From NCBI RefSeq assembly GCF_004216855.1, contig NZ_SGXT01000011.1, positions 310,001-374,000 on the forward strand: 64,000 nt of DNA. The letters are read 5' to 3'. A program made the translations under genes and the position numbers. The notes under the pieces are model-generated. The model was not told the DNA's origin. It saw only the letters and a list, made by a program, of their open reading frames with translations, and searched no databases. The stretch comes from Microcella alkaliphila (GTDB taxonomy: Bacteria; Actinomycetota; Actinomycetes; Actinomycetales; Microbacteriaceae). Positions 1-64,000 of this stretch are shown one piece after another. Within the stretch, counting starts at the first letter, position 1, and every line of letters starts with the position of its first letter.

Positions 1-567
1 CTCGCCCGCCTCGATGTTCGCGAGCGCCTCGACGCCGACGGGGCCGACCTCGGCCGTGTCGGTGCCGTTGCAGTGCGAGAACTCGTTGCCGTCGTCGTCG
101 GTCACGATGACCGGCTCGTCGAGGCAGAAGCGGTCGGTGTCGGTCGTGAACCACTGCGTGTGGTAGCTCGCGGTGCCGCGGCGCACCGACTGCAGAACGA
201 CCTCGGCACCCGCCTGGTCGGCGGCGGCGACGAGCGCGATCGGGCCGAAGAGGCCCACCTGCGCCTGGCCGGTCTGCATGGCCACGACGAGCGCGGCGTA
301 GTTGTCGGTGACGGTCGTGGTCACGGGGATTCCGATCTCGCCGGCGAGCAGTTCACCGAGCGCCTCGGCGTCTTCGACGAGCTGGTCGAGGTCCTGCGAC
401 GGGACGAGGCCGATGACGAGTTCGTCGGGCCATTCGGTCGACTGCGCGTCGGGCGCGGGAGCGGTGGTCGGATCGTCGGCGGGGGCGTCAGTGGCGCAGC
501 CGGCAAGCCCGAGGGCGAGAACGGAGGCGGCGCCGAGGGCGGCCCAGCGGGAAAGGCGTGCAGTCAT
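1..567 (-). CDS. Phosphonate/phosphate-type ABC transporter substrate-binding lipoprotein (PhnD-like), partial
   Basis: Reads from ATG at 567 off the left edge, so only the first 189 residues are present. The N-terminus is a lipoprotein signal: Arg-containing start, a short hydrophobic stretch, then lipobox LAGC near residue 24, followed by an Ala/Pro/Asp linker. The mature part has LVIGLVPSQD, then YAALVVAMQTGQAQVGLFGP, the pattern of the PhnD/PtxB periplasmic-binding family that captures phosphate, phosphite or phosphonates outside the membrane. AGGAG lies about 12 bases before the ATG. Permease and ATPase genes would be expected further left, outside the window. The exact ligand cannot be told. 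Confidence 0.85.
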   Translation of the reverse strand, partial: MTARLSRWAALGAASVLALGLAGCATDAPADDPTTAPAPDAQSTEWPDELVIGLVPSQDLDQLVEDAEALGELLAGEIGIPVTTTVTDNYAALVVAMQTGQAQVGLFGPIALVAAADQAGAEVVLQSVRRGTASYHTQWFTTDTDRFCLDEPVIVTDDDGNEFSHCNGTDTAEVGPVGVEALANIEAGE

Positions 568-657
568 GATGAGTAGGGTCTCCTGTGCGTGTGGGGTGAG
601 GACAACCGCGCACCCAGGCCCCCGCTGTATTCGGGGCCGACGGTGCCGTGCACCTCC

Positions 658-663
658 ACGCTA
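658..663 (-). promoter_or_regulatory. Candidate -10 box of the phnD-like gene
   Basis: TAGCGT on the minus strand fits the actinobacterial -10 pattern TANNNT. It gives a leader of about 85 bases before the ATG at 567. No convincing -35 hexamer is seen at 17-18 bases. Confidence 0.4.
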
Positions 664-712
664 GGCAGGATTCCCCGATCGCGACGACCACTTTCCCCGG
701 GCTGACGCCGGA

Positions 713-729
713 ATTTACCGAACGTTCAC
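713..729 (-). promoter_or_regulatory. Candidate PHO (PhoP/RegX3-type) box
   Basis: On the minus strand GTGAAC is followed 11 bases later by GTAAAT, a direct repeat with the 11-base period of actinobacterial phosphate-response boxes. It lies about 50 bases upstream of the phnD-like -10 box and overlaps the stop codon of the HAD gene. The second repeat is degenerate, so this is inference. Confidence 0.35.
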
Positions 730-1415
730 GGGGCGGTTTCCGCGCCCTGGATGCACTCGCGGAGCTTCCTGAGCGCATCCTGAGGCTGCCGTGCACGCAC
801 CGTGGGAGCCGCATCTGCCTGCGGGTGACGGTCGATGAGAGCTGTCCACCCGCCCAGGGCCGCAACGGGCGCAAGGTCATTGCGCCAGATGTCGCCGACC
901 GACGCGAGTGGTGTTCGGGCGGCGTCGTGAAGCTCTCCCCCTTCCGCGAGGAGAGCCTCAAGCCCGCGAGGCTTTCCCGCATCGCCGATGATGTGGTCGA
1001 CGACGCCGGCGAAACCCAGCGTCGACACGAGAGCCCGGGTGCCTGCGTCGGGCGCATTGGTGACGAGCACTCGGCGCCACCCTATCCAGTGCGCCAACTC
1101 ATCTGCCATGCCCGGTGCGGCACGCATCGGAACCAGCCCGGCGTCGACGTCAGCGCGTGACGCCCGGTACGCCCGCCCGAGCGCGGCAGCGTCGAGCCCG
1201 AGGCGGCGTCCGAGCTCTGCCGTCGCCTGGTAGCCGTCAGACGCCACAACGATGTCGACGGACGAGGTGTCTGCCGCGAGAAACGCGTCGAGCGGGTCGA
1301 GGACGAGCGCGTGGGGAATACCGGCCTCGTCCGCCACCGCGCGCGCATAGGCGCGCACCGGCTCGTCTCCGAGGCACAGTGTGCCGTCGAAGTCGAGGAT
1401 CAGCAGCCCGCTCAC
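726..1415 (-). CDS. HAD-superfamily phosphatase
   Basis: 229-residue protein starting GTG at 1415. Motif I is LLILDFDGTLC (residues 4-14), with the nucleophile and acid aspartates of the haloacid dehalogenase family. VLVTNAP near residue 117 is motif II, and the VGDIWRNDLAP stretch carries motif IV aspartates. A cap-like helical segment lies between motifs I and II. It is probably a small-molecule phosphatase; the substrate is unknown. It follows nusB by 7 bases, so it is likely the last gene of the aro-efp-nusB transcript. Confidence 0.8.
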   Translation of the reverse strand: MSGLLILDFDGTLCLGDEPVRAYARAVADEAGIPHALVLDPLDAFLAADTSSVDIVVASDGYQATAELGRRLGLDAAALGRAYRASRADVDAGLVPMRAAPGMADELAHWIGWRRVLVTNAPDAGTRALVSTLGFAGVVDHIIGDAGKPRGLEALLAEGGELHDAARTPLASVGDIWRNDLAPVAALGGWTALIDRHPQADAAPTVRARQPQDALRKLRECIQGAETAP

Positions 1416-1422
1416 GTCAGCC

Positions 1423-1833
1423 TCAGGCGCGGTCGGCGATGGCTCCGAGTACCCCGTTCACGAATGCCGCCGAATCGTCGGTCGACAGCAGGGTGGCGAA
1501 CTCGACCGCTTCGCTGATCGCAACGGGTGCGGGAATGTCGTCGTTGTAGACGAGTTCCCACACCGCGACGCGGAGGATGGCGCGGTCGACGGCCGGCATG
1601 CGCGCGAGACTCCAGCCGGTGGCGTGCAGTTCGAGCAAGCGGTCGATCGCGTCGGCGTTGTCGATCACGCCCCGAACGATGTCTTCGGCATAGGGCCAGC
1701 TGGAGGAGCGTTGCGGCTGAACGGCGGCGCGCTCGGCTTCTTCGCGCAACACATCGCGGAGCGACGACTGACGCACGTCGGCGATGTAGAGCATGTCGAG
1801 GGCGCGCTTGCGCGCCTTAGACCGGGCGCTCAC
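1423..1833 (-). CDS. nusB: Transcription antitermination factor NusB
   Basis: 136 residues from GTG at 1833; the reading frame is open further upstream but that part overlaps efp and has no NusB character. The start SARSKARKRALDMLYIADVR and the later MPAVDRAILRVAVWELVY are hallmarks of NusB, the all-helical protein that binds boxA RNA with NusE (S10) during rRNA antitermination. One base separates it from the efp stop, so translation is probably coupled. Confidence 0.97.
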   Translation of the reverse strand: MSARSKARKRALDMLYIADVRQSSLRDVLREEAERAAVQPQRSSSWPYAEDIVRGVIDNADAIDRLLELHATGWSLARMPAVDRAILRVAVWELVYNDDIPAPVAISEAVEFATLLSTDDSAAFVNGVLGAIADRA

Positions 1834-1834
1834 G

Positions 1835-2398
1835 TTAGTCGTTGACGCGGCCGAGGTAGTCGCCCGTGCGGGTGTCGACCTTGACCTTGGTGTTCGCCTC
1901 GAGGAACAGCGGAACCTGAATCTCGTAGCCGGTCTCGAGCGTGGCGGGCTTCGTACCGCCGGTCGAGCGGTCACCCTGCAGGCCCGGCTCGGTGTACGTC
2001 ACCTCGAGTACCACCGACGCGGGCAGGTCGAGGTAGAGCGCGACGCCCTCGTGCATGGCGATCGTGACGTTCTGGTTCTCGAGCATGAAATTCTTCGCGT
2101 CACCGACGGTCTCCGACGGGACCGTGATCTGGTCGTAGTCGGTGAGGTCCATGAAGACGAAGCCGTCGCCGTCCTGGTAGAGGTACTGGTAGTCGCGGCG
2201 GTCAACGACAGCGAAGTCGATCTTGGTGCCCGCGTTGAACGTCTTGTCGACGACCTTGCCGCTCGTGACGTTCTTCAACTTGGTGCGCACGAACGCGCCG
2301 CCCTTGCCTGGCTTCACGTGCTGGAACTCGATGACGCTCCAGAGCTGGCCGTCGAGCGAGAGGACGCTGCCGTTCTTGATGTCGTTCGTAGTGGCCAT
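1835..2398 (-). CDS. efp: Translation elongation factor P
   Basis: 187 residues from ATG at 2398 ([13 protein letters not shown]); a longer in-frame start at 2428 has no homology-like sequence. EF-P binds between the P and E sites of the ribosome and relieves stalling at proline runs. The KOW-like N-terminal domain holds the loop KPGKGGAF with Lys32 at the tip, the position modified or left bare in different bacteria, followed by two OB-type domains. No separate modification enzyme gene is seen nearby. Confidence 0.97.
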
Positions 2399-2476
2399 GG
2401 CGTGTTCGTATCCGTTCGTTTGGTGCACAAAGTCGTGTGCGGTGCGCCGGGCACCGCCGGGGAAGTCTAGTCGACG

Positions 2477-2920
2477 CTAAGCCTGGCGCCGCACCTGGTC
2501 GAGGGCGAGGAGGTAGGAGTGCTGGCCGAAGCCGGCGATGACGCCCGTCGCGACGCCGCTGATCACACTCGTGTGTCGGAACGTCTCGCGCGCGTGGGGA
2601 TTCGACAGGTGCACCTCGATCAGCGGAAGGCCCGCCTCGGTCACGAGCGCGGCGGCATCCCGCAGGGCGTACGAGTAGTGCGTGAAGGCGGCGGGGTTCA
2701 GGATGACGGGCATGCGCTCGTCAACGGCCTCGTGCATCCAGCCGATCAGGGTCGCCTCGTCGTTCGTCTGGCGCACATCGAGCGTGACGTCCGGATGGTG
2801 CTCGGCGAGCATCCGCTCGATGTCAGCGAGGCTCATCGTGCCGTAGATTTCGGGCTGCCGGGTGCCGAGCCGATCGAGGTTCGGGCCGTTCAGCACCAGC
2901 ACGCGATCGATGTCTGCCAT
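2477..2920 (-). CDS. aroQ: 3-dehydroquinate dehydratase, type II
   Basis: 147 residues, the normal size of the dodecameric type II enzyme of the shikimate pathway (3-dehydroquinate to 3-dehydroshikimate). The signature LNGPNLDRLGTRQPEIYG spans residues 9-26 and holds the catalytic Arg and Tyr. NPAAFTHYS and the later EVHLSNPHARE carry the substrate-binding Asn and His residues. It follows aroB by 20 bases. TAGGGT six bases before the ATG could also drive a leaderless internal transcript. Confidence 0.97.
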   Translation of the reverse strand: MADIDRVLVLNGPNLDRLGTRQPEIYGTMSLADIERMLAEHHPDVTLDVRQTNDEATLIGWMHEAVDERMPVILNPAAFTHYSYALRDAAALVTEAGLPLIEVHLSNPHARETFRHTSVISGVATGVIAGFGQHSYLLALDQVRRQA

Positions 2921-2926
2921 GCGTTC

Positions 2927-2932
2927 ACCCTA
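2927..2932 (-). promoter_or_regulatory. Possible internal leaderless -10 box before aroQ
   Basis: TAGGGT, then six bases, then the ATG of aroQ at 2920. The same bases contain an AGGGTG stretch that may simply act as ribosome binding site, so this site is ambiguous. Confidence 0.25.
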
Positions 2933-2940
2933 CTGGCGGC

Positions 2941-4017
2941 TCAGGAGCCGACCTCTTGGTACGCGCTGAACAGCAGCGACTCGTCAGTCCCGTTGAGAAC
3001 CCGGGGGCGGCCGACGTCATCGAGCACGATGAAGCGCAGCATGCCCGCACGCGCCTTCTTGTCGCGCTGCATGGTCGCCAGCAACGTCTTCCACCGGCCG
3101 ATCGGATACGTGGTTGGCAACGTGAGCGACTCGAGGATCGCGCGGTGGCGGTCGACGACGGCGTCGGGAAGACCCGTGGCGAGCCTCGACAGCTCGGCGG
3201 CGAAGATCATGCCGATCGCGACGGCGGAGCCGTGGCGCCAGCGGTAGCGCTCCGCGTGCTCGATGGCGTGGCCGAGCGTGTGGCCGTAGTTCAACATCTC
3301 GCGGCGCCCCTGCTCGGTGAAGTCGTCGCTGACGACCTCGGCCTTCACGCGGATGGCGCGTTCGATGAGTTCGCGGAAGACCGCGCTGTTCGGGTCGGTC
3401 GCCGTCTCGACGTCAGCCTCGATGAGCTCGAGGATGCGCTCATCGGCGATGAAGCCGGCCTTCACGATCTCGGCGAAACCGGCGAGAATGTCGTTCTTCG
3501 GGAGCGTCGCGACAAGGTCGAGGTCGGCGACGACGGCGCGCGGCGCCCAGAAGGCGCCGACGAGATTTTTGCCCTCGGCCGTGTTGATGCCGGTCTTGCC
3601 ACCGACGGCCGCGTCGACGGCGCCGAGCACGGTCGTCGGAACGGCGACCCACGGCACGCCACGCAGCCAGGTGGCGGCGACGAAGCCGGCGAGGTCGGTG
3701 GTCGCTCCCCCACCGAGGCCGACGATCGCGTCGGTGCGCGTGAAGTCGGTCTGGCCGAGGATCTGCCAGCAGAAGGCCGCAACCTCGACCCGCTTGGCCC
3801 CTTCGGCGTCGGGCACCTCGGCAAGCAGCACCTCAGTGCGGCCCGCAAGCTGCTCGCGCAGCCGCTCGGCGGTCGGCGCCATGGCCGGCGCGTGGATCAC
3901 GAGCACCTTGGCGGCGTTCGGCGGCAGCACGGAGCCGAGAGAATCGACGAGGCCGCGGCCGACGTGAACGTCGTAGCCGCCGCCCGAGGCGACGGGGATG
4001 ATCGTGGCGTCCGTCAT
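2941..4017 (-). CDS. aroB: 3-dehydroquinate synthase
   Basis: 358 residues from ATG at 4017, chosen because the frame upstream lies inside aroK. It converts DAHP to 3-dehydroquinate with NAD+ and a divalent metal. Visible are the NAD-binding segment GLGGGATTDLAGF (about 100-112), PTTVLGAVDAAVGGKTGIN (127-145), and metal ligands Glu183 (GFAEIVKAGF), His246 (NYGHTLGH) and His262 (RHGSAVAIGM). Its ATGA start overlaps the aroK stop by four bases. Confidence 0.97.
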   Translation of the reverse strand: MTDATIIPVASGGGYDVHVGRGLVDSLGSVLPPNAAKVLVIHAPAMAPTAERLREQLAGRTEVLLAEVPDAEGAKRVEVAAFCWQILGQTDFTRTDAIVGLGGGATTDLAGFVAATWLRGVPWVAVPTTVLGAVDAAVGGKTGINTAEGKNLVGAFWAPRAVVADLDLVATLPKNDILAGFAEIVKAGFIADERILELIEADVETATDPNSAVFRELIERAIRVKAEVVSDDFTEQGRREMLNYGHTLGHAIEHAERYRWRHGSAVAIGMIFAAELSRLATGLPDAVVDRHRAILESLTLPTTYPIGRWKTLLATMQRDKKARAGMLRFIVLDDVGRPRVLNGTDESLLFSAYQEVGS

Positions 4018-4553
4018 GACGCATCCTTCCTCTCGGGGGCGCCCAGGCGCACCCAGTCGGCAATCTCGATGGCGATGGTGTCGGCGGGGCGACGGGAGGT
4101 GTCCCAGGTGGCCCGCGCGAGCATCCGATAGGTCGGCATGCGGCGCTCGACGAGGGCCGCCCACTGCGCAACGCCGCCCGCGACGAGGGGGCGCGACGAG
4201 CCCGACCGGGTGAGGCGCGCCTCGGCGGCTTCCTCGGTGATCGTGAGCAGCGCGACGGGAAGGCCGGCGAGGCGCTCTGTCGTCTCGGGGGTCATGACCG
4301 CTCCCCCGCCGAGCGCGACGACCGCGCCGTCGAGGGCGAGCGCGTCGGCGACCGCATCACGCTCGTAGCCGCGGAACGTCGGCTCGCCCTCGTGCTCGAA
4401 GATCTCGGGGATCGGTCCGTGACGATCCACGATCATCCGGTCGGTGTCGACGAACTCAGTCTCGAGAGCGCGCGCGATGCGCTTACCGATTCTCGTCTTG
4501 CCGGCCGCCGGCGGGCCGATCAAGACGACGGCGGGATGCGCGCGGTCAGTCAC
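4014..4553 (-). CDS. aroK: Shikimate kinase
   Basis: 179 residues from GTG at 4553. The P-loop GPPAAGKT (13-20) is followed by the shikimate-site aspartate in DTDRMI, an Arg in FRGYERDAV and [10 protein letters not shown], all typical of the family; the lid region contains SSRPLV. It phosphorylates shikimate with ATP. The start overlaps the end of aroC by eight bases and the stop overlaps aroB by four, showing tight translational coupling. Confidence 0.97.
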
Positions 4554-5748
4554 CGGTGATGACGGCCGTCGCGAGCGTGGCCGGAATAGCGGCGCGGTAC
4601 GCCTCGAGGTTGCGCCGTGTTTCGGCGACGGAGTCGCCGCCGAACTTGTCGAGCACCGCGTCGGCGACGACGAGCGCCACCATGGCTTCGGCGACGACAC
4701 CGGCGGCGGGCACGGCGCAGACATCGGAGCGTTGGTGGTGGGCGGGCGCGGCGTCGCCGGTGGCGGTGTCGATCGTGCGGAGGGCGTGCGGCACGGTCGC
4801 GATCGGCTTCATGCCGGCGCGGACGCGCAGTACGGTGCCCGTCGACATGCCGCCCTCGGTGCCGCCCGCGCGGTCGCTGAGGCGTTCGACAACGCCGTCG
4901 CCGGGAACCAGCTCGTCGTGCGCGGCTGAGCCGCGGCGCCGAGTGGTTTCGAAGCCGTCGCCGACCTCGACCCCCTTGATGGCCTGGATTCCCATGAGGG
5001 CGTGCGCGAGCTTCGCGTCGAGGCGACGGTCCCAGTGGGTGTACGAGCCGAGGCCCGGGGGCACGCCGTAGGCGAGCACTTCGACGACGCCGCCGAGCGT
5101 GTCGCCGTCTTTGTGGGCCGCGTCGACCTCGGCCACCATCGCGGCCGAGGTTTCCGGGTGCAGGCAGCGCAGCGGGTCGGCGTCGAGCGTCTCGACATCG
5201 CCGGGACGCGGCAGCGGGGCATCGTCAGGCACCCGCACGGGGCCGATGGAGAGGGTGTGGCTGACGAGGCGGATACCGAGTTCGCCGAGGAACGCGCGGG
5301 CGACGGCGCCGAGGGCGACGCGCGCGGCGGTCTCGCGGGCGCTCGCGCGCTCGAGCACGGGCCGCGACTCGTCGAAGCCGTACTTCTGCATGCCGACGAG
5401 GTCGGCGTGGCCGGGGCGGGGGCGGGTGAGCGGGGCGGCGCGGCCGCCCGTCAGCTCGGCGGGGTCGACCGGGTCGGGGCTCATTACGGTGGTCCACTTG
5501 GGCCACTCGGTGTTGCCGATGCGCAGCGCGACGGGACTGCCCATCGTGACGCCGTGGCGAATGCCGCCCGAGATGTCGAGCTGGTCGGCCTCGAACTTCA
5601 TGCGCGCGCCGCGCCCATAGCCGAGCTTGCGGCGCGCGAGGTCGGCCTGAATGGCCTCACGCGTGACGGGCACCCCGGCGGGGAGGCCTTCCAGAATGGC
5701 CACGAGTTCGGGCCCGTGCGATTCTCCAGCGGTCAACCAGCGCAGCAT
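4546..5748 (-). CDS. aroC: Chorismate synthase
   Basis: 400 residues, full length. It converts EPSP to chorismate using reduced [21 protein letters not shown] at the start, the FMN-contacting [19 protein letters not shown] block near residue 130, and the C-terminal [17 protein letters not shown] pattern are family signatures. It lies between aroE (52 bases) and aroK (overlap) in the shikimate operon. Confidence 0.97.
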
Positions 5749-5800
5749 TGTTCCATCCTCCCACGGCTATTCGGGCGCGGGATGCACGGGGTGCGGCCCG

Positions 5801-6658
5801 TCAGGACGCCTCCGGCAGCGCGGCGCGCATCGCCGCCTCGACCAGTTCCTCGTCCGGCAGCGGCGACTCCGTCTGGCCGCTGACGAAGAAGCGCGCCTGG
5901 CGGACGGCCTGGTGCAGCAGCATGTCTCGGCCGGACGCCACGCGACCGCCTGCGGCCAGCCACGGCGCGGCGAGCGGGCCCGGCCACGGCGAGTAGGTGA
6001 CGTCCAGCGCGACCGCCTCCGGTGCATCCGTCAGGGTCAGCGGGGTGGGCAGGGGAACGCCGTTCGGAAGAGTCCAGGCGACGACGTCGGTGCCCTCGAC
6101 CAGGTGGCGAAGCTCGGCGACGTCGACGAGGTCGAGTTCGAGGCCGAGCTCGTCGGCGAGTCGGGTGAACGCTACGGCACGCGCCGGGTCCCGCACGAGC
6201 GCGGTAACGCCGCGGAGGCCCAGGTGGTCGAGCGCCACGAGCACGCTGCGCGCCGTCGCGCCCGCCCCGACGACCACGGCGTGTTCGACGTCGGTCGCGC
6301 CCGCGTCGGTGAGGGCGCGCTCGACGCCGGCGACGTCGGTGTTGCGGGCGATACGGCGACCGCCGTCGAGCAGCAGCGTGTTGGCGGCGCCCGTCAACTC
6401 GACGGTGCGATCGGCGCCGTCCGCAAGTTCGGCCGTCTCCTCCTTGAGAGGCATCGTGACCGACAGCCCGCGCCACTGACGGTCGAGGCCGTCGACGAAC
6501 GCGGTGAGGCCTCCGGCGCGCACCTCGTGGCGGTCGTAGCCCCAGTCGAGGCCGAGCGCGCGGTAGGCCGCGCGGTGCAGGGCAGGAGACAGCGAGTGCG
6601 CGATCGGCGAACCAATCACGGCGAGCCGGCGATCAGGCACAGAACTGCGCGTTCTCAT
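5801..6658 (-). CDS. aroE: Shikimate dehydrogenase
   Basis: 285 residues if started at ATG 6658; GTG at 6640, overlapping the mltG stop, would give 279 and fits the usual family start (PDRRLAVIG) better. It reduces 3-dehydroshikimate with NADPH. Visible are GSPIAHSLSP (16-25), catalytic Lys72 in TMPLKEE, AANTLL, Asp108 in NTDVAG, and the dinucleotide loop GAGATARS (131-138). The C-terminal helix carries GRDMLLHQA. It is translationally coupled to mltG. Confidence 0.95.
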   Translation of the reverse strand: MRTRSSVPDRRLAVIGSPIAHSLSPALHRAAYRALGLDWGYDRHEVRAGGLTAFVDGLDRQWRGLSVTMPLKEETAELADGADRTVELTGAANTLLLDGGRRIARNTDVAGVERALTDAGATDVEHAVVVGAGATARSVLVALDHLGLRGVTALVRDPARAVAFTRLADELGLELDLVDVAELRHLVEGTDVVAWTLPNGVPLPTPLTLTDAPEAVALDVTYSPWPGPLAAPWLAAGGRVASGRDMLLHQAVRQARFFVSGQTESPLPDEELVEAAMRAALPEAS

Positions 6659-7916
6659 CGCTCTCGCGACACCACGCGCGCAGGCGTTCGACGCCCTGCT
6701 CGTGCTCGGCGAGGGTGACCGAGAACTGCGTCTCGCCCGTCGCGAGGTTCACCGTGACGAAGTAGATCCAGTCGCCCTCGGCGGGGTTCAGGGCAGCGTC
6801 GATCGCGAGATCGCCGGGTGCCGCGATCGGCCCAATCGGCAGCCCCACGATCGCGTAGGTGTTGTACGGGTTGTCCGCTTCGAGCGCGTCCGCACTCGAC
6901 CACACCGAGCCGGTGTCGCCCGCGCCGTACTGGGTCGCCGAGTCGAACTGCAGCATCATGTCGATCTCGAGGCGGTTCTGAATGACGCGCGAGACGCGGA
7001 AGAAGTCCTCGTCGAGCCGCGCTTCGCGCTGAATCAGCGAGGCGATGGTGAGCACCTCGTGACGGTCCTCTACTGCGACGCCCCGAGCATCCAGGCGGGA
7101 GAAGGTCTCGTTCACCATGCGCTGGATGTGGTCTCCCGCGGTGCCGCCCGGCTCGAACGTGTAGGTCGCCGGGAAGAGGTAGCCCTCGATGTTCGGGGCC
7201 TCCTCGGGGATGCCAAGTGCCGCGAGGTCGTCGGCGACCGTCTCGTAATCCTCAATGGGCACACCGGTCGCGTCGGACAGCGCGGCGAACACCTCGCCGG
7301 CGCGCAGGCCCTCCCGCACGAGCGCGCGGATCGTGATGATGTTCTCGGGGTCGCGCAGGATGTCGAGAGCGGCTTGAGCCGACATCTGTTCCTGCAGTTC
7401 GTAGGTGCCCGGCTGGAACTGGATGCTCGGATCGGCGAGCAGCAGGTCGTAGAAGGCGTCGAAGGTCATGGTGACGCCGGCGTCGACTAGGTTGGTGGCG
7501 ACGTCCGAGCCGATGTCTCCTGGCTGGATTGCGAAGAGCACCTCGGTGCCGTTGCCAGCACCCTCGTAGTCGTTGGGCAGCTCGATGTCGAGCAGGGTGC
7601 GGATCTGCGGCTCGTAGTTCGACCAGGCCCAGTAGGTCGCAGCGCCTGCGCCACCGAGAAGCAGCAGCAACACCCCGAGGAGCACCCACGGCCACTTTCG
7701 CCGACGCTTCTTCGGCGGCGCGCCAGCGCCAGCGTCGCCGCGCGACCGGCTCGCGCGCCCGCCCGCGGCCCGGGCCTCGCGCCGGCTCTGCGGCGCGGCG
7801 GCGGTGGGGGGCGGAGCGGCCGGCTCGGGTTCGTCGCTCGGCTGGGTGCGGAAGATCGCGTCCCAGGCGTCGTCGTTCTCGCCGGCGCTGGCGCTGTCGG
7901 GGCGGGAGTCGGTCAC
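6633..7916 (-). CDS. mltG: Endolytic murein transglycosylase
   Basis: 427 residues. A disordered cytoplasmic N-terminus rich in Pro, Ala and Arg is followed by one membrane span (about 75-94), a LysM-like extracellular domain and the YceG catalytic domain. EGYLFPATY (244-252) and the catalytic Glu298 within IASLIQREAR match MltG, which cuts nascent peptidoglycan strands. It overlaps ruvX upstream by four bases and sits ahead of aroE, the usual actinobacterial order alaS-ruvX-mltG-aroE. Confidence 0.95.
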   Translation of the reverse strand: MTDSRPDSASAGENDDAWDAIFRTQPSDEPEPAAPPPTAAAPQSRREARAAGGRASRSRGDAGAGAPPKKRRRKWPWVLLGVLLLLLGGAGAATYWAWSNYEPQIRTLLDIELPNDYEGAGNGTEVLFAIQPGDIGSDVATNLVDAGVTMTFDAFYDLLLADPSIQFQPGTYELQEQMSAQAALDILRDPENIITIRALVREGLRAGEVFAALSDATGVPIEDYETVADDLAALGIPEEAPNIEGYLFPATYTFEPGGTAGDHIQRMVNETFSRLDARGVAVEDRHEVLTIASLIQREARLDEDFFRVSRVIQNRLEIDMMLQFDSATQYGAGDTGSVWSSADALEADNPYNTYAIVGLPIGPIAAPGDLAIDAALNPAEGDWIYFVTVNLATGETQFSVTLAEHEQGVERLRAWCRESDENAQFCA

Positions 7917-8380
7917 GATGTCGGGTGTCCTTCGTCGGCCGTCAGGATGGCGCCCGGTGCGTCCCCGCGGGAACGCTCATGGTCGAGCGCGTGCTGGAGC
8001 AGAATAACAGCGGCCACTTGGTCGACGACCGAGCGGCTCGACTTCGTCGTGCGGCCCGCGCCGTGCAGGGCGCGCTGGGCAGACACGGTGGTCAAGCGCT
8101 CGTCAACGAGGCGCACGTCGAGCCCGCGCGCGGCCAACTCAGCGGCCAGCGCTCGGGCATCCGCGGTTGACGCCGTGTCAGCGCCGCTCATCGACAACGG
8201 CAGCCCCACGACGAGTTCGATCGCGTCATGTTCTGCGGCAAGGGCAACTAAGCGGTCGACCGTGTCCGGCCTACGCGCCACCGTCTCGACCGGCGTGGCG
8301 AGCATGCCGTGCAGATCGCTTTTCGCGACACCGACGCGGGCCTTCCCCACGTCGATGCCGAGCCGCACTCCCGACCGCAC
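7913..8380 (-). CDS. ruvX: Putative pre-16S rRNA nuclease RuvX (YqgF)
   Basis: 155 residues with the RNase H-like fold. Motifs are GIDVGKARVGVA with catalytic Asp10, the ELVVGLPLSMSG strand and the C-terminal VDERLTTVSAQ and SVVDQVAAVILL segments. It is needed for 16S rRNA 5'-end maturation in other bacteria. It is five bases downstream of alaS and coupled to mltG. Confidence 0.95.
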   Translation of the reverse strand: MRSGVRLGIDVGKARVGVAKSDLHGMLATPVETVARRPDTVDRLVALAAEHDAIELVVGLPLSMSGADTASTADARALAAELAARGLDVRLVDERLTTVSAQRALHGAGRTTKSSRSVVDQVAAVILLQHALDHERSRGDAPGAILTADEGHPTS

Positions 8381-8385
8381 GGGAT

Positions 8386-11043
8386 TTAGCCTCGGAGCGC
8401 GCCGCGAACGGCCGCCAGAGCATCGCCGACTCGCTCGAGAGCGGGACCGCCACCCTGGGCCAGGTCGTCTTTGCCGCCGCCCCCGCCGCCGAGCACCGCC
8501 GACGCGCGCTTGGCCAACTCGCCCGCGCGAGCACCGGCGTCGCGGGCCTCGGGGCTCGTCGCCACGATCACGGTTGCTTTACCTGCCGCCGCTCCGGCCA
8601 GCGCGACCACGGCGGGCTGGCCCGAGAGGCGCTCGCGCACCGACTGGGCGAGCCGACGCACATCGTCGGCAGACGACACGGCGCCGAGGTCGGCGGCGAC
8701 GAGCTGCACGGCGCCGACGGACTCGGCCGACTGAGCAAGTGCGGGCACTCGCTCGGACAGCTTCTGTGCCTCAAACTGCTGAATGCGCTTCTCGGCGCTC
8801 TTCAGCTGCTGGGCGAGGTCAGCGATGCGGTCGGCGAGGTTTTCGCGCGGCGTCTTCAGCTGCGCGGTGAGCTGCTGCACGAGCGCGCGCTCGGCGGCGA
8901 ACTCGCGGAACGCCTCCAGCCCGACGAGCGCCTCGACGCGGCGGTTCGTCGAGCCGACGCTCGACTCGCTCACGAGGCTGATCATGCCGATCTCGGCCGA
9001 ACGGGACACGTGGGTGCCGGCGCACAGCTCGCGCGACCAGGGGCCACCGATGTCGACGACGCGCACGCGTTCGCCGTACTTCTCGCCGAAGAGCGCCATC
9101 GCGCCGAGCGACTTCGCCTCGTCGAGCCCCATCACGCGGGTTTCGACGGCGAGGTTGTCGCGCACGGCGATGTTGCTGATCTCTTCGATCTCGCTGCGGG
9201 TTTCCGGGCTGAGTGCCTGGTTCCAGCTGAAGTCGAGGCGCATGTAGCCGGCCTTGTTGTACGAACCGGACTGGTGCGCCTCGGAGCCGAGCGTCTGGCG
9301 CAGGGCGGCGTGGATGACGTGGGTCGCCGAGTGCGCCTGGGTCGCCGAACGACGGTACTCGGCGTCGACGATCGAGCGAGCGGCCATGCCGACCGCGACC
9401 TCGCCCGTGCGCACCTCGACGCGGTGGCTGACAAGCCCAGCAATCGGACGCTGCACGTCGAGCACGTCGAGCTCGAAGCTGTGGCCCACGATTGTGCCCT
9501 CGTCGGCGTCCTGACCACCTGACTCGGCATACAGGGTCGTGTCGGCGAGGATCACCTCGGCCAGCTGGCCGGCGCTCGCCCGGTCGACGCTCTGCCCGTC
9601 GACGATGATGCCGACGACCGTGGTCTCGGCCTCCAGCTCGTCGTAGCCCAGGAATCGCGTTTCGCCGAGGGAGCGGAAGCCGCCGTACACCGAGACGTCG
9701 GCGAGCACAGCCTTCTTCGACTTGGCGTCGGCCTTCGCCCGCGCACGCTGCTCAGCCATCAGGGTGTCGAACGCCGCGCGGTCGACCGACAGTCCCGCCT
9801 CCTCCGCCATTTCCAGCGTCAGGTCGATCGGGAAGCCAAACGTGTCGTGCAACTGGAAGGCGGTGTCGCCGGGAAGCACGCTGCCGCCCGACTTCGTGGT
9901 CTCGGCGACCGCCACATCCAGGATGCTCGTGCCGCTCGCGAGCGTCCGCAGGAACGCGTCCTCCTCACCGAGTGCAAGGCGCGAGACGCGGTGGTAGTTC
10001 TGCGCGACCTCGGGGTACGCGGCGCTCATCGCATCCCGGGAGGCGGCGAAGAGCACCTCGAAGCTCGGGGCGTCCACGCCGAGCAGCCGCATGGCGCGGA
10101 TCGAGCGGCGCATGAGGCGTCGCAGGATGTAGCCGCGCCCCTCGTTGCCGGGCGCGACGCCGTCGGTCATGAGCATGAGACTCGAGCGCACGTGATCGGC
10201 GATGACGCGCATCCGCACGTCGTCGTCGTGGTTCGCGCCGTAGCGGCGACCCGACATCGCGGCCGCCGCGTCGAGAACGGGGCGCACCTGGTCGATCTCG
10301 TACATGTTCTCGACGCCCTGCTTCAGAAACGCGACGCGCTCCATGCCCATGCCGGTGTCGATGTTCTTGTTCGGCAGCTCGCCGAGAATGCGGAACTCGG
10401 TCTTCGACGTCACCTGGTCGATCGCGTACTGCATGAACACGAGGTTCCAGATCTCGATGTACCGGGTGTCGTCCACGGCCGGGCCGCCCTCGGGGCCATA
10501 GGCGGGGCCGCGGTCGAAGTAGATCTCGCTGCACGGGCCCGCGGGGCCGGGCTGACCGGTCGACCAGTAGTTGTCTTCCTTGCCCATCGACTGGATGCGC
10601 TCGTCGGGAAGCCCCGCGATTCGCTTCCACAACTGGCGCGCCTCGTCGTCGTCTTCGTAGACGGTGACCCAGAGGTCTTTCTCGTCGAAGCCGAGGCCGC
10701 CGTCGGCCTCGGGCATCGTGAGCAGCTCCCAGGCGTACTCGATCGCGCCTTCCTTGAAATAGTCGCCGAATGAGAAGTTGCCGTTCATCTGGAAGAACGT
10801 GCCGTGCCGGGTGGTCTTCCCGACCTCCTCGATGTCGTTCGTGCGGATGCACTTCTGCACACTGGTGGCGCGCGGGTACGGCGCCGGCACGACGCCTGTG
10901 AGATACGGGATGAACGGCACCATGCCCGCGATCGTGAACATGACCGTGGGGTCATCGGCGATCAGGCTGGCGCTGGGAACGACGGTGTGGCCTCGCTGCC
11001 CGAAATAGTCGAGCCAGCGGCGCTGAATATCGGCGGTCTGCAC
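8386..11043 (-). CDS. alaS: Alanyl-tRNA synthetase
   Basis: 885 residues, full length. The class II catalytic core begins with IQRRWLDYFGQRGHT, and motif 2 is near TSVQKCIRTNDIEEVGKT. The editing domain has the zinc ligands HSATH (His571, His575) and CAGTH (Cys674, His678). A C-terminal coiled coil and glycine-rich DHHA1-type domain follow. It charges tRNA-Ala in the cytoplasm. It is three bases downstream of the small 75-residue gene, a standard actinobacterial arrangement. Confidence 0.98.
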   Translation of the reverse strand: MQTADIQRRWLDYFGQRGHTVVPSASLIADDPTVMFTIAGMVPFIPYLTGVVPAPYPRATSVQKCIRTNDIEEVGKTTRHGTFFQMNGNFSFGDYFKEGAIEYAWELLTMPEADGGLGFDEKDLWVTVYEDDDEARQLWKRIAGLPDERIQSMGKEDNYWSTGQPGPAGPCSEIYFDRGPAYGPEGGPAVDDTRYIEIWNLVFMQYAIDQVTSKTEFRILGELPNKNIDTGMGMERVAFLKQGVENMYEIDQVRPVLDAAAAMSGRRYGANHDDDVRMRVIADHVRSSLMLMTDGVAPGNEGRGYILRRLMRRSIRAMRLLGVDAPSFEVLFAASRDAMSAAYPEVAQNYHRVSRLALGEEDAFLRTLASGTSILDVAVAETTKSGGSVLPGDTAFQLHDTFGFPIDLTLEMAEEAGLSVDRAAFDTLMAEQRARAKADAKSKKAVLADVSVYGGFRSLGETRFLGYDELEAETTVVGIIVDGQSVDRASAGQLAEVILADTTLYAESGGQDADEGTIVGHSFELDVLDVQRPIAGLVSHRVEVRTGEVAVGMAARSIVDAEYRRSATQAHSATHVIHAALRQTLGSEAHQSGSYNKAGYMRLDFSWNQALSPETRSEIEEISNIAVRDNLAVETRVMGLDEAKSLGAMALFGEKYGERVRVVDIGGPWSRELCAGTHVSRSAEIGMISLVSESSVGSTNRRVEALVGLEAFREFAAERALVQQLTAQLKTPRENLADRIADLAQQLKSAEKRIQQFEAQKLSERVPALAQSAESVGAVQLVAADLGAVSSADDVRRLAQSVRERLSGQPAVVALAGAAAGKATVIVATSPEARDAGARAGELAKRASAVLGGGGGGKDDLAQGGGPALERVGDALAAVRGALRG

Positions 11044-11046
11044 CGG

Positions 11047-11274
11047 TTACTTCAGCTTGTTCGACAGATCAGCGATCGTGTCTTCCGCTTCGGCGACGGC
11101 GGCGCGCAGCTCGGCCTCGCGCTGCTTGTAGCCGTCGATGACGGCCGAGCCGAACTCGCGGGCGCGGCTGTCGACCTCGTCGAAGAACTGGGCGCCCTGC
11201 TCGGTGCGCGAGTACTGGTGGGCGGCGACGGCACCCACCGCAACGCCGACGATGAACCAGAGAGCGTTCTTCAT
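11047..11274 (-). CDS. Small membrane-anchored hypothetical protein (YtxH-like)
   Basis: 75 residues. The N-terminal segment NALWFIVGVAVGAVAAHQY is a single membrane anchor; the rest is charged and predicted helical or coiled coil (EVDSRAREF, AELRAAVAEAEDTIADL). A strong AAGGAG precedes the ATG. A short gene of this type commonly lies between rpsD and alaS in this lineage. The function is not known. Confidence 0.75.
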   Translation of the reverse strand: MKNALWFIVGVAVGAVAAHQYSRTEQGAQFFDEVDSRAREFGSAVIDGYKQREAELRAAVAEAEDTIADLSNKLK

Positions 11275-11337
11275 GAGGGACTCCTTACAGCCGAGGTGTG
11301 GTGGCGTGCGCGGTCTCGCGCGTACGGGCAGTCACCC

Positions 11338-11343
11338 AGCCTA
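11338..11343 (-). promoter_or_regulatory. Candidate -10 box for the small gene and alaS operon
   Basis: TAGGCT on the minus strand, giving a leader of about 57 bases with AAGGAG before the ATG at 11274. It lies just downstream of the rpsD terminator, so the alaS operon probably starts here. Confidence 0.4.
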
Positions 11344-11360
11344 GCGGCCCCGCGAACGAC

Positions 11361-11394
11361 GTCGGGGGCCCGGCAAACATGCCGAGCCCCCGAC
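11361..11394 (-). terminator. Terminator hairpin after rpsD
   Basis: Outer stem GTCGGGGGC / GCCCCCGAC (nine pairs) plus inner stem CGGCA / TGCCG with a four-base loop and one mismatch between them. It lies 18 bases after the rpsD stop. There is no strong T run, as is common in high-GC actinobacteria. Confidence 0.7.
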
Positions 11395-11412
11395 GGGATA
11401 AATCAGTGTGCG

Positions 11413-12042
11413 CTAGCGCGCGGCGTAGTACTCAACGACGAGCTGCACGTCACAGGTGACGGGCACCTCGGCGCGCTTCGGGCGGCGCACGAGGCGCGCC
11501 TGCAGCTTGTCGAGCTCGACCTCGAGGTAGCCCGGGGTCTTCGGCAGCACGTCGACGTGGCCACCGGCGGCGGCGACCTGGAACGGCTCCATGCCCTCGC
11601 TCTTCGGCTTGACGTGGATGAGCTGGCCCGGCTTCACGCGGAACGACGGGCGGTCAACGAGCTGGCCGTCGACGAGGATGTGGCGGTGCACGACCATCTG
11701 ACGGGCCTGCGCGGTGGTGCGGGCGAAGCCGGCACGCAGCACGAGCGCGTCGAGGCGCATCTCGAGCAGCTCGACCAGGTTCTCACCGGTCATGCCTTCG
11801 GTGCGGCGGGCCTCCTGGAATACGTTGCGCAGCTGCGCCTCGCGAATGCCGTACTGGGCGCGCAGACGCTGCTTCTCGCGCAGGCGGACCGCGTAGTCGC
11901 TGTCCTGCTTGCGGCGGGTCCGGCCGTGCTCACCGGGGCCATACGGACGCTTCTCGAGGTACTTGGCGGCCTTCGGGGTGAGGGCGATGCCGAGCGAGCG
12001 CGAGAGGCGGGTCTTGCTGCGGGTACGTGACTTAGTCGACAC
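11413..12042 (-). CDS. rpsD: 30S ribosomal protein S4
   Basis: 209 residues from GTG at 12042, preceded by GGAAGGAAA at a good spacing; the frame extends further upstream but into leader sequence. It is the primary rRNA-binding protein of the 30S body. The N-terminal basic region STKSRTRSKTRLSR, then YGPGEHG and the S4 RNA-binding domain (LEMRLDALVLRAGFARTTAQARQMVVHRHILVDGQ) are clear. The zinc-ligand cysteines of some S4 proteins are absent. Confidence 0.98.
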   Translation of the reverse strand: MSTKSRTRSKTRLSRSLGIALTPKAAKYLEKRPYGPGEHGRTRRKQDSDYAVRLREKQRLRAQYGIREAQLRNVFQEARRTEGMTGENLVELLEMRLDALVLRAGFARTTAQARQMVVHRHILVDGQLVDRPSFRVKPGQLIHVKPKSEGMEPFQVAAAGGHVDVLPKTPGYLEVELDKLQARLVRRPKRAEVPVTCDVQLVVEYYAAR

Positions 12043-12186
12043 GAACGGTTTCCTTCCATGACGTGGCCGCGGCGTTCGCGACTCACGGACGTACATCCCG
12101 CCTCCCTGCCCGGGCGCACGTCGCAGCGTTCCGGAGGATCCGATAAGGAATGGGTGGGATGTGCTCGTGACCTGACGAGCCGGTAA
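12043..12186 (-). promoter_or_regulatory. Long rpsD 5' leader
   Basis: About 140 untranslated bases between a -10 box at 12187-12192 (TAAGCT) and the rpsD start. The leader is GC rich with several short inverted repeats. S4 autoregulates its own mRNA in several bacteria through leader structures, so this may be an S4-responsive leader; no specific published fold is recognised here. Confidence 0.35.
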
Positions 12187-12192
12187 AGCTTA
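12187..12192 (-). promoter_or_regulatory. Candidate -10 box of rpsD
   Basis: TAAGCT on the minus strand, located just after the rarA stop at 12208, matches TANNNT. Confidence 0.4.
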
Positions 12193-12207
12193 GCAGAATG
12201 GCGGCAC

Positions 12208-13554
12208 TTAGCCGCCGGTCGCTCGGCCCCGGACGATCGCGCGCAACTTCTCGAGCCGCGCGGCGATGTCGCGCTCGGCACCGCGAGCCGTCGGTCGGTA
12301 GTACTCACGCCCCACGAGGCGGTCCGGCAGGTACTGCTGGGTCGACACGCCGTGCTCGTCGTCGTGGGGGTAGCGGTACCCCTTCCCGTGGCCGAGAGTT
12401 TTCGCCCCGGGGTAGTGCGCGTCGCGCAGGTGCAGGGGCACGACCCCGGCCTTCCCCGCCCGCACGTCGGCGAGAGCCGCGTCGATCCCGAGATAGGCGG
12501 CGTTCGACTTCGGTGCGGTCGCGAGGTACACCACAGCCTCGGCGAGCGGGATTCGCCCCTCCGGCATGCCGATCAGCTGCACCGCCTGAGCCGCGGCGAC
12601 GGCGAGCGGCAACGCCTGCGGGTCGGCGACACCAATGTCTTCAGCCGCAGAGATGATCACGCGTCGCGCGATAAACCGAGGGTCCTCCCCCGCCTCGATC
12701 ATCCGCGCCAGGTAGTGCAGGGCCGCGTCGGGGTCGCTGCCGCGAATCGACTTGATGAACGCGCTGATGACGTCGTAGTGCTCGTCGCCGGCGCGGTCGT
12801 AGCGCAGGAGCGCCCGGTCGACGGCGGCGGAGACCGCTTCCGCCGTGATCACGGGATGCTCGTCCTCCTCATCGGCGGTCGCGAGCGTTGTCTGCGCGGC
12901 TGCCTCGAGCGCGGTCAGCGCGCGTCGGGCATCCCCGGACGCCAGGCGAACGAGCGCGGCGCGCGCCTCGTCGTCGAGCGTGACGCGACCGGCGAGCCCG
13001 CGAGGGTCGACGACGGCGCGGTCCACGAGCATCCCGAGGTCGTCGTCCTCGAGCGGTTTCAGCGTGAGCAGGAGGCTGCGGCTGAGCAGGGGGGAAATCA
13101 CCGAGAAGCTGGGATTCTCTGTCGTCGCGGCGATCAGCACGACCCAGCCGTTCTCGACGCCGGGGAGCAGGGCATCCTGCTGGGCCTTGGTGAATCGGTG
13201 GATCTCGTCGAGAAACAGCACGGTCGTCGAGCCGTAGAGGTCGCGGTCGCTGAGGGCGCGCTCCATGACCTCGCGCACGTCTTTGACTCCGGCTGTGATC
13301 GCCGACAGTTCGACGAAGCGGCGCCCTGACTGACGGGCGATCGCCTGGGCGAGCGTCGTCTTTCCCGTGCCGGGAGGCCCCCACAGAATCACCGAGACGG
13401 CGCTCGGGCGCGCCTCGGCTCCGTCAGCGGCGAGCGCGACGAGCGGCGAACCGGGGCCCAGGAGGTGGTTTTGGCCCGCGACCTCGTCGAGCGACGTCGG
13501 GCGCATGCGAACCGCGAGCGGGGTCGCGCCGCGATGAAGCCCCTCCTGCTGCAT
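12208..13554 (-). CDS. rarA: Replication-associated recombination protein A (AAA+ ATPase)
   Basis: 448 residues. Walker A is GPPGTGKT (59-66) and Walker B is LFLDEIHRF; the sensor TTENPSF and the C-terminal tetramerisation part with [23 protein letters not shown] are diagnostic for RarA/MgsA. It acts at stalled replication forks and belongs to the clamp-loader-like AAA family. The ATG sits exactly seven bases after a TAGCCT box with no Shine-Dalgarno at useful spacing, so translation is probably leaderless. Confidence 0.96.
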
Positions 13555-13560
13555 CGCTCC

Positions 13561-13566
13561 AGGCTA
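13561..13566 (-). promoter_or_regulatory. Leaderless -10 box of rarA
   Basis: TAGCCT, six bases (GGAGCG), then the ATG at 13554. The predicted transcription start coincides with the start codon. Confidence 0.5.
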
Positions 13567-13601
13567 GCGGGGTGGGGTGAGGCTCTCGCGCGGGCCTCGA
13601 C

Positions 13602-13607
13602 TAGAGT
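13602..13607 (+). promoter_or_regulatory. Candidate -10 box of the cyclophilin gene
   Basis: TAGAGT, about 50 bases before the ATG at 13657. Unlike the divergent rarA start, this gene has a strong AAGGAGGAG ribosome binding site. Confidence 0.35.
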
Positions 13608-13656
13608 TCGACGCGGTGAAAAAACGTGGCGAGACTCGCCACCCAAGGAGGAGCGC

Positions 13657-14427
13657 ATGGCCCAGGCGTCGTCGAAAGATCGGGAGTCTCGCGAGCGGCT
13701 GCGCCGCTATCAGGCTAGGCAGACCGTGCACGACACCGCCATCCGGCGCCGGAAGCGCGACAACGTGGGTGGCGTGCTGGCGCTGGTCGCCGTCATCGCC
13801 CTGTCGAGCGCCGCGCTCGTCGGCTACGAGCTCGGCCCGGGTGCGCCCGAGCCTGACCCCGAGGCGACGGTCGAGCCGACGCCGGAACCCACCGGCGAGG
13901 CGCCCGATCCGTCGCTGGCCGAAGACCGCACCTGGACGGGACAGCTGACCCTCAACGACGAGATCGAGCTCGGCATCGAGCTCGATGGTGCCGCCGCCCC
14001 GCAGGCGGTTGCGGCCGTCACTTCGCTCATCACCGACGGGTTCTACGACGGCCTCACGTGCCACCGCCTGACGACGTCGAACATCTTCGTCCTGCAGTGC
14101 GGCGACCCCGACGGCACGGGAGGCGGCGGCCCCGACTTCCGTTTCGGTCCGGTTGAGAATGCGCCGGCCGACAGCCTGTACACGGCGGGCACGCTCGCCA
14201 TGGCGCGCGTCGGCGGCGACGCGTTCAGCATGGGCAGCCAGTTCTTCATCGTCTACGGCGACTCGGCGATTCCGAGCGACGCGGCCGGTGGCTACACCGT
14301 CATTGGCGAGGTGACGTCGGGCCTCGATCTGCTGACGAGCGAGATCGTCGCCGGCGGCGTCGAGGGTGGCGCGCCCGATGGACGCCCGCGCATCGAGACG
14401 ACCATCACCTCCATCACGATCGAGTAG
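13657..14427 (+). CDS. Membrane-anchored cyclophilin-type peptidyl-prolyl isomerase
   Basis: 256 residues from ATG at 13657, chosen for the AAGGAGGAG just upstream. A charged cytoplasmic N-terminus (1-36) leads to one membrane span (about 37-58), an extracellular Pro/Glu/Thr linker and a cyclophilin domain (about 92-255). The active-site region CHRLTTSNIFVLQCGDPDGT and the later AMARVGGDAFSMGSQFFI match cyclophilins. It probably assists folding of exported proteins. It is divergent from rarA. Confidence 0.92.
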   Translation: MAQASSKDRESRERLRRYQARQTVHDTAIRRRKRDNVGGVLALVAVIALSSAALVGYELGPGAPEPDPEATVEPTPEPTGEAPDPSLAEDRTWTGQLTLNDEIELGIELDGAAAPQAVAAVTSLITDGFYDGLTCHRLTTSNIFVLQCGDPDGTGGGGPDFRFGPVENAPADSLYTAGTLAMARVGGDAFSMGSQFFIVYGDSAIPSDAAGGYTVIGEVTSGLDLLTSEIVAGGVEGGAPDGRPRIETTITSITIE

Positions 14428-14438
14428 CTATGGATGCC

Positions 14439-14467
14439 CGCCCCGCCTCCCAGCCGGATGCGGGGCG
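14439..14467 (+). terminator. Terminator-like hairpin after the cyclophilin gene
   Basis: CGCCCCGC pairs with GCGGGGCG around a 13-base loop, 11 bases after the stop codon. No T run follows. Confidence 0.5.
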
Positions 14468-14478
14468 AGAGCGTGGAA

Positions 14479-14484
14479 TATGCT
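14479..14484 (+). promoter_or_regulatory. Candidate -10 box of the DUF349 gene
   Basis: TATGCT, giving a leader of about 50 bases that contains GAGGA upstream of the GTG at 14541. Confidence 0.35.
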
Positions 14485-14540
14485 GAACCCCGCCCGCAGG
14501 ACTCGCCTGCGCGCCTGGCGTCGATGAGGATGATGCACCC

Positions 14541-15773
14541 GTGGCAGTGAACGAGAAGACCGCTTTCGGCCGAGTCGATGAGACCGGCACTGTCTACGTC
14601 ACGGACGACGGAACAGAACGCGTCGTCGGACAGTACCCCGACGGCACCGCTGACGAGGCCCTCGCCTACTTCACGCGAAAGTACGACGACCTCGAAGGTC
14701 AGGTGCGGCTCGTCGAACAGCGTGCGCGCAGCGGAGCACCGGCCGCCGATGTGGCGAAGACGGTGGCAAGTCTGCGCCAGACCCTCACCGACGCCGCCGC
14801 CGTGGGCGACCTGCCCGCGCTGCGTGCCCGCCTGGACGCCCTGGGCGGCACCGTCGAGAAGCTGACGGAGGAGCAGCAGGCCGAGGCGAAAGCCGCACTC
14901 GAGGCCGCCATTGCCGAACGCGAGGCGATCGTCGTCGAGGCCGAAGCTCTGGCCGCAAAAGACCCGCAGTCGGTGCAGTGGAAGCAGGCATCGACACAGA
15001 TGGAGGCCCTGTTCACCCGCTGGAAGGACCACCAGCAGTCGGGCCCTCGCCTGCCGAAGAAGCAGGCCGACGACCTCTGGAAGCGCTTCCGCACCGCCCG
15101 CGGAACGCTCGACAGCAACCGTCGCGCCTTCTTTGCGGCGCTGGATGCCGAGCACAAGGGCGCGAAGCAGGCCAAGCAGGCGTTGATCGCGAAGGCCGAG
15201 GCGCTTGCCCCGCAGGGGCCCGCCGGTATCCCCGCCTATCGGCGCCTGCTCGACGACTGGAAGGCCGCCGGCCGTGCCGGCAAGAAGGTCGACGACGCAC
15301 TGTGGGCGGCGTTCAAGGCTGCGGGTGACGTTCTCTATCAGGCCAAGGCCGAGATCGACGCCCGTGAGAACGAGGAGTTCCAGGGAAACCTCGAGCAGAA
15401 GCTGGCGCTGTTGAGCGAGGCCGAACCGCTGCTCGGCGCCACCGACCGCGTCGTTGCCCGCAACACGCTGACGAACATCCAGCGCCGCTGGGATGCGATC
15501 GGCAAGGTTCCTCGCGACCAGGTACGTCCCATCGAGGACCGTCTGCGGAAGATCGAGCAGGCCGTCAAGGCGCTCGAGGAAGCGCACTGGGAGAAGTCCA
15601 ACCCCGAGAAGAAGGCTCGCTCGGAAGGACTCGCGTCTCAGCTGCACGATGCCATCGCGCAACTCGAGGCAGAGCTCGCCGAGGCGAAGAAGGCAAAGAA
15701 CGAGAAGAAGGTCGCCGAGCTCACCGAGGCACTCGAGGCGCGTCGCGCCTGGCTCGCAGCCGTCGGCGACTAG
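14541..15773 (+). CDS. DUF349 domain-containing protein
   Basis: 410 residues from GTG at 14541. A short beta-rich start (KTAFGRVDETGTVYVTDDG) is followed by a long helical, highly charged region with repeated DUF349 units (for example WKQASTQMEALFTRWKDH and later RRWDAIGKVPRDQVRPIEDRLRKIE) and a C-terminal Lys/Glu-rich coiled coil. It is a soluble cytoplasmic protein. DUF349 proteins have no settled biochemical role. It stands alone between the cyclophilin and the AbiEi-like gene. Confidence 0.9.
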   Translation: MAVNEKTAFGRVDETGTVYVTDDGTERVVGQYPDGTADEALAYFTRKYDDLEGQVRLVEQRARSGAPAADVAKTVASLRQTLTDAAAVGDLPALRARLDALGGTVEKLTEEQQAEAKAALEAAIAEREAIVVEAEALAAKDPQSVQWKQASTQMEALFTRWKDHQQSGPRLPKKQADDLWKRFRTARGTLDSNRRAFFAALDAEHKGAKQAKQALIAKAEALAPQGPAGIPAYRRLLDDWKAAGRAGKKVDDALWAAFKAAGDVLYQAKAEIDARENEEFQGNLEQKLALLSEAEPLLGATDRVVARNTLTNIQRRWDAIGKVPRDQVRPIEDRLRKIEQAVKALEEAHWEKSNPEKKARSEGLASQLHDAIAQLEAELAEAKKAKNEKKVAELTEALEARRAWLAAVGD

Positions 15774-15828
15774 GTCGACGCGGGGTTATCCCCAGCGCGG
15801 GGTTGCACGCGGTTATCCTCCGTTCGGG

Positions 15829-16512
15829 ATGATCGGGGCGGCGCTTCGCACGCGGCCCCACACACTGCGGCGCATGTCTGCCGTCCGTACCGTAACCCTG
15901 TCCCCCACAGAACTGCGCGCCGCCGAACTCGACGGAGAGCTCACCCGCGTCGGGGATGCTTTCCTGCCGATCGATGTGCCCGTCGGCGCCGCGGATCGCG
16001 CCCGCTCCATGAGCGCTGTGCGCCGGGAGTCACGCCTGTTCGTGCAGCGACGAAGCGCGGCGTGGGTCTACGGCTGGTGCGCCGAGCCAGCCACGCCCTC
16101 ACTCGCCGCGTCGATCGGGTCGCGTGTCCCGTCGGGGACGCGCATGCGCACGGGGGCGCGTGAGCTCGTCATCGACGCCGATGACCTGCAGCTCGTCGGC
16201 GGTGTCCTCGTCACGACCCCGGTGCGCACGCTTCTCGACCTCGCCCGAGCCGACGACGACGAGTGTCCGCTCGCGGACTTGCACCGAATGATCGAGCTGT
16301 CGGGGCTCGGCGCCGACGCGGTGCTAGAGGCGCTCACTGCGGCCCGGCGCGCGCCGTACACCGCGCGAGCGAGGCAGCGCTTGCTAGCCGTTGCTGACGC
16401 GGTAGACGTCGTACACGGCATCGATGCGACGAACGGCGTTCAGAACGCGGTCGAGGTGCGTGACGTCGCCCATCTCGAAGACGAACTTCGAGATGGCCAG
16501 GCGGTCGCGTGA
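15829..16512 (+). CDS. AbiEi-like (type IV antitoxin family) orphan protein
   Basis: 227 residues from ATG at 15829; ATG at 15874 ([21 protein letters not shown]) is a shorter alternative. A TATCCT box lies nine bases before 15829. The central part, [39 protein letters not shown], resembles the C-terminal domain of AbiEi-family antitoxin-like proteins. No AbiEii nucleotidyltransferase toxin gene is adjacent. The last 43 codons run antisense through the end of rel and look unlike the rest, as if an original stop had been lost. Function is unknown. Confidence 0.6.
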
Positions 16513-18642
16513 CGTGTTGACGCTGGCGGACAGGATGTTGACGTGGTGCTCGGACAGCACACGCGTGACATCCGACAGCAGCCCGCTTCGGTCGAGGGCC
16601 TCGACCTGAATCTGCACGAGGAAGACGCTCTTCGTGGTCGGGGCCCACTCCACCTCGATCATGCGATCGGGTTCAGCCAACAAGCTCTGAACGTTGGTGC
16701 AGTCACCCCGGTGCACGCTCACGCCCTGGCCGCGCGTGATGAAGCCCACGATCGCGTCGCCCGGCACGGGCGTGCAGCACTTCGCGAGCTTGACGAGGAT
16801 GTCCGGAGCGCCACGGACGAGGATCCCGGAATCGCTCGTGCGAACCGGCGTGCGCGCCCGGTTCGGCAGCGTGAACGACTCGTCATCGGATTCCGCCTCG
16901 ACGTGCAGCGTCGACAGGATCTTCTCGATGACCGACTGCGTGGAGACGTGTCCTTCGCCGACCGCCGCGTAGAGAGCATCCACCGTTTCGTAGCGGAGCG
17001 TCGCCGCGGCCTGCGCAATCGAGTCCTGCGACATCATGCGCTGCAGCGGAAGGTTCTGCTTGCGCATCGCGCGAGCGATCGCGTCCTTGCCCTGCTCGAT
17101 CGCCTCATCGCGGCGCTCCTTCGTGAACCACTGCCGAATCTTCGACTTGGCTCGCGTGGACGTCACGAAATTTAGCCAGTCATGGCTCGGGCCGGCGTCG
17201 GGGTTCTTCGACGTGAAGACCTCGACCGTGTCTCCACTCGAGAGCGTCGAATCGAGCGGCACGAGCCGGCCATTGACCTTGGCCCCCATGGTGCGGTGGC
17301 CAATCTCGGTGTGCACGGCATAGGCGAAATCGACGGGGGTCGCGCCGGAGGGAAGGCCGATGACCTTGCCCTGCGGGGTGAAGACGTAGACCTCTTTCGC
17401 GCCGATCTCGTAGCGCAGCGTGTCGAGGAACTCGCTCGGGTCGGCCGTCTCGGCCTGCCAGTCGGAGATGTGCTTCAGCCACGCCATGTCGGTGTCGTGG
17501 CCGAGCGCTGCGCTGCCCTCGGCCTTCGAGCCGCCGGAGGCCATGCGCTCCTTGTATGCCCAGTGCGCGGCGACACCGAACTCGGCCCGCTGATGCATCT
17601 CGTGCGTGCGAATCTGCAGCTCGACCGGTCGCCCGCCCGGGCCGAAGACCGTGGTGTGTAGCGACTGGTACAGGTTGAACTTCGGCGTCGCGATGTAGTC
17701 CTTAAAGCGCCCGGGCATCGGGCTCCAGCGCGCGTGCACCGCGCCGAGCGCGGCGTAGCAGTCGCGGATCGAACCCACGAGGATGCGCACGCCGGTGAGG
17801 TCGTAGATGTCATCGAAGTCGCGGCCTCGGTGCACCATCTTCTGGTAGATGGAGTAGTACTGCTTCGGCCGCCCGGCGACCTGCGCCTTGATTTTCGCTT
17901 GACGGAGGTCACCGTTGACCTCGTCGATGACCTGCTGCACGAACTTCTCCCGTTCGGGCGTGCGGTTCTTGACGAGGCTTTCGATCTCGACGTAGAGCTT
18001 CGGGTGGAGCACGGCGAACGAGAGGTCTTCGAGCTCCCACTTGATGGTCTGGATTCCCAGCCGGTGGGCGAGCGGGGTGTAGATCTCGAGGGTTTCCTGA
18101 GCCTTGCGCTTTGCGGACGAGCCCTCGACGAAGCCCCAGGTGCGGGCGTTGTGCAGCCGGTCGGCCAGCTTGATGACGAGCACGCGGATGTCTTTCGACA
18201 TGGCGACAATCATCTTGCGCACCGTCTCGGCCTGTGCCGAGTCGCCGTACTTCACCTTGTCGAGCTTGGTCACCCCGTCAACGAGCATGGCGACCTCGTC
18301 GCCGAACTCGACGCGCAGCTGGTCGAGCGTGTAGTCGGTGTCCTCGACGGTGTCGTGCAGGAGGGCGGCTGCGAGCGTCTTCACCCCGAGGCCGAGCTCG
18401 GCGAGGATCTGGGCCACCGCGAGCGGGTGCGTGATGTACGGCTCGCCGCTCTTGCGCTTCTGACCCTCGTGGGCCTTCTCCGCGACGCGATACGCGCGCT
18501 CGAGGAGTGGGATGTCAGCCTTGGGGTGCTGGGCCCGCACCGTGCGGTACAGCGTTTCCAGTGCCCCGGTGGGCTGGGCGCGCGAGAACAGGCGCGGCAA
18601 CAACGAACGCAATGGCGCTGCGCTCTGCGTCACCTCTGTCAT
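16384..18642 (-). CDS. rel: Bifunctional (p)ppGpp synthetase/hydrolase
   Basis: 752 residues with all domains: HD hydrolase (His72, HDTVED at 96-101, intact, so hydrolysis should work), RelA/SpoT synthetase with [14 protein letters not shown] and [17 protein letters not shown], a TGS domain ([22 protein letters not shown]), a helical region and a C-terminal ACT domain. It makes and removes the stringent alarmone. GGAGGG precedes the ATG, and a TAGACT or TAGCGT box after secF could give it its own promoter. The 3' end is overlapped antisense by the AbiEi-like gene. Confidence 0.97.
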
Positions 18643-18680
18643 CGCACCCTCCGGGGGCAGTCTACGAGGTGCGGCTGACG

Positions 18681-19691
18681 CTAGCGGACGGCACCGGACT
18701 CAGGAGTGGGTGCCTTCTTGCGCGTGCCCTGCTTCTTGACCTCGGGCTCGTTCGCACGCAACTGCACGTACAGCGGAGCCGCGATGAAGATCGACGAGTA
18801 CGTGCCGACGATCGTGCCGACGGTCAAGGCGAGCGCGATGTCGCGGAGGGTTCCCGCGCCGAGCAGGAACGACCCGATGAACAGAATCGCGGCCGTGGGC
18901 AAGACGGCGACCACCGACGTGTTGATGGAACGCACGATTGTCTGGTTCACCCCGAGGTTCACCGACTCGGCAAAGGTGCGTCGCGATTCCACCCCGTCTT
19001 CACTCGTGTTCTCGCGAACCTTGTCGAACACGACGACGGTGTCGTACAGCGAGTACGACAGGATCGTCAGGAAGCCGATGACGGCCGCGGGCGTGATCTC
19101 AAAGCCGAGAGCGCCGTACAGGCCAGCGGTCAGCACGACGTCGTGAACGAGGGCGACACCGGCTGCGACGACCATCTTCCAGGTTCTGAAGTACAGCGTC
19201 ATGATGATGCTGACAAAGACCATGAACACGATCAGGGCGACGATCGCCTGACGGGTGATGTCTTGGCCCCACGTTGCGCCGATGAACGACGACGTGACCT
19301 GCTCGAGGGGAACGTCGAACGCGTCGGCGAGCTCCGCACGCAGGAGGTTCGTGTCCTCCGCCGTCAGCTGGTCGGTCTGCACGCGAACCGAGTCGGTACC
19401 GACCGTCGATACACGCGGGTTGCCCCCGACGACCGTGTCATTGACGACGTCGGTGGCCAACTGCGTTGCGGCGGTGGGGTTTTCGACAACCTGAGCCGCC
19501 GCCGACACGCGGAACTCTGAGCCGCCTCGGAACTCGATACCGAAGACGAAGCCGCCGCGCAGTGCAGTGACGCCGATCGCGAGCAGCAGGAAGACCGCCG
19601 CGATCGAATACCAGAGAGCGCTTCGACCGACGACGTTGATCGAGCGTTCGCCGGTGTAGAGGCCGTTGCCAAACCGGGTGAGCATGCTCAT
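18681..19691 (-). CDS. secF: Protein translocase subunit SecF
   Basis: 336 residues, six predicted membrane spans with a large extracytoplasmic loop after the first. The [12 protein letters not shown] segment (about 51-62) and the C-terminal [15 protein letters not shown] are SecF signatures. With SecD and YajC it uses the proton gradient to help SecYEG export. Its start overlaps the secD stop by four bases. The C-terminus is a short basic tail. Confidence 0.97.
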
Positions 19692-21490
19692 CGGGCGTCC
19701 TTCTTCCCTGCGGTCTCCGCCTCGGCGGCCTTGCGTTCAGCGATGGTTTGCCGGCGCTGTGCTTCGCGCGAGCTTCCTGTGTTCTTCTTCGGCGTGCTCA
19801 CCGGTGCGCGGAACTGCGCGCGGCCGCGGTACACCGCCCCGAGCGCCTTGGGGTCAAGACCCGACAGCGGGTGTCCGCTCGAGAAGAAATCGGTGCGCGC
19901 CACGAGTCGAAGGGTCGGGTACGTCATGAGGGTGACGATCACGAGGTTGATGAGCGACATCACGCCGAGGGTGAAGGCGAAACCGCGCACGTTTCCGACG
20001 GCGAGCACGTACAGCACGACTGCACCCACGAGGCTGACGACGTTCGAAATCAGGATCGTGCGGAACGCGCGAGACCACCCGGCCTCGACCGCGTTCGGCA
20101 ATGACCGACCGTCACGCAACTCGTCTCGCACGCGTTCGAAGTACACGATGAAGCCGTCAGCGATGACACCGATCGAGATGATCAGACCGGCAACGCCGGC
20201 GAGTGACAGGCGATACCCCTGCTGGTTCGACAGGTACAGGATCACGAAGTACGACAACACCGCGGCAACCATCAGGCTCACGATGATCACACCGCCGAGA
20301 GCGCGGTACTGGAACAGCGCGTACGCCATGACGAGCAAGAGGCCGATGACACCGGCGATGATGCCGCTCTCGAGCTGTGAGATACCGAGGGTGGCCGAGA
20401 TGTTCTCTTGGCTCTGCAGTTCGAAGCCGATGGGCAGCGCTCCGAAGCGCAGCTGGTCGGCGAGCACCTGCGCGGTATCTTGCGTGAACGACCCCGAGAT
20501 CTGCGGCTGGCCATTGGTAATGGCGGCCAGGGTGCGCGGGGCGCTAATGACCGAACCGTCGAGCACGATGGCGAACTGGTTCTGGATTCCTTGAAGCGTG
20601 ATGAGTCGCTCGGTAACCGTTCGGAACTGCTGGGTACCGACGGCGTCAAACTCAATGTTGACGCCCCACTCGGTCGTGGTGACACCGGTCTGCGAGGCAA
20701 TCAGACCCGCGGTCGCATTCGTAATGCTGGCACCCTCGACCTCAACGGGTCCAAGAATGTACTTCACGATGCCGTCAACGTCGCAGGTCACGAGCGGTTC
20801 GTCGACGGGCGCGATGTTCGTTCCCAGCTCGTCGAGCGCAGCGCAATCGATCGTGTCGAATAGCTCCCGCACCTCCGGCGTGATCCACGCCAGGTCGCTG
20901 GCGTCGGTCGGCGCAATGGGTGGGGCCTCGGGGGCGTCCGTCGTGACGGCAGCCGCGTTGTCCTCGGCGGTTGCCTCGCCCGTCGTGGTGTCGTCAGTGG
21001 CTGCACCGTCCTCGGCCCCGCCTTCGGTTTGGCCATCGTCGATGCCACTCTCGTCCGAGACGTCGTCGTCCGGGCCGCCGATCGCGGAGTTTGACGCAGC
21101 GTCGGCCGCCAGCACGGGGCGGAACTCGAGCTTCGCCGCGGACTGGATGCGGTCGATCGTCGCCTGGTCGGGTGTGCCGGGAATCGACACGACGATGTTG
21201 CGGCCACCCTGCGTGTTGATCTCGGCTTCGCTCACCCCGCCAGCGTCGACGCGCTGGCGGATGATCGCGACGGCCTGGTTGAGCTGTTCGGCGGAGACGT
21301 TGGCGCCCTCCTCAATCTGCGGCTCGAGGATCAACTGCGTGCCGCCCTGCAGGTCGAGGGCCAGCCGCGGGGTCCACTCCCCCTCGTTGAAGGCCACACT
21401 CGCCGCATTCGCCGACAGGAGGCCGACGATGATGACGAGCAGCCACACGAGGGAGCGCAGGGCTTTGCGCTCGGGTGTCGATCTAGCCAC
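19688..21490 (-). CDS. secD: Protein translocase subunit SecD
   Basis: 600 residues. One N-terminal span is followed by the P1 region (LALDLQGGTQLILEP, IIRQRVDAGGVSEAEI, IVVSIPGT) and C-terminal spans with FALVLDGSVISAP-like and GVIADGFIVYFERVRDE patterns. An unusual acidic, Thr/Ala/Asp-rich insertion of about 70 residues interrupts the extracytoplasmic domain after LEFRPVLAADA. It is coupled to secF and lies downstream of yajC. Confidence 0.96.
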   Translation of the reverse strand: MARSTPERKALRSLVWLLVIIVGLLSANAASVAFNEGEWTPRLALDLQGGTQLILEPQIEEGANVSAEQLNQAVAIIRQRVDAGGVSEAEINTQGGRNIVVSIPGTPDQATIDRIQSAAKLEFRPVLAADAASNSAIGGPDDDVSDESGIDDGQTEGGAEDGAATDDTTTGEATAEDNAAAVTTDAPEAPPIAPTDASDLAWITPEVRELFDTIDCAALDELGTNIAPVDEPLVTCDVDGIVKYILGPVEVEGASITNATAGLIASQTGVTTTEWGVNIEFDAVGTQQFRTVTERLITLQGIQNQFAIVLDGSVISAPRTLAAITNGQPQISGSFTQDTAQVLADQLRFGALPIGFELQSQENISATLGISQLESGIIAGVIGLLLVMAYALFQYRALGGVIIVSLMVAAVLSYFVILYLSNQQGYRLSLAGVAGLIISIGVIADGFIVYFERVRDELRDGRSLPNAVEAGWSRAFRTILISNVVSLVGAVVLYVLAVGNVRGFAFTLGVMSLINLVIVTLMTYPTLRLVARTDFFSSGHPLSGLDPKALGAVYRGRAQFRAPVSTPKKNTGSSREAQRRQTIAERKAAEAETAGKKDAR

Positions 21491-21565
21491 GGAGGTTACT
21501 CATTTCTCGGGGGTGGTGGAGCGAGATCGTTGTCCCGCCGCCCGGGTGCGCGTCGTCGCGCAGCG

Positions 21566-21934
21566 TTAGTCGTCGGTCTTCTTGCGCTCAGTGGGGTCAA
21601 CGCTCGACTCGTTGAGGCGCGGCCCGGCCTCGTCGGTGCCGGGAGCGTCGTCGGTCGACCCCTGCACGGGCTCGTCGTCTTCGATGACCCGGGCCAGCGT
21701 CTGCCGGTGCACGCGAATGGTGCTGCCCGGCGAGACCTCGATCGTCGCGATGTTCTCGTCTTCGTCGAGTTCGACGAGCGTTCCGAAGAGCCCGAAGTTC
21801 GTCATGACCTCGGCGCCGGGCACCATCTTCTGCTGCAGCTCATCGACCATGGCGCGACGCTTGCGCGAGTTGCGCACCATAAAGAAGATCAGCAGGCCGA
21901 GCACGCCCAGCATGACAATGGTCAACGGATCCAT
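21566..21934 (-). CDS. yajC: Preprotein translocase subunit YajC
   Basis: 122 residues: one N-terminal span (LTIVMLGVLGLLIFFMV), then basic RNSRKRRAMVDELQQKMVPGAEVMTNFGLFGTL, the typical YajC core, and an acidic tail. It is an accessory subunit of SecDF. It is located between ruvB and secD, all co-oriented. Confidence 0.93.
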   Translation of the reverse strand: MDPLTIVMLGVLGLLIFFMVRNSRKRRAMVDELQQKMVPGAEVMTNFGLFGTLVELDEDENIATIEVSPGSTIRVHRQTLARVIEDDEPVQGSTDDAPGTDEAGPRLNESSVDPTERKKTDD

Positions 21935-22002
21935 GACGACCTTTCGAGGGGGAACAGGACGGCGCGCACGCGGAAGCGGGGCCCGCGGCAGCCTGCGCTC
22001 AA

Positions 22003-23025
22003 CTATAGGTCATCGATGAGGCTGGGCTGCGGCCCCGGTGCGGCACGCCCGAGGTGGCGCCAGCCTTGCGGGGTCGCGACCCGCCCCCGAGGCGTGCGCG
22101 TCACGAGGCCGCTGCGCACGAGAAAAGGCTCTACGACCGACTCGATCGTCTCCGCTTCCTCCCCGACCGTCACAGCGAGCGTCGACAGGCCGACGGGCCC
22201 CCCGTCGAACCGCTCGACAATGGCCGAGAGCACGGCACGGTCGAGCCGATCGAGACCGTGCTCGTCGACGTCGTAGAGCTCAAGCGCCGCACTCACCGCC
22301 GTGTGGTCAGCAGCGGCACCGTGCACGAGCGCGTAGTCGCGCACGCGGCGCAGCAGCCGATTGGCGATGCGCGGCGTCCCGCGGGAGCGTCCGGCGATCT
22401 CGCGGAGGGCATCCGACTCGATCTGCAGGCCGATCAGCCCGGATGCGCGCTCGATGACGCGGTGCAGTTCGTCGGCTTCGTAGAACTCGAGGTGCGCGGT
22501 GAAGCCGAAGCGGTCGCGCAGCGGGTTGGGCAGCAGCCCCGCGCGCGTGGTCGCGCCGACGAGCGTGAACGGCGCCAGTTCGAGCGGGATGCTCGTCGCG
22601 CCGGCTCCCTTGCCGACCATGATGTCGACGCGGAAGTCCTCCATCGCGAGGTAGAGCATCTCTTCGGCACTACGCGCCATCCGGTGGATCTCGTCGATGA
22701 ACAGCACCTCGCCGGGCACGAGCGACGACAGCACGGCGGCGAGGTCGCCCGCGTGCTGGATCGCCGGCCCGCTCGTCATGCGTAGCGGTCGCTCGCCCTC
22801 GTGCGCGACGATCATCGCCAGCGTCGTCTTGCCGAGCCCAGGAGGGCCGGCAAGCAGGATGTGATCGGGCGCGCGGTTCTGCAGCTGTGCCGCGTCGAGC
22901 AGCAGCTGCAGTTGGCGACGCACCTTCTGCTGACCGACGAACTCGGCGAGCGACCCGGGGCGGAGGGCGCCCTCGAAGGCCAGGTCGTCGGCGGCCGCCT
23001 CCGGCTGCAGGATCTCGTCGCTCAC
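22003..23025 (-). CDS. ruvB: Holliday junction branch migration ATPase RuvB
   Basis: 340 residues. Walker [10 protein letters not shown], Walker [10 protein letters not shown], and the C-terminal winged helix ([15 protein letters not shown] region) give a full-length RuvB. It is the hexameric motor that drives branch migration with RuvA. The start overlaps ruvA by four bases. Confidence 0.98.
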
Positions 23026-23666
23026 GGGCGGCCCCCTCCCGGTCCGAGCTCGGCGAGCGCGAGCCGCAGCAGCGCGGGGAGGCCCGGTAGCTCGCCGTCA
23101 CCCGCGTCGGCACGCGCAGCCTCGATGACCGAGGTTGCCGTCGCCACCGCCGTGCGCTCGGGCCAGCCGAGGCCGGTGAGCGCGGCCGCGAGCCCGGTGC
23201 GGGTCGCGGCGTCGCCGGCAGGCGGCGTCGGGGTATTCGCGGTGTCGGCGGTCGCGGGGGCTCCGGGCGGTGCGATGCGGCCCGAGAGCGACACGACGAT
23301 GAGCTTGGCCGTCTTTGGCCCGATGCCGCTCACCTTCCGGAAGGGCGCGTCGTCGCCGTCGGTGATGGCGCGCGCGGCCTCGTCGGGGGTCATCGCGCCG
23401 AGCACGCCGAGAGCCGACTTGGGGCCGACCCCCGAAACGCTGCGCAGCAGGTCGAAGAGCCCGAGTTCGAGCTCGTCGGCGAAGCCGTACAGACTCATGT
23501 CGTCTTCGCGCACGATCAGAGCCGTGTGCAGTCTCGCCGTCTCGCCGACCCGCAGGGTCGCGGCGACGCGCGGGGTGATCGCGACGGCGTATCCGACCCC
23601 GTGCACGTCGACGACGGCACGGCCGCCGCTCACGGCGGCGACGGTTCCCTGGATGCTCGCGATCAC
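23022..23666 (-). CDS. ruvA: Holliday junction DNA helicase RuvA
   Basis: 214 residues: N-terminal OB fold ([28 protein letters not shown]), helix-hairpin-helix motifs ([16 protein letters not shown] and [16 protein letters not shown]), a Pro/Thr/Ala linker and domain III, which contacts RuvB ([15 protein letters not shown]). It binds the four-way junction. It is coupled to both ruvC and ruvB by four-base overlaps. Confidence 0.97.
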
Positions 23667-24250
23667 CTCTCGAGCCTAGGCGCGCGGGAGGCGCGCTCCG
23701 CGTCGCGCCACGCACGCTGGGCGGGAGTGAGGCCCGCGTCGGCCGCGCCCGCACCGCCCGTCGCCGAGGGCGGCGCCCCCCGCCAGCCGTGGCAGATAGC
23801 GAGCGCGAGCGCGTCGGCGGCGTCGGCGGGCTTCGGCGGGGCATCGAGGCGCAGGATGCGCTGCACCATCGCGGTGACCTGCCGCTTGTCGGCCCCGCCG
23901 TGCCCGGTGACCGCTGCCTTCACCTCGGTGGGCGTGTGCAATGCGACGGTGAGCCCGCGCTGGGCCGCCTCTGCGAGCACCACGCCGGAGGCCTGGGCGG
24001 TTCCCATGACCGTGCGTACGTTGTGCTGGGCGAACACCCGCTCGAGGGCGACGGCGGAGGGCGCGTGCTCGTCGAGGAGTGCGGCGACTCCCAGCTGGAT
24101 GCGCCGCACGCGCTCGGCGAGCTCCAGCTCGGGCGCGGTGCGGATCACCTCGACGGCCACGAGCGTTGCGCGCCGGTCGGGCGCGATGTCGACGATGCCG
24201 ACACCGCACCGGGTGAGCCCGGGGTCGATGCCGAGCACGCGCAGCGCCAC
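23663..24250 (-). CDS. ruvC: Holliday junction resolvase RuvC
   Basis: 195 residues from GTG at 24250. RNase H fold with [15 protein letters not shown] (catalytic Asp near residue 7), [12 protein letters not shown] (Glu) and [12 protein letters not shown] (Asp pair). The C-terminus carries an extra 25-30 residue tail rich in Ala and Arg. It cuts junctions processed by RuvAB. It is eight bases after yebC. Confidence 0.97.
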
Positions 24251-24258
24251 AGTCTCGG

Positions 24259-25023
24259 CTATTCGTCGTCGGCGTCGAGCTCGGCGCGCACCTCAGCGCT
24301 CAGCTGCACGTTGGTGTAGACGTTCTGCACGTCGTCGCTGTCTTCCAGCGCGTCGACGAGGCGGAACACCTTGCGGGCGGTCTCGGCGTCGGCCTCGACC
24401 TGGATGTTGGGCACGAACTCGGCCTCGGCCGAGTCATAGTCGATGCCGGCGTCCTTGAGAGCGTTGCGCGCATCCAGCAGTTGCGAGGGGTCGGTGATGA
24501 CCTCGAAGCCGCCGCCCTGGTCGACGACTTCCTCGGCGCCCGCCTCGACCACGGCGAGCAGGATGTCGTCCTCCGTGACGCCGTCCTCCTTCGTGATCGC
24601 GATGACGCCCTTGCGGCTGAAGTTATAGGCGACGCTGCCTGGGTCGGCCATCGTGCCGCCGTTGCGGGTCATCGCCGTGCGCACCTCGGCAGCGGCGCGG
24701 TTGCGGTTGTCGGTCAGACACTCGATGAGCATCGCGACGCCGCCCGGGGCGTAACCCTCGTACATGATCGTCTGGTAGTCGACGGCGTCGCCCGTGAGGC
24801 CGGCGCCGCGCTTGACGGCGCGATCGATGTTGTCGTTCGGAACCGAGGTCTTCTTGGCCTTCTGGATCGCGTCGGCGAGCGTCGGGTTGCCAGCCGGGTC
24901 GGGGCCGCCGATCTTCGCGGCAACCTCGATGTTCTTGATCAGCTTGGCGAACGACTTGGCGCGGCGGGCGTCGATGACGGCCTTCTTGTGCTTCGTCGTC
25001 GCCCACTTGGAATGGCCTGACAT
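24259..25023 (-). CDS. YebC/PmpR family DNA-binding regulatory protein
   Basis: 254 residues, full length. [21 protein letters not shown] at the start and [12 protein letters not shown] in the middle are invariant family features. The family includes transcription factors and proteins that help ribosomes on proline runs; the role here is not determined. A GAGGAG site precedes the ATG, and TAAACT at 25055-25060, overlapping the stop of the upstream gene, may be its own -10 box. Confidence 0.95.
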
Positions 25024-25057
25024 GCGGCTCCTCTACTCGGGGCGGTACCCGAGAAGT

Positions 25058-25378
25058 TTAGGGCAGGAGGTCTGACGCGACGCCGAGGCGGCGCAGCTCC
25101 AGCTCGGCAAGCGCCCGGATCGTCGAGCGGTCGCCCGCGAGCAGGGCCGACCCCGGGTCGGGGTGAACGCGGCCGAGAGCGCCGAGGCGCGCGGTCGCCA
25201 GCGCCCTGACCGCGAAGGTGTCCGTCGACATGCCGGCCGCGATCATCCGCTCGGCACCTCGGCGGCGCTGCACGAATCTGACGCGGGGCCAAACCCAGAC
25301 GAAGGCGATCAGCGTGAGCAGGCCGAGGGCGACGATCCACCCGGCGAGGACGGCCGCGGTGTCGACCACGTCGATCAC
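25058..25378 (-). CDS. Small membrane protein of unknown function
   Basis: 106 residues from GTG at 25378. One hydrophobic span (about 8-32, VLAGWIVALGLLTLIAFVWVW) is followed by a basic RVRFVQRRRGAER and a soluble helical tail. The GTG overlaps the stop of the preceding small ORF (GTGA), which suggests coupled translation. The family is not recognised. It sits between pdxT and yebC. Confidence 0.6.
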   Translation of the reverse strand: MIDVVDTAAVLAGWIVALGLLTLIAFVWVWPRVRFVQRRRGAERMIAAGMSTDTFAVRALATARLGALGRVHPDPGSALLAGDRSTIRALAELELRRLGVASDLLP

Positions 25379-25521
25379 GGCGACCCCTGCGTCGCTGACC
25401 GAGTCTCCTGCTCCCGCTGCCGCGTCGAAGGGGGCACTGACGGCGCCACCGCGACGACGCCAGCCACGTCAGCCGCAACCTGGCGGGCGCGCTGCGCGGA
25501 GTAGGGCGAATACAGCAGCAT
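25375..25521 (-). CDS. Possible small protein (48 residues) coupled to the next gene
   Basis: Starts at ATG 25521 with MLLYSPYSAQRARQVAADVAG; an in-frame TTG at 25572, seven bases after the pdxT stop, would give 65 residues. The only support is position: it fills the gap between pdxT and the next gene and ends in a four-base stop/start overlap with it. No ribosome binding site or known family is seen. Confidence 0.3.
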   Translation of the reverse strand: MLLYSPYSAQRARQVAADVAGVVAVAPSVPPSTRQREQETRSATQGSP

Positions 25522-25578
25522 GGCGCCATGCTTGCGCCCCCGCGGCGGCGCTGCCGGGCGGCGCGCCGACAAGGTCGG

Positions 25579-26178
25579 TCAGGATGCTGCGCGCACTCTC
25601 TCGAGGAACCTCTCGTGGAAGCGGTGCTCCCCCGCCACCTCGGGGTGGAAAGCGGTGCCGAGAAGGGGCCCCTGCTCGATCGCGACGATGCGTCCGTCGT
25701 CGACGCGCGCCAACACCTCGACGCCGGGGCCGACCCGCTCCACCACCGGCGCACGAATGAAGACCGCGTGCACGGGCGGCTCGCCGAGCGCCGGTATGTC
25801 AAGCTCGGTTTCGAACGAGTCGAGCTGAGTTCCGAACGCGTTGCGTCGGACGGTCGCGTCGAGCCCGCCGAAGGTCTGCTGACCCGCGATGCCGTCGACG
25901 AGGTCGTCGGCGAGCATGATGAGGCCCGCGCAGGTGCCATAGACGGGCATGCCGCTCGCGATACGCGCACGAATCGCATCGCGCACGTCGAAGATCCGCG
26001 ACAGCTTGTCGATCACGCTGGACTCGCCGCCCGGGATCACGAGCCCGGCGACCCGTTCGAGTTCGCCGGCGCTCTTCACCGGGCGCGCGTCGGCGCCCAA
26101 CGCGCTCAGGGCGGCGAGGTGTTCGCGCACGTCGCCCTGCAGGGCGAGGACGCCGACCGGCGGGGTATTACCAGCCAC
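25579..26178 (-). CDS. pdxT: Pyridoxal 5'-phosphate synthase glutaminase subunit
   Basis: 199 residues from GTG at 26178 ([20 protein letters not shown]); the open frame upstream is inside pdxS. It is a class I glutaminase: VIPGGESSV near 48-56, the nucleophile Cys83 in [11 protein letters not shown], and the His-Glu pair in TAFHPEV. It supplies ammonia to PdxS. The start overlaps the pdxS end by 11 bases. Confidence 0.97.
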
Positions 26179-27058
26179 GCTCGGCGAGGCGGTGCGGCGC
26201 GGGCAGGTCGGCGACGTTGATGCCGACCATGGCCTCGCCGAGTCCGCGCGACGCGTCGGCGATGACCGCTGGGTCGTCGAACGCCGTCGTCGCCTTGACG
26301 ATCGCCTTCGCGCGGGCGACGGGGTCGCCCGACTTGAAGATGCCCGAGCCAACGAACACGCCGTCGGCCCCGAGCTGCATCATCATCGCCGCGTCGGCGG
26401 GGGTGGCGACACCGCCGGCCGTGAACAGCACCACGGGAAGCTTGCCGGTTTCGGCGACCTCGCGCACGAGCTCGTACGGGGCCTGCAGCTCTTTCGCCGC
26501 GACGTAGAGCTCGTCCTTCGTGAGCGAGCGCAGGCGGTTGATCTCGCCCGTGATGGTGCGGATGTGCTTGGTCGCCTCCGAGACGTCGCCCGTTCCGGCC
26601 TCACCCTTCGAGCGGATCATGGCGGCACCCTCGGTGATGCGACGCAGCGCCTCACCCAGGTTCGTGGCACCGCAGACGAACGGCACGTCGTAGCCCCACT
26701 TGTCGATGTGATTGACGTAGTCGGCGGGGCTCAGCACCTCCGACTCGTCGATGTAGTCGACGCCGAGCGACTGCAAGACCTGGGCCTCCACAAAGTGGCC
26801 GATGCGGGCCTTCGCCATGACGGGGATCGAGACCTCGGCCATGATCTGCTCGATCAGGTCGGGGTCACTCATGCGGGCGACGCCCCCCTGTGCGCGGATG
26901 TCGGCGGGAACGCGCTCGAGCGCCATGACAGCGACGGCGCCGGCGTCTTCGGCGATGCGCGCCTGCTCGGCGGTAACGACGTCCATGATCACGCCGCCCT
27001 TCAGCATCTCGGCAAGTCCCCGCTTCACGCGGGCGGTGCCGGTCTCAGACGTGCTCAT
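26168..27058 (-). CDS. pdxS: Pyridoxal 5'-phosphate synthase lyase subunit
   Basis: 296 residues, a highly conserved TIM barrel. GGVIMDVVT with Asp26, the Schiff-base Lys83 in [19 protein letters not shown] and the phosphate loop near [27 protein letters not shown] are visible. It makes PLP from ribose 5-phosphate, glyceraldehyde 3-phosphate and PdxT-delivered ammonia. AAGGGA precedes the ATG. The promoter region is shared with divergent pdxR. Confidence 0.98.
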
Positions 27059-27112
27059 GAGGGAATCCCTTCGACAAGTGGTGCGCCGACGCGCAGGATG
27101 CTGGCACGAACG

Positions 27113-27141
27113 TATCGTTGGCCTAGGCCAAAAGATAGCAT
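27113..27141. promoter_or_regulatory. Divergent pdxR/pdxS promoter with palindromic operator
   Basis: A perfect 14-base palindrome, TTGGCCTAGGCCAA (27118-27131), is flanked by TATC on the left and GATA on the right. TAGCAT at 27136-27141 is a -10 box for pdxR with its transcription start at the ATG (27148), so the palindrome fills the pdxR spacer. On the other strand TACGTT at 27117-27112 can serve as the pdxS -10 box. A PdxR-type regulator bound here could control both genes. Confidence 0.5.
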
Positions 27142-27147
27142 GGGGTG

Positions 27148-28488
27148 ATGGGACCCCAGATCACCGGACGCTCAGCCGCCGACATCGCCGCCAGCGTGCG
27201 GGCGCTCATTGAGCGCGGCGTACTGGCCCCGGGGGATGCGCTGCCCCCCGTGCGGAACCTTGCCGACGAGTTGGGGGTGAACCGCAACACCGCGGTCGCG
27301 GCCTACCGGCAACTCACTCAAGCAGGAATGGTCGTGACGCTCGGTCGCGGGGGAACGAGGGTCGCCGACCGCTCCCCGGTCGCCCAAGAAGGCTTTGCGG
27401 CCGACAGCGTGCTGCGCGACGTGGCCACCGGCAACCCCGACTCGGATCTCATTCCGAACCCGTCGCGCGCGCTGGCCGGCGTGGTCGGCCGCCCCATCCT
27501 GTACGGCGAGCCGGTCATTGACCCCGACCTCGAAATCTGGGCCATGCAGTGGATGCGCGCCGACCTCGCCCCCTCCGACGTGCGGTTGACTGTTACGAGC
27601 GGCGCCGCGGATGCTGTCGATCGCCTCCTCGCGCAGGCTCTCGTGCGCGACGACGCCGTCGCGCTAGAAGACCCGTGCTTCTTGACGAGCATCCATACGG
27701 TTCGCGTGAACGGTTACCGACCCGTTCCCGTGCCCGTGGACGACGACGGCATGACGGTCGAGGGGCTGCGCGCGGCGCTCGAGCAGGGGGTGCGCGCGAT
27801 CGTCTGTACGCCACGGGCGCAGAACCCCACCGGCGCGAGCCTCGGCCCAGAGCGCGCTGCGGCGTTGCGGGCGGTGCTTGCCGACTACCCCTACGTGCTC
27901 GTGATCGAAGACGACCACTTTTCGATGCTGTCGCGCACGCCGTTCCGGTCACTGATCGGGCCCGAGCGCAAGCGGTGGGCGCTCGTGCGCTCCGTGTCGA
28001 AGTTCTTGGGGCCCGACATGTGCCTTGCGGTCGTCGCATCGGACCCCGACACGGCCGAACGGCTCGCCACCCGTCTCACGCCCGGCACCACATGGGTCAG
28101 TCACCTGCTACAGCGACTCGCGCTTTCACTGCTCACCGATGACGCCGTCGTCAGCGACATCGCTCGCGCCGCCGACCACTACTCGTCGAGAAACGTTGCC
28201 TTCGCGCAGAAGCTCAGCGCACACGGCGTCCCGACAACCGCCGGAGACGGACTGAACCTGTGGGTGGCGCTCCCCGTGCCGGCGCGGGATGTCTCCGAGC
28301 AGCTCATGCGTCGCGGCTGGCTGGCACGAACGGGCGACGAGTTCTCGCTCGGTGCCGTCATCACAGATCACCGGCTGCGGCTGACCGTTCACGACCTCGA
28401 CGACGGCGATGCCGAGCGCCTCGCCGCCGACATCGCCAGCGCCGTGCGCGCCGCGGGTGGGCGGCTCGCGCAGGCCGAACTGGGATGA
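27148..28488 (+). CDS. pdxR: MocR/GntR-family PLP-dependent transcription regulator (PdxR-like)
   Basis: 446 residues from ATG at 27148; GTG at 27145 is also possible. The N-terminal GntR winged helix (about 8-72, [19 protein letters not shown]) is fused to an aminotransferase fold. The PLP-binding lysine is in SVSKFLGPD, and TPRAQNPTG and IEDDHFS are visible. It lies divergently to pdxST and directly before the kinase gene pdxY, the arrangement of PdxR, which activates PLP synthesis when PLP is low. The transcript is probably leaderless. Confidence 0.9.
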
Positions 28489-28495
28489 TCGAGTG

Positions 28496-29347
28496 ATGAA
28501 GGTGCTCTCCATTCAGTCCGCCGTCGCCTACGGGCACGTCGGCAATTCGGCCGCCGTGTTCCCGCTGCAGCGCATCGGTGTCGAGGTCATGCCCGTCTAC
28601 ACGGTGACCTTCTCGAACCACACCGGCTATGGCGCGTGGCGCGGCTCGCTTATCAGCTCGGACGACGTGCGGGAGGTCATCACCGGCATCGAGGAGCGCG
28701 GGGTCTTCCCGCACATTGACGTGATCCTCTCGGGCTACCAGGGCTCGGAGGGCATCGCCGACGTGATTCTCGACGCGGTGGCACGCATCAAGACGGCAAA
28801 CCCTGCGGCGATCTACGCGTGCGATCCCGTGATGGGCAACGCGAAGAGCGGGTGCTTCGTCGCCCCGGCCATCCCGATTCTGCTGCGCGAGCGCGTCGTG
28901 CCCGCTGCCGACATCATCACCCCCAACCAGTTCGAGCTCGGCTACCTCACCGGCACCGAGCCGGACACGCTCGAGTCAACGCTGCGCTCTGTGGACCTCG
29001 CCCGCGCGATCGGCCCGCGCACGGTTCTCGTCACGAGCGTCGAGCGACCGGACCGCGAGGAGGGCACGCTCGAGATGCTCGCGGTCACCGACGACGGCGC
29101 CTGGATCGTCGCCACCCCGCAGTTGCCGATGACGGCGAACGGTTCGGGTGACGTGACGGCGGCGCTGTTCACCGCTCACTACCGGCGGACGGGTGACGCC
29201 GCCGACGCACTCGCCCGAACGGCCTCGAGCGTCTTCGACCTGTTGCAGAACACCCTCAACTCGGGCGAGCGCGAACTGCAGCTCGTCGAGTCGCAGGAGG
29301 CGTATGCGCACCCGCGCATGCAGTTCGCGGTGCGCCAGGTGCGCTAG
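28496..29347 (+). CDS. pdxY: Pyridoxal kinase
   Basis: 283 residues from ATG at 28496, eight bases after the pdxR stop. Ribokinase fold: VLSIQSAVAYGHVGNSA at the start, YACDPVMGN in the middle and the catalytic TANGSGDVTAALF with its Asp near the end. It phosphorylates pyridoxal and related vitamers, complementing PdxST with a salvage route under the same local control. Confidence 0.95.
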   Translation: MKVLSIQSAVAYGHVGNSAAVFPLQRIGVEVMPVYTVTFSNHTGYGAWRGSLISSDDVREVITGIEERGVFPHIDVILSGYQGSEGIADVILDAVARIKTANPAAIYACDPVMGNAKSGCFVAPAIPILLRERVVPAADIITPNQFELGYLTGTEPDTLESTLRSVDLARAIGPRTVLVTSVERPDREEGTLEMLAVTDDGAWIVATPQLPMTANGSGDVTAALFTAHYRRTGDAADALARTASSVFDLLQNTLNSGERELQLVESQEAYAHPRMQFAVRQVR

Positions 29348-29349
29348 GT

Positions 29350-29916
29350 TCACTCGGCCGTCGGCCAGGCGGCTGCGAGCTCGTCGCGCACCTCGCCGAG
29401 CAGCCGCGGCACCGCCTTCGTGCGTGCCACGATGGGGAAGAAGTTCGCGTCCTGCGCCCACCGCGGCACGATGTGCTGGTGCAGGTGACCGGCGATCCCC
29501 GCACCGGCGACCGCGCCCTGATTCATGCCGATGTTGAATCCGTCACAGCGGCTCGTCTCGCGCAGCACCCGCATGGCCGACTGCGTGAGTGATGCGATCT
29601 CAGCGGCTTCTTCGGCCGTCGCCTCGTCGTAACTCGCGACGTGGCGGTACGGGCACACGAGCAGGTGGCCGCTGTTGTAGGGATACAGGTTCAGCAACAC
29701 GTAGGCGTGCACGCCGCGCGCGACGATGAGTCCGGTCGCATCGTCGAGCCCCGGCGCTCGGCAGAACGGGCACCCCGAACGCTCCCCCGTTCGGTCCTCG
29801 TCGTCGATGTACACCATGCGGTGTGGCGTCCACAGACGCTGAAAGGCGTCGGGAACGCCCGCGAAGTCGTCGGCCGCCTCGGGGGGCGAGCCGGTGCCGT
29901 TCGCGTCCGCGTGCAT
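29350..29916 (-). CDS. HIT family hydrolase/transferase
   Basis: 188 residues. HIT motif HLHQHIVPRW with the catalytic middle histidine, YPYNSGHLLVCPYRHV, and a CPFC pair near residue 49 typical of the actinobacterial Ap4A-phosphorylase-like branch. It acts on nucleotide substrates such as AppppA-type compounds; the exact substrate is unknown. It is five bases after thrS, so co-transcribed. It is convergent with pdxY, with two bases between the stop codons. Confidence 0.9.
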   Translation of the reverse strand: MHADANGTGSPPEAADDFAGVPDAFQRLWTPHRMVYIDDEDRTGERSGCPFCRAPGLDDATGLIVARGVHAYVLLNLYPYNSGHLLVCPYRHVASYDEATAEEAAEIASLTQSAMRVLRETSRCDGFNIGMNQGAVAGAGIAGHLHQHIVPRWAQDANFFPIVARTKAVPRLLGEVRDELAAAWPTAE

Positions 29917-29921
29917 CCGGG

Positions 29922-31934
29922 CTACAGTTCCTGCGATCGGGAGGCGATCGCGCCCGTGATGCGGGCGATCGCCTCGTCGACCGGCACGCCGTTCAGCTGC
30001 GTGCCGTCTCGGAAGCGGAAGCTGACCGCGCCGTTCGCACGGTCATCCTCGCCCGCGATGAGCAGGTAGGGCACCTTCTGCGTCGTATGCGTGCGGATCT
30101 TCTTCTGCATGCGGTCGTCGGAGTGGTCGACGTGCGCGCGCACGCCCTCCGCCCGCAGACGGCCGATGACGTCTTCGAGGTAGTCGCCGTACTGCTCGGC
30201 AACCGGGATGCCCACCACCTGTTCCGGAGAAAGCCACGCCGGGAACGATCCGGCGTAGTGCTCGACCAGGATGGCGAAGAAGCGCTCGATCGACCCGAAC
30301 AGGGCGCGGTGAATCATGATCGGCCGCTGCTTCGTGCCATCGGAGGCGGCGTAGGTCAGGTCGAATCGCTCGGGGAGGTTGAAGTCGAGCTGGATGGTCG
30401 ACATCTGCCAGGTGCGCCCGATCGCGTCGCGCGCCTGCACCGAGATCTTCGGGCCGTAGAAGGCCGCGCCGCCCGGGTCAGGGACGAGCTCGAGGCCCGA
30501 CTCTTCGGCGACCTCCTGCAGGGTCCGGGTCGCCGTCTCCCACAGTTCGGGCGAGCCGACGAACTTCTCGCTCTGGGGGTCGCGAGTCGACAGTTCGAGG
30601 TAGAAGTCGTCGAGGCCGTAGTCGCGCAGCAGCCCGAGGACGAAGTTCAACGTGCCCGTGAGCTCGCTCTTCACGAGCTCGGGAGTCGTGTAGATGTGGG
30701 CGTCGTCCTGCGTCATGCCGCGCACGCGGGTGAGCCCCTGCAGCGTGCCCGACTTCTCGTAGCGGTAGACGCTGCCGAACTCAAACATGCGCAAGGGAAG
30801 CTCGCGGTACGAGCGGCCGCGCGAGCGGAAGATCAGGTTGTGAAAGGGGCAGTTCATGGGCTTCAGGTAGTAGTCCTGGCCCTGGCGGGTAACGTGGCCC
30901 GTCTCGTCGCGCTCCTCGTCGAGGTGCATGGGCGGGAACATTCCGTCGGCGTACCACTGCAGGTGGCCGCTCGTCATGAAGAGGTTCGACTTCGTGATGT
31001 GCGGCGAGTACACGAACTCGTAGCCCGCCTCCGTGTGCCGCTGCCGCGAGTAGTTTTCCATCACCTGGCGGATGATGCCGCCCTTCGGGTGGAACACCGC
31101 AAGCCCCGAGCCGATCTCGTCGGGGAAGCTGAACAGGTCCAGCTCGGTGCCGAGGCGACGGTGGTCGCGCTTCTGCGCCTCCTCCAGGCGGTGCTGGTAG
31201 GCGCGCAGTTCGTCCTTCGACGGCCAGGCCGTGCCGTAGATGCGCTGCAGTTGCGGGTTCTTCTCGCTGCCGCGCCAGTAGGCGGCGGCCACGCGCATGA
31301 GCGCCCAGCCGTTGCCGATCATGCGGGTATTCGGCAGGTGCGGGCCGCGGCACAGGTCCTTCCAGTGCACCTCGCACGTCTTTGGGTCGACGTTGTCGTA
31401 GATGGTCAGCTCGCTGCCGCCCACCTCGACGCTTTCGCCGTCGCTCCCCTCGGCAGCCGAACCCTTCAGCCCGATGAGCTCGAGCTTGTAGGGCTCGTCG
31501 GCGAGCTCGATGCGCGCCTCCTCCTCCGTGACGACGCGGCGCACAAAACGCTGCCCGGAGCGGATGATGCGCTCCATCGCCTTCGACAGTGCAGACAGGT
31601 CGTCGCTCGAGAACGCGGCGGGCACATCGAAGTCGTAGTAGAAACCGTCGGTGACGGGCGGTCCGATGCCGAGCCGGGCATCCGGATTGATCTGCTGCAC
31701 CGCCTGGGCGAGAACGTGCGCGGCGGAGTGGCGCAGGATGTTCAGCCCGTCGGGCGAGGAGACCGTCACCGGCTCGACGTGGGTGCCGGCCGGCACGCGA
31801 CGAGCCAGGTCGAGCAGTTCGCCGTCGACGCGCATCGCGACGACACTGCGGTCGGTGAACAGGCCGAAGCCGTCCGTTTCCTCCGTCGTCTCCACCGTCT
31901 CGATTGCAACGGCGGGGGCGGGGGCGTCAGTCAC
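29922..31934 (-). CDS. thrS: Threonyl-tRNA synthetase
   Basis: 670 residues from GTG at 31934, preceded by AAAGG; a TTG at 31949 is less likely. The N-terminal TGS-like segment is followed by the editing domain ([10 protein letters not shown] and CRGPHLPNT), then the class II core with the zinc Cys in [38 protein letters not shown] and a C-terminal anticodon-binding domain. TAGCAT at 31971-31976 is a candidate -10 box. It charges tRNA-Thr. Confidence 0.97.
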
Positions 31935-32005
31935 CGGGAGACCTTTCAACGGCGGGGCAGGGGCCCGTCCATGCTAGCGGCGGCGCGGGTGCGTGTTGGT
32001 CCGCG

Positions 32006-33211
32006 CTAGACCCCGAGTACGACGAGCATCGCCTCGCTCACGATGCGCATCCAGTCGACGACCAGGTCACGATCGAGTGCGATGAGCCACCCCAACGCAA
32101 GCTGGCCGACGGCGACCACGGTGAGCAGCGCATTTTGAACGACTGAACGTCCGGTGGGCAGAAGGGTGATCGCGAGCAGCGTGACGACCAGATAGGTCGT
32201 CCCCGCCGCACCGACGGAGACGAGCCCGACGACGAAGCCTGCCTGGATCAGCGCGAAGGCGGCCGCGGCGACGAGGGCCACGGTCGGGCGCCGCGTGATG
32301 ATGGCGATGACCAGGGCGACGAGAACCGGGCTCGCAAGCAGCAGAGCGGTCACGGGAGTCTCGGTGTAGATGACGCTGAGCTGCTCCAGGCGTTCGGGAA
32401 TCGACGCCCACAATTCACCCGTTTCGTCCGGCCACAGAACCCGAAAGAAGGCAATGTTCAGCAGCACCACGGTGGTGAGGGTGCCGAGCGCAGGAAACGC
32501 GAGGACCAGTGTGTTGGCCGCGCGCAGCCCGCGCGTGGTCCACCGACCCGAGCGGAGATACGGAGCGGCGACGAGAGCGACAACGAGCAGCACAACACCG
32601 GACGAATCGCTGAGGGCCGCCGCCGCAAGCAGGAGCCCCGCACGAAAGCCGCTGCCCGTGTTTCCCCAGGTCACGAAACGCTGAATGTCAGCGAGGGCCA
32701 ACCCGAAGAACGTGATCGCGAGAAACACGGCGAGGTTCTCATTGACGAGAAAAAAGAACAGCGGCGTTGCCGCAAGTGCGACCATGAGAGCCGTCCCGAA
32801 AGAGACCGAGACGGCCCGTTGCGCCAAGATCTCGATGGCCCCTTGCAGCAGGAATCCGGCCGCAACGACTCCGGCGATTGCCAGCCCCGCCGCCCCCAAC
32901 GGCGCAAGGGCCACCGCGATGCCCGTTGAGATGTGCGGGTACAGCAACGACAGCCAGAGCGAGTCGGCGCGGTCCCACTCAAACGACGTGGCGCGGGCCA
33001 GCAGTTCGGCGTTCGGAGAACTCTCCCCCAACATCCCGGGTACCCCGAGTGCCACAACGATGACACCCGGCACCATGAACACGAGCCGCAGCGTCCAGCG
33101 TCGCCATGCTCTGCGCGGAAACGGCAGCGACCGTCGTAGCTGTTCGTCGCGTCGAGCCCGCTCGCGGCGATCGAGCACAGCGGCCCGCGAGAGAGACGGG
33201 TACTCAGCCAT
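32006..33211 (-). CDS. Polytopic membrane protein, possibly GT-C-like
   Basis: 401 residues from ATG at 33211 (MAEYPSLSRAAVLDRRERARRDE), overlapping the end of the glycosyltransferase gene by eight bases. A basic cytoplasmic N-terminus precedes about ten membrane spans. The first outer loop has FEWDRADSLWLSLLYPHIST with acidic residues, and a middle segment reads ALADIQRFVTWGNTGSGFRAGLLLAAA; both recall GT-C-type lipid-sugar transferases. No named family is certain. It is most likely the functional partner of the upstream glycosyltransferase. Confidence 0.6.
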   Translation of the reverse strand: MAEYPSLSRAAVLDRRERARRDEQLRRSLPFPRRAWRRWTLRLVFMVPGVIVVALGVPGMLGESSPNAELLARATSFEWDRADSLWLSLLYPHISTGIAVALAPLGAAGLAIAGVVAAGFLLQGAIEILAQRAVSVSFGTALMVALAATPLFFFLVNENLAVFLAITFFGLALADIQRFVTWGNTGSGFRAGLLLAAAALSDSSGVVLLVVALVAAPYLRSGRWTTRGLRAANTLVLAFPALGTLTTVVLLNIAFFRVLWPDETGELWASIPERLEQLSVIYTETPVTALLLASPVLVALVIAIITRRPTVALVAAAAFALIQAGFVVGLVSVGAAGTTYLVVTLLAITLLPTGRSVVQNALLTVVAVGQLALGWLIALDRDLVVDWMRIVSEAMLVVLGV

Positions 33212-35090
33212 GAGCATCCTGCTTCGTCAGACCGTGCTCGGTTTTCTCCCAGTAGTGCGGCTTCGTGATGAGCTGCCAGAGCCCCTTGTACGACGCCCAC
33301 GAGTGCAAGAGCCAATACACCGGGTTCAGCAACGCCCACAACACGAGGTGGAAGGCGCCGCGCCTGTACGGCCCCATCATCGACAGGTAGATCATGATGA
33401 CGTTGCCGACGACGAAGTTCAGCAGGGTCAGCCACAACAGCCAGACCGGAAAGAACGGCGCCACGAGTTCGGTGGGCAATGCGAGCGTGATCGCGGTCAG
33501 CAGATAAGCCGGAATCACGCCGAGAAAGGTCAACGGCGTGCCCGCGATCAGCAGGACGAAGCTGAGAAACCGCACCCACCCGATCTGCCGAATGAGAGCA
33601 ACGGGCTGCCGGGCGTGAACGAGGCTCGTCTGCATGTAGCCCTTGATCCAGCGCGAGCGCTGCCGGATGAAGTTCGGAATCGAGGTGTTGGCCTCTTCCA
33701 TCGTGGTCGAGTTGATCACGCCGACGCGGTACCCGAGCGCGCTCGCGCGAATGCCGAGGTCAGCATCTTCGGTCACGTTGTACGGGTCCCAGCCGCCCAG
33801 CTCGAGAAGCGCGCTCGTGCGGAAGTGATTCGATGTGCCCCCGAGCGGAATCGGCAGGTCGGCAATGTCGAGCCCCGCGAGCATGTAGTCAAACCAGTAG
33901 CTGTACTCGAGCGTGAACATGCGCGTGAGCACGTTCTCGGTGTTGTTGAAGTAGTTGAGGGCCGCCTGCACGCAGACGGTCTCTTCGCCACCGCGCGCAA
34001 ACGCCACGACGGCCTTCTTCAGCTGGTCGGGGTCGGGCGTGTCTTCCGCGTCGTAGATGACGAGGTAGTCGCCGGTGGCGAAGTACAGCCCGACGTTGCA
34101 GGCCCGCGGCTTCGTCTGCGGCTGGCCCTTCGGAATCGTGACGATACGAAAGTGCGGTGGCGGGTCGGAGGCGAGCACCGCATCCCGGGTATCGTGATCC
34201 TCCTCCTCGACCAGAATCAGCACCTCGAGCTTCTCGATGGGGTAATCAATGCCACCGAGGTTGCGGATCAGTTGCGCCACAATGTTGGCCTCGCGAAACA
34301 CGGGCACCAGCACGGTGTAGCGCGGCAGGTCGCGGTCGTCGAGGGCCGCGACGTCGGCGCGCGACACGCGCTCGACCACGTCGTAGCCGGCTCCGCGCAT
34401 CGCGACGATGAACTTGAAGCTCGTGCCGGCGAGAAAGACCAGGCTGACGAGGGTGAGCAGCGCGATCGCCGTCTGCACCGGCCACATGACGGCACACACC
34501 GCGATGCCGAGGCCGGCAACGGCGGACCCCACTTTCTGCCCGCGACTGAAGGTGATGCGGGCCGACATGGCCGGGTTTTGTCGCCACAGTTCGTTCGCCG
34601 CCGAGTCGGCAATCTCCGAGCGAAAAAGGCGCAGGCAGGCGTTCTTGATGTTCCACGAGGTGGTCGCGACGAAGCGGGGCTCCGCCCCGATCGCCTGCTG
34701 GATGCGCGCGGCACGTTCCGGGGACGGCTCGCGCGCCGTCGCCACAAACACCCTCCCGTCGTCGTCGCGCTTGATGGGCAGCCAATTTTCGGCGAGGAAG
34801 CGCTGGCCGGCGTTTTCGTCCATGCGCACCAGAGTGTCGTCGAACTTCACCGCCTCAAGGTCGATGGGCAGCACGCCCCACGCCTCGGCCTCGGCGATCA
34901 GCAGTGACTCGCTGTCGAGCAGGCCCTCACTGATGAGCACCTGGTCGAACGAAGCGCCCGTGCGCAGCTCGACCTCTCGCGCGAACGTGAGCGCTTCGGG
35001 CGTGACGAGGTGCGAGCGCAGAAGCAGCTCGGCGAAGGCGTCATGCTCGTGCGGGTCGGCGTAGCCCGGCACCGTCTCCCCCATCGACAT
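33204..35090 (-). CDS. Membrane GT2 glycosyltransferase with N-terminal MshEN-like domain
   Basis: 628 residues. Residues 18-75 contain two helix repeats (ELLLRSHLVTPEALTFAREV and VLISEGLLDSESLLIAEAEA) like the MshEN/T2SSE-N fold, followed by its alpha/beta part to about 150. Two spans (about 187-232) precede a GT2 domain with LILVEEEDHDT, YDAED (347-350), TED (440-442) and QRSRW (478-481). About four C-terminal spans follow. This resembles NfrB-type transferases, but there the MshEN domain is C-terminal. Likely substrate: UDP-sugar for an envelope glycan (inference). Start is leaderless. Confidence 0.85.
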   Translation of the reverse strand: MSMGETVPGYADPHEHDAFAELLLRSHLVTPEALTFAREVELRTGASFDQVLISEGLLDSESLLIAEAEAWGVLPIDLEAVKFDDTLVRMDENAGQRFLAENWLPIKRDDDGRVFVATAREPSPERAARIQQAIGAEPRFVATTSWNIKNACLRLFRSEIADSAANELWRQNPAMSARITFSRGQKVGSAVAGLGIAVCAVMWPVQTAIALLTLVSLVFLAGTSFKFIVAMRGAGYDVVERVSRADVAALDDRDLPRYTVLVPVFREANIVAQLIRNLGGIDYPIEKLEVLILVEEEDHDTRDAVLASDPPPHFRIVTIPKGQPQTKPRACNVGLYFATGDYLVIYDAEDTPDPDQLKKAVVAFARGGEETVCVQAALNYFNNTENVLTRMFTLEYSYWFDYMLAGLDIADLPIPLGGTSNHFRTSALLELGGWDPYNVTEDADLGIRASALGYRVGVINSTTMEEANTSIPNFIRQRSRWIKGYMQTSLVHARQPVALIRQIGWVRFLSFVLLIAGTPLTFLGVIPAYLLTAITLALPTELVAPFFPVWLLWLTLLNFVVGNVIMIYLSMMGPYRRGAFHLVLWALLNPVYWLLHSWASYKGLWQLITKPHYWEKTEHGLTKQDAHG

Positions 35091-35096
35091 GAGTTG

Positions 35097-35102
35097 AGCG
35101 TA
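35097..35102 (-). promoter_or_regulatory. Leaderless -10 box of the GT2 gene
   Basis: TACGCT, six bases (CAACTC), then ATG at 35090. No Shine-Dalgarno is present. Confidence 0.5.
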
Positions 35103-35127
35103 TCGATGCCGGACGCCACAACGACGA

Positions 35128-35149
35128 AACCCCCGCCGTGGCGGGGGTT
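35128..35149 (-). terminator. Terminator after tRNA-Val(GAC)
   Basis: Perfect ten-base arms AACCCCCGCC / GGCGGGGGTT, two bases apart, followed on the minus strand by TTTCG. It is five bases past the tRNA 3' end and ends the three-tRNA minus-strand unit. Confidence 0.75.
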
Positions 35150-35153
35150 GTGG

Positions 35154-35228
35154 TGGTGGGCGATACTGGGATCGAACCAGTGACCTCTTCCGTGTCAGGG
35201 AAGCGCGCTACCGCTGCGCCAATCGCCC
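35154..35228 (-). tRNA. tRNA-Val (GAC)
   Basis: 75 bases including an encoded CCA. The acceptor stem GGGCGAT / ATCGCCC and T-arm GGTTCGATCC are intact. The anticodon stem CTTCC / GGAAG carries loop CTGACAC, giving anticodon GAC. Confidence 0.95.
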
Positions 35229-35267
35229 GCTCGCTTTAGGCCCTGCGGGGGCCGGTTGGTAGCTGTG

Positions 35268-35338
35268 AGGTGGCGACGGGATTCGAACCCGTGTATACGG
35301 CTTTGCAGGCCGCTGCCTCGCCTCTCGGCCACGCCACC
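35268..35338 (-). tRNA. tRNA-Cys (GCA)
   Basis: 71 bases. The acceptor stem is GGTGGCG / CGCCACC with the U discriminator typical of tRNA-Cys. The anticodon loop CTGCAAA gives GCA, and the T-arm contains GGTTCGAATCC. CCA is not encoded. Confidence 0.95.
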
Positions 35339-35374
35339 GTGGGTGACCCCCCAACTACCGAGAGGTGTCACTCG

Positions 35375-35446
35375 AGCGGATGACGAGATTCGAACTCGCG
35401 ACCCTCACCTTGGCAAGGTGATGCGCTACCACTGCGCCACATCCGC
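35375..35446 (-). tRNA. tRNA-Gly (GCC)
   Basis: 72 bases. The acceptor stem is GCGGATG / CATCCGC, the anticodon loop TTGCCAA gives GCC, and the T-arm contains AGTTCGAATCT. CCA is not encoded. Confidence 0.95.
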
Positions 35447-35576
35447 GTGCCCGTCGGTCTCCGTCAGGGCGTGTGATGACTCTAGCGAATCGACGCGCGA
35501 TGCGCCAAACCGGCGCCTCCGGGCGTGTCCAGCAGCGGCCAAACGGCCCGGCGAGTTGTGGCAAGATGGAGGCCGC

Positions 35577-35652
35577 GGGCGATTGGCGCAGTTGGTAGCG
35601 CGCTTCCTTCACACGGAAGAGGTCATCAGTTCGAGTCTGGTATCGCCCACCA
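35577..35652 (+). tRNA. tRNA-Val (CAC)
   Basis: 76 bases including an encoded CCA. The acceptor stem is GGGCGAT / ATCGCCC and the anticodon loop TTCACAC gives CAC. It is nearly identical to tRNA-Val(GAC) on the other strand, so the two form a long inverted repeat around the Cys and Gly genes. Confidence 0.95.
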
Positions 35653-35653
35653 C

Positions 35654-36721
35654 TCACAGCCCCGGTTCGCCGGGGCTGTCGCCATTTTCGGAGCGTTTCC
35701 GCCGGCTCGTGGCCACACGCACACCTGCACCCGCCGCGGCGCCGACAGCGGCGCCCGCGAGCGTGATGACGAGCACTGCTCCCCCCTGCGCCGCGGCCTG
35801 CCCGAGCGACCCGGTCGCGGCGAACCCGATCCCCTCGGCGAGCAACGCCGTGACGACGCCTCCGGCCGCGAGTCCGGCGAGCAGGCCGAAGACGACGCCG
35901 CGGAGGGGCCGACGCTCGCTGCGCATCGCTCCCCCGACGACACCGGCCGCAGCTCCTACCGCGACCACGGCGACGGGCACGAGCGCCACGGCGGCCAGGG
36001 ACACGGCGGCCGCCCCGACGATGGTGCCCGCGACGGGATCCGCCGCGTGGGCGGGGCGTCCTGCGATGCGCACGACGAGCATCCAGCCGACGGCGCCGGT
36101 GACAGCGCCCACGGCGGCGAACACCAGGATGCTCGCGGTCGCCTCATCGAGGCGCCCCTCCGCCGCGACGACGGACGCGGCGACGGACAGTGCGCCGCTG
36201 ACACACGCGGCCAGGATTCTGCCGATGGGCACTCGCTCATGGTTCGCCGTCGACTCCGGATTCTTGCGGATGACGAGCAGGATCCCCACCATGACGGCGG
36301 CCGGCGCGGCGAGACGCGGAAATGCTCCCCCCAGGTCGACGGCGCCCAGCGTTGTTTCGAGCAGCGGTGGCACAGCGACGATGTGCACGACCGCGATCGG
36401 AGCGACAACAAGCGCCGCGCCGAGGGCGGCAACGACGCTTCGCGCGACGACCCCGACACGCCGCCGCAGAAGCAGTGCGATCACGGCGCCGCCCCCGGTG
36501 GCCGCCGCGCTGGCAGACACGGTTCGAGCGACGTCAACGGTTCCGGCGAGGGCGAGCACCGCGATCATTGCAACGGCGACGGCGACGGCCGCAGAGACGC
36601 CGATGGAGCGCGCATCCCGTCCGCTGGGCGCGCGGACGAAAAGTACGGCGGCGATGAGAAAGAGGGCGGCGGCGAGAGACGCGACCACGGTCACCGCGGG
36701 TGGCGAAACCAGAGTGGTCAC
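35654..36721 (-). CDS. Degenerate Amt-fold membrane protein lacking both channel histidines
   Basis: 355 residues from GTG at 36721 (GGGAGGA upstream), about ten spans. It has no obvious name, but aligns by eye with the neighbouring Amt almost without gaps: DLGGAFPRLAAPAAVMVGILLV matches Amt DYAGGTAVHINAGAAALALALV, AVGWMLVVRIAGRPAHAADPVAG matches ILGWLVVEKIKDGKPTAVGAASG, and the last spans also match. The positions of Amt His167 and His318 are Arg136 and Gly279. Transport activity is doubtful; a sensory or modulatory role is inference. Its last codons form the tRNA terminator hairpin. Confidence 0.65.
   Translation of the reverse strand: MTTLVSPPAVTVVASLAAALFLIAAVLFVRAPSGRDARSIGVSAAVAVAVAMIAVLALAGTVDVARTVSASAAATGGGAVIALLLRRRVGVVARSVVAALGAALVVAPIAVVHIVAVPPLLETTLGAVDLGGAFPRLAAPAAVMVGILLVIRKNPESTANHERVPIGRILAACVSGALSVAASVVAAEGRLDEATASILVFAAVGAVTGAVGWMLVVRIAGRPAHAADPVAGTIVGAAAVSLAAVALVPVAVVAVGAAAGVVGGAMRSERRPLRGVVFGLLAGLAAGGVVTALLAEGIGFAATGSLGQAAAQGGAVLVITLAGAAVGAAAGAGVRVATSRRKRSENGDSPGEPGL
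35656..35679 (+). terminator. Terminator of tRNA-Val(CAC) embedded in a coding end
   Basis: Ten-pair stem ACAGCCCCGG / CCGGGGCTGT with loop TTCG, followed by TCGCCATTTT on the plus strand. It begins four bases after the tRNA and lies wholly inside the last codons of the convergent Amt-like gene. Confidence 0.7.
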
Positions 36722-36757
36722 GACGGTCGTCCTCCCTCGGCCAGGCGCGCATACGAC

Positions 36758-36796
36758 GGCGGGGCGCCCTCCCGAGTGTGAGAGTAGCGCCCCGCC
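36758..36796 (-). terminator. Hairpin between amt and the Amt-like gene
   Basis: Ten-pair GC stem GGCGGGGCGC / GCGCCCCGCC with a 19-base loop, starting 20 bases after the amt stop and ending 37 bases before the GTG of the next gene. It probably reduces read-through from amt into the Amt-like gene. Confidence 0.5.
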
Positions 36797-36815
36797 GAAG
36801 GGGTGGTGCTAAGGA

Positions 36816-38033
36816 CTACTTCTGCTCGACGAAGTCGTACGCCTCGCCACCGTGGATCACGGTGTCGATGCCGGCGACCTCGTCCTCGTTCTTGACGCGG
36901 AAGCCAATCGTCTTCTCGATCGCGAGCCCCAAGATGAAGGCGACGACGAACGAGTAGATCAGCACGCCGAAGGCGGCGATCGTCTGAACGATCAGCTGGC
37001 CGAAGTCGCCACCGGTGAACAGGCCGGTGTCGATCGCGAAGAAGCCGAGGTACAGGGTTCCGATCATGCCGGCGACGAGGTGCAGGCCCACCACGTCGAG
37101 CGAGTCGTCGAAGCCGAGCTTGAACTTCAGCTCGATCGCGAGCGCGCTCACGGCACCGGCGATGACGCCGAGCACCAGCGCCCAGCCGGGCGACAGGTTC
37201 GCGCACGCCGGAGTGATCGCGACGAGTCCGGCGACGGCGCCCGAGGCGGCACCGACGGCCGTCGGCTTGCCATCCTTGATCTTCTCGACCACGAGCCAGC
37301 CGAGGATCGCCGCGGCGGTGCAGCCCAGCGTGTTGACGATGATGAGGCCAACCCCGGCGTTCCCTCCGCCGAACGCCTCGGCGCCCGCGTTGAAGCCGAA
37401 CCAGCCGAACCAGAGCAGCGACGCGCCGAGCAGCACGAGCGGCACGTTGTGGGGCTTGTGGGCACCCTTCTCGAACACGACGCGGCGGCCGAGCACGAGG
37501 GCGAGAGCCAGAGCCGCGGCGCCGGCGTTGATGTGCACAGCGGTACCACCGGCGTAGTCGATGACCTCGGGCAGGCCCATCAGCTCGCCGAGCGAGTAAG
37601 CCCAACCGCCACCCCACACCCACGCGGCGACGGGGAAGTACACGAGCGTGGCGAAGAGGCCGACGAAAATCATCCAGGCACCGAACTTCGCGCGGTCGGC
37701 GATGGCGCCCGAGACGAGCGCGACGGTGATGATGGCGAAGGTCGCGCCGAAGGTTACGCCGACGAGGCCGTCATTGTCAGCGACCATGCTGCCGAGGGCG
37801 AAGTCGGCGAATGGATTACCCGCGAATTGGAACGGGCTGTCGACGGCCGACATCGAGTAGCCGTAGAGAATCCACAGCACGCTGACGAGGCCGAGCGAGC
37901 CGAAGCTCATCATCATCATGCTGACGACGCTCTTGGCCTTGACGAGGCCGCCGTAGAAGAAGGCGACGCCGGGGGTCATGAGCAGAACGAGTGCGGTGGC
38001 CGTTACGGCCCATGCGAGTTCGCCGGTATCCAT
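36816..38033 (-). CDS. amt: Ammonium transporter
   Basis: 405 residues with about eleven spans. The channel histidines are His167 (GGTAVHINAG) and His318 (VVGLHLVAG); the family signature KPHNVPLVLLGASLLWFGWFGFNAGAE and the SMMMMSFG and GGW segments are intact. It carries ammonium into the cell. No glnK or glnD gene follows, unlike many amt operons. A near-perfect GlnR box upstream points to nitrogen control. Confidence 0.97.
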   Translation of the reverse strand: MDTGELAWAVTATALVLLMTPGVAFFYGGLVKAKSVVSMMMMSFGSLGLVSVLWILYGYSMSAVDSPFQFAGNPFADFALGSMVADNDGLVGVTFGATFAIITVALVSGAIADRAKFGAWMIFVGLFATLVYFPVAAWVWGGGWAYSLGELMGLPEVIDYAGGTAVHINAGAAALALALVLGRRVVFEKGAHKPHNVPLVLLGASLLWFGWFGFNAGAEAFGGGNAGVGLIIVNTLGCTAAAILGWLVVEKIKDGKPTAVGAASGAVAGLVAITPACANLSPGWALVLGVIAGAVSALAIELKFKLGFDDSLDVVGLHLVAGMIGTLYLGFFAIDTGLFTGGDFGQLIVQTIAAFGVLIYSFVVAFILGLAIEKTIGFRVKNEDEVAGIDTVIHGGEAYDFVEQK

Positions 38034-38125
38034 CAGGTAGTACCTCTCGAGTTCGGATTGCGAGGAAGCGTGACCGAGCTCGGGGGCCTCGTGGTGGCTG
38101 AGGTCGCCGTGGTCACATTCGACAG

Positions 38126-38131
38126 TGTCAA
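38126..38131 (-). promoter_or_regulatory. Candidate -35 box of amt
   Basis: A perfect TTGACA lies nine bases downstream of the GlnR box on the minus strand. A matching -10 box is not clear at the usual spacing. Confidence 0.35.
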
Positions 38132-38139
38132 CCCGGCGT

Positions 38140-38177
38140 GTTTCGTCGGCGGTTGCGCCCTGTTTCTGTCGTGTTAC
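38140..38177 (-). promoter_or_regulatory. GlnR box upstream of amt
   Basis: On the minus strand: GTAAC, six bases, GAAAC, six bases, CAACC, six bases, GAAAC. The first half matches the GlnR consensus GTNAC-N6-GAAAC exactly and the second half has a perfect GAAAC, with the standard 22-base repeat of two GlnR half-site pairs. GlnR activates amt under nitrogen limitation in many actinobacteria. The rest of 38034-38238 holds only the amt leader. Confidence 0.75.
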
Positions 38178-38238
38178 ACGCGGCGGGCGCAGATTAACAT
38201 CGCATTTCCGATCTCCGGATGCACGCTGTTACGACCGC

Positions 38239-38604
38239 TCAGATTCGCTGCGATTCGTCAGGGTCACCGAACGCATCATCGGCCAGGTGGTCGGGCGTGG
38301 TGAACGATGCGGGCCGCGCCCCGGTGAGATACCCCGCTCGCGCGAGAGCGAAGCCGCCGATCGAGGAGGTGACGAGCTGGCCGATGATGGCGACGACTCC
38401 CTTGATGAGGTTCGCGACCGTCGGGTCGAGAACGAGGAGTCCGACGATGAGCAGTGCGACTCCGAGCCCAGCCGCGGCTGCGATCGCGCAGGCGCGGGTG
38501 TAGAAGTCGGGGAGTCGAATTAACCCGATCGCGCCACTCAGGATGATGAAGGCGCCAACGACGAGCATCGCGTTGCCGACGATGGTCTGCACGGTATCGA
38601 GCAT
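38239..38604 (-). CDS. mrpG: Na+/H+ antiporter Mrp subunit G
   Basis: 121 residues from ATG at 38604, which shares its A with the mrpF stop (TGATG). Three spans with ILSGAIGLIRLPDFYTRAC, the MrpG/MnhG signature, and a hydrophilic tail. It is the last gene of the Mrp operon. Confidence 0.93.
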   Translation of the reverse strand: MLDTVQTIVGNAMLVVGAFIILSGAIGLIRLPDFYTRACAIAAAAGLGVALLIVGLLVLDPTVANLIKGVVAIIGQLVTSSIGGFALARAGYLTGARPASFTTPDHLADDAFGDPDESQRI

Positions 38605-38870
38605 CAGCGCTTCCTCCCCTGCAGCAACCGCGCGAGCGACAGAATCGACAGGAAGCCGAGGATCGCCGCGACCAGAATGATGTCCAGAACGGCATCGACA
38701 CGGAGCAGCAGGCCGAACACCACCATCAATCCCATGAAGGCAAAAAGGATCAGGTCTCCGGCGATAGCACTGTCGGCCTTGGTGGGGCCCACCACAATGC
38801 GCACGACCGCGACGGCGACCGCGGCGATCAGCATGATCACGACGATGACGGCGACGACGGGATGGATCAT
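38604..38870 (-). CDS. mrpF: Na+/H+ antiporter Mrp subunit F
   Basis: 88 residues, three spans. RIVVGPTKADSAIAGDLILF and LDIILVAAILGFLSILSLARLL are typical of MrpF. It overlaps mrpE by four bases and mrpG by one. Confidence 0.93.
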   Translation of the reverse strand: MIHPVVAVIVVIMLIAAVAVAVVRIVVGPTKADSAIAGDLILFAFMGLMVVFGLLLRVDAVLDIILVAAILGFLSILSLARLLQGRKR

Positions 38871-39244
38871 GCCGGGGTGTCCTTTCCTCCGTCAGCGCGC
38901 GGGCGCGACCGGGTGGCGCGGAGCATCCGCCTCTCGAGGTCGAGAATGCTGGCACGGAACGCGTCTACGTCGCCGTTCACGAACATCCCGTAGACGTACA
39001 CGTCGCCGCGTTCGCGGTTGATGGCCATCAGCATCGTGTCGGGGGTCAGCGCGACGAGGATGACGAGCAGCGTCTCTTCGGTCTCGGTGAGGTCGTAAAG
39101 GTGCACCTTCACGATGCCGGATGTGGGCTTCTTCTTCGGCAGCAGCATGACGGCGAGCACGCGAATGCTCGCGACGACGACCTCGCCGAAGAACCAGCCG
39201 ATGAAAATCAGGATGCGCAGGGGCCACGCCCAGGGAGTGTTCAC
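38867..39244 (-). CDS. mrpE: Na+/H+ antiporter Mrp subunit E
   Basis: 125 residues. Short compared with many MrpE proteins: N-terminal span region LRILIFIGWFFGEVVVASIRVL, then VALTPDTMLMAINRERGDVYVYGMFV, which is the conserved MrpE core. It is coupled to mrpD and mrpF by four-base overlaps. Confidence 0.9.
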   Translation of the reverse strand: MNTPWAWPLRILIFIGWFFGEVVVASIRVLAVMLLPKKKPTSGIVKVHLYDLTETEETLLVILVALTPDTMLMAINRERGDVYVYGMFVNGDVDAFRASILDLERRMLRATRSRPRADGGKDTPA

Positions 39245-40872
39245 TGGCCGATCACCGCCACCACGTAGTCGGTCGTGTCGATGAGTCCGGCCGCGGCCTG
39301 CTCCGAGAGGCCGAGCAAGAACTCCGCGCCAACGCCGAGACAGACGGTAATCACCGCAAGTTGCAGGGCGGGCAGCGCCAGACGTAACGGTACCCGCAGG
39401 CCGTGCGGGTGGTCGTGCGCGTGATCGTCACCCTCGCCGGCATGCCCGGTGTCGTGGCGCTCGCGTGCTGCCTGAATCTCGGCGTCGACGGCGCCCGCGT
39501 CGACGGGTTCGTCGTCGAGAAGCCCGGCGGTCTCGCGCACGCGCGCCTCAGCAGCCCGGCGCTCGCTGTCCTGCGGCAGCTTGCCGTTGAATACGGCGGC
39601 CCAGATCTTCAGCATCGACAGCAGTGTGAACAGGCTGACGGCGATCGCGACGATGCCCACGATCACCTGCCCCGCGTCGATGGTGGCGAGAATCAGGCTG
39701 AACTTGGCGACGAAGCCCGAGAACGGGGGCAGTCCGGCCAGCGACAGCGCCGCGATCACGAAGGCCGCCGTAATGAGTGGCTCGCGGGTGCGCATGCCAC
39801 CGAGCTGGTCGAGACGACCACTGCCGTAGGTCTGCTCGAGCGCGCCGGTCGACAAGAACAGCGAGGCCTTCACGATCATGTGGTGCAGCAGGTAGAAGAT
39901 GCCGGCCGTGAGGCCCAACTGGGTGAACAAGCCGACGCCGACAAGGATGTAGCCAATCTGGCTCACCATGTGGAACACGAGGATTGAGCGCATCGTGGGC
40001 TCACCCATGGCCCCGAAGACGCCGATCACCATCGTGAGCGAGGTAATCACGAGCGCGATCACGAGCCAGGTGGCGTCGCCGTCGAAGACGACCGCATAGA
40101 TGCGGTAGATCACGTAGATCGCAACCTTGGTGTGCAGGCCTGAGAACAGCGCGGTCACCGCGGGCGACGTAACGACGTAGGTGCGCGCAAGCCAGCCGTG
40201 CACGGGGAACACGGCCGCCTTGACGGCGATCGCACCCAAACAGACGGCAGCGGCCACGGCCGTCGCCGGGTTGTCGACCGCCGCGCCCGCCAGTTCGGCG
40301 AGGTTCACGGTGCCCTCGACGGCGTAGATGAGGCCAACCCCACCCAGGAACAACGTCGAGGCGAGCAGGTTGACGGTGACATAGAGGCGCGCGCCGCCCA
40401 GGTCGCCCTGGCGACTGAGCACCAGCAGCAAGCCGTACGAGGGCAGCAGCATGACCTCGATGAAAACGAAGAGATTGAAGAGGTCGCCGGTCAGCAGCGC
40501 GCCGGCCACGCCACCCGCGAGAATCAGCACGAACGAGGCAATCGACGGGCTCCGCGCCTCCCGGCTCGCGATCATGTATTGGAAGCTGACCACCGCGAGG
40601 ATCGACGTCACGGTGAGGACTAGCGAGGCAAAGAGGTCGGCGACGAACGGGATGGAGATTCCGCCGGGCCACAACGCAACCTGGTGCGCAATGACGGTGC
40701 CGTCCGCGGTGAGCACGACGAGCAGAACGGCACCGGCGAGCATCGCCAGCAGCGAGACCATGCCGAGCACGCTGCGCAGCGTGTGCTGTCGCGGCAGAGC
40801 GAGCAGGATCCCACCAACCACGAGCGGAGCCCCCGCAAACATCGGGAGAAGCAACGACACGACGTCGGTCAT
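39241..40872 (-). CDS. mrpD: Na+/H+ antiporter Mrp subunit D
   Basis: 543 residues, about 14 spans, homologous to the Nuo proton-channel subunits. FNLFVFIEVMLLPSYGLL holds the conserved transmembrane Glu, and KAAVFPVHGWLARTYV the conserved Lys. A hydrophilic insertion near residues 430-495 between the last spans contains RHDTGHAGEGDDHAHDHPHG, unusually rich in His and Asp. It is coupled to mrpC. Confidence 0.95.
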   Translation of the reverse strand: MTDVVSLLLPMFAGAPLVVGGILLALPRQHTLRSVLGMVSLLAMLAGAVLLVVLTADGTVIAHQVALWPGGISIPFVADLFASLVLTVTSILAVVSFQYMIASREARSPSIASFVLILAGGVAGALLTGDLFNLFVFIEVMLLPSYGLLLVLSRQGDLGGARLYVTVNLLASTLFLGGVGLIYAVEGTVNLAELAGAAVDNPATAVAAAVCLGAIAVKAAVFPVHGWLARTYVVTSPAVTALFSGLHTKVAIYVIYRIYAVVFDGDATWLVIALVITSLTMVIGVFGAMGEPTMRSILVFHMVSQIGYILVGVGLFTQLGLTAGIFYLLHHMIVKASLFLSTGALEQTYGSGRLDQLGGMRTREPLITAAFVIAALSLAGLPPFSGFVAKFSLILATIDAGQVIVGIVAIAVSLFTLLSMLKIWAAVFNGKLPQDSERRAAEARVRETAGLLDDEPVDAGAVDAEIQAARERHDTGHAGEGDDHAHDHPHGLRVPLRLALPALQLAVITVCLGVGAEFLLGLSEQAAAGLIDTTDYVVAVIGQ

Positions 40873-41222
40873 GAGCGCACCTCCTGGCCCTCGTCACCCA
40901 GATCGGCGGGGGTCAGGGAGTCCGGTTCGGTGTCATCGTCCCGTCGACCAATCGCCGCGAAGGTCGCCATGACGACGGTGATCGAGAAGGCGATGACAAT
41001 GGCGGTGAGCACGAAGGCCTGGGGCAGCGGGTCGGCCGCCTGCGACGTGTCGCCGCCGAAGAACGGAGCATCGCGTCGCGCGACGCCACCCGACGCGATC
41101 AACAGCAGGTTGATGGCGTGGGTCACGAGGATGAAGCCAAAGATGATGCGCATCATGCCGCGTTGCAGGACGAGATAGATACCCGCCCCCATCAGTAAGC
41201 CAATGGTCAGCGCGAGACTCAT
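40869..41222 (-). CDS. mrpC: Na+/H+ antiporter Mrp subunit C
   Basis: 117 residues, NuoK-like with three spans. GIYLVLQRGMMRIIFGFILVTHAINLLLIASGG and FVLTAIVIAFSITVVMATF are conserved in MrpC. It overlaps mrpA and mrpD by four bases. Confidence 0.95.
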   Translation of the reverse strand: MSLALTIGLLMGAGIYLVLQRGMMRIIFGFILVTHAINLLLIASGGVARRDAPFFGGDTSQAADPLPQAFVLTAIVIAFSITVVMATFAAIGRRDDDTEPDSLTPADLGDEGQEVRS

Positions 41223-44083
41223 GCCGACACCTCCTCTCGGGCACGTTCTGTCGATCGTTTCGCTCGCTCGACAATTTCGCCGTGCCGCTCGCGCACCCCA
41301 CCGAGTTCGTTGAGAACGGCGATCACCATGGCGACAACGGCGAAGTACACACCAAGGTCGAAGATGAGGGCGCTGGTGAAGGCGTACTCACCACCCCAGG
41401 GCAAGGGGATGTCGAAGCGGATGGGGCGCAGGAACGACCCGACCGCCATCCCGGCAACACCGGTGAGCACGGCGACGATGATGCCGGAGGCGAAGAGTCC
41501 GCGGTACGGCCAGCGGACAGGCGCGAGACGGTCGGCCGATGCGCCCAGGTAGAAGAGGGCGAAGCCCGTCGCCCCGACGAGTGCCGAGATGAAGCCGCCG
41601 CCCGGCTCGTAGTGACCGCGCAGCAGCAGGTACAGCGACAGCACGACGATGACGGGCGCCGTCCAGTGCGCAACGACCCGGATGGGCATCGTGTTGTCGT
41701 GGCTGCGGGCGAGGGCGGAGGTCTCGGGCACGGCGAGGGCAACGTCGCGCTCGCCGATGAGCCGGCGGGTCCCGAGCACCGCCATCACGACGATGCCGGC
41801 GACCGCCACGACCGTGAGCTCACCGAACGTGTCCAGCGCGCGATAGTCAACGAGGATCGTGTTGACGATGTTCTCGCCGCCCGTGTCGATGTAAACGTTG
41901 TCGAGGAAGTACTGACCCACAGCAGAGATCTCGCGTCGACCCGTAAAGGCGAGGGTTGCAAGCGTGGCGGCGAAACCCGCACCCAGGGCGATCGCCGCCG
42001 TCACGATGGTGCGCTGGCGCGAGACGCGGTGGAAGCGCCGGGGCAGACGCCGGAGAATTAGCACGAGGGCGACCACCGTGAGCAGCTCGACGAGCAGCTG
42101 GGTGAGTCCGACGTCGATGGCGCCGAGGGCGAAGAACCAGATCGCCACCGCGAAGCCGGCGCCGCCGACGAGCACGAGCGCCGTGAGTCGCGAGCGAACG
42201 AGCACGGTCGGGATGACCGTGGCCGCGACGAGCGCGAACAGAACCGCATCGGTCCACGGCTCGTCGGGCTGGATGAGCGCGCCCGCGGTCGGGGCGACGA
42301 CGATGGCGGCGGCCGCGATGATACCGAGCAGGATCCACGGCACGCCAAGGTGCAGGGCCTGCCCGTCGGTGCGGGTGAGGTCGCCCACCCGGGCGCCGAG
42401 GGCAATCGACCCCGTACGCAACTTCTCGACCACGTCGATGGCGGTGAACGACAGGATGCGCCGCTCAAACACGCGGTCAAGTCGACGACGCTGGCTCACC
42501 ACGACCAGCCCCAGCACGATGATCGTGATCGACAGGGCGAGCTCCAGCGTGAAACCCGCGAACAGCGCGAACGTTGCCGTGTACGGCTCACCGGCGGCGG
42601 CGCTGCCGGCCGCCCCGGTCAGCGGGTGTAGCCACACGATCGCCGGCCCGAGCACGAGGCCCGCCAAGGCGGGGGCGAGGGCCGGGGCGAGGAATGCGGG
42701 CGATGCCTCGGAGACCATCTGGGGCATCCGATGCGTGTCGAGCGTGTCGTCGACGCGTTCGGTGCCCCGGTAGTCGGTGAATCCGCCGAGCAGGATGCGC
42801 GCGGTGTACGCGAACGTCGCCGTCGCGGCCAGCACGCCGGTCGCCGCGAGCGCCGCACCGAGCCACGCCGGGCCGCCCGGGTCGGCCAGGCCCCCGAGCA
42901 GGTACTCCTTTGCCACGAAGCCGAGCAGCGGGAAGATGCCCGCCATCGACAGCCCGGCAAGCAGGGTCGTCGCGAATGTCACGGGCATGCGGCGCGCCAG
43001 CCCCCGCAGAAGGCGAATGTCACGCGTTCCGGCCTGCTGGTCGACGATGCCGACCACCATGAACAGGGCCGCCTTGAACAGCGCGTGACCGAGCGTGTAG
43101 AGCGCCGCGGTCGCGAGGGCGCCCGGAGTACCGATGCCGATGATCGCGACGATGAAGCCGAGTTGGCTGACCGTCGAGTACGCCATGATCTCTTTCAGAT
43201 CAAAGCGGCGCAAGGCAAAGACGGCGCCCATGATGGCCGTTATGAGACCCGTGGTCACCAAGATCGACTGCCACACGACCGTGCCGGCGAGCGCGGGCGA
43301 GAACAGCAGCAGCAGGTAGATGCCCGCCTTCACCATGGCGGCGGCGTGCAGGTAGGCGCTCACCGGCGTCGGGGCGACCATCGCGTCGGGCAGCCACATG
43401 TGGAACGGGAACTGCGCCGACTTGGTCATCGCGGCGATCGCGACGAGCACGGCGACGGCCGCCGTGAACCCGCCGTCGGCCTGCCAAGCGTCACTCGCGA
43501 GGGCCTCGCTGACGACGGTGGTGCCCGTGCGGGCGATGATCAACACGACGGCGAACAGCAGCGCGAGACCACCCATCGCCGTGACGAGCAGGGTGCGCAC
43601 GGCGGGGGCGCTCGCCTTGCGTCCCGAGCGGTTGATCAAGAAGAACGAGCAGAGCGTCGTCAGCTCCCAGAACACGAACAGCAGCACGAGATCGTCAGCG
43701 AGAACGAGACCGGTCATCGCGAACGCGAACAGCAGCATCCATGCGTAGTAGCCGGTGTGCCGGTGAATGTCACGGCCCGACAGGTAGCGCGCTGAATACG
43801 CCATGACGAGGGCGCCGATGCCGAGCACGATGATTAAGAACAGGGCCCCGAGGCCGTCGAGACGCAGTCGGAGGGCGATGTCGAGCGTCGGCATCCACGG
43901 AACGCTTTCGCTCACGACACTGCCCGGTTCCAGAACCTCGGATGCTCGCATGGCGACCGCGACCGCGAGGGCTCCCAGCCCTGCCGCGGCAACCCAGCCC
44001 GCGGCGCGCCCAATGGCGACGGTGGCGGCCATTGTTACAACGACCACAACGAGGGTGGCGCCGAGCAGCATCATGAGGCTCAC
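41219..44083 (-). CDS. mrpA: Na+/H+ antiporter Mrp subunit A with fused B domain
   Basis: 954 residues from GTG at 44083. The NuoL-like N-terminal half (ARYLSGRDIHRHTGYYAWMLLFAFAMTGLVLADDLVLLFVFWELTTLCSF, KSAQFPFHMWLPDAMVAPTPVSAYLHAA) is followed by MrpA-specific spans and a C-terminal MrpB-like domain (HYEPGGGFISALVGATGFALFYL to ALIFDLGVYFAVVAMVIAVLNELGG). The complex exports Na+ in exchange for protons. Its start overlaps a short leader ORF (GTGA). Confidence 0.95.
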   Translation of the reverse strand: MSLMMLLGATLVVVVVTMAATVAIGRAAGWVAAAGLGALAVAVAMRASEVLEPGSVVSESVPWMPTLDIALRLRLDGLGALFLIIVLGIGALVMAYSARYLSGRDIHRHTGYYAWMLLFAFAMTGLVLADDLVLLFVFWELTTLCSFFLINRSGRKASAPAVRTLLVTAMGGLALLFAVVLIIARTGTTVVSEALASDAWQADGGFTAAVAVLVAIAAMTKSAQFPFHMWLPDAMVAPTPVSAYLHAAAMVKAGIYLLLLFSPALAGTVVWQSILVTTGLITAIMGAVFALRRFDLKEIMAYSTVSQLGFIVAIIGIGTPGALATAALYTLGHALFKAALFMVVGIVDQQAGTRDIRLLRGLARRMPVTFATTLLAGLSMAGIFPLLGFVAKEYLLGGLADPGGPAWLGAALAATGVLAATATFAYTARILLGGFTDYRGTERVDDTLDTHRMPQMVSEASPAFLAPALAPALAGLVLGPAIVWLHPLTGAAGSAAAGEPYTATFALFAGFTLELALSITIIVLGLVVVSQRRRLDRVFERRILSFTAIDVVEKLRTGSIALGARVGDLTRTDGQALHLGVPWILLGIIAAAAIVVAPTAGALIQPDEPWTDAVLFALVAATVIPTVLVRSRLTALVLVGGAGFAVAIWFFALGAIDVGLTQLLVELLTVVALVLILRRLPRRFHRVSRQRTIVTAAIALGAGFAATLATLAFTGRREISAVGQYFLDNVYIDTGGENIVNTILVDYRALDTFGELTVVAVAGIVVMAVLGTRRLIGERDVALAVPETSALARSHDNTMPIRVVAHWTAPVIVVLSLYLLLRGHYEPGGGFISALVGATGFALFYLGASADRLAPVRWPYRGLFASGIIVAVLTGVAGMAVGSFLRPIRFDIPLPWGGEYAFTSALIFDLGVYFAVVAMVIAVLNELGGVRERHGEIVERAKRSTERAREEVSA

Positions 44084-44118
44084 GGGGAACCTGCCGGGTG
44101 TGCGATTCCAGGGGTCAT
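44080..44118 (-). CDS. Possible 12-residue coupling leader ORF of mrpA
   Basis: ATG at 44118 follows a strong GAGGAG; the peptide is MTPGIAHPAGSP and its TGA overlaps the mrpA GTG as GTGA. mrpA itself has only a weak ribosome binding site, so translation of this leader may load ribosomes for mrpA. Inference from layout only. Confidence 0.35.
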   Translation of the reverse strand: MTPGIAHPAGSP

Positions 44119-44230
44119 GAGCTCCTCAGGTGCTGATCGTCGCGGTAGTGCACCGCTGTCGTAGCGGTACCGCGGCGCGCACTCTGCGCTCCGCATTTGC
44201 CGACCAGTCTTCCCGGCGCACCTGCCCGCT

Positions 44231-44236
44231 ATTCTA
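44231..44236 (-). promoter_or_regulatory. Candidate -10 box of the mrp operon
   Basis: TAGAAT on the minus strand, about 150 bases before mrpA, within the 186-base gap after zapE (44119-44304). Apart from this box and the leader ORF nothing else is seen in the gap. Confidence 0.4.
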
Positions 44237-44304
44237 CAGGCTCGCGCTCCGCTGACATTCAGGAAATCCGCAGTCCAGTCAGGGAATAACCGGAACACGT
44301 CGCG

Positions 44305-45318
44305 TCACGACATTGAGGTGAGCGCGATCATTCGCGAGACCGCGCGCAGGTACTTCTTCCGATATCCGCCCGCGAGCATCTCGTCGCCGAACACGCGGTC
44401 GAGGGGCACACCGGTCGCAATAATGCGAACCTGCGCGTCGTACAGGCGGTCAACGAGCGCGACGAGGCGCAGCGCATCCGTCTGGTTATCCAACGTGCGG
44501 ACGCCGGTCACGGCCACGGCCGAAAGCCCCTCGATGAGCCCGACGTAGCGCGACGGGTGAACGGTGGCAAGGTGCCGCAACACGTCGTCGAACGCATCCA
44601 GCGTGACCGAGCCCGCGACGCCCTCGATGGTGCGCGCAAGGTCAGCGTCGTCGACCGTGACCGCGGTTCCCTCGATGTCGCGCTTGCGGTAGTCGACCCC
44701 GTCAATGCGAACGGTGAGGAATCGGTCGGCCAGGGCGTGAATCTCGCGCAGAAAGTCTTGCGCGGCGAAGCGCCCCTCGCCGAGCGCGTGCGGCGGGGTG
44801 TTCGACGTCGCCGCGATGCGGGACCCGCTCGCCACCAGTTCACCGAGCAGCCGCGACATCACCATGGTGTCGCCCGGGTCGTCGAGCTCGAACTCGTCGA
44901 TGGCGATCAGTTGTGCGCCGCGGAAGTGCTGCACCGCTTCGCGGTAGCCGAGCGCGCCCACGATCGCGGTGTACTCGATGAACGTGCCGAAGTACTTGCG
45001 GCCTCGGGTGCGGTGCCACAGCGACGCGAGCAGGTGGGTCTTGCCGACGCCGAACCCGCCGTCAAGGTAGATGCCGGGCCGGGTGGGCGGCGTCGCGGGC
45101 TTGCGCCGAAAGAGACCGCCTTTGGCGGCGCTCGCGCCGTCAACGAACTCGCGCACCGCATCGACAGCCTCCTGCTGGCTGGGATGCTCGGGGTCGGGGA
45201 CGTAGGATTCCAGGCTCGCCGTCGCGAACTGGGGCGGCGGAACGAGGTGACCGATGAGTTCGTCGGGCCCCATACCGGGACGGCGGTCGCACAGGCTGAG
45301 CGCAGTGGAGAGGGGCAC
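44305..45318 (-). CDS. zapE: Cell division protein ZapE (AFG1-like ATPase)
   Basis: 337 residues from GTG at 45318 (VPLSTALSLCDRRPGMGPDELIGHLVPPPQF), with GAGAA upstream; ATG at 45273 is a shorter alternative. Walker A is GGFGVGKTHLLAS and Walker B LIAIDEFELDD, with SNTPPHALGEGRFAAQDFLREI typical of the AFG1/ZapE family. The proteobacterial member stimulates FtsZ assembly; the actinobacterial role is less clear. It is divergent from the RibD-like gene. Confidence 0.9.
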   Translation of the reverse strand: MPLSTALSLCDRRPGMGPDELIGHLVPPPQFATASLESYVPDPEHPSQQEAVDAVREFVDGASAAKGGLFRRKPATPPTRPGIYLDGGFGVGKTHLLASLWHRTRGRKYFGTFIEYTAIVGALGYREAVQHFRGAQLIAIDEFELDDPGDTMVMSRLLGELVASGSRIAATSNTPPHALGEGRFAAQDFLREIHALADRFLTVRIDGVDYRKRDIEGTAVTVDDADLARTIEGVAGSVTLDAFDDVLRHLATVHPSRYVGLIEGLSAVAVTGVRTLDNQTDALRLVALVDRLYDAQVRIIATGVPLDRVFGDEMLAGGYRKKYLRAVSRMIALTSMS

Positions 45319-45360
45319 CGGATTCTCATTAGGTCGGCGGCGGGGAACGCCCAATTCTAC

Positions 45361-45366
45361 TAGCGT
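45361..45366 (+). promoter_or_regulatory. Leaderless -10 box of the RibD-like gene
   Basis: TAGCGT, six bases (GGCGGC), then ATG at 45373. Confidence 0.5.
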
Positions 45367-45372
45367 GGCGGC

Positions 45373-46089
45373 ATGCTGCTGCGCCGGGTGCTGCCCTCCG
45401 ATGGAGGCGTGGTCGACCTCGCCTCCCCGGACAGCGATGAGCGGCTGCACGACTGGTATCGGCCGCTGGGCCCTGGCCTTCGCCTGATGCTGATCTCGAC
45501 GCTCGACGGCAAGACGGCCGGCGACGACGGCACCTCCGCGTCCATCAGTTCAGACACGGACCGTCGGGTGTTGCGGGCCGTGCGATCCCACGCCGACGCG
45601 ATCATCATCGGCGCCGAGACGGTACGCCGCGAGGCGATCGGGCCCGCACAGGGGTCGGCGATCGTCGTCGTGTCGGGCAGCGGCGCGCTCGACGGCCACC
45701 GGCTCGCCCCCTCCGCCGCCGAGCGTGAACTCCTCGTGGTCACGACGCCGGACGGGGCAGACCGTGCGCGGCACGCGCTCACCGCACTCCCCCACGAGGT
45801 GGTCACGCTAGCCGCCGCGGACGACGGCCGACTCGACGCTGACGCCGTCGTCGATGCCGTGCGAGCCCGCGGATACACCCAGCTCGTCTGCGAGGGCGGG
45901 CCGTCACTCGCGCACCAGTTCCGCGCATCCGGCCTCGTCGACGAGTGGTGCCTGACGGTCGCGCCTGCGATCGGCGGCGGGACGCCTCTCACGGCCACCG
46001 ACAGCGCCGTGGCGCGCCTTGTTCCCCGGCAACTCCTCGTCGATGACGAAGGGTTCAGCTACGGTCGCTGGGCTCCGGAAGCCGGCTGA
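45373..46089 (+). CDS. RibD C-terminal domain reductase (DHFR-like fold)
   Basis: 238 residues. LRLMLISTLDGKTAGDDGTSASISSDTDRRVLRAVRSHADAIIIGAETVRRE and VCEGGPSLAHQFRASGLVDEWCLTVAPAIGGG match the NADPH-dependent reductase domain of RibD and stand-alone pyrimidine reductases. No deaminase domain is present and no riboflavin genes are near, so the substrate is uncertain. The 3' end overlaps the convergent hydrolase gene by 35 bases. Confidence 0.85.
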   Translation: MLLRRVLPSDGGVVDLASPDSDERLHDWYRPLGPGLRLMLISTLDGKTAGDDGTSASISSDTDRRVLRAVRSHADAIIIGAETVRREAIGPAQGSAIVVVSGSGALDGHRLAPSAAERELLVVTTPDGADRARHALTALPHEVVTLAAADDGRLDADAVVDAVRARGYTQLVCEGGPSLAHQFRASGLVDEWCLTVAPAIGGGTPLTATDSAVARLVPRQLLVDDEGFSYGRWAPEAG

Positions 46090-47266
46090 GCCACGTTTCG
46101 ATCGCCCGCCCGAAGCGACGCGGGTCGTAGTTCCACAGTCGGGTGTGGCCGGCGACGGTGAACCGTTCGAGGTGCACGTCGCCCGGCGCCGCGGCGACGA
46201 GACGCAGGATCGGCTCGATGGGCACATCGGGGTCATCGTCACTGTGCAGCACGAGCAGCGGCACTCCGAGCTCGGCGGCACGGGCGGTCGCGTCGAGGCG
46301 GTCGAGGTCGATCGGCGCCGCCCGTCCGGTGAGTCGCACCCCCCACTGCTCCGTCAGCACGCGGGTTGCGAGCGTCTGAATGGCCCGCGGCAACCCGCGG
46401 CGCTGCGCTTGCCGCGCGAGCACCGCCCGCCAGTCGACAGCCGCCGACTCGAGGATCACTCCGTCGACGTATCGGGCCTCGGATGCGCGCAGCACGGTTT
46501 GCAGGACGGTCGCGCCCCCCATCGACCAGCCCATCAGCACGATCTGCTGAGCTCCCCGGTCGCGGGCGAAGCGAATCGCGGTGGCGACGTCGCGCCACTC
46601 GTCGTCGCCGAGCCCGTAGCGTCCGTCGGGAGATGACGGCGCGTCGCCGTCGTTGCGATAGCTGATCAACAGGCTGGTCCAGCCGCTGGTGCGGGCAGTG
46701 GGTACGACGCGCAGCCCCTCGGCGCGGGTGACGCCACGACCGTGCACCTGAATGATCCACCGCGTACTCGGCCGAGCCGGCGGAATGAGCCAGGCCGGCG
46801 CTGGCCCCAGTTCCGTTGCGACCGCCACCTCGTCGAACGGCACCCGGAGGTCTGCGGGGGTGAGGTAGTACCAGGCTCCCCAGCGTGCGTGGGTCGCCGC
46901 CTCCAGCTCGCCGCGCTCGACCGATAGCAACTCGCGAATCACGACTCCGGGGCCGCGACCAACGATCGTGCCAACTCGGGCGTGCCCGCGCCCGCGGTCG
47001 AACCACAGACTGTACCGGCCGGGAAGTTCGGTCTCGGGCGTCGCCGAGACGGTCACGGTTCGGGATGCACGATCCACCCCGTGCAGGACGACCTCCTCTG
47101 GTCGCTCCCCCGGCGGCGTCACCACCGCCCGCGCTGCGCTCCCGGCAATCGCGAGGGCGGCAGCGCCCGTCGTGACGGCGATTGCGCCGAGCGCCGCCGT
47201 GGCGCCCCCCAGCGCTCTCAGCACCGTGCGGGCGGTGTCTGGGCGGGGCCCTGCGGCGAGTCTCAC
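46055..47266 (-). CDS. Alpha/beta hydrolase with N-terminal membrane anchor
   Basis: 403 residues from GTG at 47266. An N-terminal hydrophobic span (about 17-50) acts as anchor or signal. The hydrolase core has an oxyanion region IIQVHGRGVTRAE, nucleophile Ser in GWSMGG, Asp in LHSDDDPDVP and His in AGHTRLWN, a complete triad. It is probably an extracytoplasmic or membrane esterase; the substrate is unknown. It is divergent from DUF3000 with starts only 35 bases apart. Confidence 0.88.
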   Translation of the reverse strand: MRLAAGPRPDTARTVLRALGGATAALGAIAVTTGAAALAIAGSAARAVVTPPGERPEEVVLHGVDRASRTVTVSATPETELPGRYSLWFDRGRGHARVGTIVGRGPGVVIRELLSVERGELEAATHARWGAWYYLTPADLRVPFDEVAVATELGPAPAWLIPPARPSTRWIIQVHGRGVTRAEGLRVVPTARTSGWTSLLISYRNDGDAPSSPDGRYGLGDDEWRDVATAIRFARDRGAQQIVLMGWSMGGATVLQTVLRASEARYVDGVILESAAVDWRAVLARQAQRRGLPRAIQTLATRVLTEQWGVRLTGRAAPIDLDRLDATARAAELGVPLLVLHSDDDPDVPIEPILRLVAAAPGDVHLERFTVAGHTRLWNYDPRRFGRAIETWLSRLPEPSDRS

Positions 47267-47272
47267 GCGCCG

Positions 47273-47278
47273 ACCGTA
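47273..47278 (-). promoter_or_regulatory. Leaderless -10 box of the hydrolase gene
   Basis: TACGGT, six bases (CGGCGC), then GTG at 47266. Confidence 0.45.
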
Positions 47279-47289
47279 TCAACTCGGCC

Positions 47290-47295
47290 TAGCCT
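47290..47295 (+). promoter_or_regulatory. Leaderless -10 box of the DUF3000-rnd operon
   Basis: TAGCCT, six bases (CAAGGC), then GTG at 47302. It lies 11 bases from the opposing -10 box of the hydrolase gene. Confidence 0.5.
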
Positions 47296-47301
47296 CAAGG
47301 C

Positions 47302-47889
47302 GTGCCAACGACCGCCTCCCCTGCCGACCGGTTTGACGCCATCGTCGCGTCGATCGCCCGCGCGACGCCGCGCGACGAGCTGGTCATCAGCGAGATCTCG
47401 GCGCCCACAGGCCTCGCGCCCTACACCCACGCACTCGCAGCCGATGTCAATCCGGCGCACCACGCCGACGATTCCGACCTGGGCACGGGTCGGCTCATCG
47501 TGTTGTTCGATCCGGATGAGCCGGAGGCCTGGGAGGGCGCAATTCGCATCATCTGTTTTGCGCAGGCCCCCCTCGAACACGACATAGGGGTTGACCCCTT
47601 TGTTGCCGATGTGGCGTGGTCATGGCTCATGGACGGACTCGCCGTGCGCGATGCCCAGTTCACGGCCGAGAGCGGAACCGCGACGAAGGTGCTCTCGACC
47701 GGCTTCGGCAGCCTTGCCCCGCAGGGGTCCGGAGCTCAGCTGGAGCTTCGCGCCTCGTGGAGCCCGATCGGCGACGACCTCTCCGCACACGTCGAGGGGT
47801 GGACCGAGCTGCTCTGCATGCTCGCCGGTTACCCCCCCGTCCAAGAGGGCGTTACTCCCATCACCGCGATTCGGAGAAGCCGTGGCTGA
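47302..47889 (+). CDS. DUF3000 family protein
   Basis: 195 residues from GTG at 47302. A soluble alpha/beta protein with EISAPTGLAPYTHALAADV, GRLIVLFDPDEPEAWEGAIRIICFAQAPLE and VAWSWLMDGL, the pattern of actinobacterial DUF3000. The biochemical function is unknown. It overlaps rnd by eight bases, a conserved pairing that suggests an RNA-related or co-regulated role. Confidence 0.9.
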   Translation: MPTTASPADRFDAIVASIARATPRDELVISEISAPTGLAPYTHALAADVNPAHHADDSDLGTGRLIVLFDPDEPEAWEGAIRIICFAQAPLEHDIGVDPFVADVAWSWLMDGLAVRDAQFTAESGTATKVLSTGFGSLAPQGSGAQLELRASWSPIGDDLSAHVEGWTELLCMLAGYPPVQEGVTPITAIRRSRG

Positions 47890-49132
47890 CGACTCCGACG
47901 AGGCCCCCGAACAGCTGCGGATCGCACGGCCCGCCGAGCCCCCGCACGTCATCGAGACGCGGGACGACTACCTGCGCGCCGTCGAATCGCTTGCAGAGGG
48001 TGACGGCCCGGTCGCGGTCGACGCTGAACGTGCGAGCGGTTTCCGCTACTCGCAACGCGCCTACCTCATTCAGGTCTACCGTCGCGGGTCGCGCACAGCG
48101 CTGTTCGATCCGCCCGCTATCGAGCGATTCGGCGAGTTGCAGGAGGCGATTGGCGACGCCGAATGGGTACTGCATGCGGCCAGCCAAGACCTGCCGTGCC
48201 TCCGCGAGGTGGGCCTCGAACCGGCCACGCTGTTTGACACGGAGCTGGGCGCCCGCCTCGCGGGACTCCCCCGCGTCGGCCTTGCGGCGGTCGTCGAAGA
48301 GACGCTCGGCTTGCACCTGAAGAAAGAGCACTCGGCCGCTGACTGGTCGACACGTCCCCTTCCCGAGTCGTGGCTCACCTACGCCGCGCTCGACGTTGAG
48401 CTTCTCGTCGACGTGCGCGATCGCATCCACGACCGTCTTGAGAGCGCAGGAAAGCTGAGCGCCGCCGAACAGGAGTTTGCGGCCGTTCTCGCGAAACCCA
48501 CGCCGGAACCGCGGGCTGAACTCTGGCGTCGTCTCTCGGGGTTGCACTCGGTGCGCGGCCAGCGAGCCCTCGCTGTCGCTCGCGAGCTCTGGCTCGCGCG
48601 CGACGCGGCGGCGCAGGCGAGCGACATCGCACCGGGGCGACTGATACCCGACGCGTCGATCGTCGCGGCGGCGCGCGCTATGCCCGAATCGAAACGCGAA
48701 CTGGCGAGCCTGTCGAGTTTCCACGGTCGCGCATCCCGTTCGCAGCTCGACCGCTGGTGGACCGCGATCGAGGCGGGGCGCACGACCGACGACCTCCCTG
48801 TATTGCGGGTGCGCGAGGAGGCGACGCTTCCTCCTCCGCGTTCCTGGTCAGACAGAAACCCCGAGGCCGACCGACGCCTGCGTGCGGCGCGTGAGGCACT
48901 GACAGCGATCGGCGACGACCTCGAGATCCCGCTCGAGAACCTCCTGACGCCCGATACGCTGCGGCGCGTCGCATGGAACCCGCCGTCCCCCATCTCGACC
49001 GAGAGCGTCGCGTCAGCCCTCGAATCCCTCGGTGCCCGCCCCTGGCAGATTGACGCAACGGCACTAACAATCGCCTCCGCTTTTGTGGATGCTGACCAAG
49101 CGGTAGACGAGGACGTCGCGCCCCCTTCGTAG
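47882..49132 (+). CDS. rnd: Ribonuclease D-like 3'-5' exonuclease with HRDC domain
   Basis: 416 residues from GTG at 47882, with GGAGAAG upstream. The DEDD exonuclease motifs are VAVDAERASGFRY, the segment WVLHAASQDLPCL and TYAALDVELL. The HRDC domain begins near RRLSGLHSVRGQRALAVARELW. It trims stable RNA 3' ends. It is translationally coupled to DUF3000. Confidence 0.93.
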   Translation: MADDSDEAPEQLRIARPAEPPHVIETRDDYLRAVESLAEGDGPVAVDAERASGFRYSQRAYLIQVYRRGSRTALFDPPAIERFGELQEAIGDAEWVLHAASQDLPCLREVGLEPATLFDTELGARLAGLPRVGLAAVVEETLGLHLKKEHSAADWSTRPLPESWLTYAALDVELLVDVRDRIHDRLESAGKLSAAEQEFAAVLAKPTPEPRAELWRRLSGLHSVRGQRALAVARELWLARDAAAQASDIAPGRLIPDASIVAAARAMPESKRELASLSSFHGRASRSQLDRWWTAIEAGRTTDDLPVLRVREEATLPPPRSWSDRNPEADRRLRAAREALTAIGDDLEIPLENLLTPDTLRRVAWNPPSPISTESVASALESLGARPWQIDATALTIASAFVDADQAVDEDVAPPS

Positions 49133-49169
49133 GTTCACCCAACCGGCTATCGCCGCGACTCCCACCTTC

Positions 49170-49175
49170 CTAGGC
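49170..49175 (+). promoter_or_regulatory. Candidate -10 box of the fadA-fadB operon
   Basis: TAGGCT, about 33 bases before the GTG at 49209, which has GGGAGG upstream. Confidence 0.4.
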
Positions 49176-49208
49176 TGGGCAAACACCGAAACCGAACTGG
49201 GAGGCACT

Positions 49209-50408
49209 GTGGCCGAACGAGCCGATGTCGTCTTCGTCGATGGGGTTCGCACCCCGTTTGGACGAGCCGGCGAAAAAGGCATGTACTGGAACACTCGAGC
49301 GGACGACCTGATCGTCAAAGCCATGATTGGCATGCTCGAGCGCAATCCAGAGCTGCCGAAAGACCGGGTAGACGAGGTCGCCATCGCCGCGACGACGCAG
49401 GAAGGCGACCAGGGCCTGACCCTCGGCCGCACGGCGGCGATTCTCGCGGGGCTTCCCTTGAGCGTTCCGGGCTACGCCATCGACCGGATGTGCGCGGGCG
49501 CAATGACCGCTGTCACCACGGCCGCCGGGTCCATCGCGTTCGGCGCCTACGACGTGGCGATCGCCGGCGGAGTCGAGCACATGGGCCGCCACCCGATGGG
49601 CGGCAACGCCGACCCGAACCCGCGCTTCCTCGCCGAAAAGCTCGTCAGCGGCGACGCCCTCAACATGGGGCTCACCGCGGAGCGCCTGCACGATCGTTTC
49701 CCGCACCTGACGAAGGAGCGCAGCGACCGTTTCGGTATGCGCAGTCAGCAGAAGGTCGCCGCCGCCTATGAGGCTGGTCACATCCAGCCCGACCTGGTGC
49801 CGGTCGCGATTCGCAGCGAGCAGGGCTGGGGGTTGGCGACCGACGACGAGGGCCTGCGTCCCGAGACGACGATGGAGGGCCTCGCGACCCTGCGCACGCC
49901 GTTCCGCCCGCACGGCCGCGTCACGGCGGGCAACGCCTCCCCGCTGACCGACGGGGCGACCGTGAGCCTGCTGGCCAGTGCCGACGCCGCCCGCGAACTC
50001 GGCCTGACCTCGAAGATGCGCCTGGTGAGCTTCGCCTTTGCCGGCGTGCAGCCCGAGGTCATGGGCATCGGGCCGATCCCGTCGACCGAGAAGGCCCTGA
50101 AGAAGGCGGGTCTCACGATCGACGACATCGGCCTGTTTGAGCTCAATGAGGCCTTCGCCGTTCAGGTGCTGAGCCTGCTCGACCACTTCGGGATCGACGA
50201 CGACGATGCGCGGGTGAACCCGTGGGGCGGCGCCATCGCGGTCGGACACCCGCTCGCGAGCTCGGGCGTGCGCCTCATGATTCAGCTCGCCCGCCAGTTC
50301 GAACAGCACCCCGAGGTGCGATACGGCATGACCGCGATGTGCGTCGGTCTCGGCCAGGGCGGCACCGTGATCTGGGAAAACCCTCACTACGACGGAAAGA
50401 AGAAGTAA
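49209..50408 (+). CDS. fadA: Acetyl-CoA acyltransferase (3-ketoacyl-CoA thiolase)
   Basis: 399 residues. Nucleophilic Cys95 (DRMCAGAM), His347 (NPWGGAIAVGHPLASSG) and Cys378 (TAMCVGLGQGG) form a complete thiolase active site, and ELNEAFAVQ is intact. It performs the last step of beta-oxidation, cleaving 3-ketoacyl-CoA. It is followed after two bases by fadB, so both subunits of the oxidation complex are co-expressed. Confidence 0.96.
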   Translation: MAERADVVFVDGVRTPFGRAGEKGMYWNTRADDLIVKAMIGMLERNPELPKDRVDEVAIAATTQEGDQGLTLGRTAAILAGLPLSVPGYAIDRMCAGAMTAVTTAAGSIAFGAYDVAIAGGVEHMGRHPMGGNADPNPRFLAEKLVSGDALNMGLTAERLHDRFPHLTKERSDRFGMRSQQKVAAAYEAGHIQPDLVPVAIRSEQGWGLATDDEGLRPETTMEGLATLRTPFRPHGRVTAGNASPLTDGATVSLLASADAARELGLTSKMRLVSFAFAGVQPEVMGIGPIPSTEKALKKAGLTIDDIGLFELNEAFAVQVLSLLDHFGIDDDDARVNPWGGAIAVGHPLASSGVRLMIQLARQFEQHPEVRYGMTAMCVGLGQGGTVIWENPHYDGKKK

Positions 50409-50410
50409 TC

Positions 50411-52573
50411 GTGGCGAAGAGTGCCGTCAGCCAATACACCCGCGAGCAGTTCGACTCTCTCCTCGCCCTCAGCGACGACGAGGTCGTCACGCACTCCTAC
50501 GTGCGCGACGTGGCTCTGCCGAGCGGCGGAACCCTCGCCCTCATCACGCTCGACAACGGACGCGACCACACGCGGCCGAGCACGCTCGGCCCGCAGGGGC
50601 TGCTCGAGCTCGCCGGGGTCCTCGACGAGCTGAGCCAGCGTGCATCCGCCGGAGAGATACAGGCAGTTGCCGTGACCGGCAAGCCCTTCATTCTCGCCGC
50701 CGGCGCCGACCTGTCGAAGGTCGGCGACCTGCCCGACCGCGACGCGGGGCTCAAGATGGCGCAGCTCGGGCACTACGCGCTCGGCAAGCTCGGCGAGCTC
50801 GGCGTGCCCTCGTTCTGCTTCATCAACGGTCTCGCCCTGGGCGGCGGCGTCGAGGTGGCGCTGAACTGCGATTACCGCACGCTCGACTCGAGCGCCGCAG
50901 CGCTCGCGCTCCCCGAGGTGTTCCTCGGCATCATCCCGGGCTGGGGTGGCGCGTGGCTGCTGCCGAACCTCATCGGTATTGAGAACGCCCTCAAGGTGGT
51001 CGTCGAGAACCCGCTGAAGAACAACCGCACCCTGAAGCCCGCGCAGGCTCTCGAACTCGGCATCGCCGACGTGATGTTCTCCCCGGCGAACTTCCTCGAG
51101 GACTCGATTCGCTGGGCCGACGGCGTCATCACCGGGTCGATCAGCGTGAAGCGCCCCAACGCGCCCGGCAAGCTCGAGCGCGCCGTGAAGTGGGATGCGG
51201 CGATCGGCATCGCGCGCAAGATGCTCGAGAAGCGCATCGGCACGGTCGCGAAGTCGCCGTACGCCGCTCTCGACCTGCTGAAGGCGGCGAAGTCGAGCGA
51301 CAAGGCCACCGGGTTTGCCGCGGAAGACGAGGCGCTTGCCGACCTCGTGTCCGGCGACCAGTTCGCCGCGTCGATCTACGCCTTCAACCTCGTGCAGAAG
51401 CGCGCGAAGAAGCCGGCCGGCGCCCCGGATAAGGAGCACGCCAAGCCGGTCACGAAGGTCGGCGTACTCGGGGCGGGCCTCATGGCGAGTCAGTTCGCGC
51501 TGTTGTTCGTGCGGCGCCTCAAGGTGCCCGTGATCATCACCGACCTCGACCAGGCGCGCGTCGACAAAGGTCTCGACTACATCCGCGGCGAGATCACCGA
51601 GCTCGAGAACAAGGGTCGCCTCGACGCTGACGAGGCCAACCAGCTGCGCGCACTCGTGACGGGCACGGTCGACAAGGGCGACTTCGCCGACTGCGACTGG
51701 GTCATTGAGGCCGTCATCGAAGAGCTCACAATCAAGCAAGACCTGTTCGCCGAGATGGAGGGGATCATCTCCCCCGAGGCGGTTCTCGCCACGAACACGT
51801 CGTCGCTGTCGGTCGAGCAGATCGGCGCGAAGCTCTCGCATCCCGAGCGCGTCGTCGGCTTCCACTTCTTCAACCCCGTGGCCGTCATGCCGCTGATCGA
51901 GGTCGTGAAGACGCCGCACACCGACGAGGCGACGCTCGCCACGGCGATGGCGACGGCCGCGAAGCTGCGCAAGAACGCGGTCATCACCGCAGACACGCCG
52001 GGCTTCGTCGTCAACCGCATCCTCGCGAAGCTCCTCGGTGAGGCGATGCACGCCGTCGAGCAGGGAACCCCGTTCGAGGATGTGGTGGCCGCGCAGAAGC
52101 ACTTCGGCCTGCCGATGGACCCGTTCGTGCTGCTCGACCTCGTGGGGCTCAAAGTCGGGGCACACGTGCTCGACACCCACCACGGCGCGTTCCCCGACCG
52201 CTTCTTCGAGTCGAAGGCACTGCACGAGCTCGCCGACGCCGGCGTGCTGCTCGAGAAGGACAGCAAGGGGCAGGCGAAGGGCATCGACAAGAAGGCGATC
52301 GCGATCGTCGAGAAGCACCGTCCGGCGGATGCTCGCCCCTACTCGGTCACGGAGCTCACCGTCCGCCTCGAAGACGGCCTCGCCGACGAGATTCACCGGA
52401 TGCTCGAGGACACGGTGGTCGAAGCCCCGGAAGACATCGACCTGTGCATGATTCTCGGCGCCGGGTGGCCCTTCCAGATGGGCGGCGTGACGCCGTTTCT
52501 CGACCGCGTCGGAGCGTCGGAGCGCGCCTTCGGCGGCACCTTCCACGACCCGCGCATCCAGGGCGTGTCGTAG
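50411..52573 (+). CDS. fadB: Multifunctional enoyl-CoA hydratase / 3-hydroxyacyl-CoA dehydrogenase
   Basis: 720 residues from GTG at 50411. The hydratase domain (about 30-300) has AAGADLSKVGD, catalytic Glu148 (LGGGVEVALN) and Glu169 (LPEVFLGIIPGWGG). The dehydrogenase domain starts at VGVLGAGLMASQ (350-361) with NTSSLSVEQI, the catalytic His in VGFHFFNPVAVMPLIEVV, and a C-terminal repeat. It forms the middle two steps of beta-oxidation with FadA. Confidence 0.95.
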   Translation: MAKSAVSQYTREQFDSLLALSDDEVVTHSYVRDVALPSGGTLALITLDNGRDHTRPSTLGPQGLLELAGVLDELSQRASAGEIQAVAVTGKPFILAAGADLSKVGDLPDRDAGLKMAQLGHYALGKLGELGVPSFCFINGLALGGGVEVALNCDYRTLDSSAAALALPEVFLGIIPGWGGAWLLPNLIGIENALKVVVENPLKNNRTLKPAQALELGIADVMFSPANFLEDSIRWADGVITGSISVKRPNAPGKLERAVKWDAAIGIARKMLEKRIGTVAKSPYAALDLLKAAKSSDKATGFAAEDEALADLVSGDQFAASIYAFNLVQKRAKKPAGAPDKEHAKPVTKVGVLGAGLMASQFALLFVRRLKVPVIITDLDQARVDKGLDYIRGEITELENKGRLDADEANQLRALVTGTVDKGDFADCDWVIEAVIEELTIKQDLFAEMEGIISPEAVLATNTSSLSVEQIGAKLSHPERVVGFHFFNPVAVMPLIEVVKTPHTDEATLATAMATAAKLRKNAVITADTPGFVVNRILAKLLGEAMHAVEQGTPFEDVVAAQKHFGLPMDPFVLLDLVGLKVGAHVLDTHHGAFPDRFFESKALHELADAGVLLEKDSKGQAKGIDKKAIAIVEKHRPADARPYSVTELTVRLEDGLADEIHRMLEDTVVEAPEDIDLCMILGAGWPFQMGGVTPFLDRVGASERAFGGTFHDPRIQGVS

Positions 52574-52597
52574 CGGCACCCCACCGCTGACAGACCG

Positions 52598-52636
52598 CGG
52601 CCCCCGGTCCCTCTCGCTGCGAGGGGCCGGGGGCCG
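52598..52636. terminator. Bidirectional terminator between fadB and dxs
   Basis: 16-pair stem (5' arm 52598-52613, 3' arm 52621-52636, CGGCCCCCGG paired with CCGGGGGCCG plus one G-T pair) with a seven-base loop TCGCTGC. It sits between convergent stop codons. Confidence 0.85.
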
Positions 52637-52659
52637 TTCGTCGTGATCGAGCGCCTGAG

Positions 52660-54612
52660 CTACTGCTGCGCGCTGCGGTCGTTCGCCGTTGTGTCGATCG
52701 TCGCGTCGTCGGGCAACGGGCGCGCCACCGGGATGCGGGTGCCCAGCACCTGCGCGACGAGGTCGCGCGCGATGGCCTGCGCCGTGAGACCCACCCGCTC
52801 GAAGATCTCACCGCGCGTGGCGTGCTCAAGGAATTCGTCCGGCAGTCCCAGTTCATCGACGGCCGTGTCGACACCGGCGGCACGCAGGACTTGCCGAATA
52901 CGGGTGCCGATACCGCCGACGCGAACGCCGTCCTCGATGGACACCACGATCCGGTGGTCGCGCGCCAGGGCGATGATGCTACCCGCGACCGGAACGACCC
53001 AGCGGGGGTCGACTACGGTGGCGCCGATGCCCTGGTCGGCCAGTCGGTCGGCGACCTCGAGCCCCAGCTTTGCCATCGGGCCTACCGTCACGATGAGCAC
53101 ATCCTTGTGCGGTGCCTCACGCAACACGTCGACGCCGTCGTCGGTGCGACGGACCGCGTCGAACTCCGTTCCGACGCTGCCCTTCGAGAACCGGATGACC
53201 GTGGGGGCGTCGTCAACGGAGACCGCCTCTGCGAGTTCCTCGCGCAGTCGCGTCGCATCCCGCGGTGCCGCCAGGCGAATGCCGGGAACGACCTGCAGAA
53301 TCGAAAGATCCCACACCCCGTGGTGGCTTGCGCCGTCGGGGCCGGTCACACCGGCGCGGTCGAGCACGAACGTGACACCGGCCTTGTGCAGGGCGACGTC
53401 CATGAGCACCTGGTCGAAGGCGCGGTTGATGAAGGTCGCGTAGACGGCGACGACCGGGTGCAGACCGCCGTAGGCGAGGCCCGCGGCAGACGCGACGGCG
53501 TGCTGTTCGGCGATGCCCACGTCGAAAACGCGGTGCGGGTGCTTCTCGGCCAGCTTGTGCAGCCCGGTCGGGCGCAACATCGCGGCGGTGATCCCCACGA
53601 GGCGGTCGTCGCGATCGGCGAGCCGCACGAGCTCATCGGCGAACACGCTCGTCCACGACGGCGCACTCGCGGTGTCGATCGACTCCCCCGTCTCGGGATC
53701 GATTTGCCCGACCGCGTGGAACTGATCGGCGACGTCGGCGAGGGCCGGCTCGTAGCCCTTGCCCTTCTGCGTGATGGCGTGCACGATGACCGGCGCCTCG
53801 AAGTCTTTCGCCTGCCGCAGGGCGCGCTCGACGTCGCGAATGTCGTGCCCGTCGATCGGCCCGATGTACTTGATGTCGAGGTTCGAGTACAGCGCCTCGT
53901 TGTTCGTGAAGCGCGAGAGGAAGCCGTGCAGGCCGCCGCGCACACCGCGGTAGAACGCGCGGCCGGGCGAGCCAAGGTGGTCGAACATCGCCTCGGTGCG
54001 GCGCCGGAACGTGCGGTACGACCGGCGCGTGCGCACGCTCGACAGGAAGCGCGCCATGCCGCCGATTGTCGGGGCGTACGATCGCCCGTTGTCGTTGACG
54101 ACGATGACGAGGTTGCGGCTGTTGTCATCGGAGATGTTGTTCAGCGCCTCCCAGGTCATGCCGCCGGTGAGCGCACCATCCCCCACGACAGCGACGACGT
54201 GGCGATCGCCCTGGCCGGTCATCTCGTAGGCGCGCGAAATGCCGTCGGCCCAACTCAGCGAGCTGGAGGCGTGAGAGCTCTCCACGATGTCGTGCGGTGA
54301 CTCCGCCCGTTGCGGGTAGCCGGCCAGCCCGTCCTTCTGACGCAGGCGCGAGAAGTCTTGTCGGCCGGTGACGAGCTTGTGTACGTACGACTGGTGGCCG
54401 GTGTCCCACACGATCGCGTCGCTAGGAGAGTCGAAGACGCGGTGAATGCCAAGGGTGAGTTCAACGACGCCGAGGTTCGGGCCCAGGTGGCCGCCCGTCT
54501 TCGATACCTCAGCCACCAAGAACCGCCGAATCTCGTCGGCGAGCTGCTCCAACTGGGTGTGGGTGAGCGCGTCGAGGTCGCGGGGTTCACGGATCGTTCG
54601 GAGTAGCTCCAT
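52660..54612 (-). CDS. dxs: 1-deoxy-D-xylulose-5-phosphate synthase
   Basis: 650 residues. The thiamine diphosphate motif is VVGDGALTGGMTWEALNN (Gly-Asp-Gly to Asn-Asn); the catalytic His is in DTGHQSYVHKL and the Glu in VGIAEQHAV. The transketolase-type pyrimidine and C-terminal domains are complete. It makes DXP from pyruvate and glyceraldehyde 3-phosphate for isoprenoid synthesis. The start looks leaderless: TATCGT, six bases, ATG. Confidence 0.97.
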   Translation of the reverse strand: MELLRTIREPRDLDALTHTQLEQLADEIRRFLVAEVSKTGGHLGPNLGVVELTLGIHRVFDSPSDAIVWDTGHQSYVHKLVTGRQDFSRLRQKDGLAGYPQRAESPHDIVESSHASSSLSWADGISRAYEMTGQGDRHVVAVVGDGALTGGMTWEALNNISDDNSRNLVIVVNDNGRSYAPTIGGMARFLSSVRTRRSYRTFRRRTEAMFDHLGSPGRAFYRGVRGGLHGFLSRFTNNEALYSNLDIKYIGPIDGHDIRDVERALRQAKDFEAPVIVHAITQKGKGYEPALADVADQFHAVGQIDPETGESIDTASAPSWTSVFADELVRLADRDDRLVGITAAMLRPTGLHKLAEKHPHRVFDVGIAEQHAVASAAGLAYGGLHPVVAVYATFINRAFDQVLMDVALHKAGVTFVLDRAGVTGPDGASHHGVWDLSILQVVPGIRLAAPRDATRLREELAEAVSVDDAPTVIRFSKGSVGTEFDAVRRTDDGVDVLREAPHKDVLIVTVGPMAKLGLEVADRLADQGIGATVVDPRWVVPVAGSIIALARDHRIVVSIEDGVRVGGIGTRIRQVLRAAGVDTAVDELGLPDEFLEHATRGEIFERVGLTAQAIARDLVAQVLGTRIPVARPLPDDATIDTTANDRSAQQ

Positions 54613-54618
54613 CCCTTC

Positions 54619-54624
54619 ACGATA
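54619..54624 (-). promoter_or_regulatory. Leaderless -10 box of dxs
   Basis: TATCGT, then GAAGGG directly against the ATG at 54612. The GAAGGG touches the start codon and so cannot act as a normal Shine-Dalgarno. Confidence 0.45.
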
Positions 54625-54701
54625 CGGGTTTCCAGCAGAGCGCGCGCCGCAAAGCCGCGGCAGATTTCTGGGGGTTCGCTGGATGAATCCGGGATGCGCG
54701 C

Positions 54702-57515
<2,814 letters not shown>

Positions 57516-57580
57516 GACGTCCATCCTTTCGCGGTTGCGCGACGGGGTGTCCGTCGCATCGGTCGCCTACGACCCCTATT

Positions 57581-57598
57581 TATCTTGATGTCGAGATA
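57581..57598. promoter_or_regulatory. Inverted repeat in the acnA upstream region
   Basis: TATCTTGATGTCGAGATA, an 18-base inverted repeat with seven of nine positions paired, in an AT-rich patch about 65-85 bases before acnA. On the minus strand it contains TCGACA, a possible -35 box. It is probably the operator of an aconitase regulator; which one is not known. Confidence 0.45.
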
Positions 57599-57616
57599 TT
57601 TAATGCTAGCACTCGG

Positions 57617-58357
57617 TCATGCCCGCGAGCGGGCGTACACGGCGCGAATCATGAGCCACGTCACCCACAGCACGGCGGCGTAGAGCGGCAGACCCATGAG
57701 AAGCCGAGAGGCGGCCAGCGCGGTCACGTTCTCGGCGAGGTAGAAGGGCACCTGAACGCCCAGACGCAGCGAGAACAACCCCACCCAGAGCCAGGTCGTC
57801 AGGGTCAGGATGCTGCGCTTTGCCGGGTCCGATCGCCACTCGGCATCGCCCGTCAAGAGTCCCGTGATGACGCCGATGAGGGGGCGCCGGACGGCGAGGC
57901 TGATGAGCAAAGCCACGAGCCAGACAGTGTTGATCACAAAGCCGAGAACGAAGTTCTCCTCGGCGCGGCCAGTGAAGAGGGCGAGGCCCGCCGAGAGCGC
58001 GATCCCGATGAGACCGATGATCGCCGGGGCGATCGGCGTTCGCGTGATGGCGCGCACGAGCACAAAAACCACGGCCACCCCGAGCGGCACGAGGACCGAC
58101 GGACCCACCTCGCCGGTGATGGTGAACACGACGAGAAAGAGAAAGCCGGGCAGCAGCGACTCGATGAGCCCGCGCACGCCGCCGACCGCGCCCCACAGTG
58201 CGTGGGCGGTCGGCCGCTCCCCCGGCTCGACGCGACCGAAACCCGATCGGCGCGCGGCCTCGGCGAGGGTCGCCTGCAGGTCGGGAGCGTCCGCGCCGGG
58301 CTCCTCGTCGCCTGCCGACTCGGCGCCGGTCGCTCGCTCGTCCGCCCGTTCGGTCAT
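57617..58357 (-). CDS. DUF3159 family membrane protein
   Basis: 246 residues. An acidic N-terminus (1-50) precedes six predicted spans, starting with GGVRGLIESLLPGFLFLVVFTIT and including RRPLIGVITGLLTGDAEWRSDPAKRS, conserved in DUF3159. The function is unknown. Its start overlaps the DUF3710 stop by four bases; it ends the dut-DUF3710-DUF3159 operon. Confidence 0.9.
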   Translation of the reverse strand: MTERADERATGAESAGDEEPGADAPDLQATLAEAARRSGFGRVEPGERPTAHALWGAVGGVRGLIESLLPGFLFLVVFTITGEVGPSVLVPLGVAVVFVLVRAITRTPIAPAIIGLIGIALSAGLALFTGRAEENFVLGFVINTVWLVALLISLAVRRPLIGVITGLLTGDAEWRSDPAKRSILTLTTWLWVGLFSLRLGVQVPFYLAENVTALAASRLLMGLPLYAAVLWVTWLMIRAVYARSRA

Positions 58358-59004
58358 GAGGATGCGGTGGGCTGCGGCCCCGCACCGGCGCTCGCACCGG
58401 CGGCGCCCTGCGCTCCGGCGGGTACCTGCAGAGGGATGAGATCGCGCGGCGGCATGGGCGTCGACCCGCGAACCACCACGATGCTGCGGAACACGTCGTC
58501 GATCGCCTCCGCGGCGGCCTGGTCGACCGCGCCCTGCCCGGCGATCACGCCGCGGAGGAACCAGCGCGGTCCGTCAACACCGACAAAGCGGGCGATGCGG
58601 GTCGACGCCTGGCCGTCAGCCTGCACGGGAATGCGCGCGAGCAGCTCCGGTCCAAACACGCCGTCGCGCTCGCTGATCTCGCCGCCCTGCGAGCGAATCT
58701 GCTGCTCGATCTGACCGCGCACCCCGTGCCAGAGGCCCGTGGAGCGCGGAGCCGCGAACGCCTGCACCTGCAGGGTCGAGCCCTGGTAGTCGATGCCGAC
58801 GGCGACGACGCGCTTCGTGGCCTCCTCGACCTCCAGCCGCAGCTGCAGTTCGGGTCGGGGAACGAGCTTAATCGCACCCAGGTCGACGTAGGGCCGGACG
58901 GCGTTCGCCTCGGACTCGTCAAAGGGGCCGTTCTCGGCGCGGTCGGCGGGCGCCGACTTCGCGTCTTCGGGAAGCGGCCCGTCGGTCATGGCGGTGTCAG
59001 TCAC
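58354..59004 (-). CDS. DUF3710 family protein
   Basis: 216 residues. An acidic start (about 1-35) leads into the DUF3710 core: VRPYVDLGAIKLVPRPELQLRLEVEEATKRVVAVGIDYQGSTLQVQAFAAPRSTGLW and RIARFVGVDGPRWFLRGVIAG. The tail is rich in Ala and Gly. It is a soluble actinobacterial protein of unknown function. It overlaps dut by four bases. Confidence 0.9.
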   Translation of the reverse strand: MTDTAMTDGPLPEDAKSAPADRAENGPFDESEANAVRPYVDLGAIKLVPRPELQLRLEVEEATKRVVAVGIDYQGSTLQVQAFAAPRSTGLWHGVRGQIEQQIRSQGGEISERDGVFGPELLARIPVQADGQASTRIARFVGVDGPRWFLRGVIAGQGAVDQAAAEAIDDVFRSIVVVRGSTPMPPRDLIPLQVPAGAQGAAGASAGAGPQPTASS

Positions 59005-59462
59005 AGAACTCCTTCACTCGGCGACGGCTCACTACGGTAGCCGCTTGAGCCAAAGCCCGCCTGTCCGCGGTGTGAACCGGGAAGGGATTCGACGGGAATA
59101 AACATGGGGCGTTCGACGCGCTGGATCACCAACTGGGCAATGCGGTCACCGGGCGCGACCGAATACGGCTCGCGAGCATCCGTATTGAGGAGCGTGACGC
59201 GGATCTCGCCTCGATAGCCCGCATCCACGGTTCCCGGGGCGTTCAGCACGGTGATGCCGTGCTTCGCGGCAAGTCCGCTGCGCGGAAGCACGAACGCGGC
59301 GTAGCCGTCGGGCAAGGCGATCGCCAGGCCGGTGCCGACCGTCGCGCGCTCGCCGGGAGCGATCGTCACCGATTCGGATGCGACGAGATCCGCACCCGCA
59401 TCGCCCGGATGCGCCACCACGGGCGCGCGGTCACCGGTCATCAGAATCTCGACGTCGGGCAC
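59001..59462 (-). CDS. dut: Deoxyuridine 5'-triphosphate nucleotidohydrolase
   Basis: 153 residues from GTG at 59462. Trimeric dUTPase motifs: DAGADL (21-26), LPRSGLAAKHGI, NAPGTVDAGYRGEI with the catalytic Asp, GDRIAQLV, and the C-terminal RGQAGFGSSG (132-141). It removes dUTP and supplies dUMP. Leaderless start behind TAGCCT. Confidence 0.97.
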   Translation of the reverse strand: MPDVEILMTGDRAPVVAHPGDAGADLVASESVTIAPGERATVGTGLAIALPDGYAAFVLPRSGLAAKHGITVLNAPGTVDAGYRGEIRVTLLNTDAREPYSVAPGDRIAQLVIQRVERPMFIPVESLPGSHRGQAGFGSSGYRSEPSPSEGVL

Positions 59463-59468
59463 TTCTGA

Positions 59469-59474
59469 AGGCTA
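59469..59474 (-). promoter_or_regulatory. Leaderless -10 box of the dut operon
   Basis: TAGCCT, six bases (TCAGAA), then GTG at 59462. Confidence 0.5.
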
Positions 59475-59494
59475 GTGCATGGTCGAATAGGGGT

Positions 59495-59959
59495 ATGGAG
59501 CAGTTCCGCGAGCGCCTCTGGCCCGCCCTCTGGTGGTACCCCATCATCGCGCTGATTGTGCCGGCGACTCTGCTGGTGTTCGAGCCGATCAGCCTCATCG
59601 CCGGCGTTGTGACGGCGACCGCGCTCGTCTCCGGCTCCCTCCTTCTTCTGATCGGCTCGGCGCCGACCATTCGCGTGGCCGACGGAACATTGCAGGCGGG
59701 AAAGGCGCGCATTCCGGTCGCCCTGATCGGCGACATGCGCGCGGCGGCGGGCGAGGACGCGCGCGCCGAACGGGGCCCGCTCTTGGATGCACGGGCCTGG
59801 CTCCTGCTCCGCGGGGACGTCGGCCCCGTCGTGCGGCTCGACATCACCGACCCTGAGGACCCGACACCGTACTGGGTGGTCTCGACGCGGCGTCCTGAGG
59901 AGTTGATCGCCGCGATCAGCGTCGCCCGGAAGAGCACCGAGGCGTCAGAAAGTCGCTAG
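59495..59959 (+). CDS. DUF3093 family membrane protein
   Basis: 154 residues from ATG at 59495. Two N-terminal spans (about 11-53, LWWYPIIALIVPATLLVFEPISLIAGVVTATALVSGSLLLLI) are followed by a soluble domain ending in DPTPYWVVSTRRPEELIAAI, the DUF3093 signature. The function is unknown. It is divergent from dut. Confidence 0.88.
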   Translation: MEQFRERLWPALWWYPIIALIVPATLLVFEPISLIAGVVTATALVSGSLLLLIGSAPTIRVADGTLQAGKARIPVALIGDMRAAAGEDARAERGPLLDARAWLLLRGDVGPVVRLDITDPEDPTPYWVVSTRRPEELIAAISVARKSTEASESR

Positions 59960-60006
59960 ACGCGGCCCGTGGCGCCGATCAGAGAGCCAGAAGCGCAGCG
60001 TGAGAA

Positions 60007-60294
60007 CTACGAGCACTCAGCGCAGACGGGCCCGAGCTTCTCCTGGTGGTCGAGCTGAGAGCGGTGCTTCACGAGGAAGCAGCTGACGCACGTGAACTCG
60101 TCGGCCTGCGGGGGCAGCACGACGACGTCGAGATCGAGGTCGGCCAGGTCTTGTCCGGCGAGCTCGAAGCCCGGATTGTCGGCATCGTCAACGTCGACGA
60201 CGCCCGACATCTTGTCGGGAACTCGCTCCTGAAGCGCTTGGATCGAATCGGTGTCATCGTCCGTTTTGCGCGGAGCGTCGTAGTCGGTTGCCAT
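60007..60294 (-). CDS. DUF4193 family protein
   Basis: 95 residues. Highly acidic N-terminus (MATDYDAPRKTDDDTDSIQ) and a C-terminal CVSC...CAEC arrangement (FTCVSCFLVKHRSQL, then PVCAECS) that could bind zinc. Conserved in actinobacteria next to sepH; the function is unknown. It is divergent from sepH. Confidence 0.9.
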   Translation of the reverse strand: MATDYDAPRKTDDDTDSIQALQERVPDKMSGVVDVDDADNPGFELAGQDLADLDLDVVVLPPQADEFTCVSCFLVKHRSQLDHQEKLGPVCAECS

Positions 60295-60495
60295 GCCTCA
60301 TCCACTCTCATGTGTACTGCCGGGGGCCGCGGGGGGCGGCGATAGTTTGCAGGACGCCCCGCCGAAACGCAAACGGGGTTCGCTGTTTGTGCCTGCGTGT
60401 CGAGGCAACTTCCGGCACGCCCGCCGTATTCCCGGGCGGGCGGGCATGCGCGTGGCATGCTGTGCGCAGCATCCGCGCAGTCGGGAGACAACGCC

Positions 60496-61578
60496 ATGGA
60501 AGAACTGACCGTTATTGGCGCCGAGAACGGCGCACTGGTCGTCGTCGGGGACGACGGTACTCGCTACCGGGTGCCGATCACCGAAGCCTTGCACACCGCC
60601 ATTCGGCAAAACCGCCCGGCTCAGCCCGCCGCGCATCGCGTGTCGCCGCGCGAGATCCAGGCGCAGATTCGTGCGGGCCTGTCGGCCGCCGAGGTGGTGG
60701 CCGCCACCGGTGAGGCCCTCGAATACGTGCAACGCTTCGAGGGCCCCGTGCTCGCCGAGCGCGAGTACGTCGTGACGGCAGCGCGCAGTGTTCCCGTCGC
60801 CGTCGCCGCCGACACCGAGTCGGGCGTTGCCGCCCACACCTTCGGGGGCGTCATCGACCAGCGTCTCGACGAGCTCGGGGCGACCGAGATCGCCTGGGCG
60901 AGCTGGAAGAAGGACGCGCTGTGGACCATCCGCGTCGCCTTCCTCGACGGTGAGGTGTCGCGCGAGGCCCTGTGGAGCTTCGACCCCAAGAAGTCGACAC
61001 TGTCGCCCGCGAACCACGAGGCGCAGTCGCTGTCACAGCAGGGCGACGGCCCTACCACCGCCCTGCCGCGCCTCCGGGCCGTCACGACAGACCCCGCCGA
61101 CGACCAGCCGTCCGGCCGCTTCGACTCGGGCGCCTTCCAGATCGGCCCCGAGGCAGTTGCCCCGGCCACGCCCTCGCGCGTCGGCGTGCGCACCGACCCC
61201 GACGACGTCCCGCGGCCCGCGATGGGTCAGACCGCCGACCTCCTCGAAGCGCTGCGGCGCCGCCGGGGCGAGCGTGAGCCTGCACCGCAGGACGAGCGTG
61301 ATGCGGCGCGCGCGGCGCATCCGTCGACCGGTTCCATCCGGGTCATCGAGGTTCCGCTCGATCGCGACGAAGCGGACATGTCTGATACCGCGGATGCGCC
61401 CACCCTCATCGGCATGGACGGTGATCTGCCCGACGGAGCTGCGGTTCCCGCCTCCTCGAGCGCGAGCTCGCCTGCGGAGCCCCCGACGAAGCCCGCCTCC
61501 GTGAAGCGCGGGCGCGCGGCGATGCCGAGCTGGGACGAGATCGTCTTCGGCGCTCGTCCCGACGACGACCCGGCCTAG
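60496..61578 (+). CDS. sepH: Septation regulator SepH
   Basis: 360 residues from ATG at 60496 with GGGAGA upstream. The N-terminal domain MEELTVIGAENGALVV to about 120 carries the helix-turn-helix SPREIQAQIRAGLSAAEVVAATG, as in Streptomyces SepH, which stimulates FtsZ assembly. The remainder is a disordered Pro/Ala/acidic linker with a conserved short C-terminal end (RAAMPSWDEIVFGARPDD). It overlaps the convergent phosphatase-family gene by four bases. Confidence 0.92.
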   Translation: MEELTVIGAENGALVVVGDDGTRYRVPITEALHTAIRQNRPAQPAAHRVSPREIQAQIRAGLSAAEVVAATGEALEYVQRFEGPVLAEREYVVTAARSVPVAVAADTESGVAAHTFGGVIDQRLDELGATEIAWASWKKDALWTIRVAFLDGEVSREALWSFDPKKSTLSPANHEAQSLSQQGDGPTTALPRLRAVTTDPADDQPSGRFDSGAFQIGPEAVAPATPSRVGVRTDPDDVPRPAMGQTADLLEALRRRRGEREPAPQDERDAARAAHPSTGSIRVIEVPLDRDEADMSDTADAPTLIGMDGDLPDGAAVPASSSASSPAEPPTKPASVKRGRAAMPSWDEIVFGARPDDDPA

Positions 61579-62714
61579 GACCGGACGAACGCGCCGAAGC
61601 GCGCCAGCGGCACGCGGGTCTCGGCGTCCGAAAACGAGCCGTGCTGTCCGACCATGGCGAGCGAGCGGTCGGTGGCCGTGCGCTCGTCGTAGTAGACGAC
61701 GGCGGAGCGCGCGGCGACAAGCACGTCACCGATGCGGGAGATGACGCCTGGATCGACGGCGCTGCCGAACCAGCCGGCCGCGATGGCCTCGTCGCGGGTG
61801 ACCACCCACGATCGGGCAGCTTCTCGGGCGGTCCAGCGCGCATGAATGCCCGCCACCTCCGCGGGGTCGTCCGCAACGAGGTGCAGGCAGCGCGGCTCGC
61901 CGGCCACGTGGCGCACTCCCCGCCACAGCTCGTCGTCGGCGGCGACGACGCGACGGGCGTGCGGGGCGATGTCGAGCATCCCGTGATCGGCCGTCAGCAA
62001 GGCGCCCGTGCCGGGCGGGGCGAGCGGCTGGGCGAGCGCCGCATCCAGCTCTTCCAGGCGGTGCAGCCAGCGCGCCGACGTTGTCCCGGCGGCGTGACCA
62101 GCCTTGTCGAGCTCAGGCAGGTACGTGTAAATCAGGCACGGCTCGTTGCCAGCGAGAAGGTCGCGCGTGCGATCGAGACGATCGGCGATCGACTCGGCCG
62201 AAACAAAGCGCGCTCCGCGCAGCACCGCCCGCGTGAATCCAGAGTCGGCGTAGCGGCGGGCCGCGACAACGATCGGCTCGATCCCGAGGCCCGCCGCGCG
62301 CTCAAACAGGGTTTCGTGACGTTGCCACACCTCGGGATGCGCGGACGAGTCCCAGCCGGTCAGCATGTTGACCACGCGGTCACCCGCCGCGTCGTGGGCC
62401 GAGTACCCGACGAGCCCGTGCTCGCCCGCCGGGCGCCCCGTGGTGAGGGTCGCCAGTGCCGAAGCAGTCGTCGTCGGGAAAGCCGAGTGGATCGTCCCGC
62501 CGCGCCGGGGTATCGCGGCCGTGAGGTGGCGCGCGTGCCCGCGATGGGCCACGAGCGGCTGCGCGCCGAGGCCGTCGACGAGCACTACGGCGGCGGAGCG
62601 CACGGCGGGAAGCGCAAGGGGGTTGTCGTCCCCTCGAACCGCCGACAACGCGCTCGACAACACGTCGCCGAGTGTCCGGGTCGAGCCGGGGGGCGCCGGT
62701 AGCATGGGCGCCAT
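61575..62714 (-). CDS. Alkaline phosphatase superfamily protein
   Basis: 379 residues. Metal-binding and nucleophile segments are [40 protein letters not shown] (Thr nucleophile) and [10 protein letters not shown], then LTADHGM near the end. This matches the nucleotide pyrophosphatase/phosphodiesterase branch. No signal peptide is seen, so it is probably cytoplasmic. GGGGGGAG precedes the ATG. It is divergent from parC with three bases between the start codons. Confidence 0.9.
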
Positions 62715-62717
62715 CCT

Positions 62718-64000
62718 ATGACTCCCCCCGCAGCCCCCCAGCTCCCCGACTCCCCCGCCCCGGCCGAACGCATCGACGATGTCGATCTGGCCGACGAGAT
62801 GCAGGGGTCATTTCTCGAATACGCCTACTCGGTCATCTACTCTCGCGCTCTCCCCGATGCTCGCGATGGGCTCAAGCCCGTGCAGCGGCGAATTCTGTAC
62901 ATGATGAGCGACATGGGGCTTCGCCCCGAGCGCGGCCACGTCAAGTCGGCCCGCGTTGTCGGCGAGGTCATGGGCAAGCTGCACCCGCACGGCGACGGCG
63001 CCATCTACGACGCCCTCGTGCGCCTCGCCCAAGACTTCACGATGCGTGTTCCGTTTGTCGACGGCCACGGCAACTTCGGCTCGCTCGACGACGGCCCGGC
63101 CGCCGCCCGCTACACCGAGGCCCGCTTGCGCGCCGCGGCACTCGCCATGGTCGAGAGTCTCGACGAAGACGTCGTCGACTTCGTGCCGAATTACGACAAC
63201 CAGCTGACGCAGCCCGAGGTGTTGCCGGCCGCCTTCCCGAACCTCCTCGTCAACGGAGCGAGCGGCATCGCGGTCGGCATGGCGACCAACATGGCGCCGC
63301 ACAATCTCATCGAGGTGGCGGCCGCCGCCCGCTACCTGCTCGACAAACCCGATGCAACGCTCGACGAGCTGATGGCCTTCGTCCCGGGGCCAGACCTACC
63401 GACCGGGGGGCGCATCCTGGGCCTTGACGGCATCAAGGAGGCCTACGCGACCGGCCGCGGGCGCTTCACCACGCGCGCGACCGTGAACGTCGAGCAGGTC
63501 ACGGCACGCAAACGCGGCCTCGTGATCACCGAACTGCCCTACCTCGTCGGCCCCGAGCGCGTGATCGAAAAGATCAAGGACGGCGTGCAGTCGAAGAAGC
63601 TGCAGGGCATCAGTGACGTCACCGACCTCACCGACCGCAAGAACGGCCTGCGACTCGTGGTTGGCATCAAGAACGGCTTCGACCCGAACGCGGTGCTCGA
63701 GCAGCTCTACCGCTACACGCCGCTCGAGGACGGCTTCTCGATCAACGCCGTCGCGCTCGTCGACGGCCGGCCGCAAACCCTTGGCCTCGTCGAGCTGCTG
63801 CGCGTCTACCTTGACCACCGCACGTCGGTGGTCACGCGGCGCAGCCAGTATCGCCTCGACCGTCGCCGTGAACGCCTGCACCTCGTCGAGGGCCTGCTGG
63901 TGGCGATCCTCGACATCGACGAGGTCATCCAGGTCATCCGCTCCTCCGACGATGCGGAACAGGCGCGCACCCGCCTCATCGAGATCTTCGACCTCAGCCA
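62718..64000 (+). CDS. parC: DNA topoisomerase IV subunit A, partial (5' part)
   Basis: First 427 codons; the gene runs off the right edge. [50 protein letters not shown] and catalytic Tyr132 ([10 protein letters not shown]) are type IIA topoisomerase signatures. Gly94 after HPHGD and the location next to sepH favour ParC over GyrA. TAGCAT at 62700-62705 is a possible -10 box. It unlinks daughter chromosomes together with ParE, whose gene is not in the window. Confidence 0.93.

Follow-up and report, generated by a model that had tools for sequence, protein, structure and literature searches.

The pair of pore histidines known as twin-His is treated as a signature of Amt/Mep/Rh proteins. In vertebrates, RhCE and RhD are Rh-fold subunits that lack twin-His and assemble with RhAG, and sensor-type Amts carry fused signalling domains. 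The original prediction for the gene presented here knew of no described family with twin-His loss, a statement that was too strong in view of RhCE/RhD. The fungal Mep1/3 also lack the first His (PMC9040831), and His to Glu in some fungal Meps is given in PMC7447429 (2020) as the sole natural variation of the motif. In the one open-access library searched, no description of a bacterial case like the one reported below was found.

Variants of the motif have been engineered in both AmtB and Mep2. For AmtB it is reported in PMC7447429 that D160 is needed for transport, that single pore-His variants are unselective and pass K+, and that the H168A/H318A variant neither supports growth on low ammonium nor carries a K+ current. 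According to PMC9040831, unselective passage of ammonium or K+ can persist in AmtB and Mep2 after the twin-His has been altered by engineering; double variants of Mep2, with Ala or Glu in place of the two histidines, pass K+ and give no growth support on ammonium, and the motif change is described there as leaving ammonium transport as such unimpaired and abolishing selectivity against potassium. Because the double Ala variant of Mep2 passed K+ (PMC9040831), loss of twin-His need not mean a dead pore. Concerning mixed assemblies, the erythrocyte Rh complex of RhCE/RhD with RhAG has been described (PMC10769835, PMC3003898), and inactive RhAG variants are reported to lower the activity of native RhAG on co-expression, which a RhCG variant did not do (PMC3742762).

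The window analysed here is a stretch of 64,000 nucleotides from Microcella alkaliphila (Microbacteriaceae). It carries a canonical amt and, directly downstream on the same strand, a diverged paralogue. The features concerned are the following, with the basis of each in brackets:

35654..36721, minus strand: histidine-less Amt-fold paralogue, 355 aa (ORF, residue map, AlphaFold and fold search, relatives)
36816..38033, minus strand: canonical amt, 405 aa, His167 and His318 present (PF00909, TIGR00836)
36335..36337, minus strand: codon of Asp129, equivalent to AmtB D160 (residue map; Asp in 57 of 57 paralogues)
36311..36313, minus strand: codon of Leu137, AmtB H168 column (residue map)
35882..35884, minus strand: codon of Leu280, AmtB H318 column (residue map)
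36757..36797, minus strand: strong hairpin of the GGGGCGCTACTCT...GGGCGCCCC type between amt and paralogue (intergenic comparison)
35577..35652, plus strand: tRNA-Val(cac), convergent, right-hand neighbour of the locus (tRNA order)

The reading frame of the paralogue is intact, with 355 codons from a GTG start at 36721 (preceded by AGGGAGGA) to its end at 35654, and is 50 residues shorter than that of the neighbouring Amt. The stop of amt and the start of the paralogue are 94 nt apart. The Amt of the window scored 366.4 bits with PF00909 and 380.9 bits with TIGR00836, the latter over its cut-off, and is the only PF00909 match in the genome. Downstream of the paralogue the tRNA-Val is followed by Gly, Cys and Val tRNAs, and this tRNA order recurs at an empty site in another genome (G008) and in G200. 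The 3' end of the paralogue (35654-35700) appears to share sequence with the tRNA-Val terminator, and in some Microcella (L015, L019, L021) the ORF seems to enter the tRNA gene antisense, ending in WAIPDSN. Upstream of amt, the region 38239-44083 on the minus strand resembles, judged by eye, an operon for an mrp Na+/H+ antiporter, and many relatives carry an nhaA-like gene in its place; one or the other was present in 22 of the 44 stretches searched, whose flanks are of unequal length.

Kinship between the two neighbours is not evident from their direct comparison. The original prediction rested on such an alignment, which proved no better than chance (BLASTP best E 0.56), with 58 of the 343 aligned residues identical. 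As for the nearly gap-free stretches first described, the family alignment has gaps in several places. The window paralogue matched zero Pfam and NCBIfam families at E<=10, and on a profile of 51 Microbacteriaceae Amts it scored -15.7 bits, the best of 500 shuffles scoring -2.0. Its relatives bridge the distance. As a query, the paralogue found matches in 23 of 99 related genomes, the window genome included, one of the matches (L023) being a true Amt. The window Amt in turn reached paralogue L020 (34% over 373 aa, E 3.5e-47) and also L018 (E 1.7e-13) and L016 (E 7.7e-12). On the Amt profile the scores of the paralogues grade from 263 bits down to negative values, the window clade lying at the low extreme. 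A profile built from 14 paralogues found 28 matches among PDB sequences, 28 of 28 being Amt/Mep (best 9.3e-18). The same profile gave some match in 322 of 349 genomes of the family, many of the 150 matches listed being true Amts, and in the window genome its second match was the genome's own amt at 108.9 bits. A Microcella-only paralogue profile gave 0 matches to solved structures, and the sequence proof therefore rests on relatives from other genera. At E<=10, PF00909 matched 8 of the 17 members of one alignment, a true Amt among the 8, and six paralogues of genus g104 exceed its gathering cut-off of 23.2, at 30.6 to 51.1 bits. A lack of any Amt profile match, which would count against the original prediction, thus holds for the window protein alone with regard to Pfam, while its family does match Amt.

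The predicted structure is an 11-helix Amt fold. AlphaFold2 was run on the window protein with an alignment of nine Microcella paralogues, no Amt included, and gave 11 main helices (pLDDT 67.9, pTM 0.57; other four models 48 to 55). In a Foldseek search with this model, Amt/Mep/Rh proteins took ranks 1-46 (best E 8e-6, probability 1.00), other folds appearing at E 0.19 or worse. VIA-align with AmtB gave Z 23.1 and an rmsd of 3.8 Å over 326 residues, the next family reaching Z 11.8; the matches of this comparison include the sensor-type Sd-Amt1 (6eu6). The model of the sister protein L029 from M. alkalica (pLDDT 79.3, pTM 0.84) was closer still to AmtB, with Z 36.8 and 2.7 Å over 336 residues against Z 12.0 for the next family. 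Urea transporters and Rnf/Nqr subunits scored Z 12 or less, near the tool's stated helical-bundle background. As the original prediction supposed, the comparison with AmtB returned an Amt-like fold and not an unrelated one, and an unrelated membrane protein is ruled out by the fold matches together with the 14-paralogue profile, which matched Amt/Mep only. Kinship with Amt is shown only via intermediates and structure, and we regard it as virtually certain that the window gene is an Amt-fold paralogue of the adjacent amt.

Pore residues were compared on a joint alignment of 111 rows in AmtB numbering. In the window protein D160 is kept as Asp129, H168 corresponds to Leu137 and H318 to Leu280, F107 to Ile81, F215 to Ser183 and D313 to Gly275, and 24 of the 156 Amt-invariant columns are retained. 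Neither pore histidine is present, as had been claimed; Arg136 and Gly279, which had been named as their replacements, lie one residue before the true columns in each case. The GG-to-GW spacing does differ by two residues from that of Amt, the counts being 80 versus 82 and not the 85 versus 87 first given. The C-terminal tail motif of the window Amt is not visible in the paralogue, the end columns of which align poorly.

The comparison was extended to the 57 paralogues collected. D160 is present in 57 and G163 in 53, W212 in 20, H168 in 23 and H318 in 19; both histidines occur in 9 paralogues and neither in 24, one sequence (L017) being a fragment without the H318 column. F107, F215, N170, N216 and D313 are each found in 0. 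Under genus weighting, 122 of the 156 Amt-invariant columns are kept by under half of the paralogues, and those kept at 90% or more are, in window Amt numbering, P134, D159, G162, E219, G265, G269, A272 and G325. G265 is retained in 57 of 57, and the E219 column holds an acidic residue in 54 of 57. The columns kept at 90% or more thus hold the periplasmic Asp, an acidic residue close to the entry site and, for the most part, glycines, the latter taken here as packing positions. In the window protein selective ammonium conduction has likely been lost, since N216, D313 and the Phe gate are missing along with both histidines. The loss of normal transport proposed in the original prediction is thus likely from the pore residues, with the reservation that engineered twin-His variants may still conduct unselectively.

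Set beside Amt/Mep proteins (PF00909, TIGR00836; AmtB and A. fulgidus Amt-1), the paralogue shares the predicted 11-helix fold, D160, G163, several glycines, gene adjacency and common descent with amt, but is devoid of twin-His, Phe gate, N216 and D313, and the window protein falls below the Pfam cut-off. Like RhCE/RhD, it is a diverged family member beside a conducting one. Those proteins belong to the eukaryotic Rh branch, where co-assembly has been described, whereas for the paralogue it is only a guess; an anchoring role beside RhAG has been proposed for them (PMC10769835). Fungal Mep1/Mep3 also depart naturally from the twin-His motif (first His to Glu; PMC9040831), but those proteins transport ammonium and differ at the first His alone, whereas the paralogues can lose both histidines and the gate. 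With sensors of the Sd-Amt1 type the paralogue shares the Amt fold and a likely role other than bulk uptake, but not the fused signalling domain.

The 57 paralogues come from at least 16 Microbacteriaceae genera, a lower bound taken from the matches listed that carries no claim of restriction to this family; they were drawn from the best-scoring matches and from relatives of the window, so that fractions of them are not population frequencies. Left out were three true Amts (L061, L063 and the second gene of L080), the cut locus L047 and the twin-Gln Amt L064, while L023 (true Amts), L024 (from the genome that also gave L043) and L025 (a fragment of G024) were kept out from the start; genomes G296, G369, G138, G398 and G393 were fetched later and lie outside the 57. 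Synteny with amt, which the original prediction had proposed looking for, is widespread: for 50 of the 57 the fetched stretch shows an Amt ORF just ahead of the paralogue and in the same orientation, and the distance is 55-121 nt in 22 of 22 loci measured. Within the window's genus the gene was found in 18 of 26 genomes, with a partial match beside amt in three fragmented assemblies (G011, G020, G025). G006 and G008 lack it although the site is intact, amt being followed by the same tRNAs, and G007, G015 and G017 were unclassified. In 111 genomes from other families of the order, matches were at most 128 bits and were read as probable Amts from score and frame length alone, a close pair (G427) and the 128-bit match (G460) included.

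The two genes are not always found together. Among seven genomes of genus g104, three carry both genes, one carries amt only and three carry the paralogue with no true Amt found, namely G200 (one contig, 96% complete), G296 (93%) and G369 (87%), in all of which the paralogue is intact. The paralogue loci of these three genomes are L085, L115 and L116. In G200 and G369 the paralogue lies beside an nhaA-like gene, in the position held by amt in G251. In five g111 genomes the paralogue is apart from amt, and the genome has a second PF00909 match.

Regarding selection, the window and its nearest relative share 68% amino acid identity in the paralogue and 99.5% in the adjacent Amt. The dN/dS of the paralogue was 0.16-0.44 in 13 of 13 pairs, rough values given that synonymous sites are partly saturated, and that of amt was 0.02 to 0.13 where both members had the same amt type (ten pairs) and 0.30 to 0.52 where the types were mixed (three pairs). 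In genus g104 the corresponding values were 0.15-0.47 in 15 of 15 partly saturated pairs for the paralogue and 0.09 to 0.37 in 6 for amt, the higher paralogue values coming from pairs that involve an amt-less genome. All 57 paralogues have open frames, one being cut by a contig end. By these sequence measures the paralogue is a maintained, fast-evolving gene under purifying selection. The open frames and the dN/dS of 0.16-0.44, which is not near 1, argue against a pseudogene. One stop inside the profile match was flagged in each of G341, G374, G393, G289 and G251; all five keep a long open frame of 336 to 430 codons from stop to stop, which speaks against a pseudogene with an internal stop, and the flagged stops probably sit where the match begins or ends.

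A tree that included 52 Amts placed the paralogues together on one side of a branch with SH-aLRT 100, a placement that carries a long-branch warning. A single origin of all paralogues is suggested, which may have been one tandem duplication of amt early in Microbacteriaceae. Strict co-evolution with the adjacent Amt was rejected for Microcella. A single split of the amt tree (support 100/100) separates the amt types there, but the paralogue tree requires 3 changes of type, of which well-supported branches force at least 2. At the sharpest switch, which involves a MAG, the paralogues are 93.5% identical and the amt genes 73%.

The hairpin between the two genes recurs in slightly varied form in Microcella, namely in 17 of 17 intergenic stretches with the paralogue and at one empty site without it, and its left arm is nearly invariant across the 18 of 18 stretches compared. 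Because it also stands behind amt at the site without the paralogue, the hairpin is a feature of amt itself, probably a leaky terminator or attenuator. A leaky terminator behind amt would result in a low level of the paralogue. A promoter scan of the intergenic region revealed no sigma-70-like site between amt and the paralogue, and one terminator-like match in the same scan lies inside the ORF, about as expected from shuffles.

The regulatory context of Amt in this family was also considered. None of 60 Microbacteriaceae genomes had a PF00543 match above 72 bits, as against 28 of 39 from other families with one at 85 bits or more; weaker matches (58-71 bits) occurred in 19 of the 60, that of the window genome being the one opened. 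We read this as a Microbacteriaceae family without GlnK, a trait of the whole family that would count as one evolutionary event, and such an absence would leave room for another Amt regulator. The only PF00543 (P-II) match of the window genome scores 63.9 bits, lies at L026 1501-1800 (G000 contig 2), not next to amt, and directly follows a large ORF whose product, judged by eye, resembles an inorganic carbon protein of the DabA type.

Our first choice, tentative and held at somewhat under even odds, is a non-conducting companion of Amt. Carrying Leu in the two histidine columns and lacking the Phe gate, the paralogue would no longer conduct ammonium selectively, would be kept mainly for its fold and periplasmic face, and would join or modulate Amt in mixed trimers, on the model of RhCE/RhD beside RhAG. 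The kept fold and D160 suggest that assembly and the periplasmic face still matter, and the wide synteny with amt counts in favour of this reading, as do the apparent lack of GlnK and the lowered activity of native RhAG beside inactive variants (PMC3742762). A strict partner role is weakened by the amt-less g104 genomes, the separated g111 genes and the switches of amt type in Microcella, and G006 and G008, which lack the paralogue, also count against it. A stand-alone pore comes close behind, as the paralogue persists in three genomes in which no true Amt was found. Such a repurposed pore, forming its own homotrimer and acting independently of Amt as a less selective cation channel (NH4+/K+) or as a path for a gas, is possible though rather unlikely in our judgement. 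Besides those three genomes, the five in which the paralogue is apart from amt, the constancy of D160 (57 of 57) amid changes at other pore positions, the Na+/H+ antiporter-like gene in 22 of 44 stretches, and the passage of K+ by AmtB single pore-His and Mep2 double variants (PMC7447429, PMC9040831) are all consistent with it. However, no K+ current is reported for AmtB with Ala in place of both histidines (PMC7447429, Table 1), the window protein has Leu at both histidine columns, and the wide variation of these residues among lineages is unlike a conserved new filter.

The very fast evolution of the paralogue next to a nearly unchanged Amt, the low retention of Amt-invariant columns (122 of 156 kept by under half) and the clean absence in G008 and G006 would also be expected of a slowly eroding relic, that is, a weakly constrained duplicate that is being lost and has no role of its own. 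We consider this improbable, as dN/dS is well under 1 in every pair measured, frames are open in at least 16 genera, and D160 and G265 are kept in 57 of 57. More doubtful still, and to our mind very unlikely, is an ammonium sensor or receptor that would bind ammonium at the kept periplasmic site and signal. The retention of D160 (57 of 57) and of an acidic residue at E219 (54 of 57) would suit it, as would the shared fold of sensor-type Amts, Sd-Amt1 among them, but the paralogue has no fused effector domain and a short C-terminal tail, and no signalling gene was recognised beside it, the neighbours being judged by eye.

Returning to the companion and the stand-alone pore, the chances seem to us evenly balanced that the paralogues constitute a bacterial Amt-fold class, in tandem with amt in at least 16 genera, with the Asp kept and the Phe gate and often twin-His lost, which would be either a counterpart of RhCE/RhD or a new stand-alone function. 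This reading contradicts the statement in PMC7447429 that His to Glu is the sole natural variation. The dozens of paralogues provide a natural mutational series in which D160 is kept, the histidines are variable and the Phe gate is gone; it could help to tell which role D160 has beyond conduction, whether bacterial Amt trimers tolerate a dead subunit, and how Amt is controlled in a family where GlnK was not found. Genus g104, with paired, amt-only and paralogue-only genomes, offers natural controls.

Finally, another natural twin-His variant was encountered in L064 (a gene seen again in L092; genome G047 of genus g23). This Amt looks canonical in other respects, but both of its pore histidines are Gln, and it also carries F107 to Val and F215 to Val.
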